A DNA stretch of 55,923 nt, taken from positions 5,778 through 61,700 of the forward strand of contig JAGPDT010000014.1 in the NCBI GenBank assembly GCA_018057455.1, in the 5' to 3' direction. A model generated the notes under the pieces. The model had not been told where the DNA came from, made no database searches, and saw only the letters and a list, made by a program, of their open reading frames with translations. The position numbers and the translations under genes were made by a program. Within the stretch, counting starts at the first letter, position 1; every line of letters starts with the position of its first letter. The stretch comes from Flavobacteriales bacterium (GTDB lineage: Bacteria; Bacteroidota; Bacteroidia; Flavobacteriales_F; PHOS-HE28). Of this stretch, positions 1-55,923 are shown in pieces.

Positions 1-22
1 CTTTTCTATTTCCTCATTGCCC

Positions 23-835
23 TCAGCTTCCAGCCACCATCTCCCGCATGATCAGCGTTAAGCTCGGTTCAGCCATTTCCGCCACGCGCTGTACCATCTC
101 ATGCGTGGTCTTCTCAATGCGGCCTTCCACCCCCATGTCGGTGATCACGCTCATGGCGAAGCAGGGCAGGCCCATTTGGCGCGCAGCGATCACTTCGGGC
201 ACCGTGCTCATGCCCACGGCATCGCCACCGATGATGCGCACATAGCGGTACTCCGCCGGGGTTTCCAGCGTTGGCCCGGTGAGGCCCACGTAGGTGCCCG
301 TGCGTACAGGTATGTTGTGCGCCCTGGCGATGCCCTTGGCACGCTCGATCATTGCGTGGTCGTACGGTTCGCTCATGTCCGGGAAGCGCGGACCGAAGAA
401 ATCAATGTTGGGGCCGATGAGCGGATTGGGGAACAAGCAGATGTGGTCCGTGAGGATCATCAGGTCGCCGGTGTCGAAACCTGCATTCACCCCTCCACAG
501 GCATTGCTCACAAAAAGCCGCTTGATGCCGAGGAGCTTCATCATCCGCACGGGCAGGATCACCTCCGGCATGGACCAGCCTTCGTAGTAGTGGAAGCGGC
601 CCTGCATCGCCACCACGGGCTTGCCGCCGAGCAGGCCGAAAAGAAGCTTGCCGGGATGGCCCTCCACGGTGCTCACCGGAAATTCAGGGATGTCTTTGTA
701 CGCTATGCCGTACTTCACGTCGATCTCCCGGCCCAGGCCGCTGAGTCCCGTCCCCAGGATGATCCCGGTTTCGGGGAGGAAGCCATTGGTGGCCTTTTTC
801 AGGTGTTCAGCGATGCGTTGGATGCGTTGCAACAT
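23..835 (-). CDS. punA: Purine nucleoside phosphorylase
   Basis: This 270-residue cytosolic enzyme cleaves purine nucleosides with phosphate to give the free base and ribose-1-phosphate (purine salvage). Visible family signatures are the N-terminal GTGLSGLG phosphate loop (about residue 28), [25 protein letters not shown], the base-site segment [11 protein letters not shown] and [12 protein letters not shown] near the C-terminus. Its length is normal for the trimeric PNP class. The start lies 29 bases inside the 3' end of the upstream lpxK, so the two are probably cotranscribed. Substrate preference (guanosine/inosine) is inferred from the family only. Confidence 0.95.
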
Positions 836-1886
836 GGGTTCGGATCAGGGCCTCGAAGGCAGGTGGGTCATTGAGGATCACGGCGCGTACGCCGATCACG
901 GCGATGGGAAGGTTCCTCAGCGGTCCTGTTTGGAGCGCAGTACCCAGGCGGGCGGCGTCCTTTTCCGTGGTGACCAGTGTTTTCGCAGCGGTGGCGAAGC
1001 TATGGAATTGCCCGGCCAGGAGGGTTTGTTCCTTGCTGCTGAAGGCGTGGTGGTCGCCGAAAACCATGTGCTGCACCGTGCCGTAGAGGCTGCGCACATG
1101 TGCTTCCAGCGGGGAGGCATCCGCGATCCCGGTGAAAAGCAGCGCCGATGTCCCCGGGCCGGCAGCTATTGGTCCGGTGCCGGCGATCAAGGAGCGGGGC
1201 CGATCGTATTCCAAGCCACTGAAGAAGAGGTGTTGCCCTTCCCGCAGCCCCAGCCGTTCCCGCCACCGGTGCCGCCCTTCCGGCGTTGGCAGGGCCGGGC
1301 ATTTGGTCACGATCACCACGTCGGCTTGGCGGGCGCGATAGGGTAGGTCGCGCAGGTTGCCCGCGGGCAGCAGGTGGTCCTTGTACCAAGGCCGCCTCCA
1401 AGTGGTGAGCACGATGTTCAGCCCGGCCTTGAGGGCACGGTGCTGCAAGGCATCATCCAGCACGATGGCCTGTAGGTCAGGCACCTGGGCGGTGATCGCT
1501 TCCACGCCGGCGGCCCGGTCTGCTCCTACGAAGACGCGTACCCCATTGAACTTCTGTTTCAGCATCAACGGCTCATCCCCAACAGCCTCGCTGTGGTCCG
1601 TGGCCCGTACCTCGGCGAAGGCCGTGCCTTGGCGGCCGTAGCCCCGGCTCAACGTGGCCAAGGGCGTGTGGGGGGCGGGGGCATTCGCGGCCAGGAGTGT
1701 GCGGAGCACCAGCTCCACATGGGGCGTTTTGCCTGTGCCACCCAGCGAGATGTTGCCCACGCAGATGCTGGGAACGGAGGTCCCGTGTGACGCCAGGGTC
1801 CCGCAGTCGTACAGCGCATGCCGCATCCGCACAACAAGGGCGTACAACCACGAGATGGGCAGCAGCAACAGGCGAAGCGCCGACAT
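807..1886 (-). CDS. lpxK: Tetraacyldisaccharide 4'-kinase (lipid A)
   Basis: This 359-residue membrane-associated kinase phosphorylates the 4' position of the lipid A disaccharide precursor on the inner membrane. An N-terminal hydrophobic helix (residues 4-20) is followed by the Walker A signature [11 protein letters not shown] (residues 44-54). Later come the LSRGYGR motif and a TTEKDAARL segment, both usual in LpxK. The reading frame is open further upstream, but that extension is antisense to the divergent NIF3 gene, so the ATG at 1886 is taken as the start. It overlaps the downstream punA by 29 bases. It implies a lipid A-containing outer membrane. Confidence 0.94.
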
Positions 1887-1968
1887 GGGGCTAAAGATGG
1901 GGATAGCCAAGGGATCCGGCCCTGTTATCTCCTTCAGCCCGGTAACTTGCCGGCCCAAGTGGAGAAAC

Positions 1969-3063
1969 ATGCGGATCAAGGACGTCATTCGGGTGCTTGA
2001 GCAGTGGGCCCCGCCTGTTCTGCAGGAGGAGTACGACAATTGCGGCTTGCAGGTGGGCGATGCCGCTGCCGCGGTGGACCGGGCGCTGCTGACCCTGGAC
2101 TGTACTGAAGCGGTGGTGGCAGAAGCCCGGGAGCATGGCTGCGGGCTCATCATCGCACACCACCCCGTGATCTTCAAAGGGCTCAAGTCATTGGCTGGAG
2201 GCACCGGGGTGGAGCGTACGCTCCTTGCGGCCATCCAGGCCAACGTGGCCATCTATGCCATTCATACCAACTTGGACAACGTGATCCACGGCGTGAACGG
2301 CGGGATCGCCGCGCGCTTGGGCCTCCGCCCATTGCGTGTACTGGACCCCAAGCCCGGCCAATTACACAAAATGGCGGTATTCGTGCCCGATGGCCATGCA
2401 GAGGCGTTGCGCAATGCACTCTTCGACGCGGGTGCCGGGCGAATGGGGGATTACGATGAATGCAGCTTCAATTCGCAGGGCTCGGGCACCTTCCGTCCAG
2501 GGCAGGGTGCCAGCCCCTTCGTGGGGGAACGAGGGCTGCGCCACAGCCAACCGGAAACCCGTGTCGAGGTGATCTGCCCGGCCCATGCTTCGGCCCGGAT
2601 CGTGGCCGCCATGAAGGCGGCCCATCCTTATGAAGAAGTGGCCTTCGATCTCCACCCGCTGCTCAACCAGCACCCCGGCATCGGTAGCGGCCTGCTCGGG
2701 GAGTGGGAAAGACCCATGGACGAAGTGCCCTTTTTGAACCGGCTGAAGGAGGTCTTCGGCACCCCGTCGGTCAGGCATTCCCAACTGACCGGCAAACCCG
2801 TGAGGCGCGTGGCCCTCTGTGGCGGATCTGGCGCCTTCCTCATCGAAAAAGCCTTGGCTGCCGGAGCCGATGCCTTTGTGACCGGGGACGTGAAGTACCA
2901 CGAGTTCTTCCTGCCCGGAGACCGGATGATCTTGGCCGACATCGGTCATTTTGAAAGCGAACGGTTCACCCCGGTGCTCATCCAGGACCACTTGGCCCGG
3001 ATTCTGCCTACCTTTGCCACCCGTTTGGCAAAAACGGGCACCAATCCCATTCATTTCCATTGA
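1969..3063 (+). CDS. NIF3-like dinuclear metal centre protein
   Basis: This is a 364-residue member of the NIF3/YqfO (GTP cyclohydrolase I type 2 homolog) family. The metal-binding residues are visible as IAHHPVIFKG (about residues 62-71), IHTNLDN (about 98) and, near the C-terminus, IGHFESERF. Between the halves sits the extra domain of about 120 residues typical of the long YqfO-type proteins. The start was chosen at MRIKDVIRVLEQW, because upstream in-frame codons are antisense to lpxK. The biochemical role of the family is unsettled. The pairing with the zinc-ribbon gene directly downstream is common in Bacteroidota. Confidence 0.92.
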   Translation: MRIKDVIRVLEQWAPPVLQEEYDNCGLQVGDAAAAVDRALLTLDCTEAVVAEAREHGCGLIIAHHPVIFKGLKSLAGGTGVERTLLAAIQANVAIYAIHTNLDNVIHGVNGGIAARLGLRPLRVLDPKPGQLHKMAVFVPDGHAEALRNALFDAGAGRMGDYDECSFNSQGSGTFRPGQGASPFVGERGLRHSQPETRVEVICPAHASARIVAAMKAAHPYEEVAFDLHPLLNQHPGIGSGLLGEWERPMDEVPFLNRLKEVFGTPSVRHSQLTGKPVRRVALCGGSGAFLIEKALAAGADAFVTGDVKYHEFFLPGDRMILADIGHFESERFTPVLIQDHLARILPTFATRLAKTGTNPIHFH

Positions 3064-3065
3064 CC

Positions 3066-3881
3066 ATGGCGAAGACCGCGACCAAGACCGCCGAGCAGGA
3101 GGTTAAACCGTCCAAACCGCAACCCACGAAGGCCGAAAGTGCCATCGCAGCCAAGCTCGTGGCGCTGTTCCGTTTGCAGCATTTTGACTCCATGGTGGAC
3201 AAGATCCGCACCCAACGGGGAGTGCTCCCGTTGGAGGTGCAGGACCTGGAAGATGAAGTGGCCGGACTGGAAACGCGCATGAACAAGCTGGCCGAGGACC
3301 TCAAGCAGGCCGAACTGGCCGTGAGCGACAAGCACAACTTCATCAAGGAGGCCAAGGCCAACATCAAGAAGTACGAAGCCCAGCAGTCCAAGGTGCGCAA
3401 CAACCGCGAGTATGATTCCTTGGGCAAGGAGATCGAATTCCAGAACCTGGAGATCCAGCTTGCCGAGAAGCGCATCAAGGAAGGCAAGTTTGCCATTGAG
3501 GCCAAGAGCGCGGCCGTGGAGGAAAGCAAGAAGCTGTATGCGGACCGCAAGAATGACCTGGACCTGAAGAAGAAGGAGCTTGGCGATATCATCGCCGAGA
3601 CCGAAAAGGAGGAGAAGGACCTGGCGCATAAGAGCGGGTCCGCCTCCAAGGAGGTGGATGAGCGCTTGTTCAGTGCCTATCAGCGGATCCGGGGCAATGC
3701 CCGCAACGGGCTGGCTGTCGTGGGCATGGAGCGCGGCTCCTGCGGAGGGTGCTTCAATGCCATCCCGCCCCAGCGCCAGTTGGACATCGCCAGCCACAAG
3801 AAGATCATCGTTTGTGAACACTGCGGCCGCATCCTCGTGGATGACTCCATCGTGGGTGAGGTGCTCGACAGTGTCAAGTGA
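3066..3881 (+). CDS. Coiled-coil C4-type zinc-ribbon protein
   Basis: This 271-residue protein begins with a Lys/Ala/Thr-rich tail. A long charged coiled coil follows (about residues 45-195, rich in E, K, L and A), and then a C-terminal zinc ribbon with two CxxC knuckles (GSCGGCF and CEHCGRI) about 30 residues apart. This layout matches the conserved bacterial zinc-ribbon family (zf-RING_7/DUF164 type), proposed to bind nucleic acid or act in trans-translation-like quality control; the role is not established. The ATG at 3066 is preferred over an in-frame TTG at 3060 that overlaps the NIF3 stop. It forms an operon with NIF3. Confidence 0.88.
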   Translation: MAKTATKTAEQEVKPSKPQPTKAESAIAAKLVALFRLQHFDSMVDKIRTQRGVLPLEVQDLEDEVAGLETRMNKLAEDLKQAELAVSDKHNFIKEAKANIKKYEAQQSKVRNNREYDSLGKEIEFQNLEIQLAEKRIKEGKFAIEAKSAAVEESKKLYADRKNDLDLKKKELGDIIAETEKEEKDLAHKSGSASKEVDERLFSAYQRIRGNARNGLAVVGMERGSCGGCFNAIPPQRQLDIASHKKIIVCEHCGRILVDDSIVGEVLDSVK

Positions 3882-3911
3882 TCCGGCAGGAACTTTTGAC
3901 CCGTGCGCACA

Positions 3912-3945
3912 GGGGCCGAAGCTCGCAAGAGGCGGCCCCTTCTCG
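3912..3945. terminator. Bidirectional hairpin between convergent genes
   Basis: A 7-bp stem (GGGGCCG / CGGCCCC, 3912-3918 and 3933-3939) is followed by TTCTCGTT. It lies between the zinc-ribbon gene (+) and the FadL-like gene (-), so it can serve both. The U-tract is weak. Confidence 0.5.
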
Positions 3946-3968
3946 TTGCACGATCCCCTCTGTGCCGT

Positions 3969-5459
3969 TCAAGGACGGAAGGCCACGGTAAGCATGCCAC
4001 GGGTGTCCGTCAGACGCGATTCCACCGGATCCACCAGCCCGGGAGCATACGGGAAGTACTTGGTATCCCGGGTGCCGTAAATACCGGTCAAATCAATGCT
4101 CAGGTGTTTGGTGCGGTACCCAATCCCGGAGGTGAACCGCATATAATCCGTGCCTGTCCGCGCATCTCCACCGGCATAGGCATCGGGCCAAATGCCCCAA
4201 CCGCCCCTGAAATACCACGCCCCTGCCCGCCATTCCGTGCCGGCTCGCAGGCTGTGTGTGCCGCGGAAGTCGGTGCGTACGGCCTGGTTTTCCATTTGGA
4301 AGTCATAGTCATCCACCAAGGTGGAGCTGTTGTTCAGCCGGGCCTGCCTGAAATCAGTGTAGCTGTAATCGACGCTCACCAGGCCGTGTTGCCCAACGAT
4401 GTACGCCACCGATGCCAGCACGCTCCACGGCGTACGGACCCGGTAGCTGTAGCTGCCGTCCGGCGAATTCATCCCGTAGTGCGTGTCCCCATTGGCATCG
4501 GGCGTGCGGAAGTCGGTGGACATGCCATACGAATACGCATCGCTGAGCAGCAGCCATTTGGGGCTGTGGAATGCGGCCCCCAAGCGGAGGTGTTCCCCCA
4601 CGCGACCGATCATGCCCAATTTGAGGTCCACGCCATTCCCGGTGGTCAGCAACTGTTCCGAATAGCTCAGCCCCTTCAGGTCATGGGCCGTGTCCAGCAC
4701 GGTTTCTTCATGTGCGGTTTGCCTTTCGTAGCGCACACTGGCAAGGCCAAGCGAAGCACCCAGGTAAAAGCGGTCCTGGTAGTTCGCCGCATAGAAGAAG
4801 CTGGTGGTGTTCAGCCGGCCGGCCGCACTGGTGCGATGGTCCTGGTCCATTGCACTTCCCAGCGGTACTGCGCCCACATAGGTGTTGGCATTGGTGTCCA
4901 AGGGGTCGATGCCATAGGTCATGTACGCCAGGTCGCTGGAGAATGGGAACTGGGTGGCCAACTGGTCCGGTGAGGTGCCATTGGCCTCGTTCACGAACTG
5001 CTGCAGGATCGTGCTGGGAACAGCCCGCCCGATGGCTTGTTCATTCCAATGGTAACTGGCCTGCCGGTCAAAACTGATCCCGAACGTGCCGCTGTGCCAC
5101 TCTTTTCCGTTGGGGTAGGGATTGCTCAGGATCAGCGCGAAATTGTTGAAGCTGAACCGGTTGTCCGTATCACTGGCGTCCGTTCCGTAAAAGGTGGACC
5201 GGGCGCTGTTCACTTCGAATTGCGGTGTGAAGGACACCTCGCTGGTGTTGTACAGCCCGAAACCGGCCGGATTGGAGGAGGCACTCCCGGGATCGGCACC
5301 TACGGCCCCGATGGCCCCGCCCATGGCCCATGACCGTGCCGTACCTCCGGGCAGGAAAGAGGAGTACCGCAAGGCGTCATCCTCGTTCTGGGCCACCACG
5401 GGCAGGCCGAACAGAAGCAGGGCGATGGCCAATAGGATGCGTTGTGCGGGCATGGACAT
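3969..5459 (-). CDS. FadL/OmpP1-like outer membrane beta-barrel protein
   Basis: This 496-residue exported protein starts with a signal peptide (hydrophobic LLAIALLLFGLPVVAQ, cleavage after AQ). The N-terminal segment SWAMGGAIGAVGADPGSASSNPAGFGLY is typical of the Bacteroidota OmpP1/FadL/TodX ('hemin receptor'-annotated) barrels. The rest is alternating amphipathic beta-strands with many Tyr/Trp/Phe and a final aromatic strand (TVAFRP). A transport role for hydrophobic compounds is inferred from the family; the substrate is unknown. Two in-frame ATGs lie six bases apart at the start (MSMPAQ). It is followed 15 bases upstream on the same strand by the Tyr/Gly-rich lipoprotein gene and may be cotranscribed with it. 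Confidence 0.85.
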   Translation of the reverse strand: MSMPAQRILLAIALLLFGLPVVAQNEDDALRYSSFLPGGTARSWAMGGAIGAVGADPGSASSNPAGFGLYNTSEVSFTPQFEVNSARSTFYGTDASDTDNRFSFNNFALILSNPYPNGKEWHSGTFGISFDRQASYHWNEQAIGRAVPSTILQQFVNEANGTSPDQLATQFPFSSDLAYMTYGIDPLDTNANTYVGAVPLGSAMDQDHRTSAAGRLNTTSFFYAANYQDRFYLGASLGLASVRYERQTAHEETVLDTAHDLKGLSYSEQLLTTGNGVDLKLGMIGRVGEHLRLGAAFHSPKWLLLSDAYSYGMSTDFRTPDANGDTHYGMNSPDGSYSYRVRTPWSVLASVAYIVGQHGLVSVDYSYTDFRQARLNNSSTLVDDYDFQMENQAVRTDFRGTHSLRAGTEWRAGAWYFRGGWGIWPDAYAGGDARTGTDYMRFTSGIGYRTKHLSIDLTGIYGTRDTKYFPYAPGLVDPVESRLTDTRGMLTVAFRP

Positions 5460-5474
5460 GGATTGATCGCTGGA

Positions 5475-6347
5475 TTACCGCGGGCGCGGGCTGCTGATGC
5501 CACCGCCGGTATTGCCTCCCGTGGACCTGGAAGGGCTGGAAGGTGCCGCCTCATAACTGCGCGAAGGCCGCCCGGACCGCTCCCGGTCGTTGGATCGTGA
5601 CGGTGTTTCCGGCACACGGATGCTGCGGCTTTCACGCGGAGCACTGCTGCGGGGGGCGTTGAGCGTGGTTTGACGGGAAGCCGGTGCCCCGGACAACAGG
5701 CTCACCGGATTGCGTGCGGACATGCGGGGAACCGCAGAAGCCGCACTGCTGCCTCCGGTGGACATGGACGGCCGGTGGGCGTACACCACATGGCCATAGC
5801 CAATGGGTTCGTAGCAACCATAACATCCGCCCCAAGGCCCCTGATAGGGTCCATAGCCCGTTCCGTATCCTCCATAGCCGTATCCATATTGCCCGTAACC
5901 ATAGTAGCCGTATGGGTTGTAGCCATAGCCGCTCATCCAACTGTTGCTCCAGTAGGGGTCGTAGCCGTACATCCCGCTGCCGTATCCAAGGCTCATGCTG
6001 CCGAAACTGGTGGGCCAGCCATAGCTCAGGCCCATGCCCCAACCGGGTCCGGGGTTCCCCAGGCCGGTCCCGAAGCCGAAACGACCGTAGTTGTAGTAAT
6101 ACGGGTCGTTGTACGTCACGTCATAATAGTCCCGGGAGCTGGCCGCGCTGCGGGCCTCGTGGGCATCGTAGTAGTCATCGTCGTTGGCGGGGGCGGCAGG
6201 TGCGGGTTGCCCCGGTGCCGGTGTGGCCGCCATGGCTTCGCGGTCCGGGATGTCGTACACATCATCAATGCTGAGCGCCGTTTCCCGGAGCGTACCGCAG
6301 GAGGCGATCAAGAGCAGGAGAGGAGCAAGGTATACGGTCGGTTTCAT
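5475..6347 (-). CDS. Tyr/Gly-rich low-complexity lipoprotein
   Basis: The protein has 290 residues. A lipoprotein signal peptide ends in LLIASCG with the acylated Cys at residue 17. A short conserved-looking segment follows, then a Pro/Ala linker and a central stretch (about residues 70-180) dominated by Tyr, Gly, Pro and Trp. The C-terminal third is Ser/Arg/Pro-rich and ends in SSPRPR. Bacteroidota genomes often carry such a protein ('vitellogenin II' style annotation), but I do not know a function. The composition suggests a disordered or self-associating surface/periplasmic protein. It is divergent from proS. Confidence 0.8.
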
Positions 6348-6383
6348 GGCGGTCTGTGCGTTCGTTCACCGGTGAGGTGGCCT

Positions 6384-6391
6384 TACTTTCG
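6384..6391 (+). promoter_or_regulatory. Possible -7 element upstream of proS
   Basis: TACTTTCG differs at one position from the Bacteroidota consensus TAnnTTTG. It lies 49 bases before the proS start in the divergent intergenic region. No clear TTTG -33 box is seen. Confidence 0.35.
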
Positions 6392-6440
6392 CAGCCTTCC
6401 TACCGTAAGGAACAAAAATAATACCGTAAAAGTGCCCGGC

Positions 6441-7910
6441 ATGAGCGATCAACTCACCAAGCGAGAAACCGATTACGCCCAGTGGTACAATGACCTGGTG
6501 CTGAAGGCCGACCTGGCCGAGCACAGCGATGTGCGCGGCTGCATGGTGATCAAGCCACACGGCTATGCCATCTGGGAAAAGATGCAAGCAGCCTTGGACG
6601 CCATGTTCAAGGCCACTGGCCACGTGAACGCCTACTTCCCGCTGCTCATCCCCAAGAGCTACCTGGCCAAGGAGGCCAGCCATGTGGAAGGCTTTGCCAA
6701 GGAGTGTGCCGTGGTGACGCACTACCGCCTGAAGACCGACGGCCAGCACGGTTTGGTGGTGGACCCCGAGGCCAAATTGGAGGAGGAACTCATTGTGCGG
6801 CCTACCAGTGAGACCATCATTTGGAACACCTACCGGGGATGGATCAAGAGCTACCGCGACCTGCCCCTGCTGATCAACCAATGGGCCAATGTGGTCCGTT
6901 GGGAAATGCGCACCCGCCTGTTCCTGCGCACGGCCGAATTCCTTTGGCAGGAAGGCCACACGGCCCATGCTACCCGCGCCGAGGCAATCGAGGAAACCGA
7001 ACGGATGCTGGAGGTGTACCGGCAATTCGCCGAGGAATGGCTGGCCATGCCGGTCATCAAGGGCATCAAGTCCGCCAGTGAGCGGTTCGCCGGGGCGGAG
7101 GAGACCTATTGCATCGAAGCCATGATGCAGGACGGCAAGGCCCTGCAGGCGGGCACTTCACACTTCCTGGGCCAGAACTTCGCCAAGGCCTTCGATGTGC
7201 TGTTCACCAACAAGGAGAACCAGCAGGAGCATGTTTGGGCCACCAGTTGGGGCGTGAGCACCCGCCTGATGGGCGCGCTGATCATGACCCACAGCGATGA
7301 CCATGGCTTGGTGCTGCCTCCCAAGCTCGCACCCGTGCAAGTGGCCGTGGTGCCCATTGCCAAGAACGGCGAACAGCTGGATGCGATCAATGCCTATGTG
7401 CAGCCCATGCTCGAGGCCCTGCGCGCCAAAGGCATCACGGTGAAGTATGACAACGATGACAAGCGCAAACCGGGCTGGAAATTCGCCGAGTACGAGTTCA
7501 AAGGGTACCCCGTGCGCATCGCTGTGGGCCCGCGTGACATGGAGAACGGGACCGTGGAGGTGGCCCGCCGCGACACGCTGGAAAAGCAGGTGATGCAAGC
7601 CGCCGGTATCGCCGACAAGGTGCACCACTTGTTGCTGGCCATCCAGGATAATTTGTACCGCAAGGCCCTCACCATGCGCGAGGAGAACACCCACGTGGTG
7701 GACAGTTATGCCGAATTCAAGGACCGGATCGACCAAGGAGGTTTTTTCCTGGCCCATTGGGACGGAACCGCGGAAACCGAGGAACGCGTGAAGAACGAGA
7801 CCAAGGCCACCATCCGCTGCATCCCGATGGAGGGAGACAAGAAGCCGGGCTTGTGCATGGTGACCGGAAAGCCGAGTGCGCAACGCGTCATCTTTGCAAG
7901 AGCTTACTGA
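6441..7910 (+). CDS. proS: Prolyl-tRNA synthetase, eukaryote/archaea type
   Basis: This 489-residue class II aminoacyl-tRNA synthetase charges tRNA-Pro. It is the short ProS lacking the bacterial editing insertion. Seen are the catalytic motif region [16 protein letters not shown] (motif 2 area), [14 protein letters not shown], the C-terminal anticodon-binding domain from about residue 295, and the extra C-terminal domain that ends in an aromatic residue (FARAY), a trait of this ProS type. In-frame codons upstream are antisense to the lipoprotein gene, so [15 protein letters not shown] is the start. The stop overlaps the next start codon by one base (TGATG). Confidence 0.95.
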
Positions 7911-8614
7911 TGGCCGCCAAACCACGCGCCAAAGACCCCAAGGAACTGATCGTGGACCTGCTGGCCGGCCGGTCCGGCATGAAGCAGGACGTCTACGCCA
8001 GGTCCAAGGAGAACTTCGCCCTGCTCAAGCTGGAGTTGAAAGCCTTGGTGGAAGACCTGGCCGCGACGGTCTCAAAGCGGGATCCACGGCTGAAGGTGGA
8101 ATTCTCCGAACAGGGCGATTTCTCCGCCAAGGTGGTGGCCGCGGGCGATACGGTGGTCTTCACCATGCACACCAACGTGTTCCGCCTGGACCAGGGCAAC
8201 AGCCTTTGGAAAACCAGCTATTTGCAGGAGGATGAGCACCGCGGCTACTTCGGGGTGGTCAATGTGTACAACTTCCTGTCAGATTCCTTCCGCTACAACC
8301 GCGAAAGGGACTTGGGCTACTTGGTAGCACGGCTTTTCATCAACAAGGAGGGGCACTTCTTCCTGCAAGGAAAGAAGCAACTTGGCTTCCTGTACAATGA
8401 CTTGCCCGCAAGCGTGATGGACCGCTCCCGCATGCAGCAAGTGCTGGCTTCGGTGCTCTTGTACGTACTCGATTTCGATCTGCTGGCACCCCCATATGAC
8501 CAGGTAAGCCAAGTGTCCGTCGAGGAAATGAAGCAACTGGAGGCCAACTCCATGGTCAGCACCGGCAAGCGCCTCGGTTTCCGCTTCCAGGCAGATACTG
8601 AAGAGATATCTTGA
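7910..8614 (+). CDS. Conserved hypothetical protein
   Basis: This is a 234-residue cytosolic protein with no signal peptide or membrane segment. I do not recognise a named domain. It begins with a basic, Lys-rich segment and a helical region, and the rest is mixed alpha/beta (EHRGYFGVVNVYNFLSDSFRYNRERDLGYLVARLFIN). Similar proteins are conserved in Bacteroidota without a role. Its start codon overlaps the proS stop by one base, so it is translated with proS and may be involved in translation or tRNA biology, which is inference from context only. A longer in-frame start exists inside proS but is not credible. Confidence 0.75.
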   Translation: MAAKPRAKDPKELIVDLLAGRSGMKQDVYARSKENFALLKLELKALVEDLAATVSKRDPRLKVEFSEQGDFSAKVVAAGDTVVFTMHTNVFRLDQGNSLWKTSYLQEDEHRGYFGVVNVYNFLSDSFRYNRERDLGYLVARLFINKEGHFFLQGKKQLGFLYNDLPASVMDRSRMQQVLASVLLYVLDFDLLAPPYDQVSQVSVEEMKQLEANSMVSTGKRLGFRFQADTEEIS

Positions 8615-8621
8615 CCCGGAA

Positions 8622-8652
8622 TTTGGTGGGATCGGCAGGCTGGCTATTTTTG
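8622..8652 (+). promoter_or_regulatory. Promoter of tRNA-Glu
   Basis: A TTTG -33 box (8622-8625), 19 bases, and TATTTTTG (8645-8652) match the Bacteroidota sigma-A consensus TTTG-N19-TAnnTTTG exactly. The tRNA starts 42 bases downstream. Confidence 0.75.
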
Positions 8653-8694
8653 CGCCCCCAAAGTGCTGGCTCCAGCTCTTGGGAATTGTTTGTT

Positions 8695-8766
8695 GGCCCG
8701 TTCGTCTAGGGGTTAGGACGCGTCCCTTTCACGGATGAAACAGGGGTTCGATTCCCCTACGGGCTA
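8695..8766 (+). tRNA. tRNA-Glu (UUC)
   Basis: A 72-nt cloverleaf. The acceptor stem GGCCCGT pairs with ACGGGCT with one G-U at the first pair. The anticodon stem CGTCC/GGATG carries loop CTTTCAC with anticodon TTC at 8728-8730. The T arm is GGGGTTCGATTCCCC. The discriminator base is A and CCA is not encoded. Confidence 0.97.
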
Positions 8767-8773
8767 CAACCGG

Positions 8774-8815
8774 AACGCCGGAACCTTGGCAATAGCAAGG
8801 GTTTCCGGCGTTTTT
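8774..8815 (+). terminator. Rho-independent terminator after tRNA-Glu
   Basis: A long stem (AACGCCGGAA-CCTTG at 8774-8788 against CAAGG-GTTTCCGGCGTT at 8796-8812) with one bulge is followed by a run of T. It lies 8 bases after the tRNA. Confidence 0.85.
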
Positions 8816-9347
8816 GGTTTAGGCGGCGGGACAGTTCCGGGACAGTTTCACCCCTCTTCCTCTCTTTTTAGGGTGTGTGATCTGGGGAACTGGTAGGCGG
8901 GCAGCCGCCCGGGTCTTTTTTTTTCCCCTCCAGGGATGGGTCCAACGGGATCCATCTCCCCGCAGGCGGCTCGACGGGACGCCAAGGCGTTGCAGTAGAA
9001 CCGGTGTCGTGCTCAACGGTTGTCGGCCTCGTGTTTTCCACCGTCTGTAGTGATCGGAGGGCGCCCAAAGGGAATTCCTTGTGGCCGCAGCCAGCGTTCA
9101 GGAAATCTGGCTCGTACGAATAGGCCGCAATACGGAGCAATCCACTTTGGAACAAGGGAGCGTATGGAAGGTGTTGGTCCGGTAAAGTCCTTGGTCCATC
9201 AGGCATCGCTTGACCAGTACTTTACGTCTAGCGGGCGTTGCCCATATCCTTTCCGGCGGAAATTCGTACCCATGTGGTCTCCAACTTCCTGCCGGATGGC
9301 GTAAATTCGGGGCGCAACGGCACCATCTGATGTTGGATTCAACGCAC
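8816..9347. other. Gene-poor region downstream of tRNA-Glu
   Basis: About 530 bp without a convincing gene. Open frames here (for example on the minus strand) lack coding character. It holds a 9-bp direct repeat GGGACAGTT (8828-8836 and 8839-8847), a hairpin GGCGG-GCAG-CCGCC (8896-8909) before nine T (8916-8924), and no tRNA 3'-end duplication. It may be the worn remains of an insertion next to the tRNA, but nothing proves this. Confidence 0.5.
8896..8924 (+). terminator. Possible terminator hairpin
   Basis: A 5-bp GC stem GGCGG/CCGCC with a 4-base loop is followed six bases later by nine T. No gene directly upstream needs it, apart from readthrough from tRNA-Glu. Confidence 0.4.
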
Positions 9348-10916
9348 ATGCATCGATCTTCTTCCTCCCGCTGGCGGATCCATCAACGGTTCATGCGCAT
9401 CGGCGTCGCCTGCTCGTGGGCCATGATGCTCACGGCTGGTGGTCCGTTGCGCGCCCAGGCCGATTTGTGCAGCTCGCCCATCATGACCGACAAGCCCTCG
9501 GTCAAGCAATGGTCGAAGACCACGGTGAAGATGGCCCACTGCGTGAATTCGGACTGCCCCACACCGGGCCCGGACCTGTACATGAATGTGTACGTGCCCA
9601 CGGTGCTGGCGGGCAATACGCCACACCCCGGGCGATTCCCCATGATCATGTTGCTGCATGGTGGAGGTTTCACCAGCGGCGGGTATACCATGTTCCAATG
9701 GCCTGAGGCCTTCGTCAAAAGAGGCGTGATCGTGGCCACCGCGGAGTACCGCGTGGGCTGGGACGTGAACGGGGACGGCGTAGTCACCAACGATGAACAC
9801 CACGATTCTGTGGAAGACCCGTGCGGAGGGGATTATTCCACCATGATGCGGGCGGTCATCAGGTCTGTGATGGACATCGATGGCGCCATGCGCTTCCTGC
9901 TTGCTGATAGTGTGGCCTATCCGATCGACAGAAATGCACTGTACATCGGAGGCCCCAGTGCCGGGGGGGCGTTGGCGCTGCACGTGGCCTTTTCAAAACC
10001 GGGCGAACTGCAATCCCGCTGGGAAACCTTGTACGGAAGCCAGCCGCTGGTCGGCAATCCTTGCGATATGCGATGGGACCCGATCATGTGCCAGGCCCCG
10101 GACGGATCGGCGGGTTACTACCAAGGTGATTATTCGTACAAGGGCATCATGAATTGCTGGGGGGGGCTTTTCGGCACCGAGCTGATGGACCCGCACGACG
10201 GGGTCGATCCCGGCAACAGCGACCCTGATGATCTCGCATACATCGGGTTCTATGGCACCGAAGACCACGTGTACCCACCCAACGTGGGGCCCGCCTACGA
10301 ATGCCCGAATTATCCGTTGGGCTACGGCCCCAAGAAGATGTTTGAACTGCGGAGGCAGTATGGATATCCGGCCCAGCTGTACACCGATCCGGGCGCGAAA
10401 CACCGCCATGTATGGATCCAGGAAGGATTGGGCGCTGGCACTGAACTGTCCGACATGCGCGGAGCCCGTGCCGAGTTCATCGCCGCCAGGGCTTGTTGCT
10501 TCTTCAAGTCCGCCATGTGCGGGCACCCGTGCAATTTTGATGAACAGATGCCCATGGCGGAGGTATCGGATTGGGCCAGGGCTTACATGGACATGTTCGA
10601 TGAGCCGTACCAACCGGCAGGGTGCAACAATGATGGTACGATGCGGTTCAATCCTTGGTCTACGTTGGATGAACCGTTGGTTTACCCCAACCCCTCCAAT
10701 GGCACCGTCAAGGTCTTGGGTGCCGGTTTTCCCAACGGGGCGGACTACGAGATCTATGATCTACAAGGAAGGAAGGTGGACGAAGGCCGGATGAAGGTGG
10801 AGGGCAACTCCATTGACCTGAAGTCCCTGCCCGATGGCCTGTACACGCTCCGATTGACCAGCCCGGACCATACGTATCTTACCCGTGTGGTGCTGCAACC
10901 ATGGACGTTGCGTTGA
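9348..10916 (+). CDS. T9SS-exported alpha/beta-hydrolase (esterase)
   Basis: An exported protein of about 522 residues. A signal peptide (basic start, then GVACSWAMMLTAGGPLRAQA) leads into an alpha/beta-hydrolase domain with the oxyanion-hole motif LLHGGG, the nucleophile elbow GGPSAGG, and candidate acid and base in GTEDHVYPP and AKHRHVW. This resembles carboxylesterases. It is Cys-rich around the catalytic core. The last 80 residues are a T9SS type A sorting domain (VYPNPSNGTVKV, IYDLQGRKV, LPDGLYTLRL), so the enzyme should be secreted or surface-attached. The start is uncertain: ATGs at 9330, 9348 and 9393 all leave a signal peptide. The substrate is unknown. Confidence 0.82.
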   Translation: MHRSSSSRWRIHQRFMRIGVACSWAMMLTAGGPLRAQADLCSSPIMTDKPSVKQWSKTTVKMAHCVNSDCPTPGPDLYMNVYVPTVLAGNTPHPGRFPMIMLLHGGGFTSGGYTMFQWPEAFVKRGVIVATAEYRVGWDVNGDGVVTNDEHHDSVEDPCGGDYSTMMRAVIRSVMDIDGAMRFLLADSVAYPIDRNALYIGGPSAGGALALHVAFSKPGELQSRWETLYGSQPLVGNPCDMRWDPIMCQAPDGSAGYYQGDYSYKGIMNCWGGLFGTELMDPHDGVDPGNSDPDDLAYIGFYGTEDHVYPPNVGPAYECPNYPLGYGPKKMFELRRQYGYPAQLYTDPGAKHRHVWIQEGLGAGTELSDMRGARAEFIAARACCFFKSAMCGHPCNFDEQMPMAEVSDWARAYMDMFDEPYQPAGCNNDGTMRFNPWSTLDEPLVYPNPSNGTVKVLGAGFPNGADYEIYDLQGRKVDEGRMKVEGNSIDLKSLPDGLYTLRLTSPDHTYLTRVVLQPWTLR

Positions 10917-10973
10917 ACGGGTCACCCGGTTCCAAGCCCTTCCATCGGCCCACCCTGTCCGATCACCGCCTCC

Positions 10974-10981
10974 TATCTTTG
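10974..10981 (+). promoter_or_regulatory. -7 element of the exopolysaccharide operon
   Basis: TATCTTTG matches TAnnTTTG and lies 79 bases upstream of the Wza-like start. It would give a leader of about 70 nt. No strict TTTG -33 box is visible, so this may be weak or activator-dependent. Confidence 0.5.
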
Positions 10982-11059
10982 GCACCCTGCGGATATGGGG
11001 TGGGTTTGCCCATTTTTTCCGGCATGGCCACGTTCTTGCAAGCAAGCTGATCGAACCGT

Positions 11060-11833
11060 ATGAAACTGACCAAGCATGTGATCGCCGTTCTTGTGATGGC
11101 CCTGATGGCCTCCTGTGTGGGCAAGCGCAGCATCAATTTCCTGCATGATGGATCGCTGAACAATACCAGCAAGCTCTTTCCCAACCGCAAATTCGAATAC
11201 CGGATCCAGGTGAACGATGTGCTCAGCATCAGGATCCTGGGCCTGGATGAGGCCAACTCCAAACTGTTCAACGTGGAAGCCGTGAATTCCGGCTTGGCCC
11301 TGAATGAGGCGGCCCTGTATGTCAATGGCTTCTCGGTGGACAAGACGGGCCAGGTGCAATTGCCCAGTGTAGGGCGGTTGAAGTTATTGGGCCTTACCGT
11401 CAATGAAGCCCAGGAAGCCCTGCAACAGAAGGTCAATGAGTACTTTGCCAATGCCACGGTGATCCTCAAGCTGGTCAGTTTCAGGGTGAGCGTGTTGGGC
11501 GAGGTGGATCGGCCCGGTACATACTTCGTCTACAACAACCAGATCACCTTGTTGGAGGCCTTGGCCCAGGCCGGAGGACCTTCCGAAATGGCGGATAAAA
11601 GACACGTTACCCTGATGCGGCAAAGCGACCAGGGCACGCAGGCCGTGTATTTGGACCTGAGCCGTGCGGATGTGCTTTCCAGTGAATACTATTATTTGCT
11701 GCCCAATGACGTGGTCTACCTGCCGGCCTTGGGAGCCAGGCCCCAACGCATGAACCTCGATCTGCTGGCCATCCTGTTCGGGGCCATCAGTACGGCGGCC
11801 GTGGTGATCACCGTAGTGCAGAACCTCAAATGA
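11060..11833 (+). CDS. Polysaccharide export outer membrane lipoprotein (Wza-like)
   Basis: A 257-residue lipoprotein with lipobox MASC (Cys19). The polysaccharide export domain (YRIQVNDVLSIRILGL, about residue 50) is followed by an SLBB-type region (VSVLGEVDRPGTYFVYNNQITLLEALAQAGGP, about 148-180). The C-terminal hydrophobic helix (LDLLAILFGAISTAAVVITVVQ) is probably the outer membrane barrel helix, as in Wza-type proteins. It should form the exit pore for the polymer. It is the first gene of the locus and its stop overlaps the Wzc-like start (ATGA). It is shorter than E. coli Wza, as is usual in Bacteroidota. Confidence 0.92.
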   Translation: MKLTKHVIAVLVMALMASCVGKRSINFLHDGSLNNTSKLFPNRKFEYRIQVNDVLSIRILGLDEANSKLFNVEAVNSGLALNEAALYVNGFSVDKTGQVQLPSVGRLKLLGLTVNEAQEALQQKVNEYFANATVILKLVSFRVSVLGEVDRPGTYFVYNNQITLLEALAQAGGPSEMADKRHVTLMRQSDQGTQAVYLDLSRADVLSSEYYYLLPNDVVYLPALGARPQRMNLDLLAILFGAISTAAVVITVVQNLK

Positions 11834-14157
11834 GCGACGGCCATAACGACTCGATCGACATCCAGGCTTTTCTGAAGAAGGTCCTGCGGATGTGGTGGCT
11901 GTTTGCCATCACCATTGCCTTGGCCGGTGCGGGGGCCGTTTGGTATGTGAAGACCACGGCCAAGACCTATGAAGTGAACGGAGTGATGTTGATGAGCGAC
12001 ACCAAGCGCAACAGCTTCGGGTCGAACCGCGAGGATTTCATCAAGGGCGCCTCCTTCCTCAGCAGCAATGTGGGGTTGGAGGATGAGATCAGCGTGCTCA
12101 CCTCCTTCACCAATGTGCTGGCCACGGTCCAGCAACTGGATTTCGCCACCACGTACTATGTGGAGCGCAATTTCCTGCGGCAGGAGATCTATGAGGACAA
12201 GCCGTTCATTGTCCGTTTGGATACCGGACTGCAGATCACCGGTGTGATGGTGGAGGTGAGGCCGGACTTGGAAAACGGTACGTACCGTGTGTTGGCCAAA
12301 GGCGAGAACGTGCGGATGTTCAACGCAGGCTTGCAACAGCCCGTGGACAACTTTGTGCCCGAGCTGGACCTGGACCAAACAGCCAAGGTTGGTGAACCGT
12401 TCCGCAGCACCTACCTCAATTTCCGCATCGAGTTCAATCCGGAGCACCAGCACCGGATGGCGGAGCGGTACTATTTCGTGCCTGCCAGCAACCCGGATGT
12501 GGCGGCATATTACCGCTCCAAAACGTACGTCTCCCCGTTGAGCGATGAGAGCAACATCATCACCATCAGCACTGTTGGCGAAGACACCAAGAAGGAACGG
12601 GACTACATCAATACGCTGATGCAGACCTACATCAAAAGCGAACAGGACAAGCAGAACGAGAAAGGCACCAAGACCATCGCCTTCATCGATGAACAGTTGG
12701 ACAGGTCCACCGGCAGCCTGGAGGTGGCCGAGGGCAATTTGGAGAACGTGCAGGCCTCAGCCGGGGGCCTGGTGGGCAGCGCCGGTGACCGGGGAGCAGC
12801 CGTGTTCAACGACCTCTCACGGTTGAAGGATGAACAGGGCAAAGCCCGGTCGAAGCTCCAATACCTCGGTGAATTGATCACTTATATGGGACAGGATGAT
12901 GGCGGTACGCCGTCCACCATCTCAGCGGCCAACGTGGGGGCGCCATCGCTCAGCAATCTCATTGACAAGTACAACCAGGACGTGAACGAACTCGCCACCC
13001 GGCGCTTGAACGAGCGGCAGCAATCAGCACCCACGATCGCATTGGCGCGCAAGGTGCAGACCCAACGGAACCAGATCATACAAAGCGCCCAGGATGCACG
13101 CCGTGGTGCGCAACTCGAACTGGACCAGATCACCAACCGGGTGAACCAGCTCCAGTACCAGCTGAGCCAGCTGCCGCAGAGCAGCAGGCAGGTGAGCATC
13201 GCCACGCGCAAATACGAACTGAGCGCCGCCATCAATACCTACTTGATGGAGAAGCGGTACGAAGCGGAGATCGCCGTCAATTCCGACCAGGTAGACAAAT
13301 ACATCATCGATGCCGCGCGGGTCAAGGCGGGTGGCCCGGTGGCCCCGGACAAGGGAAAGACCCTGGCGCTGGCCTTGGGCCTCGGCCTGATCCTGCCGTT
13401 GGGTTTCGTGCTGCTCCGGGACATGTTCAACGATCGCATCATGGACCTGGACGAAGTCAAGCGCCTGAGCCCGATCCCGGTGCTCAGCACCATACCGGCC
13501 TCCAAACAGGCAAGGATCAAGAGCCTGGAGGACCGTTCCGCGTTGGCCGAGGCATTCCGTACGGCCCGCATCAACCTGCAATACCTCAACGCCAACAAGG
13601 ACCGCCAGGTGGTGGGGATCACCAGCAGCGCCAGCGGCGAAGGGAAGACGTTCTGTGCCGTGAACCTGGCCACCGTGATGGCGTTGGGCAACAAACGGAC
13701 ATTGCTGATGGATGCCGACATGCGCAAGCCGAAAATGCACGAGCGCTTCGGAATGGAACTGGGTACAGGGCTGAGCACCTACTTGATCGGTGAGGCGGGC
13801 ATCGATGCCATTGTCCGCCGGTCGGATGTGGAAGGCCTGGACCTGATCATGGCCGGCCCTGTGCCGCCCAACCCCTTGGAACTGTTCGAAAGCCCGCGAA
13901 TGGCCGAATTGCTCCAACAGCTCCGCGGGCGGTACGACCAGATCATCGTGGATGCCTCGCCCATGGGCCTGGTCAGCGAGTTCAAGGTGCTGGTGCAACA
14001 TTTGGACATCACCTTGTACGTGGTGCGCCAGGGCTACACCCGCAGGCCGATGCTGCGGCCCGTGAATGACCTGTTCCGTTCCGGGAAGCTCGAACACATC
14101 GACCTGCTGTTCAATGGCGTGAAAGCAGGGGACGGCTACGGTTACGTGTATGAGTGA
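11830..14157 (+). CDS. Polysaccharide co-polymerase / tyrosine autokinase (Wzc-like)
   Basis: A 775-residue inner membrane protein. TM1 lies at about residues 17-37 and is followed by a Wzz-type chain-length domain, a periplasmic coiled coil with GNVR-type features (about 270-480) and TM2 (about 513-530). The cytoplasmic BY-kinase domain has Walker A SASGEGKT (about residue 600), Walker A' LLMDADMRKP and Walker B IIVDASPMG. The C-terminus GYGYVYE holds a short Tyr cluster, the likely autophosphorylation site. It should control chain length and export together with the Wza-like protein. It overlaps the export gene by 4 bases and the flippase gene by 8. Confidence 0.94.
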   Translation: MSDGHNDSIDIQAFLKKVLRMWWLFAITIALAGAGAVWYVKTTAKTYEVNGVMLMSDTKRNSFGSNREDFIKGASFLSSNVGLEDEISVLTSFTNVLATVQQLDFATTYYVERNFLRQEIYEDKPFIVRLDTGLQITGVMVEVRPDLENGTYRVLAKGENVRMFNAGLQQPVDNFVPELDLDQTAKVGEPFRSTYLNFRIEFNPEHQHRMAERYYFVPASNPDVAAYYRSKTYVSPLSDESNIITISTVGEDTKKERDYINTLMQTYIKSEQDKQNEKGTKTIAFIDEQLDRSTGSLEVAEGNLENVQASAGGLVGSAGDRGAAVFNDLSRLKDEQGKARSKLQYLGELITYMGQDDGGTPSTISAANVGAPSLSNLIDKYNQDVNELATRRLNERQQSAPTIALARKVQTQRNQIIQSAQDARRGAQLELDQITNRVNQLQYQLSQLPQSSRQVSIATRKYELSAAINTYLMEKRYEAEIAVNSDQVDKYIIDAARVKAGGPVAPDKGKTLALALGLGLILPLGFVLLRDMFNDRIMDLDEVKRLSPIPVLSTIPASKQARIKSLEDRSALAEAFRTARINLQYLNANKDRQVVGITSSASGEGKTFCAVNLATVMALGNKRTLLMDADMRKPKMHERFGMELGTGLSTYLIGEAGIDAIVRRSDVEGLDLIMAGPVPPNPLELFESPRMAELLQQLRGRYDQIIVDASPMGLVSEFKVLVQHLDITLYVVRQGYTRRPMLRPVNDLFRSGKLEHIDLLFNGVKAGDGYGYVYE

Positions 14158-15502
14158 GAGCAGCGGTGGTTCGGTGGTGGACAAGCTGCGCTCCGAGGGG
14201 TTCCGCAAATATTTCAGGAACACTTCCTGGCTTTTCATCGACCGTGTGGTGCGATTGGCCTCGGTGCTCATCACCAGCATCGCGGTGACCCGCTACCTCG
14301 GCCCCGAACTCTTCGGTCAGCTCAACTATGCCAGCGCTTTTGTGGGCATCTTCTTCGCCCTGACATCCATGGGCCTGGATGACATCCTGGTGCGCGACCT
14401 GGTGCGCCGGCCCGACCGCCGGGACCAGCTCCTGGGCACGGCCGCCGTGATCAAGCTCGGTGGCGCCTTGGTGCTGTTCATCACCGTGATGGCCTTGGCC
14501 TTGGCCAAGGACCTTGACCAGACAAAGGTCCTTATGATCCTGCTCATCGCCTTGGCGGAGTTCATCAAGCCGTTGATCGTCGCCGAGCAGTATTTCCTCT
14601 CCCGTGTGGAAGCCCATACCACCGCCAGGGTCAATATTGTCCAGGCTTTGCTCGGGTCGCTCTTTCGTTTGGGCCTGGTGTTGGCACAAGCCCCGTTGAT
14701 GTGGTTCGCCACGGCCTATCTTGTTGAGATGGCCATTGCCGCGATCGGTTTCCTGTTCACCTATGGAAGACAGGGGCTCTCCTGGCGGGCTTGGCGTTAT
14801 GACCGCCACACGGCGCTGTACTTGTTGAAGCAATCATGGCCGCTGGTGATCTTCGGCCTGGCCTTGTATGTGCAGGCCAAGATCGACCAGGTGATGATCG
14901 GTGACATCTTGCGGCACAGCATGGGGGAGGCGGCGGCCGATGCGGAAGTGGGGCAATATTCCGCGGCATTGAAGATGATCGAGGCCTTGGCGTTCCTGCC
15001 CGCCATCGTGGTGGCTTCGCTGGCTCCGGCCATCACCCGTGCCAGGGCACAGGACCGCAAACTCTACGAAGACCGCCTGGTCAACCAATACCGTCTGTTG
15101 TTCATCTTGTTCCTGGTGGTCGCGGTCCCCCTTTATTTCCTGGCGGAGCCGGTCATGGTGCTCCTCTTCGGCGAAGCGTTCCGCATGGCGGGGTATTTGC
15201 TCTCGTTGTTCGCCATCCGTCTTTTCTTCACCAACATGGGTGTGGGCAAGAGCAGTTTCATCACCAATGAGAGCTTGTTCAGGTACGCGCTGGTCACCGC
15301 CGTGGTGGGCGCCGCGCTCAACATCGCCATGAACTATGTGTTGATCCCCACGTATCAATCCATCGGTGCCATTTGGGCCATGATCGGCTCGTTCTTCGTG
15401 AGCATCTTCCTCGTGGACCTGTTCTTCAAGGAGGCCCGGCCCAATTTCCGATGGATGATGCATGGGATTGCTACTTTCTGGAAGATCCGCAACGTGAACT
15501 GA
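14150..15502 (+). CDS. Lipid-linked oligosaccharide flippase (Wzx-like, MATE/MVF type)
   Basis: A 450-residue polytopic membrane protein with about 12-14 hydrophobic segments. The N-terminal RKYFRNTSWLFIDRVVRLASVLITS and the following RYLGPELFGQLNYASAF are characteristic of polysaccharide biosynthesis flippases. It should turn undecaprenyl-linked repeat units to the periplasmic side. The start overlaps the kinase gene by 8 bases and the stop is 2 bases before the next ATG, indicating translational coupling. The Wzx role is assigned from family and locus; the cargo cannot be deduced. Confidence 0.9.
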   Translation: MSESSGGSVVDKLRSEGFRKYFRNTSWLFIDRVVRLASVLITSIAVTRYLGPELFGQLNYASAFVGIFFALTSMGLDDILVRDLVRRPDRRDQLLGTAAVIKLGGALVLFITVMALALAKDLDQTKVLMILLIALAEFIKPLIVAEQYFLSRVEAHTTARVNIVQALLGSLFRLGLVLAQAPLMWFATAYLVEMAIAAIGFLFTYGRQGLSWRAWRYDRHTALYLLKQSWPLVIFGLALYVQAKIDQVMIGDILRHSMGEAAADAEVGQYSAALKMIEALAFLPAIVVASLAPAITRARAQDRKLYEDRLVNQYRLLFILFLVVAVPLYFLAEPVMVLLFGEAFRMAGYLLSLFAIRLFFTNMGVGKSSFITNESLFRYALVTAVVGAALNIAMNYVLIPTYQSIGAIWAMIGSFFVSIFLVDLFFKEARPNFRWMMHGIATFWKIRNVN

Positions 15503-15504
15503 TC

Positions 15505-16767
15505 ATGCCCCGGAGCCCGCACTTGGTTCCCTTGCTCCCCGAGCCCTTCTCGGCATTGGCATGCCCGGCATGCGGATCCAGCAAGGTGGAGGTGCGCGGT
15601 AGCGTATGGCCCGGCATCCATGTGTTGGGCGTGTATGCCTGCCGGGCGTGCGGCTTGGATTTCCTGCGTGACCTGCCCGTGGGTTTTGCCGTGGACCATC
15701 CCATGGCCATCGGCATCCGTGATGGAAAGCTCTACAACCCCTCCAACGGGCCGGGTTGGATCCATGTTCCCCTGATGAACGGACATGCCGATCAACGGCC
15801 GGAGGAAGTGGGCATTGAACGCGTGGTGCACAGGCACTGTGAAAGAATCGTGGTGCTCAACGCACTGGATTTCCTCTACGGCCACGTATTGCTCAAGCTA
15901 TATAACGCCCAGTACTATTTGGACCACCACCCTGGCCTGGGCCTGGTGGTGGTCGTTCCCCGCATGTTCCTGTGGCTCGTTCCCGAGGGCGTGGCGGAAG
16001 TATGGCTGGTCGATCAACGCCTGGGGGATGCCCGGAACTGGCATACAGGGATCGATCGGTTCGTGCAGGCCCAACTTCCCCGGTACAAAGAGGTCTATCT
16101 GGGAAAGGGTTATGCCCACCCCGAGTTCGCCGGCATGGACATTGAACGCTTCAGCAAGGTGGCGCCATTTCCGCTGGACCAGTTCCTTGAGCGCCCGCCC
16201 CACATAACGTTCGTGCTTCGGGAGGACAGGCTCTGGATCGGCGGCCCCGTTCTGAAGCTGCTGTACAGGGTCGCTCGCAAGCTCGGCCGGAAGGGCCCTC
16301 TCCTCCGTTGGTTCATCCATGCACAGGACCGCTTGGTGCGGCGTAGCATCAAGCGCATTCGCAGGTTGGTGCCGCAGGCCCGATTTGCCGTGGTGGGCCT
16401 GGGCCGGCCGGGCGGAATGCCGCCGGATGTGGTGGACCTGCGGACGTTGAAAATGGACACGCAAACGGAATTGGCATGGTGCCGCCAATATGCCTCCAGC
16501 CAAGTTGTGGTGGGTGTGCACGGCAGCAATATGTTGCTGCCAACGGCCCACAGCGCCGGCTGCGTGGAGATCCTTCCCTATGACAGATACGGCAACATGG
16601 TCCAGGACATCTCCGTCCGCTACCACAACCGGATGCAGCTCTTCCTCTACCGGTTCATCGATGAATTCGCCACACCGCGCTGCGTGGCCCGGCATGTCGT
16701 GTCCATCTTCACGGATTTCAAGGTGTACAACCAAGACAACCAAGTGAACATCTTTCAGGCGGAATGA
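15505..16767 (+). CDS. GT61-like protein with N-terminal zinc ribbon
   Basis: A 420-residue cytosolic protein. Residues 20-49 form a zinc ribbon (CPAC at 20-23, CRAC at 46-49). The C-terminal half has WCRQYASSQVVVGVHGSN and then an SAGCVEILP segment (about 337-358). This resembles the HGAGLxN...VEIxP signature of glycosyltransferase family 61/DUF563, so a sugar transferase role is inferred. The conserved Ala of HGAG is replaced by Ser. The ATG at 15505 is chosen, as upstream codons lie in the flippase. It overlaps the next gene by 4 bases. The combination with a zinc ribbon is unusual. Confidence 0.6.
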   Translation: MPRSPHLVPLLPEPFSALACPACGSSKVEVRGSVWPGIHVLGVYACRACGLDFLRDLPVGFAVDHPMAIGIRDGKLYNPSNGPGWIHVPLMNGHADQRPEEVGIERVVHRHCERIVVLNALDFLYGHVLLKLYNAQYYLDHHPGLGLVVVVPRMFLWLVPEGVAEVWLVDQRLGDARNWHTGIDRFVQAQLPRYKEVYLGKGYAHPEFAGMDIERFSKVAPFPLDQFLERPPHITFVLREDRLWIGGPVLKLLYRVARKLGRKGPLLRWFIHAQDRLVRRSIKRIRRLVPQARFAVVGLGRPGGMPPDVVDLRTLKMDTQTELAWCRQYASSQVVVGVHGSNMLLPTAHSAGCVEILPYDRYGNMVQDISVRYHNRMQLFLYRFIDEFATPRCVARHVVSIFTDFKVYNQDNQVNIFQAE

Positions 16768-17747
16768 ACACCAAACCATTGAACACCGCCGTGCTTTTCA
16801 TCGCTTTCAATCGCGAGGAACCTTCCCGCATGGTGATGGAAGCGATCCGGCAGGCCAAACCCCCGCGCCTCTATTTCGCCTGTGATGGCGCGCGGACCGA
16901 ACAGGAAAGGGAAAAGTGTGAAAGGGTGCGGTCCCTCGTGTCCATGGTGGATTGGGATTGTCGGCTCCATACGCGGTTCAGCGACGTGAACCAGGGCGTG
17001 ATGATGGGCGAATCCACCGCCATGGATTGGTTCTTCGAGCAGGAGGAGGAAGGCATCATCCTGGAAGACGACACGTGCCCGGACCCCAGTTTTTTCCCCT
17101 TCTGTGAAGAGTTGCTTGAACGGTACCGGCATGATCACCGCGTGTGGTGCATCATGGGCAACAACCTCATGACCGAGTGGGATAGCCGGGGCGATGCTTC
17201 CTACTATTTCTCCGCCCACGGTTATGGTGCCTATTGGGGTTGGGCCGGTTGGAGAAGGGTGTGGAAGAAGTACGATGTGGAAATGCGGGATTGGCCCGCG
17301 TGCCGCGATGGGCAGTTGCTGAACGGGCACTTCCTGAGCAAGGCGGAAATGGCCGAGGCCTATAAGCTGTTCCAAGGCCAGTATGAAGGGCATATCCGCT
17401 CATGGGACTACCAGATGGACTTCGCCCGGATCATCAACCGCGGCATCACGTGCATCCCCAACATCAATCTGGTGCGCAACATCGGTTTCGGGGCCGATGG
17501 CACACATACGGTGAGTGAGAATGACCGGCGGAACAAATCCGACCTTTCCGCAATGGCCTTTCCCTTGGTACATCCACGCTTCATGGTGGTGGATGCCCCG
17601 CGGGACCTCGCCTATTTCGAACGGTACATCCAGCCCAGCCTGTTCCGCAAGTTGAAGGATGCTGTCAAGAATTTCCTGCCGGACAAGCTGGATGAGGCCA
17701 TCACGCCTTTCCTTTCCAAGGTGCAGAAGCGCTTGGGCTTGAACTAA
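16764..17747 (+). CDS. GT-A fold glycosyltransferase
   Basis: A 327-residue protein that starts with LNTAVLFIAFNREEPSRMVMEAI, a nucleotide-sugar binding beta-strand/helix. An acidic LEDDTCPDPSFF motif (about residue 99) stands in the place of the metal-binding DxD of GT-A enzymes. A central AYWGWAGWRRVWKKYD segment is typical of the 'hemolysin HlpA-like' nucleotide-diphospho-sugar transferases found in polysaccharide loci. No membrane segment is seen. It probably adds one sugar to the lipid-linked repeat unit. Its start overlaps the previous stop (ATGA). Confidence 0.8.
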   Translation: MNTKPLNTAVLFIAFNREEPSRMVMEAIRQAKPPRLYFACDGARTEQEREKCERVRSLVSMVDWDCRLHTRFSDVNQGVMMGESTAMDWFFEQEEEGIILEDDTCPDPSFFPFCEELLERYRHDHRVWCIMGNNLMTEWDSRGDASYYFSAHGYGAYWGWAGWRRVWKKYDVEMRDWPACRDGQLLNGHFLSKAEMAEAYKLFQGQYEGHIRSWDYQMDFARIINRGITCIPNINLVRNIGFGADGTHTVSENDRRNKSDLSAMAFPLVHPRFMVVDAPRDLAYFERYIQPSLFRKLKDAVKNFLPDKLDEAITPFLSKVQKRLGLN

Positions 17748-17786
17748 GCAGCTACCTTTCCCTTCTGTTCCACCCCCTCCGGTCCC

Positions 17787-19082
17787 GTGCTTAGCAAGAG
17801 GAAGCTCATAAACGCGCTGTTCGTCCTATCCTTCCCATGGTACGGGATCGGGGCCTATAACCTGGCGGAGCGGGGCTTTGCCATCGGTATCCTGACGTGC
17901 GCCATGCCCTTTCTGCTGATCCTTGGCGTATACCTCGTCGACATGTTGTACCAACAGGCGCCCAGGCCGGCATTCAACGGCAGGATCCTGTGGGTGTTGG
18001 GCGCATTGTCCTCCATCAGCTTTTCGGTCGTGCTCGGGCTGTACTACCGGAGCCCGATGATCAACGCGGCCAATGGTACGCTCCTCATCGCGCTCTTCTG
18101 GTCTCCTTTCCTCAGCTCAGTGGTGGTCCAGGTCTATAACCGGCACAACAAGGATTTCAACATGGCCGAATTGGTGCTGTGGAGCTTCTTGGCCTATGTA
18201 TTGGTCAACGTGCTGGGCATGGCCGCGGGCATGCGCAACCACCTGCACTACTTTCCCGGGCGTGCCAGTCCACCCTTCGCCATGGGCATCTATGATGCCG
18301 CCCACCTGTTTGCCATCATCAACCTGATGCTGCTTTTCCACTTGCGCCACTTCCGGGCAAACCCCAGGCGTTGGTGGATGCTGGCCGGGTTGTACCTGCT
18401 GAACATGGCGTTCATACTAAGCATCAACAGCCGGTTGTCGTTCATGATCTTCATCGTGCTCTCCGCACTGTTCATCACCCAGGCGATGAGGGCGGTGCGC
18501 GGTTTGTTCACCCTTTCGCTTTTCACCATGCCGCTGATGATGAGCTTCGCCCTGCTCATCTACAAGATCCTGTCCTTGCCGGTATTCGTGGCCATTTTGG
18601 AACGCGTGGACAAGGAGGACGTGACCACCTTCAATGGCCGTACCTACATCTGGACAGCTGCCGCGGACTGGCTGATGGACGACCGGCGCGGACTGCTCTT
18701 CGGCAATGGATACAACGGCCAGTACCACCTTCGTCTGCTCGAGCGGGTGGCCCGGCTCTGGGGTGAATCGGGGTCCTTCAATCTCCACATGCACAGCGCC
18801 TTCCTGGAAATGCTTGTGGACCAAGGCGTGGTGGGCATCGTGCTCATGTACGGCGTGTATTGGGCCGGTTTCCGCTACTATCGGAAGCACTACATGGAGG
18901 AAACCTCCATGGCCCCGCTCTTTGCCGCATTCGTATACCTGATGTTCGTGTGGCAGATCGACATTGTGGGCTATGCCTACTACAGCGGATTCTGTCTGTT
19001 GTTCGTACTGATGGGCCCGGTGGTGATGAAGAGCGGCTTGCCATCAACGATCGGGGCCATTCCAGAAAACCGGATCAAATGA
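17787..19082 (+). CDS. O-antigen polymerase/ligase family protein (Wzy-like)
   Basis: A 431-residue polytopic inner membrane protein with about 11 hydrophobic segments. The large loop carries RTYIWTAAADWLMDD followed by GNGYNGQYH and HMHSAFLEMLVDQGVVG, which matches the Wzy_C/WaaL signature in which a conserved His begins the HxxxLE motif. It probably polymerises the repeat unit in the periplasm. The frame begins with GTG (17787), 39 bases after the previous stop; no ATG fits better. The stop overlaps the GT2 start (ATGA). Confidence 0.85.
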   Translation: MLSKRKLINALFVLSFPWYGIGAYNLAERGFAIGILTCAMPFLLILGVYLVDMLYQQAPRPAFNGRILWVLGALSSISFSVVLGLYYRSPMINAANGTLLIALFWSPFLSSVVVQVYNRHNKDFNMAELVLWSFLAYVLVNVLGMAAGMRNHLHYFPGRASPPFAMGIYDAAHLFAIINLMLLFHLRHFRANPRRWWMLAGLYLLNMAFILSINSRLSFMIFIVLSALFITQAMRAVRGLFTLSLFTMPLMMSFALLIYKILSLPVFVAILERVDKEDVTTFNGRTYIWTAAADWLMDDRRGLLFGNGYNGQYHLRLLERVARLWGESGSFNLHMHSAFLEMLVDQGVVGIVLMYGVYWAGFRYYRKHYMEETSMAPLFAAFVYLMFVWQIDIVGYAYYSGFCLLFVLMGPVVMKSGLPSTIGAIPENRIK

Positions 19083-19909
19083 GGGAGGGTGGCCTGCGTA
19101 CGAAAAGCGAACCATCGGCCCCGCCCCCCGGGGTAAGCATTGTTACCGTGGTGTACAATGGAGCGGCCACCTTGGAACGCACAATCCTCAGTGTCCTGGG
19201 GCAGGACCACCAGGGCCTGGAGTACATCATTGTGGATGGCGGCAGCTCGGACGGCACGGTGGAGGTCATTCGCAAATACGAGGACCGCCTGGCCTACTGG
19301 TGCAGCGCCAAGGACCATGGCATCTATGATGCCATGAACAAGGGAGTGGCCTTGGCCACCGGCCAATGGGTCGGATTGATCAATGCCGATGACGCCTATG
19401 CCGAAGGTGCCGTGGCCATGGCCATGCGAGCCGTGGCCGGCAAGGAGCACATCAACATCGTGCACGGGGACATCCTGGTGGAATATCCCAGTGGCGCCAA
19501 AAAGGTGAAACACGCCAAGCGCTCCTCCTTCCTGCTGAAATATTGGGAAATGGTATTGAACCATCCGAGCTTCTTCGTGCGCCGCAGCTACTACAGCGGC
19601 CGCCCCTTCGATGCCTCCTTCCGCGTGAGCGCCGATCACCTGTGGACGTACAGGGCGTGGCGGGAAGCCCCCGGCCAGTTTCTCTATGTGCCGCGCGTAT
19701 TCGCTTGTTTCACCGCCGGAGGGGCCAGCATGTCCGGCTCTTATGGCCGCATGTTGAAGGAAAGCGACCGCATGAGCGAGGTGTTGGGCTTCACAAAGGC
19801 CGAAAGGCTCCTGGCACGGACCGTACGCGCGGTGCTCTATTGGCCCGGCATGGCCAAATTGTGGTTCAACCAGTTGGTGGCACCTTTGCAAGGCAAGCGG
19901 AAACCATGA
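19079..19909 (+). CDS. Family 2 glycosyltransferase
   Basis: A 276-residue GT2 enzyme. VSIVTVVYNGAATLERTILSVLGQ (residue 19 on) and IIVDGGSSDGT form the nucleotide-binding half, and LINADDAY carries the DxD-like metal ligand. KDHGIYDAMNKG is characteristic of the WcaA/colanic-acid type subgroup. It is cytosolic and probably adds a sugar to the repeat unit. Upstream in-frame codons are inside the wzy gene, so MREGGLRTKSEP is the start. It overlaps both neighbours by 4 bases. Confidence 0.88.
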   Translation: MREGGLRTKSEPSAPPPGVSIVTVVYNGAATLERTILSVLGQDHQGLEYIIVDGGSSDGTVEVIRKYEDRLAYWCSAKDHGIYDAMNKGVALATGQWVGLINADDAYAEGAVAMAMRAVAGKEHINIVHGDILVEYPSGAKKVKHAKRSSFLLKYWEMVLNHPSFFVRRSYYSGRPFDASFRVSADHLWTYRAWREAPGQFLYVPRVFACFTAGGASMSGSYGRMLKESDRMSEVLGFTKAERLLARTVRAVLYWPGMAKLWFNQLVAPLQGKRKP

Positions 19910-20415
19910 CGGTACGGTACGGCATTTTCCAGGATTGGCGCGCGAACCGGGGCAACCCGAAAGGCCGTTTGGTGATGGCCTGCTTCCGTTTGCTGCACCT
20001 GCTTCGGCAAAGCGTGTTCACCGTTGCCCTGTTCCTGCCGCTTTTCCTTTTGTACCGGCTGCTGGTGGAATGGGTGCTATGCATCGAACTACCCTGGAAG
20101 ACACGGATCGGACCCGGATTCCGCCTTGACCACGGACAAGCCCTGGTGGTCAATGATGGCACGGTGTTCGGTGCGGGGTGCACCGTTCGCAACAGCACGA
20201 CCATCGGGAACAAGAAGTCAAATGATGGCTCGTTCAGCCGGGCGCCGATCTTCGGGGACCGGGTGGACATCGGCGCCAATGCCGTGATCATCGGCCCGAT
20301 AACCATTGGTGATGATGTGGCGATCGGTGCCGGAGCAGTGGTGGTGCATGATGTTCCGGCCGGCCATGTGGCCGTAGGGAACCCCGCTCGTTGCATGCCT
20401 CGGAAACCCAGGTAG
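19906..20415 (+). CDS. Hexapeptide-repeat acetyltransferase (serine acetyltransferase-like)
   Basis: A 169-residue protein. A hydrophobic segment (about residues 29-60) precedes a left-handed beta-helix of hexapeptide repeats (TIGNKKSN, GDRVDIGANAVIIGPITIGDDVAIGAGAVVV), closed by the family ending VPAGHVAVGNPARCMPRKPR. It most likely O-acetylates a sugar of the polymer or a precursor, using acetyl-CoA. True serine acetyltransferases for cysteine synthesis have a larger N-terminal domain, which is absent here. It is the last gene before the oppositely oriented beta-helix gene and overlaps the GT2 stop by 4 bases. Confidence 0.82.
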   Translation: MTVRYGIFQDWRANRGNPKGRLVMACFRLLHLLRQSVFTVALFLPLFLLYRLLVEWVLCIELPWKTRIGPGFRLDHGQALVVNDGTVFGAGCTVRNSTTIGNKKSNDGSFSRAPIFGDRVDIGANAVIIGPITIGDDVAIGAGAVVVHDVPAGHVAVGNPARCMPRKPR

Positions 20416-20485
20416 TCCGGGTGGCGGTCCAGGCCTGAAACGGAAGTATCCGCCAGCTGTCCGGGTCCTTCAGGCACAAGGCAAG

Positions 20486-23239
20486 CTATTGGACCATGAG
20501 CTTCCGTACCAAGGCCCCCGCTTGACCCTGTACACGGGCCAAGTACATGCCAGGCGCCAGGTCCGCAGGAAGCGTGAATCGGTTGGCGCCGCTGGTCAGT
20601 ACCGAGCTCCACACCACTGTACCGTGCAGGTCGGTCAGAATGATCGGACCATGGGCCGTGGCCTGTATGCTTACGGATTCGCCTGCGTGGGCAGGGTTGG
20701 GGAACAACGAGCCTTCCACGCTCCCGGTGTAGGAAGTCGGTACGGTCGTGGTGAGGGCGCATGACTCATCCGGCACCTGGTAGATCACCGTGGAACCCAT
20801 GCCCGGGATGGTGATGCCGCCGTTCAGCAACACACCGTCCACATCGCTCCAACAGCCGTCGGGCAAGCTGAAGGTTTGCTGTGCGTTCGCGTCATTGACC
20901 AGCAGGATGTGGCGTTCCAGTGGATCCAAGGCCTGCACATTCACGCGGGTCACTTCCACGTTGTCGATGTAGTACATGGGGTCCGTCCATGCGTTGGTGA
21001 ACTGGAGATGGGCCTGGTCGGTGAGGGTGCTTTGGAAGTAGAGTTCCAGATCGCGGCGTTCCGCACTGAACGGAATCTCCTGTTGCCAGGTGGCATAGGG
21101 TGTGCCCTCGGTTGATTGCCCTTTTACGCCGAGGGTGAGCTGGCCATTGTTGTTGCTTTGGATACTGCAGCGGACGCGGTACCAGGCATTGTCCTGGATC
21201 GGGAACAGCTCCGGGTTGTGCATGGTGAAGGAGGTGTACATGCTGTTGTCCGGCAAGAAGGCCTTCAGTGCGCCATTGTCCAGGAAGTTCGTCACCCGGC
21301 TTACCTGGGCATTGGTGGGCCATCCGCTCCAACCGTTCACCGTGCTGGTGAAGTGGCCGTTCTGGACCAGGTTGGTGCCTATTTCAGCAGTGGTGGAGAA
21401 GCTTGGCAGGCGCAAGGGACTGCGGGTACTGCCCGCATCCTCACCGCGGTCTGCCTGCCAACGTTCCAGGGAGTAGCGGCGTGTGCCGGCGGCGAAGTTT
21501 ATCACCTCGATGCTGAGTTCGTTGTAGGGGTTGAAGTAGCTGTTGTTGGAGTAGGTGCCGAAGTCCACCGGGTCGGCGCCGTACACGTGGTATTGCCGCA
21601 TGCAGAGCTGGTCCTTGGTGAGGCAGTACAGCACGTTGCCGCTGTACACATCGTTGTAGTCGGCCACATGGTAGGGCGGGGTGGCACCGGTGCCCACATT
21701 GTTCGAATAGTCGGAAAGGGTGAGCTGGATCTTGTTGTTGAACAGTACATTGTTCTTCACCGCGATGCCTGAGGACACCATGGTGTGGTCCACGTGGATG
21801 CCCGCACCGTGGCAACCGTACACGGTGTTCCGTTGGACCACCGTGTTCTTGATGGAGGTGTTGCCGAAGTAGATGCCCATGGTCATGTTCTCATTGTACG
21901 GGCTCACCATGGCCACCCCATTGTCCATGCGGCCAATGGGGTCGCCCACGATGTTGTCCTGGATCACCAGGCCATCGGCATGGTCGATGGCGATGGAGCC
22001 GCCATCGTTGAGCAAAGCCACGGAGCGCAGCACCACATTGCGTTCCACCAGCGCATTGCGCTCCGCACTGATGCCGATGTAGCCGATGCTGTCCAGGTGG
22101 TTGGCGCGGATCACCACGTCATTGCCCAGGGCACGGATGCCGAAGTACCCCCAACTGCTTTCCCCTTCGCCTTCCAAGAGGGCGATGCGGGTGTATTCAT
22201 TGCCTTCGACCAGGGCGTTGTTGTCCAGCAGGAAGGTGGCCGTGGCGTAGGTGTCCCGGAACTCATTGCCCGATACCGTGGTCGCTTGGCCGGCGCTGGA
22301 TATGCCGTGGTACAGGTCGCTGAAGGTGCAGCCCGTGATGGTAATGTGGTTGGCGCCATCGTTGCGGATGCCCGCTATGGCCTGGTGCCGGAATTCAAGG
22401 TCCTGGACTTTCAGGTACGCCCGTTGCCAGTAGCAGTTCACCCCGTTTTGGTATACGGCCGCCTCCACCGTCTGGCTGTTCGGGTTCCCATTGTTCAAGG
22501 GCCAGAGGTAGAGCATGTGGTCTGCCGCGTCGAAATACCATTCTCCAGGGCTGTCCACCTCGCTGAGCTTGCCTCTCATGTAGAAGCCCCATGGGTTGTT
22601 CTCCAAGTAGGTTACCGGTGAGGTGAACTGCAAGGTGCCTCCATTGTAGCCCGCTACGCGGAGCGTGTCGAAGGACCAATTGGAGCTGCGCAAGACGCAC
22701 ACGGCACCATTCCAATAGCCGTTCGGCTGCGAGAGGTCATTGCTCTGCAGTTGGGAGCCACCACCTTGGTTGTTGCGCAGCCAACCCGAATTGGGGTAGC
22801 GCGCCGGTGTCATCCGTTGGCCGCCCACGTACACTTGGCGAACGCTCCCAACGGCCACCGGACTCTTCCAGATGCTTCCTTGGTGCACCGTCCAATTGCT
22901 TACCGGCATGCTTCCCTTTATGACCGGCTTGGCCCCGCTTCCGTAGGCGCCCACAGTGATCGGCTGCCCGGCTGTGCCCGAGCTGCCCAGGATCAGCTCT
23001 CCGCGCCAGGTGCCGCCCCGCTTGAAGAGGATGCGGTCACCGGGCTGCAACCCGTAGGTGGCCTGGTTCACCCGGGTGATCGAATTCCAGGGGGTGGACG
23101 GCGAAGTGCCATTGGCGCCGTCATTGCCATTGGGCGCCACATAGTAGTCCGTGGCATAGGCCAACGTGCAGGTACTGGCAAAGAGCAGGGCCATCACGGT
23201 CTTCGCGGGCTGAGCGGTGAGGAACTTGGTCCAGGGCAT
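20486..23239 (-). CDS. T9SS-exported right-handed beta-helix protein
   Basis: A 917-residue exported protein. The signal peptide (TVMALLFASTCTLAYA) is followed by DYYVAPNGNDGANGTSPSTPW, the usual opening of parallel beta-helix polysaccharide lyases, hydrolases and epimerases. The helix spans roughly residues 30-560, with many short NTV/GNEF/DNIV turns. A jelly-roll carbohydrate-binding-like domain follows (from NLVQNGHF), then a T9SS sorting domain (SLFPNPAHAGESVSI, ILTDLHGTVVW, LAPGMYLARVQG). It is encoded against the exopolysaccharide genes in the middle of the locus, which suggests it acts on the polymer made there. No catalytic residues can be assigned. Confidence 0.83.
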   Translation of the reverse strand: MPWTKFLTAQPAKTVMALLFASTCTLAYATDYYVAPNGNDGANGTSPSTPWNSITRVNQATYGLQPGDRILFKRGGTWRGELILGSSGTAGQPITVGAYGSGAKPVIKGSMPVSNWTVHQGSIWKSPVAVGSVRQVYVGGQRMTPARYPNSGWLRNNQGGGSQLQSNDLSQPNGYWNGAVCVLRSSNWSFDTLRVAGYNGGTLQFTSPVTYLENNPWGFYMRGKLSEVDSPGEWYFDAADHMLYLWPLNNGNPNSQTVEAAVYQNGVNCYWQRAYLKVQDLEFRHQAIAGIRNDGANHITITGCTFSDLYHGISSAGQATTVSGNEFRDTYATATFLLDNNALVEGNEYTRIALLEGEGESSWGYFGIRALGNDVVIRANHLDSIGYIGISAERNALVERNVVLRSVALLNDGGSIAIDHADGLVIQDNIVGDPIGRMDNGVAMVSPYNENMTMGIYFGNTSIKNTVVQRNTVYGCHGAGIHVDHTMVSSGIAVKNNVLFNNKIQLTLSDYSNNVGTGATPPYHVADYNDVYSGNVLYCLTKDQLCMRQYHVYGADPVDFGTYSNNSYFNPYNELSIEVINFAAGTRRYSLERWQADRGEDAGSTRSPLRLPSFSTTAEIGTNLVQNGHFTSTVNGWSGWPTNAQVSRVTNFLDNGALKAFLPDNSMYTSFTMHNPELFPIQDNAWYRVRCSIQSNNNGQLTLGVKGQSTEGTPYATWQQEIPFSAERRDLELYFQSTLTDQAHLQFTNAWTDPMYYIDNVEVTRVNVQALDPLERHILLVNDANAQQTFSLPDGCWSDVDGVLLNGGITIPGMGSTVIYQVPDESCALTTTVPTSYTGSVEGSLFPNPAHAGESVSIQATAHGPIILTDLHGTVVWSSVLTSGANRFTLPADLAPGMYLARVQGQAGALVRKLMVQ

Positions 23240-23404
23240 GGAGTTGGAGGGTTGCGCAGTCTTTAACCATCCGATCCGATCAGGGTTGCACGGTGTCGAC
23301 CAATGGAAGGACCTCCGGGATGAAAGCAGGTATTGCTCGACGATCGGACAAAACCTTCTCGGGGACCGGCGCTGCCCGCATGTAGCGGCATCGGATGCCT
23401 CCGA

Positions 23405-23412
23405 TAGCTTTG
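23405..23412 (+). promoter_or_regulatory. -7 element directly upstream of the GT4 gene
   Basis: TAGCTTTG matches TAnnTTTG and ends only 10 bases before the ATG at 23423. A transcript started here would be nearly leaderless. It gives the second half of the locus its own promoter. Confidence 0.5.
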
Positions 23413-23422
23413 GGCCGTGAAC

Positions 23423-24544
23423 ATGGAGGAACCGATCCGCGTATTGGTCGTTGGCCAAACACCGCCGCCCTTTGGCGGCCAAGCCGTTATGATCGAGGCC
23501 TTGTTGCAGGCCGAACTCCCCCGGGTCCGCTTGTTCCATGTCCGGATGGCCTATTCGGACGACATGGAGAGCGTGGGCAAGTTCGCCCCGCGCAAGGTGT
23601 GGGTGTTGTTCGCCACCATTCTTCGGGTGTGGTGGGCACGCCTGCGCCAGGGCACATCCGTGCTCTATTATCCGCCTGCCGGGCCCAACATGGTGCCGGT
23701 CCTTCGCGATATCGTCTTCCTCTGTGCCACGCGGTGGATGTTCAGGCGCACGGTGTTCCACTTCCATGCCGGTGGTGTTTCCGGCTTTGCGCAGCAGTTG
23801 CCCAACGTGGTACGGCCGTTTTTCCGCATGGCGTACCGCAATGCGGCCATGGCCATACGCACGGCACCGCAGAACCCCCAAGATGGGAGGCTGTTGGGGG
23901 CGGCACGTGAGGTGGTGGTGCCGAACGGGATCCCGGATGCGCGCGGCACGGTGGAGGAAAGGACAGCGGCGCCAGGGGCCCCCATCGTGGTCCTGTTCAC
24001 CGGCGTGCTCATCCCGTCCAAAGGCGTGATGGTCCTGCTGGAAGCCATGCGTGCCGTGGTGGAACAAGGCGGCAATGCCCGCCTGGAACTCATGGGCAGG
24101 TGGGGTGATGCCGTCTTTGAAGCGGAGTGCATGGCGTTCATCAACAGGCATGGCCTGCAGGAGCGCGTGGCGGTGCTCGGCGTGCTGCGCGACAGGCAGA
24201 AGCTGGAGCACTTCGCGGGATGCGATATTTTCTGCTTCCCCAGCCACTTCGAAGCCGAAAGCTTCGGGCTGGTGTTGTTGGAGGCCATGCAATTTGCCAA
24301 GCCGCTGGTGAGCACCCGGTGGCGGGGCATCCCTTCGGTGGTGCAGCACGGTGTGAACGGATTCACAGTGCCCGTTGAAGATCCCGGTGCCGTGGCCGCC
24401 AGGTTGCTCGAGCTGATGGCCAGTGAAGCCTTGCGGAAGCGCATGGGGGAGGAGGGCCGACGCATCTTTACCGCCCATTTCACGTTGGAACGCTTCTGGC
24501 AAAACATGGAAGCGGCACTACTGGCCGCTTCCCGACCGATCTGA
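23423..24544 (+). CDS. Family 4 glycosyltransferase
   Basis: A 373-residue GT-B fold enzyme. The N-terminus VLVVGQTPPPFGGQAVMIEALL contains the glycine-rich acceptor-domain loop. The C-terminal donor domain has VVLFTGVLIPSKGVMVLLEAM and the EX7E-type motif in FPSHFEAESFGLVLLEAMQFAKPLV. It is cytosolic or membrane-peripheral and probably extends the lipid-linked repeat. An in-frame GTG lies 6 bases upstream, but it sits so close to the -7 element that the ATG is preferred. The next gene follows after 4 bases. Confidence 0.9.
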   Translation: MEEPIRVLVVGQTPPPFGGQAVMIEALLQAELPRVRLFHVRMAYSDDMESVGKFAPRKVWVLFATILRVWWARLRQGTSVLYYPPAGPNMVPVLRDIVFLCATRWMFRRTVFHFHAGGVSGFAQQLPNVVRPFFRMAYRNAAMAIRTAPQNPQDGRLLGAAREVVVPNGIPDARGTVEERTAAPGAPIVVLFTGVLIPSKGVMVLLEAMRAVVEQGGNARLELMGRWGDAVFEAECMAFINRHGLQERVAVLGVLRDRQKLEHFAGCDIFCFPSHFEAESFGLVLLEAMQFAKPLVSTRWRGIPSVVQHGVNGFTVPVEDPGAVAARLLELMASEALRKRMGEEGRRIFTAHFTLERFWQNMEAALLAASRPI

Positions 24545-24548
24545 AAGG

Positions 24549-25568
24549 ATGAGATTGCTTGTGACCGGTGGATCCGGCTTCATTGGGACCAACCTGGTGC
24601 AAAGTGCCTTGGACAAGGGCGTGGAGGTATTGAACCTGGATTGGAACCCGCCGTTGAAAGCGGAGCATCGCCCTTGGTGGCGCGCGTGGGACATCATGGA
24701 CGCCCAGGCCACGCGGCAACTTCTCGCCGCGTTCTTGCCCACGCATGTAGTGCACCTTGCGGCCCGCACCGACACGGATGTGCAGGACGACCTGCAAGCG
24801 TACCGGCAGAACCATGAAGGCACCGCACTGTTGCTCGGCGCGGTGAAGGAAGCAGCGTCCATTGAGCGTTTGATCGTCACCAGTACGCAATTCGTATGTG
24901 AGGCCGGGTACCAGCCCAAGCACGACCAGGATTTCAAGCCGTTCACACTCTATGGCGAATCCAAACGCCTGACCGAATTGGCCACGCGCAATGCCGGACT
25001 CGCCTGCACTTGGAGCATCATACGGCCCACCACCATTTGGGGGCCCTGGAGCCTGCGCTACCGGGATGTGCTCTTCAAGGTGATGCGCAAAGGGCTGTAC
25101 TTCCACCCGGGAAAGGGGAAAGTGGTCCGTTCATATGGCTATGTCGGCAACGTGGTGTGGCAGATTGAACGCCTCCTCGAGGCCCCCTCGGGTGATGTGA
25201 ACGCCCGGGTGTTCTACGTGGGCGACCCCCCGATCGACCTGCGTATCTGGGTGGAAGCCGTTTCCGATGCGTTGATCGGCGCACCGGTGCGTTACGTGCC
25301 CACCTGGGTCGTGAAGGGATTGGCCGCCGCTGGCGATGTCCTTACGGCAGCCCGTGTGCCTTTTCCCATCACCAGTGGGCGGTTCCGAAGCATGACCAGT
25401 GACTACATCACCCCCATGGACGCCACTGAAACAACCTTGGGCAAGGCGCCCTTCAACTTGGAGGAAGGCGTGCGCGCCACGGTGGAATGGTATGATCAGG
25501 AGAGCGCCATGGCCATCAAGCCCGATCGGATCGATACCCGCCAGCCCGGCCTTGCCCCGAAAGGATGA
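24549..25568 (+). CDS. NAD(P)-dependent sugar epimerase/dehydratase (SDR)
   Basis: A 339-residue extended SDR protein. The Rossmann motif TGGSGFIG lies at residues 6-13, HLAARTD follows the fourth strand, and the catalytic Tyr-Lys pair is in LYGESKRLTE (YxxxK). The RPTTIWGPWSLRYRD segment is typical of UDP-sugar epimerases. It presumably makes an activated sugar for the polymer; which sugar cannot be told. The C-terminal tail is rather hydrophilic. Its stop overlaps the WecG/TagA gene start by 4 bases. Confidence 0.87.
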   Translation: MRLLVTGGSGFIGTNLVQSALDKGVEVLNLDWNPPLKAEHRPWWRAWDIMDAQATRQLLAAFLPTHVVHLAARTDTDVQDDLQAYRQNHEGTALLLGAVKEAASIERLIVTSTQFVCEAGYQPKHDQDFKPFTLYGESKRLTELATRNAGLACTWSIIRPTTIWGPWSLRYRDVLFKVMRKGLYFHPGKGKVVRSYGYVGNVVWQIERLLEAPSGDVNARVFYVGDPPIDLRIWVEAVSDALIGAPVRYVPTWVVKGLAAAGDVLTAARVPFPITSGRFRSMTSDYITPMDATETTLGKAPFNLEEGVRATVEWYDQESAMAIKPDRIDTRQPGLAPKG

Positions 25569-26347
25569 GCACATTGCCGCGATCGGAGGTCTTTGGGCTG
25601 GGCATCACCACGGGTTCATTCAAGGACCATGTGGACGCCGTGATTGAATGGGGGAGGCAGCACCGGTCGTCGTATGTGTGTTGCGTGAACGTGCACATGT
25701 GCATGGAGGCGCAAGCCAATCGGGCTTTTGCGGCCGTGATCAACGGCGCCGACCTGGCCACGGCGGACGGCATGCCCATCCTGAACAGCCTGAACCGGTT
25801 TCATCGCTTGGGCCAGGAGCGCGTGGCCGGCAACGACCTGATGCCCGCGGTCATGGCCGCTGCCGAACAACATGGGCTCAGTATTTTTCTGCACGGAGGC
25901 CAGCAGGTTGTATTGGACAAGATCCTGGAACGGGCAGCAGTGGAGCACCCTCGGTTGCGGATCACCGGTACCTGGTCACCACCTTTCCGGGAAGCAACTG
26001 TGGAAGAGCGTACCGCGGAAGTGGAACGCATTGCCCAAAGTGGGGCACACTTGGTCCTGGTCAGCTTGGGATGCCCCCGCCAGGAGAAATGGATGGCGGC
26101 CATGAAGGGTAAGGTACCGGCGGTGATGCTTGGTGTGGGCGGTGCCTTCCTACTCTACGCCCGCGTGGATTCAAGAGCCCCGTTGTGGATGCGGCAGGCT
26201 TCCTTGGAATGGCTGTACCGCTTGGCCCTGGAGCCCGGTCGGCTTTGGAAGCGCTACCTGTTCACCAATGCGGCATTTGTTTGGTTGTGGATCAAACAGG
26301 CCTTCGGGCAAAAGGTCCAAAGAACCAACCGGTTGAAAACGAGGTGA
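25565..26347 (+). CDS. WecG/TagA/CpsF family glycosyltransferase
   Basis: A 260-residue GT26 enzyme. CVNVHMCMEAQANRAFAAVINGADLATADGMPIL contains the family ADGMP motif (catalytic Asp region). LVLVSLGCPRQEKWM and GVGGAFLLYA are the other conserved blocks. Relatives transfer ManNAcA, ManNAc or a related sugar as the second residue on undecaprenyl-PP-linked sugars. That fits with the UDP-GlcNAc 2-epimerase (ManNAc donor) gene at 28.8 kb. This link is inference. It is the last gene of the run before the separately promoted WcaJ-like gene. Confidence 0.9.
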   Translation: MSTLPRSEVFGLGITTGSFKDHVDAVIEWGRQHRSSYVCCVNVHMCMEAQANRAFAAVINGADLATADGMPILNSLNRFHRLGQERVAGNDLMPAVMAAAEQHGLSIFLHGGQQVVLDKILERAAVEHPRLRITGTWSPPFREATVEERTAEVERIAQSGAHLVLVSLGCPRQEKWMAAMKGKVPAVMLGVGGAFLLYARVDSRAPLWMRQASLEWLYRLALEPGRLWKRYLFTNAAFVWLWIKQAFGQKVQRTNRLKTR

Positions 26348-26359
26348 CAACGATATTTC

Positions 26360-26390
26360 ATCGACGAACTTGACAGTACGATCGACGAAC
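26360..26390 (+). repeat. 10-bp direct repeats within the WcaJ-like promoter
   Basis: ATCGACGAAC occurs at 26360-26369 and 26381-26390, spaced 21 bases start to start (two helical turns). The repeats bracket the -33 TTG at 26370-26372. This layout suggests a regulator-binding site. Confidence 0.5.
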
Positions 26391-26401
26391 GCCTACTTTT
26401 G
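26370..26401 (+). promoter_or_regulatory. Promoter of the WcaJ-like gene
   Basis: TTG (26370-26372), 21 bases, then TACTTTTG (26394-26401) fits the Bacteroidota TTTG-N19-21-TAnnTTTG pattern with a shortened -33 box. The start codon is 39 bases further on. Confidence 0.6.
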
Positions 26402-26440
26402 ATTCCTGGTCTCAAACGTCACGAATAGGTAGTACCCTGC

Positions 26441-27601
26441 ATGCAGAAAGTTGCCGACCCCACCTTGGTGCATAGCCGGGAAGAGATCCGGCGGACCGGG
26501 ACTTCCTCCCGTACGGACATCAGCCATGAGTTGGCCGGCTTGTTGCGTTCCAGCCGCCAGCAGTTGCACAACATGCAGCATGGCCTCAACCGCGTGATGT
26601 CCTTCGAACCGTTGACCTCCGTTAAGGACCTGATCATTGTAGGTGATGGTCCGGCCGCAGAGGAGATCTTCCAGTATTGTGAGGATCAAACGGTGCGTGG
26701 CTACCGCTTTCGCGGCGTATTCCACGACCAATCCATCCACGGGCCGTTGGGTGCCCGGCAAATGGGCAGCATTGAGGCTGCCAAGACCTTTGCCACGCAA
26801 AACCGGATCGATATCCTCTATTGCGCACTTCCCGGCAAGTTCAGGGAACAGATCATGGAATTGATGGAATTCTGTGAGCGTAACACCATCCGGTTCCGGT
26901 TGATCCCCAGTCCGGACAGCTTCATTCCCGTGGTGGAGGCCTGCGACCTCACCTTTCATGGAGCCGTACCGGTCAGCCGCCTGCGCAAGGAACCACTGGA
27001 CCGCAAAGGGAACCGGGTGCTCAAGCGCAGCTTCGACATCGTGTTCTCCTTTCTGGTGATCACCCTGGTCTTCAGTTGGTTGTTCCCCTTGTTGGCCCTG
27101 CTCATCAAGCTGTCTTCCAAAGGGCCGGTCTTCTTCAAGCAGACCCGCATGGGCGAACGCAAGAAGAAGTTCACCTGCTACAAGTTCCGGAGCATGCGCA
27201 TGAATGAGGATGCCGACAGCCGCCAGGCCACCCGGAACGACCCCCGCATCACCCGGGTGGGCAACTTCCTTCGCCGCAGCAACCTGGATGAATTGCCCCA
27301 GTTCTTCAACGTGTTGCTGGGCCAAATGAGCGTGGTGGGGCCTCGGCCGCACCCGTTGAAGCTCAACGACCAGTTCCGTGACATCATCGACAAGTACATG
27401 GTGCGCCACTTTGTGCGGCCAGGCATCACCGGATGGGCCCAAGTGAACGGTTTCAGGGGGGAAACGCGTACGCCGGAACTGATGGAGAAGCGGGTGGAAC
27501 TGGACGTGTGGTACGTGGAGAACTGGTCGTTCCAGCTGGACCTGAAGATCGTGCTGAAGACCGTGGCCAACATGTTCAGGAAGGACGACATGGCCTATTG
27601 A
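26441..27601 (+). CDS. Polyprenyl-phosphate sugar-1-phosphate transferase (WcaJ-like), short N-terminus
   Basis: A 386-residue initiating transferase that moves a hexose-1-phosphate from a UDP-sugar to undecaprenyl phosphate. Residues 60-185 form the Rossmann-like middle domain (DLIIVGDGPAAEEIFQY). A single hydrophobic segment (SFDIVFSFLVITLVFSWLFPLLALLI) leads into the catalytic domain with GPVFFKQTRMG, YKFRSMR, LRRSNLDELPQFFNVL, MSVVGPRPH and PGITGWAQVNGFRG. The four N-terminal membrane helices of WcaJ-type enzymes are missing. They are replaced by about 60 polar residues, and the intergenic space upstream is too short to hide them. A terminator follows. Confidence 0.9.
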   Translation: MQKVADPTLVHSREEIRRTGTSSRTDISHELAGLLRSSRQQLHNMQHGLNRVMSFEPLTSVKDLIIVGDGPAAEEIFQYCEDQTVRGYRFRGVFHDQSIHGPLGARQMGSIEAAKTFATQNRIDILYCALPGKFREQIMELMEFCERNTIRFRLIPSPDSFIPVVEACDLTFHGAVPVSRLRKEPLDRKGNRVLKRSFDIVFSFLVITLVFSWLFPLLALLIKLSSKGPVFFKQTRMGERKKKFTCYKFRSMRMNEDADSRQATRNDPRITRVGNFLRRSNLDELPQFFNVLLGQMSVVGPRPHPLKLNDQFRDIIDKYMVRHFVRPGITGWAQVNGFRGETRTPELMEKRVELDVWYVENWSFQLDLKIVLKTVANMFRKDDMAY

Positions 27602-27621
27602 GCCCATGGAGCCAGGAAAGC

Positions 27622-27645
27622 GCCGGGCCTTGAACCCGGCTTTTT
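27622..27645 (+). terminator. Rho-independent terminator of the exopolysaccharide locus
   Basis: GCCGGG (27622-27627) pairs with CCCGGC (27635-27640) around a 7-base loop, followed by TTTTTCTTTT. It lies 21 bases after the WcaJ-like stop. Confidence 0.85.
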
Positions 27646-27655
27646 CTTTTCCCCC

Positions 27656-27685
27656 TTGTCCATTCCACCGAAGGTCTTATATTTG
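27656..27685 (+). promoter_or_regulatory. Promoter of rpsT
   Basis: TTG (27656-27658), 19 bases, then TATATTTG (27678-27685), matching the Bacteroidota consensus. The rpsT start codon is 23 bases downstream. Confidence 0.75.
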
Positions 27686-27708
27686 CCGCCCCATTCGTGG
27701 AATAGATC

Positions 27709-27963
27709 ATGGCCAATCATAAGTCATCCATCAAGCGGATCCGCCAAACCGAGACCCGCAACGAGCGCAACCGCTACCAGCACAAAACGGTACGCAATGC
27801 CGTGCGGAACCTGCGCGCCACCACCTCCAAGGAGGAGGCCGTGGAGTTGCTGCCCAAGGTGCAGGGCATGCTGGACAAACTGGCCAAGCGCAACATCATC
27901 CACAAAAACAAGGCTTCCAACCTCAAGAGCAGCCTGCAAGTGCACATCGCCGGCCTGAAGTGA
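27709..27963 (+). CDS. rpsT: 30S ribosomal protein S20
   Basis: An 84-residue basic protein. It starts [21 protein letters not shown] and contains the S20 signature [17 protein letters not shown] at the C-terminus. It binds 16S rRNA in the small subunit. It has its own promoter and terminator, so it is a single-gene unit. Confidence 0.97.
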
Positions 27964-27985
27964 CCGGTTTCCCTCAGCCATTCGT

Positions 27986-28016
27986 GAACAGGCCCCACCG
28001 GGGCCTGTTCTTGTTT
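27986..28016 (+). terminator. Rho-independent terminator of rpsT
   Basis: A perfect 11-bp stem GAACAGGCCCC/GGGGCCTGTTC with a 3-base loop (27986-28010), then TTGTTT. It lies 22 bases after the stop. Confidence 0.85.
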
Positions 28017-28134
28017 AGCACGGCTTTCCGGCCTGCCAGGCAGCTCACCGGAGCAATCCGCAGGGCGAACGGCCCGGGCATGAGCACAGGAAGGAACGCC
28101 GGATCACCGGTTCCATGGCATCTTTGTCCTTTCC

Positions 28135-28848
28135 ATGGAAGCACCAGGACCTGATCGGCCAGGACGATTGAGCATTCCGGACTGGAACGAGGCTGACCGG
28201 CCCCGGGAGCGGTTGATGGCCCAAGGTGCCAAGGCCCTCTCCGATGCCGAATTGGTGGCCATACTCCTGCGTTCGGGCACCACCAAGCAAAGCGCCCTGG
28301 ACCTCGCCCGGCAGCTGCTGCGGGCAACAGGCAACGACATAGACCGGTTGGCCACGCTACGGCCGGCCGAACTGATGAAGCACAACGGGATGGGCCAAGC
28401 CAAGGCCCTCAGCATAGTGGCCGCCTTGGAACTGGGTCTCCGCCGGCGGGAGCGGGGGACGAAGGAGCGGCCCCGGCTGCATAGCAGCGCTTTGGCCCAT
28501 CAGGAGCTACGGGCCGAACTCAGTGGGCTGGCGCATGAGGAGTTCTGGGTTTTGCTGTTGGACCGTGGCATGCGCCTGATGGGCAAGCGCAAGGTGAGCA
28601 GCGGCGGCATACACGGTACGGTGGCCGATCCCAAACTGATCTTCCGCGAGGCGCTGGAGCATGGTGCCTCATGCATCGTTGTGGCACACAACCACCCCAG
28701 CGGCCAATTGAGGCCCAGTGAAGAAGACATCCGCCTGACAAGGAAACTTGTGGAAGGTGGACGTTTGCTGGACATCCTGGTACAGGACCACCTGATCATC
28801 ACCACCGAGAGCTATTACAGCTTTGCGGACAATGGGCAATTGAATTGA
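28135..28848 (+). CDS. radC: RadC family JAMM-domain protein
   Basis: A 237-residue protein with an N-terminal helix-hairpin-helix region (LSDAELVAILLRSGT, HNGMGQAKALSIVAALELG). The C-terminal MPN/JAMM domain has its metal-binding motif complete: VVAHNHPSGQLRPSEED. Historically it is called a DNA repair protein; the true role of RadC is unsettled. A near-consensus -7 box CATCTTTG lies 8 bases before the start (28119-28126). The stop abuts the wecB start codon without a gap, so the two are likely cotranscribed. Confidence 0.93.
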   Translation: MEAPGPDRPGRLSIPDWNEADRPRERLMAQGAKALSDAELVAILLRSGTTKQSALDLARQLLRATGNDIDRLATLRPAELMKHNGMGQAKALSIVAALELGLRRRERGTKERPRLHSSALAHQELRAELSGLAHEEFWVLLLDRGMRLMGKRKVSSGGIHGTVADPKLIFREALEHGASCIVVAHNHPSGQLRPSEEDIRLTRKLVEGGRLLDILVQDHLIITTESYYSFADNGQLN

Positions 28849-30000
28849 ATGGCCAACGCCTTGCGCCTTCTCACCGTCATCGGGGCACGGCCCCAGATCA
28901 TCAAAGCCGCGGCCATCAGCCATGCGGTGCGTACCCAATTCCAGGGGCAGATCACCGAGACGCTGTTGCATACCGGCCAGCACTATGACGCCAATATGTC
29001 GCAGGTGTTCTTCGATGAACTGGGCATCCCCGGGGCCGATATATCCCTTGGCGTGGGCAGTGGCGCGCACGGCGTACAAACAGCACGCATGATCGAGGGC
29101 ATCGAGGCCGAGCTGAAGAGCGGACGGCACGACCTGGTATTGCTCTATGGCGACACCAACAGCACCTTGGCCGGTGCCGTGGCGGCCGCCAAACTCCATG
29201 TTCCCGTGGCCCATGTGGAGGCCGGCCTGCGATCCTTCAACAAGGCCATGCCCGAGGAAGTGAACCGCGTGGTGTGCGACCACTGCAGCACATGGCTCTT
29301 TTGCCCGACGGAAACGGCGGTCAGGAACCTGCAGCGGGAGGGTTTCACCTTGGATGGGCATGCACCGGCCACCGCGGACCGGCCGCATGTGGTGGCCAGC
29401 GGCGACGTGATGTACGACAACAGCCTGCGTTTCGCCGGGCATGCCGCTGAGCGTTCCTCGCTCCTGGCGGACCTGATGCTGGACCGGGGCAAGTTCATCC
29501 TGGCCACCGTGCACCGCGACCACAACACGGATCATCCGGACCGCATCAATGCCATTTTCTCGTCCTTGCTGGACATCCACCGCGCCCATGCATTGCCCGT
29601 GGTGCTGCCCCTGCATCCCCGTACCCGTAAAATGATGGCCACCTTGCTGGAGCCCCGGTTGCAGAGGGCCATTGGCTCAACGACGGGCTTCCACATGATA
29701 CCCCCGGTGGGTTTTCTGGACATGATCGCATTGGAGCGCGGGGCCCAGCTGGTGATCACGGACAGCGGCGGAGTGCAGAAAGAAGCCTATTTCTTCGGTA
29801 AGCCCGTGGTGGTGCTTCGCCCCGAGACCGAGTGGTTGGAATTGGTGCAGCAAGGCCAAGCCGTGCTGGTGGATGCCGATCCGGACCGCATCGCCTCAGC
29901 CGCAGCCACCTTCCTCCGCAGCGGGATGCCATCCTGCCCGCCGATCTTCGGTGATGGACGGGCCGCAGAGGCCATCTGCAGGCACCTCTTGAGCGCCTGA
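28849..30000 (+). CDS. wecB: UDP-N-acetylglucosamine 2-epimerase (non-hydrolysing)
   Basis: A 383-residue cytosolic enzyme that converts UDP-GlcNAc to UDP-ManNAc, a donor precursor for capsule and other surface glycans. Family blocks are TVIGARPQIIKAAAIS at the N-terminus, LLHTGQHYDANMSQVFF, YGDTNSTLAGAVAAAKL, VAHVEAGLRSFNKAMPEEVNR, PVGFLDMIAL and ITDSGGVQKEA. UDP-binding and catalytic acidic residues lie within these. It starts directly after radC. It probably feeds the WecG/TagA-type transferase of the nearby exopolysaccharide locus (inference). Confidence 0.94.
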   Translation: MANALRLLTVIGARPQIIKAAAISHAVRTQFQGQITETLLHTGQHYDANMSQVFFDELGIPGADISLGVGSGAHGVQTARMIEGIEAELKSGRHDLVLLYGDTNSTLAGAVAAAKLHVPVAHVEAGLRSFNKAMPEEVNRVVCDHCSTWLFCPTETAVRNLQREGFTLDGHAPATADRPHVVASGDVMYDNSLRFAGHAAERSSLLADLMLDRGKFILATVHRDHNTDHPDRINAIFSSLLDIHRAHALPVVLPLHPRTRKMMATLLEPRLQRAIGSTTGFHMIPPVGFLDMIALERGAQLVITDSGGVQKEAYFFGKPVVVLRPETEWLELVQQGQAVLVDADPDRIASAAATFLRSGMPSCPPIFGDGRAAEAICRHLLSA

Positions 30001-30065
30001 CCGCACCAAGCGGAGCAGGCTGTGCTGCCTGTTCATGCCACCAGCGTACCTTGCGCAAGCCCTTC

Positions 30066-31340
30066 ATGGCCGACGTTTACTACCACATTGAGCGGCCTGG
30101 TCCGCGATCGCGGTACATCCTTGCGCACCTGCTGGGGGGCATGACCGGGTGGCACGCCGAGGAAGTGCCACGTTTGGACATCTTCCGGAGCATTTCCGGC
30201 CCCAAGCTGATCTACGGAAGCGCACCTGTGGAGGGTGCCCTTGCCGTTGTGCCGGAAGGCTTGTTGGAACAACAGGGCCACAGGCATGAACCATGGGAGC
30301 TGGCCGTGGAAGCCGGGTTGCCGCATGACCTGTTCTCCGCCGCATTCTTCCTGCTGAGCCGCATGGAGGAATACGGCCCGATCGGGAGAGACGAACATGG
30401 CCGGCCATTGACATCGGTCCTGCATGCTGCCCGGCACGGCTTTTTGGAACGCCCGGTGGTGGATGAATGGTTGCAGGCCGTGGTAGCCCGATGGCGGGGA
30501 AAAGATCCGCGCCTGCCTCCCCTGCGGCGCAGCTATTCGCATACGGCCACCATGGATGCGGACAACGGGGCGATGTTCCTGGGGCGGCCCTGGTGGAGGA
30601 CCTGGGGGAGCACCGTGCGGGACCTGCTGAAAGGCCGGCCGGGGCGGGTGCTGGACCGGTTTGCCGTACTGGCCGGAACGAAGCAGGACCCATACGCAGT
30701 GCATGGTCCCTTCGTGGAACTCGCACGGACAAACCAAGCTGGTGCCATCATCAACTTCATCGCAGCACGCCGCGGAAGATTTGATCATGCCATCCCGCTG
30801 GGCGACCCCTATATGAGCGCTGTTGTGCACCGAGCGGTGCAACAGGGTGGCATCGGGCTTCACCCAAGCTACGCCAGTTCGGACGCTCCGGCGCGGTTCG
30901 ACACGGAAAAGGCATGGTTGGAAGCCGTATCGGGCCAACCGGTGCGACGGAGCCGGCAACACTACTTGCGCATGCAATTGCCTGGTACGATGCGGGCACT
31001 GGAAGGACTTGGGATCCGGGAGGAGCACAGCATGGGCTTGGCCGACGGGGTGGGATTCCGCGCGGGTACCTGCACGCCATTTCCTTTCTTCGACCTGATC
31101 GCGGATGAACAGAGCACGCTCATGGTCCATCCTTTCGCCATCATGGACAGCGCCATGGCCTACAAGCTGAAGCTATCACCGGAACAAGCCATACTCAAAG
31201 CCAACCAGCTGGTGGATGCCGTGCGCGCGGTGGAAGGCACCTTCATCTCCGTTTGGCACGAACGGTTTCTCAGCGACTACGGGGATGAAGCGGGCTGGGG
31301 CCGTGTAGCCCGGGAAGTACTTGCTTATGCCAGACCATGA
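30066..31340 (+). CDS. Polysaccharide deacetylase-like protein
   Basis: A 424-residue protein of the Bacteroidota polysaccharide-deacetylase-like group. The region SYSHTATMDADNG (about residues 155-167) stands where the metal-binding TFDDG of NodB enzymes is found. Later blocks are IGLHPSYASSD, SRQHYLRMQLP and MGLADGVGFRAGTCTPFPFFDL, all typical of this group. No signal peptide is seen, so it may act in the cytosol. An in-frame TTG 15 bases upstream is the alternative start. Its stop overlaps the GNAT gene by 4 bases. The role in polysaccharide modification is inferred from family and context. Confidence 0.75.
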   Translation: MADVYYHIERPGPRSRYILAHLLGGMTGWHAEEVPRLDIFRSISGPKLIYGSAPVEGALAVVPEGLLEQQGHRHEPWELAVEAGLPHDLFSAAFFLLSRMEEYGPIGRDEHGRPLTSVLHAARHGFLERPVVDEWLQAVVARWRGKDPRLPPLRRSYSHTATMDADNGAMFLGRPWWRTWGSTVRDLLKGRPGRVLDRFAVLAGTKQDPYAVHGPFVELARTNQAGAIINFIAARRGRFDHAIPLGDPYMSAVVHRAVQQGGIGLHPSYASSDAPARFDTEKAWLEAVSGQPVRRSRQHYLRMQLPGTMRALEGLGIREEHSMGLADGVGFRAGTCTPFPFFDLIADEQSTLMVHPFAIMDSAMAYKLKLSPEQAILKANQLVDAVRAVEGTFISVWHERFLSDYGDEAGWGRVAREVLAYARP

Positions 31341-32245
31341 TCACCTACTTGCCGCATGACCAGATCGACCAACTTGCCTGGGACCGCCGTTTGGAGGCCA
31401 GTGGGCAAGCCTGGTGGTACGCTGGCAGCACCGTGCTCAACGCAGCCGCCCCCGGCTGGGACGCGTTGGTGGATGAAGCATCGGGGGCGTGCATGCCCTT
31501 GATGTGGCGCCGGAAATTCGGCATCCATTACCTTTTCCAGCCGTTCCTGCTGCAACATGCTGGGCCGTATGGACCAGGTCCCGACCCGGAACGGGCCGCG
31601 CGTTTCCTGGAGGCCGTGCCCCGGCATTTCCGGTATGCGGACATCATGCTGGGCGCCGAGGACGTTCAGCCGCCACCACCTTGGCGTGTGGAACAACGAC
31701 ACGATCATGTGCTGCCCCTGCACGCCGGTGTGGAAGACTTGCGGGCGGCATATAGTGACAACCACCGGCGCAGCGTGAGGAAGTTTTCCCGTTCGGGGCT
31801 GCACGTGGAGGCGGGTGTTGGAAGCACAGAGGTGATCGCCGCGTTGGAGGGATCGGAACAATTCAGGCGCTGGCGTATTGACGCCGTGGGCCGGGCGTCG
31901 CTACACACGGTGCTGCAGGCCACGGAACGCGACGGTACGGGCTTTGGCCGCATGGTGCGCACGGCGGACGGGTGCCTGGCCGTGGGCTGGTTCGTGCGGC
32001 ACTTGCGGCGCATTTATTTCCTGAAGGGTGTGGGAACGGCCGCGGGTCGCGAACTTCGCACCATGCACGCGTTGATCGATCATGTGGTGGAAGAGTTTGC
32101 CGGCACGGGGATGGTCTTGGACTTCGCCGGCGGGCACGATCCGCAATTGGCACGATTCTATGCCGGCTTCGGGGCCTGTAAGGAAGTTTATTCGCGAGCT
32201 TTGATGAACCGTCTTCCGCCGGTGGTCCGGCGCCTGAAACCTTGA
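31337..32245 (+). CDS. GNAT/FemAB-like acyl- or aminoacyltransferase
   Basis: A 302-residue protein. The middle segment YSDNHRRSVRKFSRSGLHVE and the C-terminal half (RIYFLKGVGTAAGRELRTMHALIDHVVEEFAGTGMVLDFAGG) resemble the GNAT-like fold of FemAB-type proteins often found in polysaccharide loci. The donor may be acyl-CoA or aminoacyl-tRNA; this cannot be resolved. No membrane segment. Its start overlaps the deacetylase-like stop (ATGA), which suggests that the pair modifies the same sugar. Confidence 0.72.
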   Translation: MITYLPHDQIDQLAWDRRLEASGQAWWYAGSTVLNAAAPGWDALVDEASGACMPLMWRRKFGIHYLFQPFLLQHAGPYGPGPDPERAARFLEAVPRHFRYADIMLGAEDVQPPPPWRVEQRHDHVLPLHAGVEDLRAAYSDNHRRSVRKFSRSGLHVEAGVGSTEVIAALEGSEQFRRWRIDAVGRASLHTVLQATERDGTGFGRMVRTADGCLAVGWFVRHLRRIYFLKGVGTAAGRELRTMHALIDHVVEEFAGTGMVLDFAGGHDPQLARFYAGFGACKEVYSRALMNRLPPVVRRLKP

Positions 32246-32248
32246 TCC

Positions 32249-32899
32249 ATGGTGGTGGAACTGAACAAGTCGAATTCCGTGGCCAATCGATTCCTGGCGG
32301 AGCTGCGCGATGTGAACGTGCAAAAGGACCCGTTGCGTTTCCGGCGGAACCTCGAGCGGATGGGCGAGGTGTTCGCCTATGAATTGAGCCGGACATTGCC
32401 CTACGCCGAAGCGGAGGTGGTGTCCCCCTTGGGCATCGCCCGCATGACCCTCCCGTCCGAACAACCGGTGATCAGCACCATCCTACGGGCGGGCCTGCCT
32501 CTGCACCAGGGCCTGTTGAACTACTTCGACCGGGCCGACAATGCTTTTGTCAGTGCCTACCGCAAGCACCGCAAAGGTGAAGACGGCTTCGACGTGGAGG
32601 TGGAGTACCTCAGCAGCCCTTCCATCGATGACCGCGTGCTGATCATCAGCGACCCCATGCTGGCCACGGGCCGGAGCATGGTGCTGGTGTACAAAGCGAT
32701 GCTCCGGATGGGCAAGCCCAAGGCCGTGCATGTGGTGTCCGTGATCGCCAGCACCGAAGGGGTGGAGTATGCCCGCAAGCACCTGCCTGCCACCACCCGT
32801 TTCTGGTTGGGGGCCGTGGATGATGAGATGACCGCCGAGGCCTACATCGTGCCCGGGTTGGGCGATGCCGGTGACCTGGCCTACGGGAACAAGGCGTAG
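32249..32899 (+). CDS. upp: Uracil phosphoribosyltransferase
   Basis: A 216-residue pyrimidine salvage enzyme making UMP from uracil and PRPP. The PRPP-binding loop is VLIISDPMLATGRSM (about residue 130), and the uracil-site region near the C-terminus contains YIVPGLGDAGDLAYG. ISTILRAGLPLHQGLLNYF is the other family block. It begins 3 bases after the GNAT-like stop and is followed after 2 bases by a small membrane protein. Confidence 0.95.
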   Translation: MVVELNKSNSVANRFLAELRDVNVQKDPLRFRRNLERMGEVFAYELSRTLPYAEAEVVSPLGIARMTLPSEQPVISTILRAGLPLHQGLLNYFDRADNAFVSAYRKHRKGEDGFDVEVEYLSSPSIDDRVLIISDPMLATGRSMVLVYKAMLRMGKPKAVHVVSVIASTEGVEYARKHLPATTRFWLGAVDDEMTAEAYIVPGLGDAGDLAYGNKA

Positions 32900-32901
32900 C
32901 C

Positions 32902-33357
32902 ATGAAGCTTGGGCATGCGGTCATGGTATTGGTGGCCGGGATCATGAAGTTCTTGTTCTCGCCGGCCGTTTCCTATGGCTTCAAGCATTCGTACTGGGAG
33001 ACCGTGGTCCTTACCAGCGTGGGCGGTTGCTTGGGCATGGTGTTGTTCTTCCCAACAGGCAGAAAGGTGTTGGACTGGTTCCGCAGGCGACGGTTGCGCA
33101 AGCGTGAATTGGCCATCCGCCGCGGTCAAAGGCCCAAGCGGATCTTCACCCGGACCAACCGCGTGATCGTGCGGCTCAAGCAGGCCTATGGCCCGCATGG
33201 GGTGGCCTTCCTGCTTACGCCGCTGCTCTCCGTGCCCCTTACCGCCTTGGTGGCCGCCAAGTACTTCCACAACGACAAGCGGACATTGCCGATCCTGCTC
33301 GCTGCAGTGGTGGCTTGGTCACTGGTGCTAAGCGCCGCTTGGAAGTTCATCCATTGA
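32902..33357 (+). CDS. Small membrane protein of unknown function
   Basis: A 151-residue protein with about four hydrophobic segments in two pairs (residues 5-20 and 30-50; 95-115 and 128-148). They are separated by a strongly basic cytoplasmic segment (RRRRLRKRELAIRRGQRPKR). I do not recognise a named family; it resembles the small conserved membrane proteins found next to upp in Bacteroidota. The stop overlaps the next gene start by one base (TGATG). Confidence 0.75.
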   Translation: MKLGHAVMVLVAGIMKFLFSPAVSYGFKHSYWETVVLTSVGGCLGMVLFFPTGRKVLDWFRRRRLRKRELAIRRGQRPKRIFTRTNRVIVRLKQAYGPHGVAFLLTPLLSVPLTALVAAKYFHNDKRTLPILLAAVVAWSLVLSAAWKFIH

Positions 33358-34046
33358 TGCGCCGCTACGCGCATTTATTTTTCGATCTGGACCACACCTT
33401 GTGGGATTTCCAGGCGAATTCAAGGTCCGTGCTCGCGGAGCTTTTTTCGGCCCGGCTCAACGGGCGCGGCCTGTCGCCGGAGGCATTCATGGCGGTTTAC
33501 GAAGACATCAATGCGGCACTTTGGGAGCAGCTGGACAACGGGGCCATTCCCAAGGAGGTGCTGCGAGCGCTGCGGTTCAGGCGGACCTTGGCACATTTCG
33601 GAATCCATGATCCGGTGTTGGCCAGATGGCTGGAAGAGCAATACCTGGACCGTTGCCCGAAACGGGCGATTCTGATGCCCGGGGCGATGGCCTTGTTGGA
33701 GGATCTGCGCCACCACTACCGGATGCACATCATCACCAACGGGTTCACCCAGGTGCAGGATGTGAAACTGCGCACCGCTGGGATCCGTGGTTTCTTCGAC
33801 GTGGTGCTCACCAGTGAAATGGCCGGTGCCTCCAAGCCCAACCCGCGGATCTTCCGCCATGCCCTGCGTTCCGCAGGGGCCAAGTTGGCGGAGAGCCTGA
33901 TGATCGGGGACAATGCCCGTGCGGACATTGCCGGGGGCCGTGATGCAGGCATGGACCAGGTCCACTTTGCCCCCGATGGCGGAGGCGACCCCGCTGCCAC
34001 GCACCGGATCACGCATCTGGACGATCTGCGCGCCTTGTTGCTGTAA
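33357..34046 (+). CDS. HAD-family noncanonical pyrimidine nucleotidase (YjjG-like)
   Basis: A 229-residue HAD phosphatase. Motif I is FFDLDHTLWDF with the nucleophile and acid/base Asp. Motif II is IITNGFTQVQ, the motif III Lys is in GASKPNPRIF, and motif IV is LMIGDNARADIAGG. The Trp/Phe after DxDxT and the overall length match YjjG/YfnB 5'-nucleotidases that cleave dUMP, UMP and noncanonical pyrimidine nucleotides. Proximity to upp fits pyrimidine metabolism. Confidence 0.88.
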   Translation: MRRYAHLFFDLDHTLWDFQANSRSVLAELFSARLNGRGLSPEAFMAVYEDINAALWEQLDNGAIPKEVLRALRFRRTLAHFGIHDPVLARWLEEQYLDRCPKRAILMPGAMALLEDLRHHYRMHIITNGFTQVQDVKLRTAGIRGFFDVVLTSEMAGASKPNPRIFRHALRSAGAKLAESLMIGDNARADIAGGRDAGMDQVHFAPDGGGDPAATHRITHLDDLRALLL

Positions 34047-34121
34047 GTGGAGGGCCAACCGCCACGGAGCAGCCCAGGCCATGCACCCTTGGCCAAGTGG
34101 AAGGGCCCTTCAGGCCGGGGA

Positions 34122-34661
34122 TCAATCTTTCAGGAACCAGTACACCAGTTCGGCCTGCTTGCCGGTGACCGTGCTATGCTTGAGGAAACGAAGGCTGTCG
34201 CCGTGGATTGAACCGGCATAGGTGATGGCCCCACGATTGGTCATGGTGGTGAAGAACAGGCTGTCGCCATGCAAGGCTACCGGCGCGTTGTGCAAGCTGG
34301 AGACTCCGCCTTGTGCGTCCTGCTTGAGGTAGGTGCGCAAGTCCGGTGAACCGTCCGTTGGTTGCCTGCCGGCGATCAGCACCACGTTGCCCCGTTCAAA
34401 GAATCGCATGTAGTAGAGAATGTTCCCGTTTGCCAAGGCATACACACCATTGAACTGCAAGCCGCTGCCACGAAGGGAATGCAGTTGGACCTGTTCGCCA
34501 GAAACGGATGGGGGCAGGTTCAAGGGCGACGGGCCGGGCGGAGCGGTTGTGCTGTCCGGCCTTTGGGTGGCAGGCAGTTGGCTGTGGGAGCCATCGGAAG
34601 CACAGGACACCAGGAAAAGGACAAGAAAGGAAGGGAAGATGGCGCTTCGCGGCATGATCAC
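34122..34661 (-). CDS. Hypothetical lipoprotein
   Basis: A 179-residue protein. The lipoprotein signal is FLVLFLVSCAS with Cys at about residue 20. A Pro/Ser/Thr-rich linker follows, then a small beta-rich domain (FNGVYALANGNILYYMRFFERGNVV...). I do not recognise the family. The start overlaps the psd stop by 4 bases, so it is the last gene of the rsfS-ftsH-cdsA-psd direction. ATGs at 34661 and 34655 are both possible. Confidence 0.7.
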   Translation of the reverse strand: MIMPRSAIFPSFLVLFLVSCASDGSHSQLPATQRPDSTTAPPGPSPLNLPPSVSGEQVQLHSLRGSGLQFNGVYALANGNILYYMRFFERGNVVLIAGRQPTDGSPDLRTYLKQDAQGGVSSLHNAPVALHGDSLFFTTMTNRGAITYAGSIHGDSLRFLKHSTVTGKQAELVYWFLKD

Positions 34662-35320
34662 CGGACATACTGGGCGATTGCTGAAGTGGCGCCCTGGACT
34701 ACATCCCCGATCCGTACGCTGACCTGGGCGGAAAGGGGCAGGAAGAGGTCCACCCGGGACCCGAATTTGATGAAACCCAGTTCAGCGCCTTGCGTGGCCT
34801 GGTCGCCCGGCTGCGGGTAAGTGCAGATGCGGCGGGCCAGGGCACCGGCGATCTGCCGGATGAGGACTTCGCCATGCGCAGGATGCTTAACAACCACCGT
34901 GGACCGTTCGTTCTCCGTACTGCTTTTGGGATGCCACGCCACCAGGTATTTGCCGGGGTGGTATTGCCGATAGGTGGTGATGCCGCTGATCGGGTGGTAG
35001 TTCACGTGCACGTTCAGCGGGCTCATGAAGATGGATACCTGGATCCGTTGGTCCTTGAAATATTCGCTTTCATACACGGTCTCCACCACCACCACCTTGC
35101 CGTCACAAGGCGAGGTCACGGCCTGGGCATTCAGCGCCGTGGTCCTGTGGGGTACACGGAAAAACCAGAGGACCACGGCCAGTATCGCTGCCATCAACAG
35201 GGCGATGGCCCAAGCTGCTGCCATGGGCAGCCACTGCCAAGCGGCGAGGGAGAGCAAGGCGCCGGAGAGGAGAACCAGTACGATGGTGGGGGTTCCTTCC
35301 CGGTGAAGTCGCAGGGTCAT
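34658..35320 (-). CDS. psd: Phosphatidylserine decarboxylase family protein
   Basis: A 220-residue inner membrane enzyme making phosphatidylethanolamine. Two N-terminal hydrophobic helices (residues 10-50) precede the catalytic domain. The serine at FIKFGSRVDLFLP marks the self-cleavage site (Gly-Ser) that yields the pyruvoyl group. MSPLNVHVNYHP and YLVAWHPKSSTENER are family blocks. The length and GSRVD site place it in the short bacterial class. Upstream in-frame codons are non-coding. Its partner cdsA lies 55 bases upstream. Confidence 0.93.
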   Translation of the reverse strand: MTLRLHREGTPTIVLVLLSGALLSLAAWQWLPMAAAWAIALLMAAILAVVLWFFRVPHRTTALNAQAVTSPCDGKVVVVETVYESEYFKDQRIQVSIFMSPLNVHVNYHPISGITTYRQYHPGKYLVAWHPKSSTENERSTVVVKHPAHGEVLIRQIAGALARRICTYPQPGDQATQGAELGFIKFGSRVDLFLPLSAQVSVRIGDVVQGATSAIAQYVR

Positions 35321-35375
35321 GGTGCGGCCAAATATAGAACGGAGGCCATGGCGGCCACGGGAGGTTGGGTGCCTA

Positions 35376-36179
35376 TCAATGAAGCACGGCCACGGTAAGC
35401 ACCATGGCGGGCAAGGCCAGCAGGAAACCGTCGAACCGGTCGAGCACGCCGCCATGGCCAGGCAGCAGGTCACCCGAGTCCTTCACGCCCGCTTCTCGTT
35501 TCAGGGCCGATTCAAGGAGGTCGCCTACCGTGGATGTGATGGCGACAATGGCTGCGGCGACCAGCCATTCGCGGGTGGAGAGAACGGCCCAGAACTGCGC
35601 GAGCAGCAGTCCGATCGCCATGGCCAGCAGAATGCCGCCAACGAGGCCTTCAATGGTTTTTTTCGGGCTGGTACGGGGCAACAGCGGGGTGCGGCCCCAG
35701 GCCTTTCCCACCAGGTAGGCACCGGTGTCGTTGGTCCACAGCAACAGCATGAAGCCGATGAACAGCTCGGGACCATTGCGCATCAACAGACTGATCAGTC
35801 CAAAAGGCACGGCGACCAGGCATACCACCATCAGGAGCGGTCCTATTTCCAGGGCCGGGGCCGAGCCGGGCCGCCACAACAGTTCCACCACGGCGACAAA
35901 GACCACGAGGAAGAGCACGGCCATTGCCGGCAACACGCCAAAACCGGGAAGTATTCCCGTGAGCACCACGGTGATGTACACCACCGCAGCAGCCAGCATC
36001 GGACCCAGCACGGCCGCTTGGGGGCAGTTGTGGGTGGACAGGCGGTGCATTTCGTACGCTGCTTGAAGGCATACGGGCAGGAACAGCAAGCTCGTGGTCA
36101 CCGGTCCTGCCCATGCCGCACCCAAGGTGAGGCCCACATAGATCGCTCCGGTGAGCGTGCGGGTTACCAGTTCATTCAT
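35376..36179 (-). CDS. cdsA: Phosphatidate cytidylyltransferase
   Basis: A 267-residue membrane enzyme making CDP-diacylglycerol from phosphatidate and CTP. About eight hydrophobic segments are seen. The C-terminal CDS signature is present (STVGDLLESALKREAGVKDSGDLLPGHGGVLDRFDG), as is the TNDTGAYLVGKAWGRTPL block. The start at MNELVTRTLTGAIYV is chosen because upstream in-frame residues are not hydrophobic. It lies 19 bases downstream of ftsH. Confidence 0.94.
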   Translation of the reverse strand: MNELVTRTLTGAIYVGLTLGAAWAGPVTTSLLFLPVCLQAAYEMHRLSTHNCPQAAVLGPMLAAAVVYITVVLTGILPGFGVLPAMAVLFLVVFVAVVELLWRPGSAPALEIGPLLMVVCLVAVPFGLISLLMRNGPELFIGFMLLLWTNDTGAYLVGKAWGRTPLLPRTSPKKTIEGLVGGILLAMAIGLLLAQFWAVLSTREWLVAAAIVAITSTVGDLLESALKREAGVKDSGDLLPGHGGVLDRFDGFLLALPAMVLTVAVLH

Positions 36180-36198
36180 GGGCGGCCGCTGGCACCGG

Positions 36199-38196
36199 TC
36201 AGGCCACCGGGGTATTGTGGTCGGTGGGGCTTGCCGGTTGTCCTTCACGCAGCTTGGCGAGGAGATCACCGTTGGTGGCGGGCAATTCCTCGGTACGTGC
36301 GAAGGGGCGGTCACCGAAAATGTGCTCCAGGTCCTCCTTGAAGATCACCTCCTTCTCCAACAGCTGGGTGGCCAACTTGGTCAGTTTGTCCTTGTTCTCG
36401 GACAAGATCTTCTTGGCCCGCACATATTGGTCCTCCACGATGTTGCGCACCTCCTCGTCGATCACTTGTGCCGTATGGTCGCTGTAGGGCTTGGAAAGGC
36501 CATATTCGTTCTGCCCGGTGCTGTCGTAGAAGCTGATGTTGCCTATGCGGCCATTGAGTCCGTACATGGTGACCATGGCATAGGCCTGTTTGGTCACCTT
36601 CTCCAGGTCGCTCAGCGCACCGGTGCTCACCTTGCCGAACATGATGTCCTCGGCGGCCCTGCCACCCAAGGCGGCACAGATCTCATCGTGCATCTGTTCC
36701 GCGGTGGTCAGGTGCCGTTCATCGGGCAGGTACCATGCCGCGCCCAGGGACCGGCCCCGCGGCACGATGGTCACTTTGACCAGCGGTGATGCGTGTTCCA
36801 CGAGCCAGCTTACGGTGGCATGGCCGGCTTCATGGTAGGCGATCGCCCGCTTTTCCTCGTTGGTGATAATCTTGTTCTTCTTCTCCAAGCCTCCGATGAC
36901 ACGGTCCACGGCATCCAGGAAGTCCTGTTTCTCCACGGAGGTCTTCTTACGGCGTGCGGCGATGAGGGCGGCCTCATTGCAGATGTTGGCGATGTCGGCA
37001 CCGCTGAAGCCCGGTGTTTGGCGGGCCAGGAACTCCACGTCCACGGCAATGTCCAGCTTCAAGGGTTTCAGGTGCACATTGAAGATGGCGATGCGCTCGT
37101 TCAGGTCCGGCATGTCCACGAAGATCTGCCTGTCGAACCGGCCTGGCCGGAGCAAAGCGCGGTCCAGTACATCGGCGCGGTTGGTGGCCCCCAGCAGGAT
37201 CACGCCGGTATTGGTGCCGAACCCGTCCATTTCGGTGAGCAGCTGGTTGAGCGTGTTCTCGCGCTCGTCATTGCTGCCCATGTTGATGTTGCGCCCGCGG
37301 GCCCGCCCGATCGCGTCGATCTCATCGATGAAGATGATGCTGGGTGCCTTTTCCTTGGCTTGCTTGAACAGGTCGCGCACGCGGCTGGCGCCCACCCCCA
37401 CGAACATCTCCACGAAATCCGATCCGCTCAAGGAGAAGAAAGGCACTTGGGCTTCGCCGGCGATGGCTTTGGCCAGCAGGGTCTTGCCGGTTCCGGGAGG
37501 GCCTACCAGCAAGGCGCCTTTGGGGATCTTGGCCCCCAGGTCGGTGTACTTCTTGGGGGTCTTCAGGAAGTCCACGATCTCCTGCAGCTCCTCCTTGGCT
37601 TCCGCCAGGCCCGCCACGTCGTTGAAAGTCACATCGGTGCTCTTGCCTCCTTCGAAGACCTGGGCCCGGCTCTTGCCGATGTTGAAGATCTGCCCACCGG
37701 GGCCGCTGGGCCCGCCCATGCGCCGCATCATGAACATCCACACCAGGATGATCGCCCCGAAGAAGAGCACCCATTGGAGCACCTCCCGGCCCAGGTCGTT
37801 CTGCGGGTTGATCCTCACGTCCACCTTTTGGGCCCGCGCCTGCTCGATGACCTGTTGCTGCATCTGCGGGTTGTTGCCGATGTAGAAGGTGTATTGCGGC
37901 GCACCGGCGTCGGTGGTGGTGCCCGCCAGGCGCTTCTTGTGCACCTCCTTTTCCAAGCTGTCCTTTTTGATGGTGACCATCACGGCATCGCCGTTCACCA
38001 CTATGCCTTGCACATCCCCGTTGGCCAAATAGCCGTCGTAGTCGGAGATGTCGATCCGTACCACGCGTGAGTTGAAGTTGAACAAGCCCATGGCCAGGAT
38101 CATCACCACGATGACCCCGTAGATCCAATAGAAGTTGAACGAACGCTTGGGACGCGGTCCCTGGTCGTTCTTCGTGTTTTTTTTGGTGTTTTCCAC
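36199..38196 (-). CDS. ftsH: ATP-dependent zinc metalloprotease FtsH
   Basis: A 665-residue inner membrane AAA+ protease for quality control of membrane and regulatory proteins. TM1 is at about residues 24-42 and TM2 at about 135-152. AAA motifs are GPPGTGKT (Walker A), [11 protein letters not shown] (Walker B) and the SRH region with [10 protein letters not shown]. The protease zinc site is HEAGH. The N-terminus has an eight-A run in codons 5-7. It is 10 bases downstream of rsfS. In many Flavobacteriales a LUD-domain gene sits between ftsH and cdsA; it is absent here. Confidence 0.97.
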
Positions 38197-38206
38197 GGCG
38201 ATGGGG

Positions 38207-38584
38207 TCAGGCTACGTTCTCGTGATTGATGCGAAGGGCGTCGGCCCAGAGTTGGTCCAATCCATAGTAGGAGCGGACATCCCGCTGGAAGATGTGCACC
38301 ACCACGTCCACATAATCCAGCAGCACCCAGCCGGCATTCTCCTTGCCTTCGGTGTGCCAAGGCTTTTCATGGATGCGCTCCATGGTGAATTTCTCCACGC
38401 TGCGGGCAATGGCCTCCACCTGTGTGCTGGAATCACCATGGCAGATGATGAAGTGGTCGCAGGCGGCGTTGGGCACGCCGCGCAGGTCGAGGTGCACGAT
38501 GTCCTTGGCCTTCACTTCCTGCATGCCTAGGACCACGGCCTCCACCAAAGGCACGGAGGAGGTGGGTCTACGGGCTTTGTTCAT
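38207..38584 (-). CDS. rsfS: Ribosomal silencing factor RsfS
   Basis: A 125-residue Iojap-family protein that binds L14 and blocks subunit joining under starvation. Family blocks are VLGMQEVKAKDIVHLDLRG, CDHFIICHGDSSTQVEAIA, and GWVLLDYVDVVVHIF near the C-terminus. The start at MNKARRPTSS is used, as upstream in-frame codons are antisense to birA. It is the first gene of the leftward ftsH-cdsA-psd run. Confidence 0.94.
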   Translation of the reverse strand: MNKARRPTSSVPLVEAVVLGMQEVKAKDIVHLDLRGVPNAACDHFIICHGDSSTQVEAIARSVEKFTMERIHEKPWHTEGKENAGWVLLDYVDVVVHIFQRDVRSYYGLDQLWADALRINHENVA

Positions 38585-38605
38585 GCGGTCTATCTTGGGC
38601 GCGTT

Positions 38606-38613
38606 CAAAGGTA
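38606..38613 (-). promoter_or_regulatory. -7 element for rsfS-ftsH
   Basis: On the minus strand TACCTTTG matches TAnnTTTG. It lies 22 bases upstream of the rsfS start in the short region shared with birA. No strict -33 box is seen. Confidence 0.5.
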
Positions 38614-38657
38614 GGCATCGTGGGCGGGCTCTCCGTGCAGGTCCATGCCAAAATACA

Positions 38658-39425
38658 ATGGAGCACAAGCCAGCGATCGGCCACCGCGTGGTCCTTCTTG
38701 ATTCCGTGGACAGCACGAACAACTTTGCGGCCAAAGGCCTGGCCCGGCATGAATTGCAGCATGGAACTGCCATCTTGGCCATGGAACAAACGGCCGGACG
38801 CGGACAGCGTGGGCGGGTGTGGAGCACCGCGGATGGCTTGGACATTGCGGCCAGCATCGTGTTGTTGCCCGAGGCGTTGGCGGCCGTGGACCAGTTCATG
38901 TTGTCCAGAATGGCTTCCTTGGCGGTTCATGACGTAGTGGCGGACGCCCTGCGGGAAGCGGGCAGCGATCCGGCCGAGGTGCGGATCAAGTGGCCCAATG
39001 ACATACTCATAGGCCGAAGCAAGGTCGCCGGGATACTCATCGTGAATGAGCTGAAGGGTCCTTGGTTGGCATCGGCCATCATCGGGATCGGCCTCAATGT
39101 GAACAGCCGGGGCTGGCCCGAGGCCTACAGGGCCACCAGCCTGGTGCAGGAAACGCGCACCGTACATAAGTTGCGCACCGTGCTGGACCGGCTCTGTGCG
39201 CGCCTCGAGCATTGGTGGAGGCTGTTGGCCAAGGAGCCTGCGGTGTTGGCCGATGCCTATGCCTCACGGTTATGGGCCTTGGGCCGGTTCACGGCGTTCA
39301 CCTTGGACGGGCAACCCTTGACGGCCAGGCCATTGGACGTGGATGCCTCCGGCCGTTTGCTGGTGGAGCAAGTGAGCGGGGCCGTGGCGGCGTATGGCTT
39401 GGAGCGGCTTCGCTTCGTGAGGTAG
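38658..39425 (+). CDS. birA: Biotin--[acetyl-CoA-carboxylase] ligase
   Basis: A 255-residue enzyme that activates biotin and attaches it to carboxylase carrier protein. Seen are LLDSVDSTNNFA, the biotinyl-AMP loop TAGRGQRGRVW and IKWPNDILIGRSKVAGIL, followed by IIGIGLNVN. There is no N-terminal DNA-binding domain, so it is the ligase-only form and not a repressor. The start is taken at MEHKPAIGHRVV, just beyond the rsfS divergent promoter; the arrangement is conserved in Bacteroidota. Confidence 0.93.
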   Translation: MEHKPAIGHRVVLLDSVDSTNNFAAKGLARHELQHGTAILAMEQTAGRGQRGRVWSTADGLDIAASIVLLPEALAAVDQFMLSRMASLAVHDVVADALREAGSDPAEVRIKWPNDILIGRSKVAGILIVNELKGPWLASAIIGIGLNVNSRGWPEAYRATSLVQETRTVHKLRTVLDRLCARLEHWWRLLAKEPAVLADAYASRLWALGRFTAFTLDGQPLTARPLDVDASGRLLVEQVSGAVAAYGLERLRFVR

Positions 39426-39459
39426 GTAGTCACAGGGCAAGGAGGGAAATGAACTCCCG

Positions 39460-39490
39460 TTTGCACGGATCCATCCTTGGATTATCTTTG
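39460..39490 (+). promoter_or_regulatory. Promoter of rpmH
   Basis: TTTG (39460-39463), 19 bases, TATCTTTG (39483-39490): a perfect match to the Bacteroidota consensus. The start codon is 29 bases downstream. Confidence 0.8.
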
Positions 39491-39519
39491 CGCTCCCTTT
39501 TGAAGAAAATCCATCGGCC

Positions 39520-39678
39520 ATGAAGCGTACCCTCCAGCCCAGCAAGCGCAAACGTGTGAACAAGCACGGCTTCCGTGAGCGCATGAGCACCCCGGCCGGC
39601 CGGGCCGTTCTGGCCAGCCGCCGTGCCCAAGGACGCCATAAGCTGACGGTGAGCGACGAGCCCCGCGGCCGTAAGTAA
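39520..39678 (+). CDS. rpmH: 50S ribosomal protein L34
   Basis: A 52-residue, strongly basic protein beginning [22 protein letters not shown] and continuing [20 protein letters not shown], the full L34 signature. The C-terminal extension ([10 protein letters not shown]) is common in Bacteroidota. It is too short for routine ORF calling at 60 codons. A promoter and a terminator flank it. Confidence 0.96.
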
Positions 39679-39704
39679 GCCCTGCCACCTCTTTTCGCCT
39701 GCTG

Positions 39705-39733
39705 AAGGCCGCCCTTGTTGGCGGCCTTTTTCA
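39705..39733. terminator. Terminator shared by rpmH and the alpha/beta hydrolase
   Basis: AAGGCCGCC (39705-39713), a 6-base loop, GGCGGCCTT (39720-39728), then TTTTTC. It terminates rpmH; the same stem overlaps the end of the convergent hydrolase gene. Confidence 0.8.
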
Positions 39734-40567
39734 TGGGCCGGTCATGGGCCGTGGACCATGGGGTGCGGTGATCAGCGACGCGACCTTGGTTCCGGTGGCC
39801 TCGTTCATCATGCGGTGGCCGGTGGGCAGCAGGTGAAGATGCACCTGGTCCGGTGCTGCATGTCGCAACCGGCCGCCCATGGCCGGCTTGATCACCCGGT
39901 CATGCAGGCCCAAGAGGAGGTGCACGGGGATGTCCTGTTCACGCAGGTTGCGGCCTACCCGGTCCAGCCGGGGTTCGATCAGGCGGAACCCCGTCCATAC
40001 CTGATGGAGCAACGCACGAGCTTGGGGCGTGGCGGTGCGGTCCATGATGAAGCGGTGCATCCGCGAGTCCACCAGTCCCAGGCGGTGCAGCGTTGAAATG
40101 GTGGCGTGCGTGGCGCCCGGGTGGTTTATGAAGTGGTGGTAGAGCCAACGGCCGGGCCGGTGGTGCGCCAAGCCCCGGTACCAAGGACGGGAGATCAGCC
40201 CGTCCGGAGCGGCCAGGAAGGCTTGGTCCACCAACGTGGGCTGGCGTTCCAATAGGCAAAGCGCCAATCTTCCGCCCAGGCTGTAGCCCAGCAAGCCCAC
40301 CTGCCGTGCATTGATCTGCCGGGCGTAGGCCACGAAGAAGGCTGCCCAGGCCTCCGGGTGGACCGGCTCGTCCTGTGCCAGTGGCGGACTGCCGCCATGG
40401 AAAGGCAGGTCAAAAGCGTGGATCGTGCACAACTCTTTCAATGGCGCACTGAGCAGGGCAAAGTCATGCCCGGTACGGCCAAAGCCATGGAAGGCGAGCA
40501 GGTGCACCGGTCCATGCCCGAACCGGTGCACGGCCATGGTGAGCTGCTCATGTGCGAAGGAGGCCAT
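39731..40567 (-). CDS. Alpha/beta hydrolase
   Basis: A 278-residue cytosolic hydrolase. The oxyanion region is LLAFHGFGRTGHDF and the nucleophile elbow is LLGYSLGGRLAL (GxSxG with Ser). The acid is probably in LLLGLHDRVI and the base His in LLPTGHRMM near the C-terminus. It resembles the MenH-like/small esterase group; the substrate cannot be told. The frame is open further upstream, but residues before MASFAHEQL have no coding character and overlap the next gene. Confidence 0.82.
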   Translation of the reverse strand: MASFAHEQLTMAVHRFGHGPVHLLAFHGFGRTGHDFALLSAPLKELCTIHAFDLPFHGGSPPLAQDEPVHPEAWAAFFVAYARQINARQVGLLGYSLGGRLALCLLERQPTLVDQAFLAAPDGLISRPWYRGLAHHRPGRWLYHHFINHPGATHATISTLHRLGLVDSRMHRFIMDRTATPQARALLHQVWTGFRLIEPRLDRVGRNLREQDIPVHLLLGLHDRVIKPAMGGRLRHAAPDQVHLHLLPTGHRMMNEATGTKVASLITAPHGPRPMTGP

Positions 40568-40686
40568 GTGGGTGCAGTTTACGCCAATGGCCTGAGATTC
40601 CGGGCGCCGATCCCGGGGGCCACCTTGGCGCCCGATCTGGGCCTGCTTCGGCTGCATGCCGGAGAAGGTTCTGTACCCGGGGGCGG

Positions 40687-43308
40687 TCACCGCCTCACAA
40701 ACCCTTCACCCGGCAGGGTGGATCCATCGGGCAGCGTGATGTGCAAGGTGTACCAGCCGCCGGCCAATTGGTGGGCTTCCAACGCTGCGGAGCAGGTGCC
40801 ACGGACTGCTTCGGTGCTGGCTTCGTGGATGGTGCGTCCCAATGCGTCGCGTATGAGAAGTCTGGCCTGTCCCTCCACATGCGAGCGGAAGGATACGTTC
40901 AGCAGGTCGGTGACGGGGTTGGGGAACAGCACGGGCCGATCCGTGCCGTTCTTCAACGTGGCAGTAACGGTTTGCGTGCGCATGAGGGTGCCGTCGAGGT
41001 CCACTTGCTCCAAGCGGTAGTAATTGGTGCCCCGGAAGGGATGTTCGTCCACGAAGAGGTAATCGGTGCGGAACAGGGCTTCTCCGGAGGCATTCACGGT
41101 GCCGATGGTGGTGAAGGACACGTTGTCCAAGCTGCGCTGCACATTGAAGTGGCTGCTGTTGTGTTCGGTGGCCGTGGCCCAGGCCACGTTGATCACGGGG
41201 TCATGCGCTTCGGCCTCAAACGAGAGCAGTTCCACCGGGAGGGTGGTGCAATCCAGGCTGGCCCCGCCGAGTACCCAGGTAAGGGTGAAGGCTTGCCCAG
41301 AAGTGGAGTAGTTGTCGATATAGAGCACGTAGACTTCACCCGCCAGTGCATCGATGTCCATAACCCACCCGGTTCCTCCGGCCCCTTCAGTGGTTTGGGT
41401 GGCGGTGGCATTGAGTCCGGTGGTATAAGGGCCTGGTGCGTCATAGCTGCAGCGTAGCGGCGGACCGCCTGGGCACTGTGCATTGGCGTAGGGACCCCAC
41501 ACGGCAAAGTCATAGTCATCGGTGCCATTGGCCGGGTCGATGCTGAAGGCAATGGTGCCGTTGGTCTGTGGGGAGAAGTAGTACCAGGTGCCTTGGCGTT
41601 CTCCGGCGGAAAGGCAGCCTTGGTTGGACGCGTCCAGATCGTCCATCACCCCGGTGTTGGCGCTGGAGGTGGAGATGTTCTGGGAGTTGCACAAGGTGAT
41701 GCCCCCGGCACAGTCCTGCGGGGGTGCGGGCGGCGGGCCGCAATCCACGGTGTGGCTGAAGGTGATGCCCGATGCTGGTGGCGTGGCGGAGGTGAAATAC
41801 GGCGATTCGCCCATTTTGGCCACGGTGTAGGAGTTCTGTCCCTGGTTGGGGCCGGAATTGTCGTAGTTGAACTCGATCACATCCCCGATGTTCACACCGA
41901 TGAACACTACGTTGGATGAGCCAGTCACCGTGTAATAGTTCCACGGTCCGCCATTGATCCTCACGCCCACATCGGAAGATCCCCAACCGTTGCCGTTGCT
42001 GTCGTTCAAGCGCAGGAGGTACACGCAATCACCGGAAGGTGGGGTGATGCACCCCACATTGGCGGCCCAGCCGGTGTTGGTGATGGAGCCGTCGGAATCG
42101 AAGTCGGCGGTGAGGCAGCCGCCGGGATTGGAGGCTACGGTAACCGGGGGGAGGGAGGTGCCGCTGTATGAGCCCAACAGCGGGGCAGATGTGTTGGTGC
42201 CATCATAGATCATCAATTCATCGATGAAGCCCTCGGTGGCGAACGCGGTGAAGTTGAGCACCACCATGTCGCCCGGCGTGCTTGGGCAAATGGTGACGGT
42301 GCTGCTGATGTCGTTGCCATAGTCACCCGTTCCTCCGGGATCATAGAACACATCGCCGCAACCGGGTGCAGGGGGTGGGATGTACGAGCGGGCGCAGATG
42401 TCGAAGGTGCCGGGGTTGTCATTCCCGAATTCCCAGAACCGGATGTACACCGTGCTGCCGGGGGTGAGGCCGGTGGCGTTGATCATGGGCATCCATCCAT
42501 TGGGGCTGTCGTCATCATCACATTCCACCAAAGTGAATGGGCCGCTGCAGTTGGGGGCCGAGTAGATTGCCATGCCCCCATCGGTGACCACGCCGGTATT
42601 GGTTTCAATGATCATATTGCCGTTGGCGGGCACCACGGCGCTGAACCAGACATCCCCCCCAGTGTAGGAGGCACAGCCCGGAGCCGGCACCCCTGATGTG
42701 CCGGTGGCATTGGTGGTGGTGGCGGTGGTATACGAGCAGGAGGCGTTCACGGCGAGCACGGAGGCCCCGCAGGGATCGTCGTTGGCAGGCCCCGCGGGCG
42801 CATCGTACACGCAGAGTGTCCCGTTGTTCATCACCCCGTTACCCCCCCAGCGCTGTACGCGAATGATGTAGTTGGAGCCCAGTACGGTGGCGATCGTCAC
42901 GGATTCCACGGCGCCGTCACAGCAGTTGTCCGAACAGGCCTCCACCACCGGAGCGGCACACGTGCCACTGAGCACATGGAGCACGGCATTGCCACCTCCC
43001 GGCGGTGTATAGGTCACGATCACAGGGTTTCCGGTACCGGCGAACCAGGCGAAGGCATCGTCATTGGCACTGCCCCCGCAACCGGTAGGGGACATGTTGC
43101 TGACAAAGCTCCCCGGCTTGTCAAAGTCCGTGGGGTTGCACGTGGCCCCTACGGGCCATTGGGCCCCACCGGAGAAGCCGCAATTGTCGGTGGAAGCCTG
43201 CCCGAGAACGAGCATGCCACAGCACATCCCGCCCAAGAAAGTGGCGGCACGGACCGGATATGCGGGCAATGCAATACAAAATCTCCAGGACACAATGGGG
43301 GTAGGCAT
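40687..43308 (-). CDS. Large T9SS-exported multidomain protein
   Basis: An 873-residue exported protein. The signal peptide contains LGGMCCGMLVLGQA. Two Cys-rich beta domains of the PPC/'adhesin-like' kind follow (LHVLSGTCAAPVVEACSDNCC, GGDVWFSAVVPANGNMIIET), then a CUB-like domain (CGDVFYDPGGTGDYGNDISSTVTICP). A further beta domain (GERQGTWYYFSPQTNGTIAFSI) precedes the linker LPVELLSFEAEAHDPVINVAWATATEHNSSHFNVQRS. The T9SS sorting domain closes it (VLFPNPVTDLLNVSF). It is probably a surface adhesin or matrix protein. A run of nine G/C pairs lies 31 bases upstream of the start. It is a paralog of the interrupted gene at 44.6-46.1 kb. Confidence 0.8.
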   Translation of the reverse strand: MPTPIVSWRFCIALPAYPVRAATFLGGMCCGMLVLGQASTDNCGFSGGAQWPVGATCNPTDFDKPGSFVSNMSPTGCGGSANDDAFAWFAGTGNPVIVTYTPPGGGNAVLHVLSGTCAAPVVEACSDNCCDGAVESVTIATVLGSNYIIRVQRWGGNGVMNNGTLCVYDAPAGPANDDPCGASVLAVNASCSYTTATTTNATGTSGVPAPGCASYTGGDVWFSAVVPANGNMIIETNTGVVTDGGMAIYSAPNCSGPFTLVECDDDDSPNGWMPMINATGLTPGSTVYIRFWEFGNDNPGTFDICARSYIPPPAPGCGDVFYDPGGTGDYGNDISSTVTICPSTPGDMVVLNFTAFATEGFIDELMIYDGTNTSAPLLGSYSGTSLPPVTVASNPGGCLTADFDSDGSITNTGWAANVGCITPPSGDCVYLLRLNDSNGNGWGSSDVGVRINGGPWNYYTVTGSSNVVFIGVNIGDVIEFNYDNSGPNQGQNSYTVAKMGESPYFTSATPPASGITFSHTVDCGPPPAPPQDCAGGITLCNSQNISTSSANTGVMDDLDASNQGCLSAGERQGTWYYFSPQTNGTIAFSIDPANGTDDYDFAVWGPYANAQCPGGPPLRCSYDAPGPYTTGLNATATQTTEGAGGTGWVMDIDALAGEVYVLYIDNYSTSGQAFTLTWVLGGASLDCTTLPVELLSFEAEAHDPVINVAWATATEHNSSHFNVQRSLDNVSFTTIGTVNASGEALFRTDYLFVDEHPFRGTNYYRLEQVDLDGTLMRTQTVTATLKNGTDRPVLFPNPVTDLLNVSFRSHVEGQARLLIRDALGRTIHEASTEAVRGTCSAALEAHQLAGGWYTLHITLPDGSTLPGEGFVRR

Positions 43309-43339
43309 TGCGGCGAAGGGTTTGCGACAAGATGTAAGA

Positions 43340-43348
43340 GGGGGGGGG
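43340..43348. repeat. Nine-base G homopolymer upstream of the T9SS gene
   Basis: A run of nine G (nine C on the coding strand) lies 31 bases before the start of the leftward T9SS gene, in the divergent promoter region shared with the CPBP gene. Such tracts can change length by slippage. Confidence 0.7.
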
Positions 43349-43449
43349 ACATGAATACTGACGCAAGGCGGATGAAAGGTTGCCGCCAGGGGCCGAACTT
43401 TTCCCGATGTTAATGCGTATCGGCCGGGTTCGGCCCATTCCTTTGCACC

Positions 43450-44361
43450 ATGCGGCAATTCGTGGCACGGTTTCCGGTCCTCTCGTTCATGGCCCTCACC
43501 CTGGGCTACCAAGTGGCCGTGATGGGGTTTATAGCATGGCGCGCCGGATCCGGCGCCCACCTGGAGGAGGACGAAGGGGTGCACATGGTTTTCCGCTTGC
43601 GGCTGTTCGGTCCGTTGATCTTTGCCATGTTGATCACCTGGTACGTCGAAGGCCGTACGGGCCTGGCCACTTTGTTCAATGGGTTCAAGAACTGGCGGGT
43701 GCCCATGCGCTGGTATGCGTTGGCCTTCTCGTGGAAGTTCCTCTTCACTTGGTGCGGCATCGCGGCGTTGGCCCTGTTGGGCTGGCGGCATTGGCCGGGC
43801 TTTTTCATTGATGGCCTCTGGGGCGGGGAATGGGCCACTTTAAAGAACCTGTTGCGGGCCTTTCCGTTCATTGTGGCCATTGCCTTCGTGGAGGAGACCA
43901 GCTGGATGAAGTTCAGCGCCACCCGCCTGCAGGACCGCTACCCGGCGGCCGTGGCCTGCCTGTTCACGGGCATTGGCTGGGCCCTGTGGTACATGCCCAT
44001 GCTGCTGGTGGGCGAGGGCGTGCCCGATGGTTACCCTGTGCCGGTGTTCATGTTGAGCATGGTGGCGTTGGCCTTCCTGCTGGGCTGGGCCTACAACATG
44101 ACCCACAGCGGGGTGGTGCTGCTGATCATGCAGATCGTGAGCAACTGTGCCTTCTTCCTGCTGCCGGTGCTGCCCGGCCTGCATGAAATGGATGCCGCCT
44201 ACGTGAACTCGTTCGTGGCGGTGAACGTGCTCTCGGCCGTCACCTTGGTGTTGGTTTACGGCTGGCGCGAACTGGGCCGGGGTAAAAGGGCCACGTGGAG
44301 TGCCGCCTTGGCCGAAGCACAACGTATGGAGCAGGCCGCCGATCTGCGCAACGCCGCCTGA
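43450..44361 (+). CDS. CPBP-family membrane protein with degenerate active site
   Basis: A 303-residue protein with about eight membrane segments and the fold signature of CPBP (CAAX-protease/bacteriocin-processing, Abi) proteins. The usual motif 1, EExxxR, reads EETSWM. The motif 2 His in ALWHxP is Tyr (ALWYMP). The motif 3 His (LLxHxxxN) is Gln (IMQIVSN). The two Glu remain but both His ligands are lost, so proteolysis is unlikely. A TTCCTTTG box ends 4 bases before the ATG. It lies between two paralogous T9SS genes. Confidence 0.78.
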   Translation: MRQFVARFPVLSFMALTLGYQVAVMGFIAWRAGSGAHLEEDEGVHMVFRLRLFGPLIFAMLITWYVEGRTGLATLFNGFKNWRVPMRWYALAFSWKFLFTWCGIAALALLGWRHWPGFFIDGLWGGEWATLKNLLRAFPFIVAIAFVEETSWMKFSATRLQDRYPAAVACLFTGIGWALWYMPMLLVGEGVPDGYPVPVFMLSMVALAFLLGWAYNMTHSGVVLLIMQIVSNCAFFLLPVLPGLHEMDAAYVNSFVAVNVLSAVTLVLVYGWRELGRGKRATWSAALAEAQRMEQAADLRNAA

Positions 44362-44568
44362 ATCGGGCGAAGCCCATGACTTGCTGAGCGGACGAAGCTT
44401 ATGGTGTTCGGGCCCGGCGGATCCACAGTGCCTCGCGCAGGCATGCCCTGAACGGCGCCGGTCTTTCCCCATTCTGCGCGCGGGCACGGTGTTTCCCGCG
44501 CTGGCCTTCCGCCGGTCCCGATCCAATTGGACCTGAACGCTGCCCAATTCGGTGGGCGGTCCATGGCC
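44362..44568. other. Intergenic region between convergent genes
   Basis: About 200 bp. No gene, RNA or strong terminator hairpin is recognised. Confidence 0.5.
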
Positions 44569-46083
44569 TCAGATCTTCAGGAAGGACCCCACCGGGGAAG
44601 TCTCACCATCGGCCCCTACCAAGCGGACGAAATACTGGCCGGGTGCCAGGGCATGGGTGTCGGCTTCCAACAGACGGGATCGACCGGCGGGTTGGCGCAC
44701 CTGGAGTTGCTTGGTGGTGCGGTCCATGGAGCCGGCCACCCATAGCGTGGTACCTGCGGGCACATCGCGAGGCAAGCGGAGGAACAGCACATCAGCCACC
44801 GGGTTGGGGTAGATCAACAGACTAGCAGGGGCATTGGCCCAGCAAGCCACCACATTGGAGACCTGGGCTGTTCCGTCAAGGTCTGTTTGAAGCAGCCTCT
44901 AGTAGTTCAGGCCTGTCGGTGGGGTCTTGTCCAGGAAGGAGTAGGTTCGGTAGCCTTGGGAATTTCCAGCGGCGGGCATCCGGATCAATGGCATGAAGCT
45001 CAAGGCATCGCTGCTGCGTTCCACGGTAAAATGGGCGCTGTTCGTTTCGCTTGCCGTGGTCCAGTCCAATTGGATCCCGCCATGGGCTCCCACGGCATTG
45101 AAGGAGATGAGTTCCACCGGCAAAGTTGACGTGTTGGGCGAAGCGCACACCTGGAAGGCGCCATCGCCGCCGTAGAAGGCCCAAAAGCGGATATAAATGG
45201 TGTCTCCGGGCGTCAGTCCGGTCTGGTCGATCGAGGGCATATGGTCCGTTGCGGACTGGTCATCATTGCAGGCGATCAGGGCCATGGACTGGGCACAGCC
45301 CTCCGCGGTGTACAAGGCCATTCCGCTGTCGCCGGGGCCCATGGCATTGGCATGGGTGTCCACGCGGAGATGGCCGCTGGCGGGTACCACGGCTGCGAAC
45401 CAGATGTCGGGTTCACCGGTGTAGAAGCAGCCGGGGTCGGGCAGGACCAAGGAGGCGGTGGCGCTGGAATTCGACGCGGCGACCATGTTGGTACAGGCGG
45501 AATCGGCGCTCAGGAGCATGGCGGTGCAGGGCTCATCATTGGCCGGTGGAGGCGGTGTGGCGAAGATGCAGATCTGTGCATCCGGCATGGGGTTGTCGCT
45601 GCCGGTGGTTTGCACCCTGATGAGGTATGTTTGGCCGCTCACGGTGGGGATCACCAGGTCCTCGCTTCCCGGTCCCGGGCTGTTGGCACAGGCCACTTGC
45701 GTGAGTGCGCCGCAGGAGCCGGTGAACACGTGGAGTGCCGGGTCCTCGCCGTTATTGGGCGCGAAATTCAGCGTGGTACTGGGGCCTGTGGCTTCGAACC
45801 AGCCGAACACATCGGCGTTTGTGCTTGCATTGCAAGTGCCCGGGGTGAACGATGCGTTGGCGCCGGCGGGCTTGTGAAAAGGGCGGGGGATGCAGGCGGG
45901 GTCAACCGTGTAGGCGTTCCCGGCCAAGAAGCCGCAATCGTCGCTGGCCGTGTATTGGGCTAGCAGCGGTGCGGTGGCCATGAAGATCCAGGCGATCGAC
46001 CAGGTCAAGCGTTTCAGTTCCGGTGGGGTTTGATGGATGAATACGAGCAAAAGGCCACCCTTCCGGGGGCGGGCCAGGGCCAT
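44569..46083 (-). pseudogene. T9SS-exported protein interrupted by an amber codon
   Basis: An exported protein of about 504 codons. The signal peptide contains SIAWIFMATAPLLAQ. Cys-rich domains (LHVFTGSCGALTQVACANS, GEPDIWFAAVVPASGHLRVDT) and the linker LPVELISFNAVGAHGGIQLDW follow. The frame is then broken by TAG at 44899-44901. The codons on both sides are in the same frame and read GLNY-stop-RLLQTDLDGT. The paralog at 40.7-43.3 kb reads GTNYYRLEQVDLDGT, so the stop replaces a conserved Tyr. Beyond it lies an intact T9SS sorting domain (LIYPNPVADVLFL ... LKI). The truncated product would lack the export signal. Confidence 0.85.
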
Positions 46084-46134
46084 GCACAACGCAACGCCTA
46101 CAGCGGGGGAAAGTTCACCCTTGGGCCGGGCCGT

Positions 46135-47364
46135 TCATGGGTTCTTCAGCGCTTGGCGGGGCTGTGCCATGGCCTCTTGCGGGTATTGGACCAGGGCCTC
46201 GCGCAGGCATTCCACGGCCAGCTTCAGCTTGTCTTGCTCCAGTACGTAGGCCAGGCGCACCTGTTTCTTGCCCGGCCCGGGCCCGGCGTAGAAGCCCGCA
46301 GCAGGGGCCATCATCACCGTGTGGCCTTGATGCGCGAATTTTTCCAGCAGCCACTGGCAGAACACGTCGGCATCATCGATGGGCAGCTCGGCCACGCAAT
46401 AGAAGGCCCCCTTGGGCTTGGGGCACACCACACCGGGGATGGTATTGAGGCCGTCCACGAGGATGTTCCGGCGCTGGCGGTATTCGTTGTTCACCTGCTC
46501 GAAGTACGACTTGGGCGCCAGCAGCGCGGCCTCCGAGGCGATCTGCCCGTAGGTGGGCGGGCTCAGCCGGGCCTGGGCGAACTTCAGGGCCGTGGCCAGC
46601 AGTTCCTTGTTGCGTGTGATGAACGCGCCGATGCGGGCGCCGCACATGCTGTACCGCTTGCTCACGCTGTCCACCAGCACCACGTTCTGCTCAATGCCGT
46701 CGAGTTCCATGGCACTGATGTGCTGGGCGCCGTCGTAGCAGAATTCGCGGTACACCTCATCGCTGAAGAGGAAGAGGTCGTGCTTCTTCACGATGTCGCG
46801 CAGGGTCTCCAGCTCATGTCGGCCATAGAGCGCGCCCGTGGGGTTGCCCGGGTTGCAGATGAGAATGCCTTTGGTGCGCGGGGTGATGAGCTTTTCGAAT
46901 TCGGCGGCGGGCGGCAGGGCGAAGCCGTCGTGGATGGTGCTGCGCAGGGGTACCACGGTGATGCCGGCCTGGATGGCGAAGGCGTTGTAGTTGGCATAGA
47001 ACGGCTCGGGGATGATGAGTTCATCGCCGGGGTTGAAGCAGGCCATCATGCCGAAGAGCAGGGCCTCGGAACCACCGGTGGTGATGATGATGTCTTCGTG
47101 GGAGACCGCGATGTGGTGCGCTTGGTAGTAGCTGGCCAATCCTTTGCGATAGCTCTCAAAGCCCGCGCTGTGGCTGTATTCCACCACGGTGAGGCGGTTT
47201 TCCCGGATGGCCTTCAGCGCTACCTCCGGGGTGTGGATGTCCGGCTGGCCGATGTTGAGGTGGAGCACCTCCACACCGCGCTTGCGGGCGGCCTCGGCAA
47301 AAGGGACCAGTTTGCGGATGGGGGAGGAGGGCATCGCTTGCCCTTTTTGGGAAATGGATGGCAT
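46135..47364 (-). CDS. Pyridoxal-phosphate aminotransferase (class I/II)
   Basis: A 409-residue fold-type I aminotransferase resembling aspartate aminotransferases. Seen are LNIGQPDIHTP near the N-terminus, ITTGGSEALLFGMMA (cofactor phosphate region), ICNPGNPTGALY, FSDEVYREF (Asp that pairs with the pyridine N), the Schiff-base Lys in VDSVSKRYSMCGARIG, and the C-terminal substrate-carboxylate Arg in KQVRLAYV. The amino donor is not known. The ATG at 47364 is preferred to an upstream TTG, which sits inside a near-consensus promoter box (GACCTTTG). Confidence 0.9.
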   Translation of the reverse strand: MPSISQKGQAMPSSPIRKLVPFAEAARKRGVEVLHLNIGQPDIHTPEVALKAIRENRLTVVEYSHSAGFESYRKGLASYYQAHHIAVSHEDIIITTGGSEALLFGMMACFNPGDELIIPEPFYANYNAFAIQAGITVVPLRSTIHDGFALPPAAEFEKLITPRTKGILICNPGNPTGALYGRHELETLRDIVKKHDLFLFSDEVYREFCYDGAQHISAMELDGIEQNVVLVDSVSKRYSMCGARIGAFITRNKELLATALKFAQARLSPPTYGQIASEAALLAPKSYFEQVNNEYRQRRNILVDGLNTIPGVVCPKPKGAFYCVAELPIDDADVFCQWLLEKFAHQGHTVMMAPAAGFYAGPGPGKKQVRLAYVLEQDKLKLAVECLREALVQYPQEAMAQPRQALKNP

Positions 47365-47664
47365 GGCTGTGGAATAGGTGGGCAAAGGTCGCGGTTTGTT
47401 GTGGATGAACGACGGGGCATCCCCAGGGGTGGTCCTTGGCCAGGGGCTTACATCGGCCTCCCCGGTTGGATCCTTGGCCTGAAGGGTGGTGCCGGAGGGC
47501 GGGCGATGGGGTCCATGCCGATGGGGCCACGGCCACGGACCGGGGCACCGAAGTGATCGGGAGGCCCATCCGCCATGGCGGAATGCCGGGGGGCTTCGGG
47601 GTTGAAGCAGACAGGCCGCCCCGGTGGAAGGGGGCGGCCTGTCTGTGTTCGGCTGTTCAAGTGG
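47365..47664. other. Non-coding region between aminotransferase and Spy-like gene
   Basis: Three hundred bases with no credible gene; open frames have no coding character. Contains the terminator hairpin listed separately at 47609-47644. Confidence 0.6.
47609..47644 (-). terminator. Hairpin downstream of the Spy-like gene
   Basis: A perfect 14-bp stem AGACAGGCCGCCCC / GGGGCGGCCTGTCT around an 8-base loop, 21 bases after the Spy-like stop. The following tract is only moderately T-rich. Confidence 0.65.
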
Positions 47665-48027
47665 TCAATACGCCATCTCTTCCTCCCCGTCGTTCTTCTC
47701 CTTCCGTTGCTCGCGGAGCTGCTGCAACTTGGCGTATTGGTCGGCGGTGAGCACCTGCTGCAGGCCGTTGTCGCGGCTGGACTCCAGGTAGTCCGCACGG
47801 CCTCGGCGGTCTTCATCACGCACGGAACGCAGGTCGTACATGGCCTTGGCGTACGCCAAATGGATCGTGGCCACCTTTTCCCGTTGGGCGGCATCCAAGC
47901 CCAGGTCCTGCACCATGCGTTCGGTGCGGCGTTCGGCCTTTTCGGCAGGCGTTTTCTCGGTATGGCCTTGCTGGGCCATAGCGGTGAGTCCGGTGGCCAA
48001 GGCAAGGGTCATCAACAGGGTTCTCAT
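47665..48027 (-). CDS. Spy/CpxP-like periplasmic protein
   Basis: A 120-residue exported protein. The signal peptide is MRTLLMTLALATGLTAMAQQ. The mature part is almost fully helical and highly charged, with LGLDAAQREKVATIHLAYA and VLTADQYAKLQQLREQR. These look like the LTxxQ-type repeats of Spy/CpxP chaperones and the related Bacteroidota family (DUF4890-like). A periplasmic chaperone or stress role is inferred. It is divergent from carB. Upstream codons of the frame are antisense to carB. Confidence 0.75.
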   Translation of the reverse strand: MRTLLMTLALATGLTAMAQQGHTEKTPAEKAERRTERMVQDLGLDAAQREKVATIHLAYAKAMYDLRSVRDEDRRGRADYLESSRDNGLQQVLTADQYAKLQQLREQRKEKNDGEEEMAY

Positions 48028-48300
48028 GCGGCGGGTCTGTTTGAAGGGGGCAATGTACGGCGATGACGCACACGATAGGCCGCGGGTTGGCCGGGCAGAG
48101 GCCACTAGGTCAAGTTGTTTGGACCGGGCCCGGTCCAGGGGCATTTCTCCACGATCCACCTGCCTTATGCACATGGCGTACGCACCACCGGCGCCTTGGG
48201 GTACCTTCGCGCCCCGAGTACGCCCCACGTTCCAGTCGCTTCGGCCCGGCCCAATGCGACGGTGTGCCTCGGAACGGCGGCGGACGGACACCCTTCCGCA

Positions 48301-51111
<2,811 letters not shown>

Positions 51112-51258
51112 CATTCACTCCGAACGGAGTGGAGTGGCGTTCTGTCGCTGCGAGCCTGCTTGGATTTGAAGCAGCTGAGGTCGCTTTTGATCGGTCAAGG
51201 GCCGAATGGAATGGAGGGGGGACACTCTTTGACACAGTCTTTCCGATAGGTTGCGCAC
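51112..51258. other. Left junction of the inserted segment
   Basis: About 150 bp between the carB stop and the end of the leftward lipoprotein gene. It begins with a small perfect hairpin CACTCC-GAAC-GGAGTG (51116-51131). No gene is recognised. Confidence 0.5.
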
Positions 51259-53073
51259 CTAAGGCTCTTGCGGAGGTTGAAAGTAGCTGACCAGATAACC
51301 GTGCCCGCCCTGTAGCACTCGTATCGTCGTTCCATTGTGCTCCGCGGATGTACTGTTATCGATCGAAACCGTTGCTATCTCACCCAGGCCCAGTTCGCCC
51401 AGGTCCACCGTCCCGGCTGCGCTGTAACTAGTTGTGGTGAAATGAAGGGTTCGCGTTTCCTTGTTGATCGAGACCTTCGTCGGATCCCAGTGCATGGCTC
51501 CATTCACCAGGCCAAGAACGATCGGCTGGCCATCGTGGTACCAGTCAATTGCCACTCCTGGTCCCGGACGGATCGAGGCATATAGCATGTACGCCGGAGC
51601 GAAGAGCATTTCCCGGCACCATCCGAATGAGTAATAGTCTTTCTCTGGTGAGAACGGTGGAGTTGTCTCGACCATGTCGATATAGCCCGGTGGGGCGATG
51701 AGGGTGTCGCGGATCACATGCCGTTCCAACAAGGTGTCGTAGAGTTGTCTGGCAAGCAGCCCGTAAACGGGATCATTCGCAGCATGGGAAAGCTGCGCGA
51801 GGCCATAGGGAAATTGGAGCGCAGCGTATGCCAATTGCGAATCATTGTGTTCATTGCTGTACTCGCCACCTTCGCTCAGGTTGTGAGGCACCATGAAATG
51901 CTTCAGCCCATAGCCGCTCAGGAGCACATGGTCCGCGTGCGCCTTGCAAAGGTCCAGCACGCGCTCACTGAGATCGGGATCACCGATCATCTCCCTGTTC
52001 GAAAGCAATGTGCCAATGAACAACCCATACATCGTCTCCAATTGCGGATCAGACTCCGAACCGTCCACATGGTTGAGGTACCGGAACGCTCCACCGGCGA
52101 TGTTCTCATCCCAAATACCATTCAGCAGCGCTGACGTGTACTCCCGCGCAATCTGCAGCAGATCCTTGTCTGCGCTGATATTGTACACACAATGCAGAGC
52201 GCGCAAATAGGCGCCGCCCATGTCATCGAATCGGAACATGCTGCCTGGATAGAGGCGGGTCCCTACCGAATCCTTTTCCAAGTCCCAGACTTCGCTCACC
52301 AGGCCGGTCTGCTTGTTCCGTTTCGCCCAAATGCTTTTCAAAATCCGTACGGCAGCTTCCACATATGATGGGTCTCCGGTGGCTTCGCTAGCCAGCGCTA
52401 GTGCCTCCGCGACGAAGCAGGAGGAAGAGCCAAGTTGGGCTTCCAAACCGGTCTCCGAAGAGCGATGTGGAGCTCCATCAGGGCTTTCTATGTTCTGATA
52501 GGCGACTCCCGTGCGCGCATCCAGGCAATGGTTCAGAACTCCCTGCGCCAATCGGTGTACCAATGGGATGCAGGTGCTGTCATGCGTGCTTACCATGCTC
52601 ACAAGCGACAGGACATTGGCTTGCGTGCCGACGAAGACGACTGCACTGTCGGATGAGACCAGTCCATTCGATACGGTCAGTTCCGGCAGGATTCCGCTCG
52701 GTGGAAGCCAGTGGCCAAGTTCATGAGCCGTGCGTTGCGCGATGAAAAGGAAAGCACTGTCGCCCGTGGCCTCGAACGTGGAGATACAGCTCAATCCGGT
52801 GAGGAAGCCGGGGCGAAACGCTGTGTTCCGCGCAAGGTCGAAACCATCGGGCAGAAGCTGGAGATCTGCGCTCTGGGTCCTTAGTCGTCTGATGCCTGCT
52901 AAAAGCTCCCTGCATACCTGGTCCGTCTCGGAGTAGAAGGCAGTCTCGGAAGGGATCGGGAAGATCACCTGCTCGGTCGAATGATGACGGCACCCGGAGG
53001 TAAGGAACAAAATGAACAGTGAAAATGCGGTCAAGTAGGAGAGCTTTCCGCAGGGCATACCAGTCTTTGCCAT
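51259..53073 (-). CDS. Exported lipoprotein with alpha/alpha-toroid-like architecture
   Basis: A 604-residue protein with lipobox LTSGCRH (Cys at about residue 28). Residues 50-490 are rich in paired helices with aromatic and acidic residues between them (SMFRFDDMGGAYLRALHCVYNI, DYYSFGWCREMLFAPAYMLYA). The layout resembles (alpha/alpha)-barrel sugar enzymes such as uronate epimerases, unsaturated uronyl hydrolases or lyases, but I cannot assign a family. The C-terminal 100 residues look like a beta-sandwich. It shares an xPYGLAQL motif with the gene upstream. The codon composition is more AT-rich than that of carB. It probably acts on polysaccharide at the cell surface. Confidence 0.65.
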   Translation of the reverse strand: MAKTGMPCGKLSYLTAFSLFILFLTSGCRHHSTEQVIFPIPSETAFYSETDQVCRELLAGIRRLRTQSADLQLLPDGFDLARNTAFRPGFLTGLSCISTFEATGDSAFLFIAQRTAHELGHWLPPSGILPELTVSNGLVSSDSAVVFVGTQANVLSLVSMVSTHDSTCIPLVHRLAQGVLNHCLDARTGVAYQNIESPDGAPHRSSETGLEAQLGSSSCFVAEALALASEATGDPSYVEAAVRILKSIWAKRNKQTGLVSEVWDLEKDSVGTRLYPGSMFRFDDMGGAYLRALHCVYNISADKDLLQIAREYTSALLNGIWDENIAGGAFRYLNHVDGSESDPQLETMYGLFIGTLLSNREMIGDPDLSERVLDLCKAHADHVLLSGYGLKHFMVPHNLSEGGEYSNEHNDSQLAYAALQFPYGLAQLSHAANDPVYGLLARQLYDTLLERHVIRDTLIAPPGYIDMVETTPPFSPEKDYYSFGWCREMLFAPAYMLYASIRPGPGVAIDWYHDGQPIVLGLVNGAMHWDPTKVSINKETRTLHFTTTSYSAAGTVDLGELGLGEIATVSIDNSTSAEHNGTTIRVLQGGHGYLVSYFQPPQEP

Positions 53074-53078
53074 CGTGG

Positions 53079-55097
53079 TTACTTCACCAGCAACGGTGAA
53101 GCGGCCAGGACCTTGCCGCCCTCCTGCTGCACCACCGTGTACGATCCCGGTGCCAGCGCGAGGCCATATAGGGGGAGGATGAACTCGCTCTGATCACGTT
53201 CAATCACCGGGCTACGGTACAGGCATCGGCCCGAAACATCGTAGAGGTTGACAACCCCATCGCCGACCATGGCACACAGCGTGATCCTTACTATGGAAGA
53301 AGCATCGGTCGGATTCGGAGCGATTGCCCATTCTGCCCTGTTCACCACTTGCCGCTCTGGATCCGGTACGGGGTGCACCACATCGCTTCGTTCTGCATTG
53401 ATCGACGCATCCAAACCTGCGCGCACCTTGTATCCCATCCCGCATCCTGCTGGATCGATATAGGCATGCACTGTGCTTCCATATGCCGCATGGAATCCAG
53501 GTTCCCAATGAATTGCACTTCCAGCCTTCATATTGCACTTCACTCCGGATCCGATCTCGAAAACCGGATCGAATGTCTCGGGATCAGCAAAAGATCGACC
53601 GGGTCCGTTGCCCGGTGCGATAACGAGCACGTCTTTCGCCGCGAAGTCCTGATCGTAGCTCAGCACTCGATTTCGTAATTCCAAACTGAAGCACTCTCGT
53701 TCCCACTGTTCGGAAACCAATTGGGCCAAGCCGTAGGGTATGCTCGTCGCGTTGGTGTATTGGCCAAGGGCCGACACTCCTTGGCCGTAAAGGTCATGGA
53801 AGTAGAGCTTCATGATCAGGTCATACAACGTCTGCTGGCTGGCACCTGATGTGTCGTCCCACTTCGACAACCATGTTGCCGAGTAGACGGTCCCTCTTGT
53901 CTGGTCAAGTCCTGAGAAAACCGTGTTGTAATCAATGTCGTCATCGCCATCTATGCCCGCGTGAAAATGCGGGTTCTCGTAGTCGACCCCATCAATCGTG
54001 AAGGGAGTCGCACCAGCATAAGCTCCTTCTGTGTATGCATTGTGCAAACGCACCAGGTCGGTCTCCGAAAAGACCTGCGTGTGGTAAGGAGCCCAGATGG
54101 TGTTGTCCTTCACAGTCATCGGCAGTTCCAGGGATTGCATAGCGTGAGAGAGATCTTCATAATCGTCATCGCTATCCGGGCATGGATACTTCCAGCCGAT
54201 ATCCACCCACTGGTATCTGTTGGGAGGGGCTAGTTCAAGCACCGGTCTAAGCTCGGGAAAACAGACCAACGTCCTGAACCAATCACTGGCAATGTCGTCT
54301 GCGGCTTGCAGGTAGTACTCGTTGGGGTCGTTCTGCCCCATGTAGTACATCGCGGCTGCAATCGCCGACTGAAGGTTGATCACCATTGCATCATCGTCGC
54401 TGGGATGGGCTGAAAAGCCTTTCTCTGCCCCTTTCCAGTATCCGCCCCAGTAGTACCGATCTATGGTCTCATCAACCCGCTGCCCCAACCAGTCCGCCAG
54501 TTCTCCGAAGGTGAACTGAGCGCCAAGCCATTGATTATGGGCCAATGGAGTAGAGAAAGACTGTAGGTCAGGATACTGACTATTGATCAGGTGGACGAAG
54601 TGAGCCATAGGCCATATGATCTGCCCATCTATGTAAAGAATTGTCGTTGGTGTCCCGCTGTCATTGATGAGTGACCATGAATACGGTGAGCCATCATGAA
54701 GTGCAAGGTAGGACGCAGGAAGGTTCAACTGATCGAATCTCAATTGGAATTCACAATCGAGAACGTTCACGAATTTGATGAGATATGCCTTGTCCTTCGT
54801 CGTTTCGCACATTATCAGATATGACTCCAGGAGTCGCGAACAACCGTCACCGAATGTCTCCCCTATCTCATCGAGATAGTCATCGAGTGGTTGGTCGGCA
54901 TTCACTACGCACGGATGCTCGACTACATCAAGAACATGATGGATGAAAACATCGTACTGCTCCTTGATCTGAAAGTCCTTTCTCTCCTGCCCGAAGCCAT
55001 GATTGATCAGGCCCACCGCCAAAGCTATCGTGACCAATGCCGTACGTATGTTCAGCCCATGACGGATAGAACAAAAAGTGGGTAATATGTCCTGCAT
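53079..55097 (-). CDS. T9SS-exported alpha/alpha-toroid-like protein
   Basis: A 672-residue exported protein. The signal peptide contains TALVTIALAVGLINHGFGQ. A helical catalytic-like domain (about 40-470) has IIWPMAHFVHLI, AHPSDDDAMVINLQSAIAAAMYYMG and DDYEDLSHAMQSLEL. A stack domain follows (FEIGSGVKCNMKAGSAIHWEPGF, the repeated '3-coathanger' pattern of Bacteroidota). The T9SS sorting domain closes it (AIAPNPTDASSIVRI, LYDVSGRCLY, LAPGSYTVVQ). The family is not recognised; an uronic-acid polymer enzyme is a guess from fold. It lies 5 bases from the lipoprotein gene and the two form an operon. Base composition is low in G+C (23 of 60 at 54721-54780). Confidence 0.68.
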   Translation of the reverse strand: MQDILPTFCSIRHGLNIRTALVTIALAVGLINHGFGQERKDFQIKEQYDVFIHHVLDVVEHPCVVNADQPLDDYLDEIGETFGDGCSRLLESYLIMCETTKDKAYLIKFVNVLDCEFQLRFDQLNLPASYLALHDGSPYSWSLINDSGTPTTILYIDGQIIWPMAHFVHLINSQYPDLQSFSTPLAHNQWLGAQFTFGELADWLGQRVDETIDRYYWGGYWKGAEKGFSAHPSDDDAMVINLQSAIAAAMYYMGQNDPNEYYLQAADDIASDWFRTLVCFPELRPVLELAPPNRYQWVDIGWKYPCPDSDDDYEDLSHAMQSLELPMTVKDNTIWAPYHTQVFSETDLVRLHNAYTEGAYAGATPFTIDGVDYENPHFHAGIDGDDDIDYNTVFSGLDQTRGTVYSATWLSKWDDTSGASQQTLYDLIMKLYFHDLYGQGVSALGQYTNATSIPYGLAQLVSEQWERECFSLELRNRVLSYDQDFAAKDVLVIAPGNGPGRSFADPETFDPVFEIGSGVKCNMKAGSAIHWEPGFHAAYGSTVHAYIDPAGCGMGYKVRAGLDASINAERSDVVHPVPDPERQVVNRAEWAIAPNPTDASSIVRITLCAMVGDGVVNLYDVSGRCLYRSPVIERDQSEFILPLYGLALAPGSYTVVQQEGGKVLAASPLLVK

Positions 55098-55225
55098 GGC
55101 TTCGCGATCGCAGGACCGAAAATAGATGCTTTTGGCTTAACTCCACCCCAACTTGCGCGAGCGTCTCCGCTCGTGCACGCCGCATAGTCCCTGGCGCTAG
55201 TTCATGGCCAGCCTGAAAGGAAGCG

Positions 55226-55316
55226 CACCGGCGAGGCGATCTACTTCATTAAGGATCTGAAGGACCCGTTCTTTAGGGAGACGTATGGGAAGCGGAGCAT
55301 GTATTTGAGCAGGTGA
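55226..55316 (+). repeat. carB 3'-end repeat, distal diverged copy (carB remnant)
   Basis: It encodes TGEAIYFIKDLKDPFF and RSMYLSR plus stop, the same C-terminus as carB with three residue changes. Six of the ten base differences are synonymous, so it descends from a functional carB end. Similarity continues weakly a few bases upstream (about 55212) and then stops. Confidence 0.9.
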
Positions 55317-55337
55317 GTTGCTACTTGCTTGGTGGTA

Positions 55338-55385
55338 GGTGGACGGGGTGGACTGTGTGCATGCACTCAGTCCACCCCGTCCACC
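55338..55385. repeat. 48-bp near-perfect palindrome
   Basis: The outer arms of 17 bases are perfect: GGTGGACGGGGTGGACT (55338-55354) against AGTCCACCCCGTCCACC (55369-55385). The 14-base centre GTGTGCATGCACTC continues the symmetry with a single T-T mismatch. It lies between the carB-end repeat and the four-helix-bundle gene. There is no T-tract, so it is not a typical terminator; a recombination site or REP-like element is possible. Confidence 0.9.
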
Positions 55386-55405
55386 CGAAGCCGCAATGCT
55401 TTGCC

Positions 55406-55923
55406 CTAATCCGGCTTAGGCCCCTGGTCCTTTTTCTTCTTCGTTTCCGAGCGGATGCGGTACAGCCGCTCATTGAAGCCCCCGTTCTCTTCAAAATCGC
55501 GGGCTTGGCTTTGCATTTGTCGGTCCAACAGACCACCCGCCACCATGCAATACACATGGCCGATGTTGGCTGAGATCTCGGCCAAGCTTCTGGATGGAAT
55601 GCGCTTGTGTACCGAGGCACCCCAACGCGCCACTTCATCCACCTTTTTGAAGCGCCCATCGATCAGCTCCTGGCGGATCACATCGTTCGTGGGCCATAGT
55701 GTCAGCTTGTTCTGCCGAAGAAAGGCCTCGTAATCCTTCCTCAACTCGGGGTGCTTGAACGGGCCACGTTGGTCAAATTCATCTCGATCTTCTTGGACGT
55801 CGCACTGAACATGCTGCCCTCGGAAATATTCCTGGCACCACTGCGCGATGCCTGTATCATCTGGTCGCAGGTGCGGCTGCTCGGATCGATGTAGCGGGCA
55901 ACGAACCGCTTAGTGACATCCTC
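55406..55923 (-). pseudogene. Four-helix-bundle protein (suffix-domain type), frameshifted and cut by the window edge
   Basis: The minus strand from the window edge reads FVARYIDPSSRTCDQMIQASRSGARNISEGSM and then NLTNVARSSTPS-stop. The next frame continues at once as ELRKDYEAFLRQNK up to EENGGFNERLYRIRSETKKKKD. Together they match the order of the bacterial four-helix-bundle family with 'suffix' domain. The two parts are joined if one C is added to the four-C run (55748-55751), so this is a single-base deletion or a sequencing error. The N-terminus lies outside the window. Function unknown; related to the S23/Avd-like helical bundles. Confidence 0.8.

What the first reader, a model, noticed from the sequence alone, without database searches (positions are those of the whole stretch)
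44569..46083. Single in-frame amber codon cuts the T9SS sorting domain off a surface protein
The frame is intact on both sides of TAG at 44899-44901, and the paralog has Tyr at this place (NYYRL versus NY-stop-RL). One TAC/TAT to TAG change explains it. The truncated protein would reach the periplasm but not be exported by T9SS. This may be recent inactivation, an on/off variant, a suppressed stop, or an assembly error.
Basis: seen in the sequence. Interest (0 to 1): 0.6.

Follow-up and report, generated by a model that had tools for sequence, protein, structure and literature searches.

The report
Nonsense mutation in accessory T9SS protein
One gene for a secreted surface protein in an uncultured Flavobacteriales bacterium carries a single stop codon where nearly all its relatives have a tyrosine, which is most simply a recent loss-of-function mutation in a dispensable gene copy and is ordinary.

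Summary
On the minus strand the frame 46083->44569 is open apart from one TAG at 44901-44899 (codon 395). 46 of 47 homologous stretches from this genome and its genus have Tyr there (39 TAC, 7 TAT), and the TAG form occurs once in 45 genomes. Downstream, 109 codons keep coding signal and T9SS sorting motifs. The gene is an accessory, diverged paralogue of the next gene downstream; no ortholog was found in 44 congeneric species. Suppression is unlikely: none of the 37 tRNAs found reads UAG (a few standard tRNAs are missing from the assembly), RF1 is intact and TAG ends ordinary genes. No repeat, invertible segment or RNA structure suggests a switch. Best reading: a recent nonsense mutation, i.e. 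a young pseudogene or strain polymorphism. An assembly or consensus error cannot be excluded without reads. Low interest.

The parts
44569..46083 (-). interrupted gene for a T9SS cargo-like protein (504 codons with the stop read through; the start codon is uncertain, possibly further in at the TTG before TWSIAWIFMATAPLLAQ)
   Evidence: best matches to PF23759 (GBD_T9SS_assoc) and PF18962 (Por_Secre_tail), both below Pfam's cut-offs
44899..44901 (-). in-frame TAG at codon 395, in place of a conserved Tyr
44833..45120 (-). fibronectin-III-like domain cut by the stop in its sixth strand
   Evidence: AlphaFold2 model, mean pLDDT 89, strand 77-87 of the model holds residue 81; VIA-align Z 10.1, rmsd 2.3 over 87 residues, to FNIII domains over model residues 8-103
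44572..44826 (-). T9SS C-terminal sorting domain, lost from the truncated product; YPNP, GQYFVRL and FLKI kept, DAxG motif diverged
   Evidence: PF18962 18.4 bits, cut-off 27; mirolase chain 8qb1 by profile, E 3.8e-4; PorU C-terminus 6za2, Z 8.0, rmsd 3.0 over 82 residues, model 106-190; departures
45247..45543 (-). galactose-binding-domain-like segment, upstream of the stop
   Evidence: PF23759, E 1.9e-5, 25.3 bits, cut-off 27
40687..43791 (-). intact longer paralogue; its relatives stand next to the aminotransferase in close congeners
   Evidence: 39% identity over residues 35-314 and about 37% over the C-terminal part; synteny; tree
46135..47385 (-). conserved class I/II aminotransferase, used as synteny anchor
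   Evidence: PF00155 E 1e-54; 85-91% identity in closest congeners

Best explanation
A recent single-base nonsense mutation has inactivated, in the sequenced population, an accessory and probably redundant gene for a type IX secretion system cargo protein. Translation from the unchanged start yields about 394 residues with a signal peptide and binding-type domains, but with the fibronectin-III-like domain cut in its sixth strand and no sorting domain. The product should reach the periplasm through Sec, cannot be exported by T9SS, and is probably unstable. Shown: the stop, the ancestral Tyr, the intact downstream frame, the domain that is cut (by prediction), the paralogue and the T9SS in the genome. 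Inferred: that the base is real, that it is recent, and the fate of the product.
For: Only one lesion in 504 codons. Tyr in 46 of 47 homologous stretches, one base away from TAG. Downstream coding signal and tail motifs kept. No ortholog in 44 congeneric species, and an intact paralogue next door, so loss is tolerable. The genome has T9SS: SprA at 2555 bits and 123 matches to the sorting-domain family, none with a stop inside the domain. None of the 37 tRNAs found reads UAG; RF1 intact; TAG used as terminator. No repeats or RNA structure suggesting a switch or recoding. In-frame stops in bacterial genes are widespread and mostly short-lived (PMC7918605).
Against: No reads and no second genome of the species were available, so the base itself is unverified. 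Without a close ortholog no dN/dS could be computed, so decay after the stop cannot be shown. The only hint of relaxed constraint is 3 departures in 15 conserved tail columns, while the overall tail score is unremarkable (rank 10 of 35).
Confidence: 0.72

Rival explanations
1. Assembly or consensus error: the cells carry Tyr and the gene is intact.
For: The genome is in 130 contigs, and congeneric records with titles are metagenome-assembled genomes; a single substitution in an otherwise perfect frame; the change makes a CTAG, a word strongly avoided here, 12 against about 200 expected by base composition.
Against: Two further CTAG words lie in the same gene (44822 and 45960), so CTAG is not foreign to it. 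Substitution errors in assembled consensus are in general rarer than real nonsense mutations in accessory genes (general knowledge, not tested here). The completeness and contamination estimates are good, 99.41 and 0.15.
Confidence: 0.15
2. A strain-level on/off polymorphism kept in the population, with both alleles present.
For: [quoted passage not shown]
Against: No mutable tract, repeat or inversion that would make switching frequent. It would be ordinary point mutation and reversion.
Confidence: 0.08
3. The TAG is read through or suppressed, so some full-length protein is made.
For: The downstream frame is intact and coding-like; the following bases AGG encode the conserved Arg.
Against: No CTA-anticodon tRNA among 37, although tRNAs such as Ile-GAT and Asp-GTC are missing from the assembly, so the set is incomplete. 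RF1 intact. TAG ends several ordinary genes. No downstream RNA structure, z 0.71. TAG readthrough in E. coli reporters averaged below 1% (PMC11126739). No homolog among those examined has a stop at this position.
Confidence: 0.03
4. The truncated protein is kept as a useful periplasmic protein.
For: The signal-peptide-like stretch and the N-terminal binding-like domains remain.
Against: The stop cuts inside a strand of an FnIII-like domain, not at a domain border; no relative examined has a truncated form.
Confidence: 0.02

Closest known systems
Nonsense-interrupted bacterial genes (young pseudogenes or stop polymorphisms; PMC7918605)
   Same: One in-frame stop, frame and similarity kept on both sides, confined to a single genome in the comparison.
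   Different: Nothing distinctive. The loss of an export signal at the C-terminus gives a predictable effect on location.
T9SS type A cargo proteins with a C-terminal sorting domain (TIGR04183 / PF18962)
   Same: Signal-peptide-like stretch, binding-type domains, FnIII-like domain, C-terminal beta-sandwich tail; intact paralogues in the genome.
   Different: The tail lies after a stop, its score is below both curated cut-offs (18.4 against 27; 14.6 against 23), and the usual DAxG motif is changed.
CTD-truncated gingipains of Porphyromonas gingivalis (laboratory mutants cited in PMC4804311)
   Same: Loss of C-terminal residues blocks export and leaves the cargo in the periplasm.
   Different: Here the cut is natural (if real), lies further upstream and also damages the preceding domain.

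Membership tests
young pseudogene / nonsense allele | homologs have a sense codon at the site | tested here: met
   46 of 47 Tyr
young pseudogene / nonsense allele | the stop is present in the cells' DNA | not testable with these tools
   no reads and no second genome of the species
young pseudogene / nonsense allele | relaxed selection after the stop | tested here: inconclusive
   3 of 15 conserved tail columns changed, but the overall score difference ranks 10 of 35; no ortholog for dN/dS
T9SS type A cargo protein | C-terminal sorting domain within the translated frame | tested here: not met
   the tail lies behind TAG; translated on its own it matches PF18962 at 18.4 bits, below the cut-off of 27
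T9SS type A cargo protein | organism has a T9SS | tested here: met
   SprA 2555 bits, cut-off 200; 123 sorting-domain matches
stop-codon recoding or suppression | UAG-reading tRNA, or RF1 absent | tested here: not met
   37 tRNAs, none with CTA (the set is incomplete); RF1 at 480.5 bits, cut-off 423
phase-variable gene | hypermutable tract or invertible segment at the site | tested here: not met
   no tandem tract or inverted repeat at the stop

The most novel reading that the evidence does not exclude
Low-level UAG readthrough at a conserved Tyr splits one gene's output between a periplasmic form and a secreted form.
Probability: 0.02. Interest if true: 0.55.

Novelty: new member of a known kind. 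Interest (0 to 1): 0.1.

Why it matters
It matters little beyond annotation. The locus should be marked as an interrupted T9SS cargo gene rather than as two hypothetical proteins. It illustrates that accessory paralogues of T9SS cargo genes can be lost by a single mutation.

Tried and rejected
Looked for a true ortholog to date the stop: none in 44 congeneric genomes (asked for the family, returned the same 45 genomes), none in genome contigs or viral contigs by peptide patterns, none in plasmids over 80% of the length. Looked for recurrence of the stop at this site in the genus: none. Checked 14 other sorting-domain matches in short frames of this genome for a similar interruption: no clear second case; L248 and L250 look like chance frames, and L249 follows a long open frame that ends in TAG and looks like a complete gene. 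Read the downstream RNA for structure and the region for repeats: nothing. Compared constraint before and after the stop: inconclusive. Internal start codons exist after the stop, but none has an obvious ribosome site or homology support as a separate gene.

Full report
Observation. The minus-strand frame from 46083 to 44569 translates to 504 residues with exactly one internal stop, TAG at 44901-44899, codon 395. The start codon is not settled: the frame has an ATG at 46083, but the hydrophobic signal-peptide-like stretch begins around residue 26, so a later TTG start is possible.

Ancestral state. I aligned the C-terminal 190 residues with homologous stretches from the same genome and from other genomes of the genus. 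Of 47 that cover the site, 39 have TAC, 7 have TAT, and one weak alignment has GAG. In a 35-row alignment this Tyr and the next Arg are invariant. A degenerate DNA pattern for this motif with TAG or TAA in place of the Tyr codon found only this site in 45 genomes; the pattern read backwards matched three times. A single base change from TAC or TAT to TAG explains the stop.

State of the rest of the frame. The 109 downstream codons score +0.235 bits per codon in frame against -0.35 and -0.38 in the other two frames, within the range of other long ORFs of the window. The tail keeps YPNP, GQYFVRL and FLKI. It matches the T9SS sorting-domain models only weakly: PF18962 18.4 bits, cut-off 27, and TIGR04183 14.6 bits, cut-off 23. 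Three of 15 conserved tail columns depart from consensus, clustered at the DAxG motif, against 0 to 1 in most other rows. The overall profile score of the tail relative to the upstream part ranks 10 of 35, so this is at most a hint of relaxed constraint.

Where the stop falls in the protein. AlphaFold2 on residues 315-504, with TAG read as Tyr and 35 aligned sequences, gave mean pLDDT 89. Model residues 8-103 match fibronectin-III domains (VIA-align Z 10.1, rmsd 2.3 over 87 residues) and residues 106-190 match the C-terminal domain of PorU (6za2, Z 8.0, rmsd 3.0 over 82 residues). The profile also reaches the solved tail of mirolase, 8qb1, E 3.8e-4. Residue 81, the stop, lies inside strand 77-87, the sixth strand of the FnIII-like domain. 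The truncated product therefore lacks half of that strand, the last strand and the whole sorting domain. The tail is necessary for T9SS export (PMC10202324), and C-terminal truncation leaves gingipains in the periplasm (PMC4804311). Instability of the truncated product is my inference.

Genome context. The window lies in a 3.31-Mb, 130-contig genome at 99.41% estimated completeness. Titles of close relatives' records are uncultured Flavobacteriales metagenome-assembled genomes. The genome has SprA (2555 bits) and 123 sorting-domain matches, none with a stop inside. The interrupted gene stands between a conserved aminotransferase and the intact longer paralogue at 40687-43791. In close congeners the aminotransferase is followed by relatives of that longer gene, and no counterpart of the interrupted gene was seen there. 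In a tree of the binding-domain region the interrupted gene branches outside the group of longer genes from this and three close species (96/91 support for the group that joins them), so it is an old, diverged accessory copy. No match in 44 congeners covers the whole protein.

Alternatives. Suppression: ARAGORN assigned the tRNAs that Rfam found and none reads UAG (the set of 37 lacks some standard tRNAs, so it is incomplete). RF1 is intact. Five of 38 long ORFs in the window end in TAG, some of these ORFs possibly spurious. No structured RNA follows the stop. E. coli reporters' readthrough of TAG averaged below 1% (PMC11126739). Switching: no repeats or invertible segments at the site. Assembly error: not testable here. 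The new CTAG word is rare in the window (12 against about 200 expected), but the gene has two other CTAG words.

Verdict. This is a real feature of the assembled sequence and most probably a recent nonsense mutation in a dispensable T9SS cargo gene. In-frame stops of this kind are widespread and mostly short-lived in bacteria (PMC7918605). It is ordinary, and the remaining doubt (error or polymorphism) can only be settled by reads or further genomes of the species.

Noticed in passing
window 51259-53073 (-): 604-aa ORF with a match to glycosyl hydrolase family 47 (PF01532, E 4.9e-6, over the cut-off) and a GC3 of 0.65, lower than most ORFs of the window; the neighbour 53079-55097 has no Pfam match and GC3 0.60. 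Possibly an acquired pair.
   Followed up: no
window, whole: CTAG is strongly avoided: 12 occurrences against about 200 expected from base composition; three of the 12 lie within the interrupted gene (44822, 44899, 45960).
   Followed up: partly
window 40687-43791 (-): The first about 190 residues of this 1034-aa ORF look like a spurious 5' extension; the signal-peptide-like stretch begins near residue 189.
   Followed up: no
L144-L155, next to the aminotransferase: Across the genus the gene next to the aminotransferase is a T9SS cargo gene with varying numbers of binding-type domains, often followed by a shorter second copy: a hot spot of cargo-gene duplication.
   Followed up: partly
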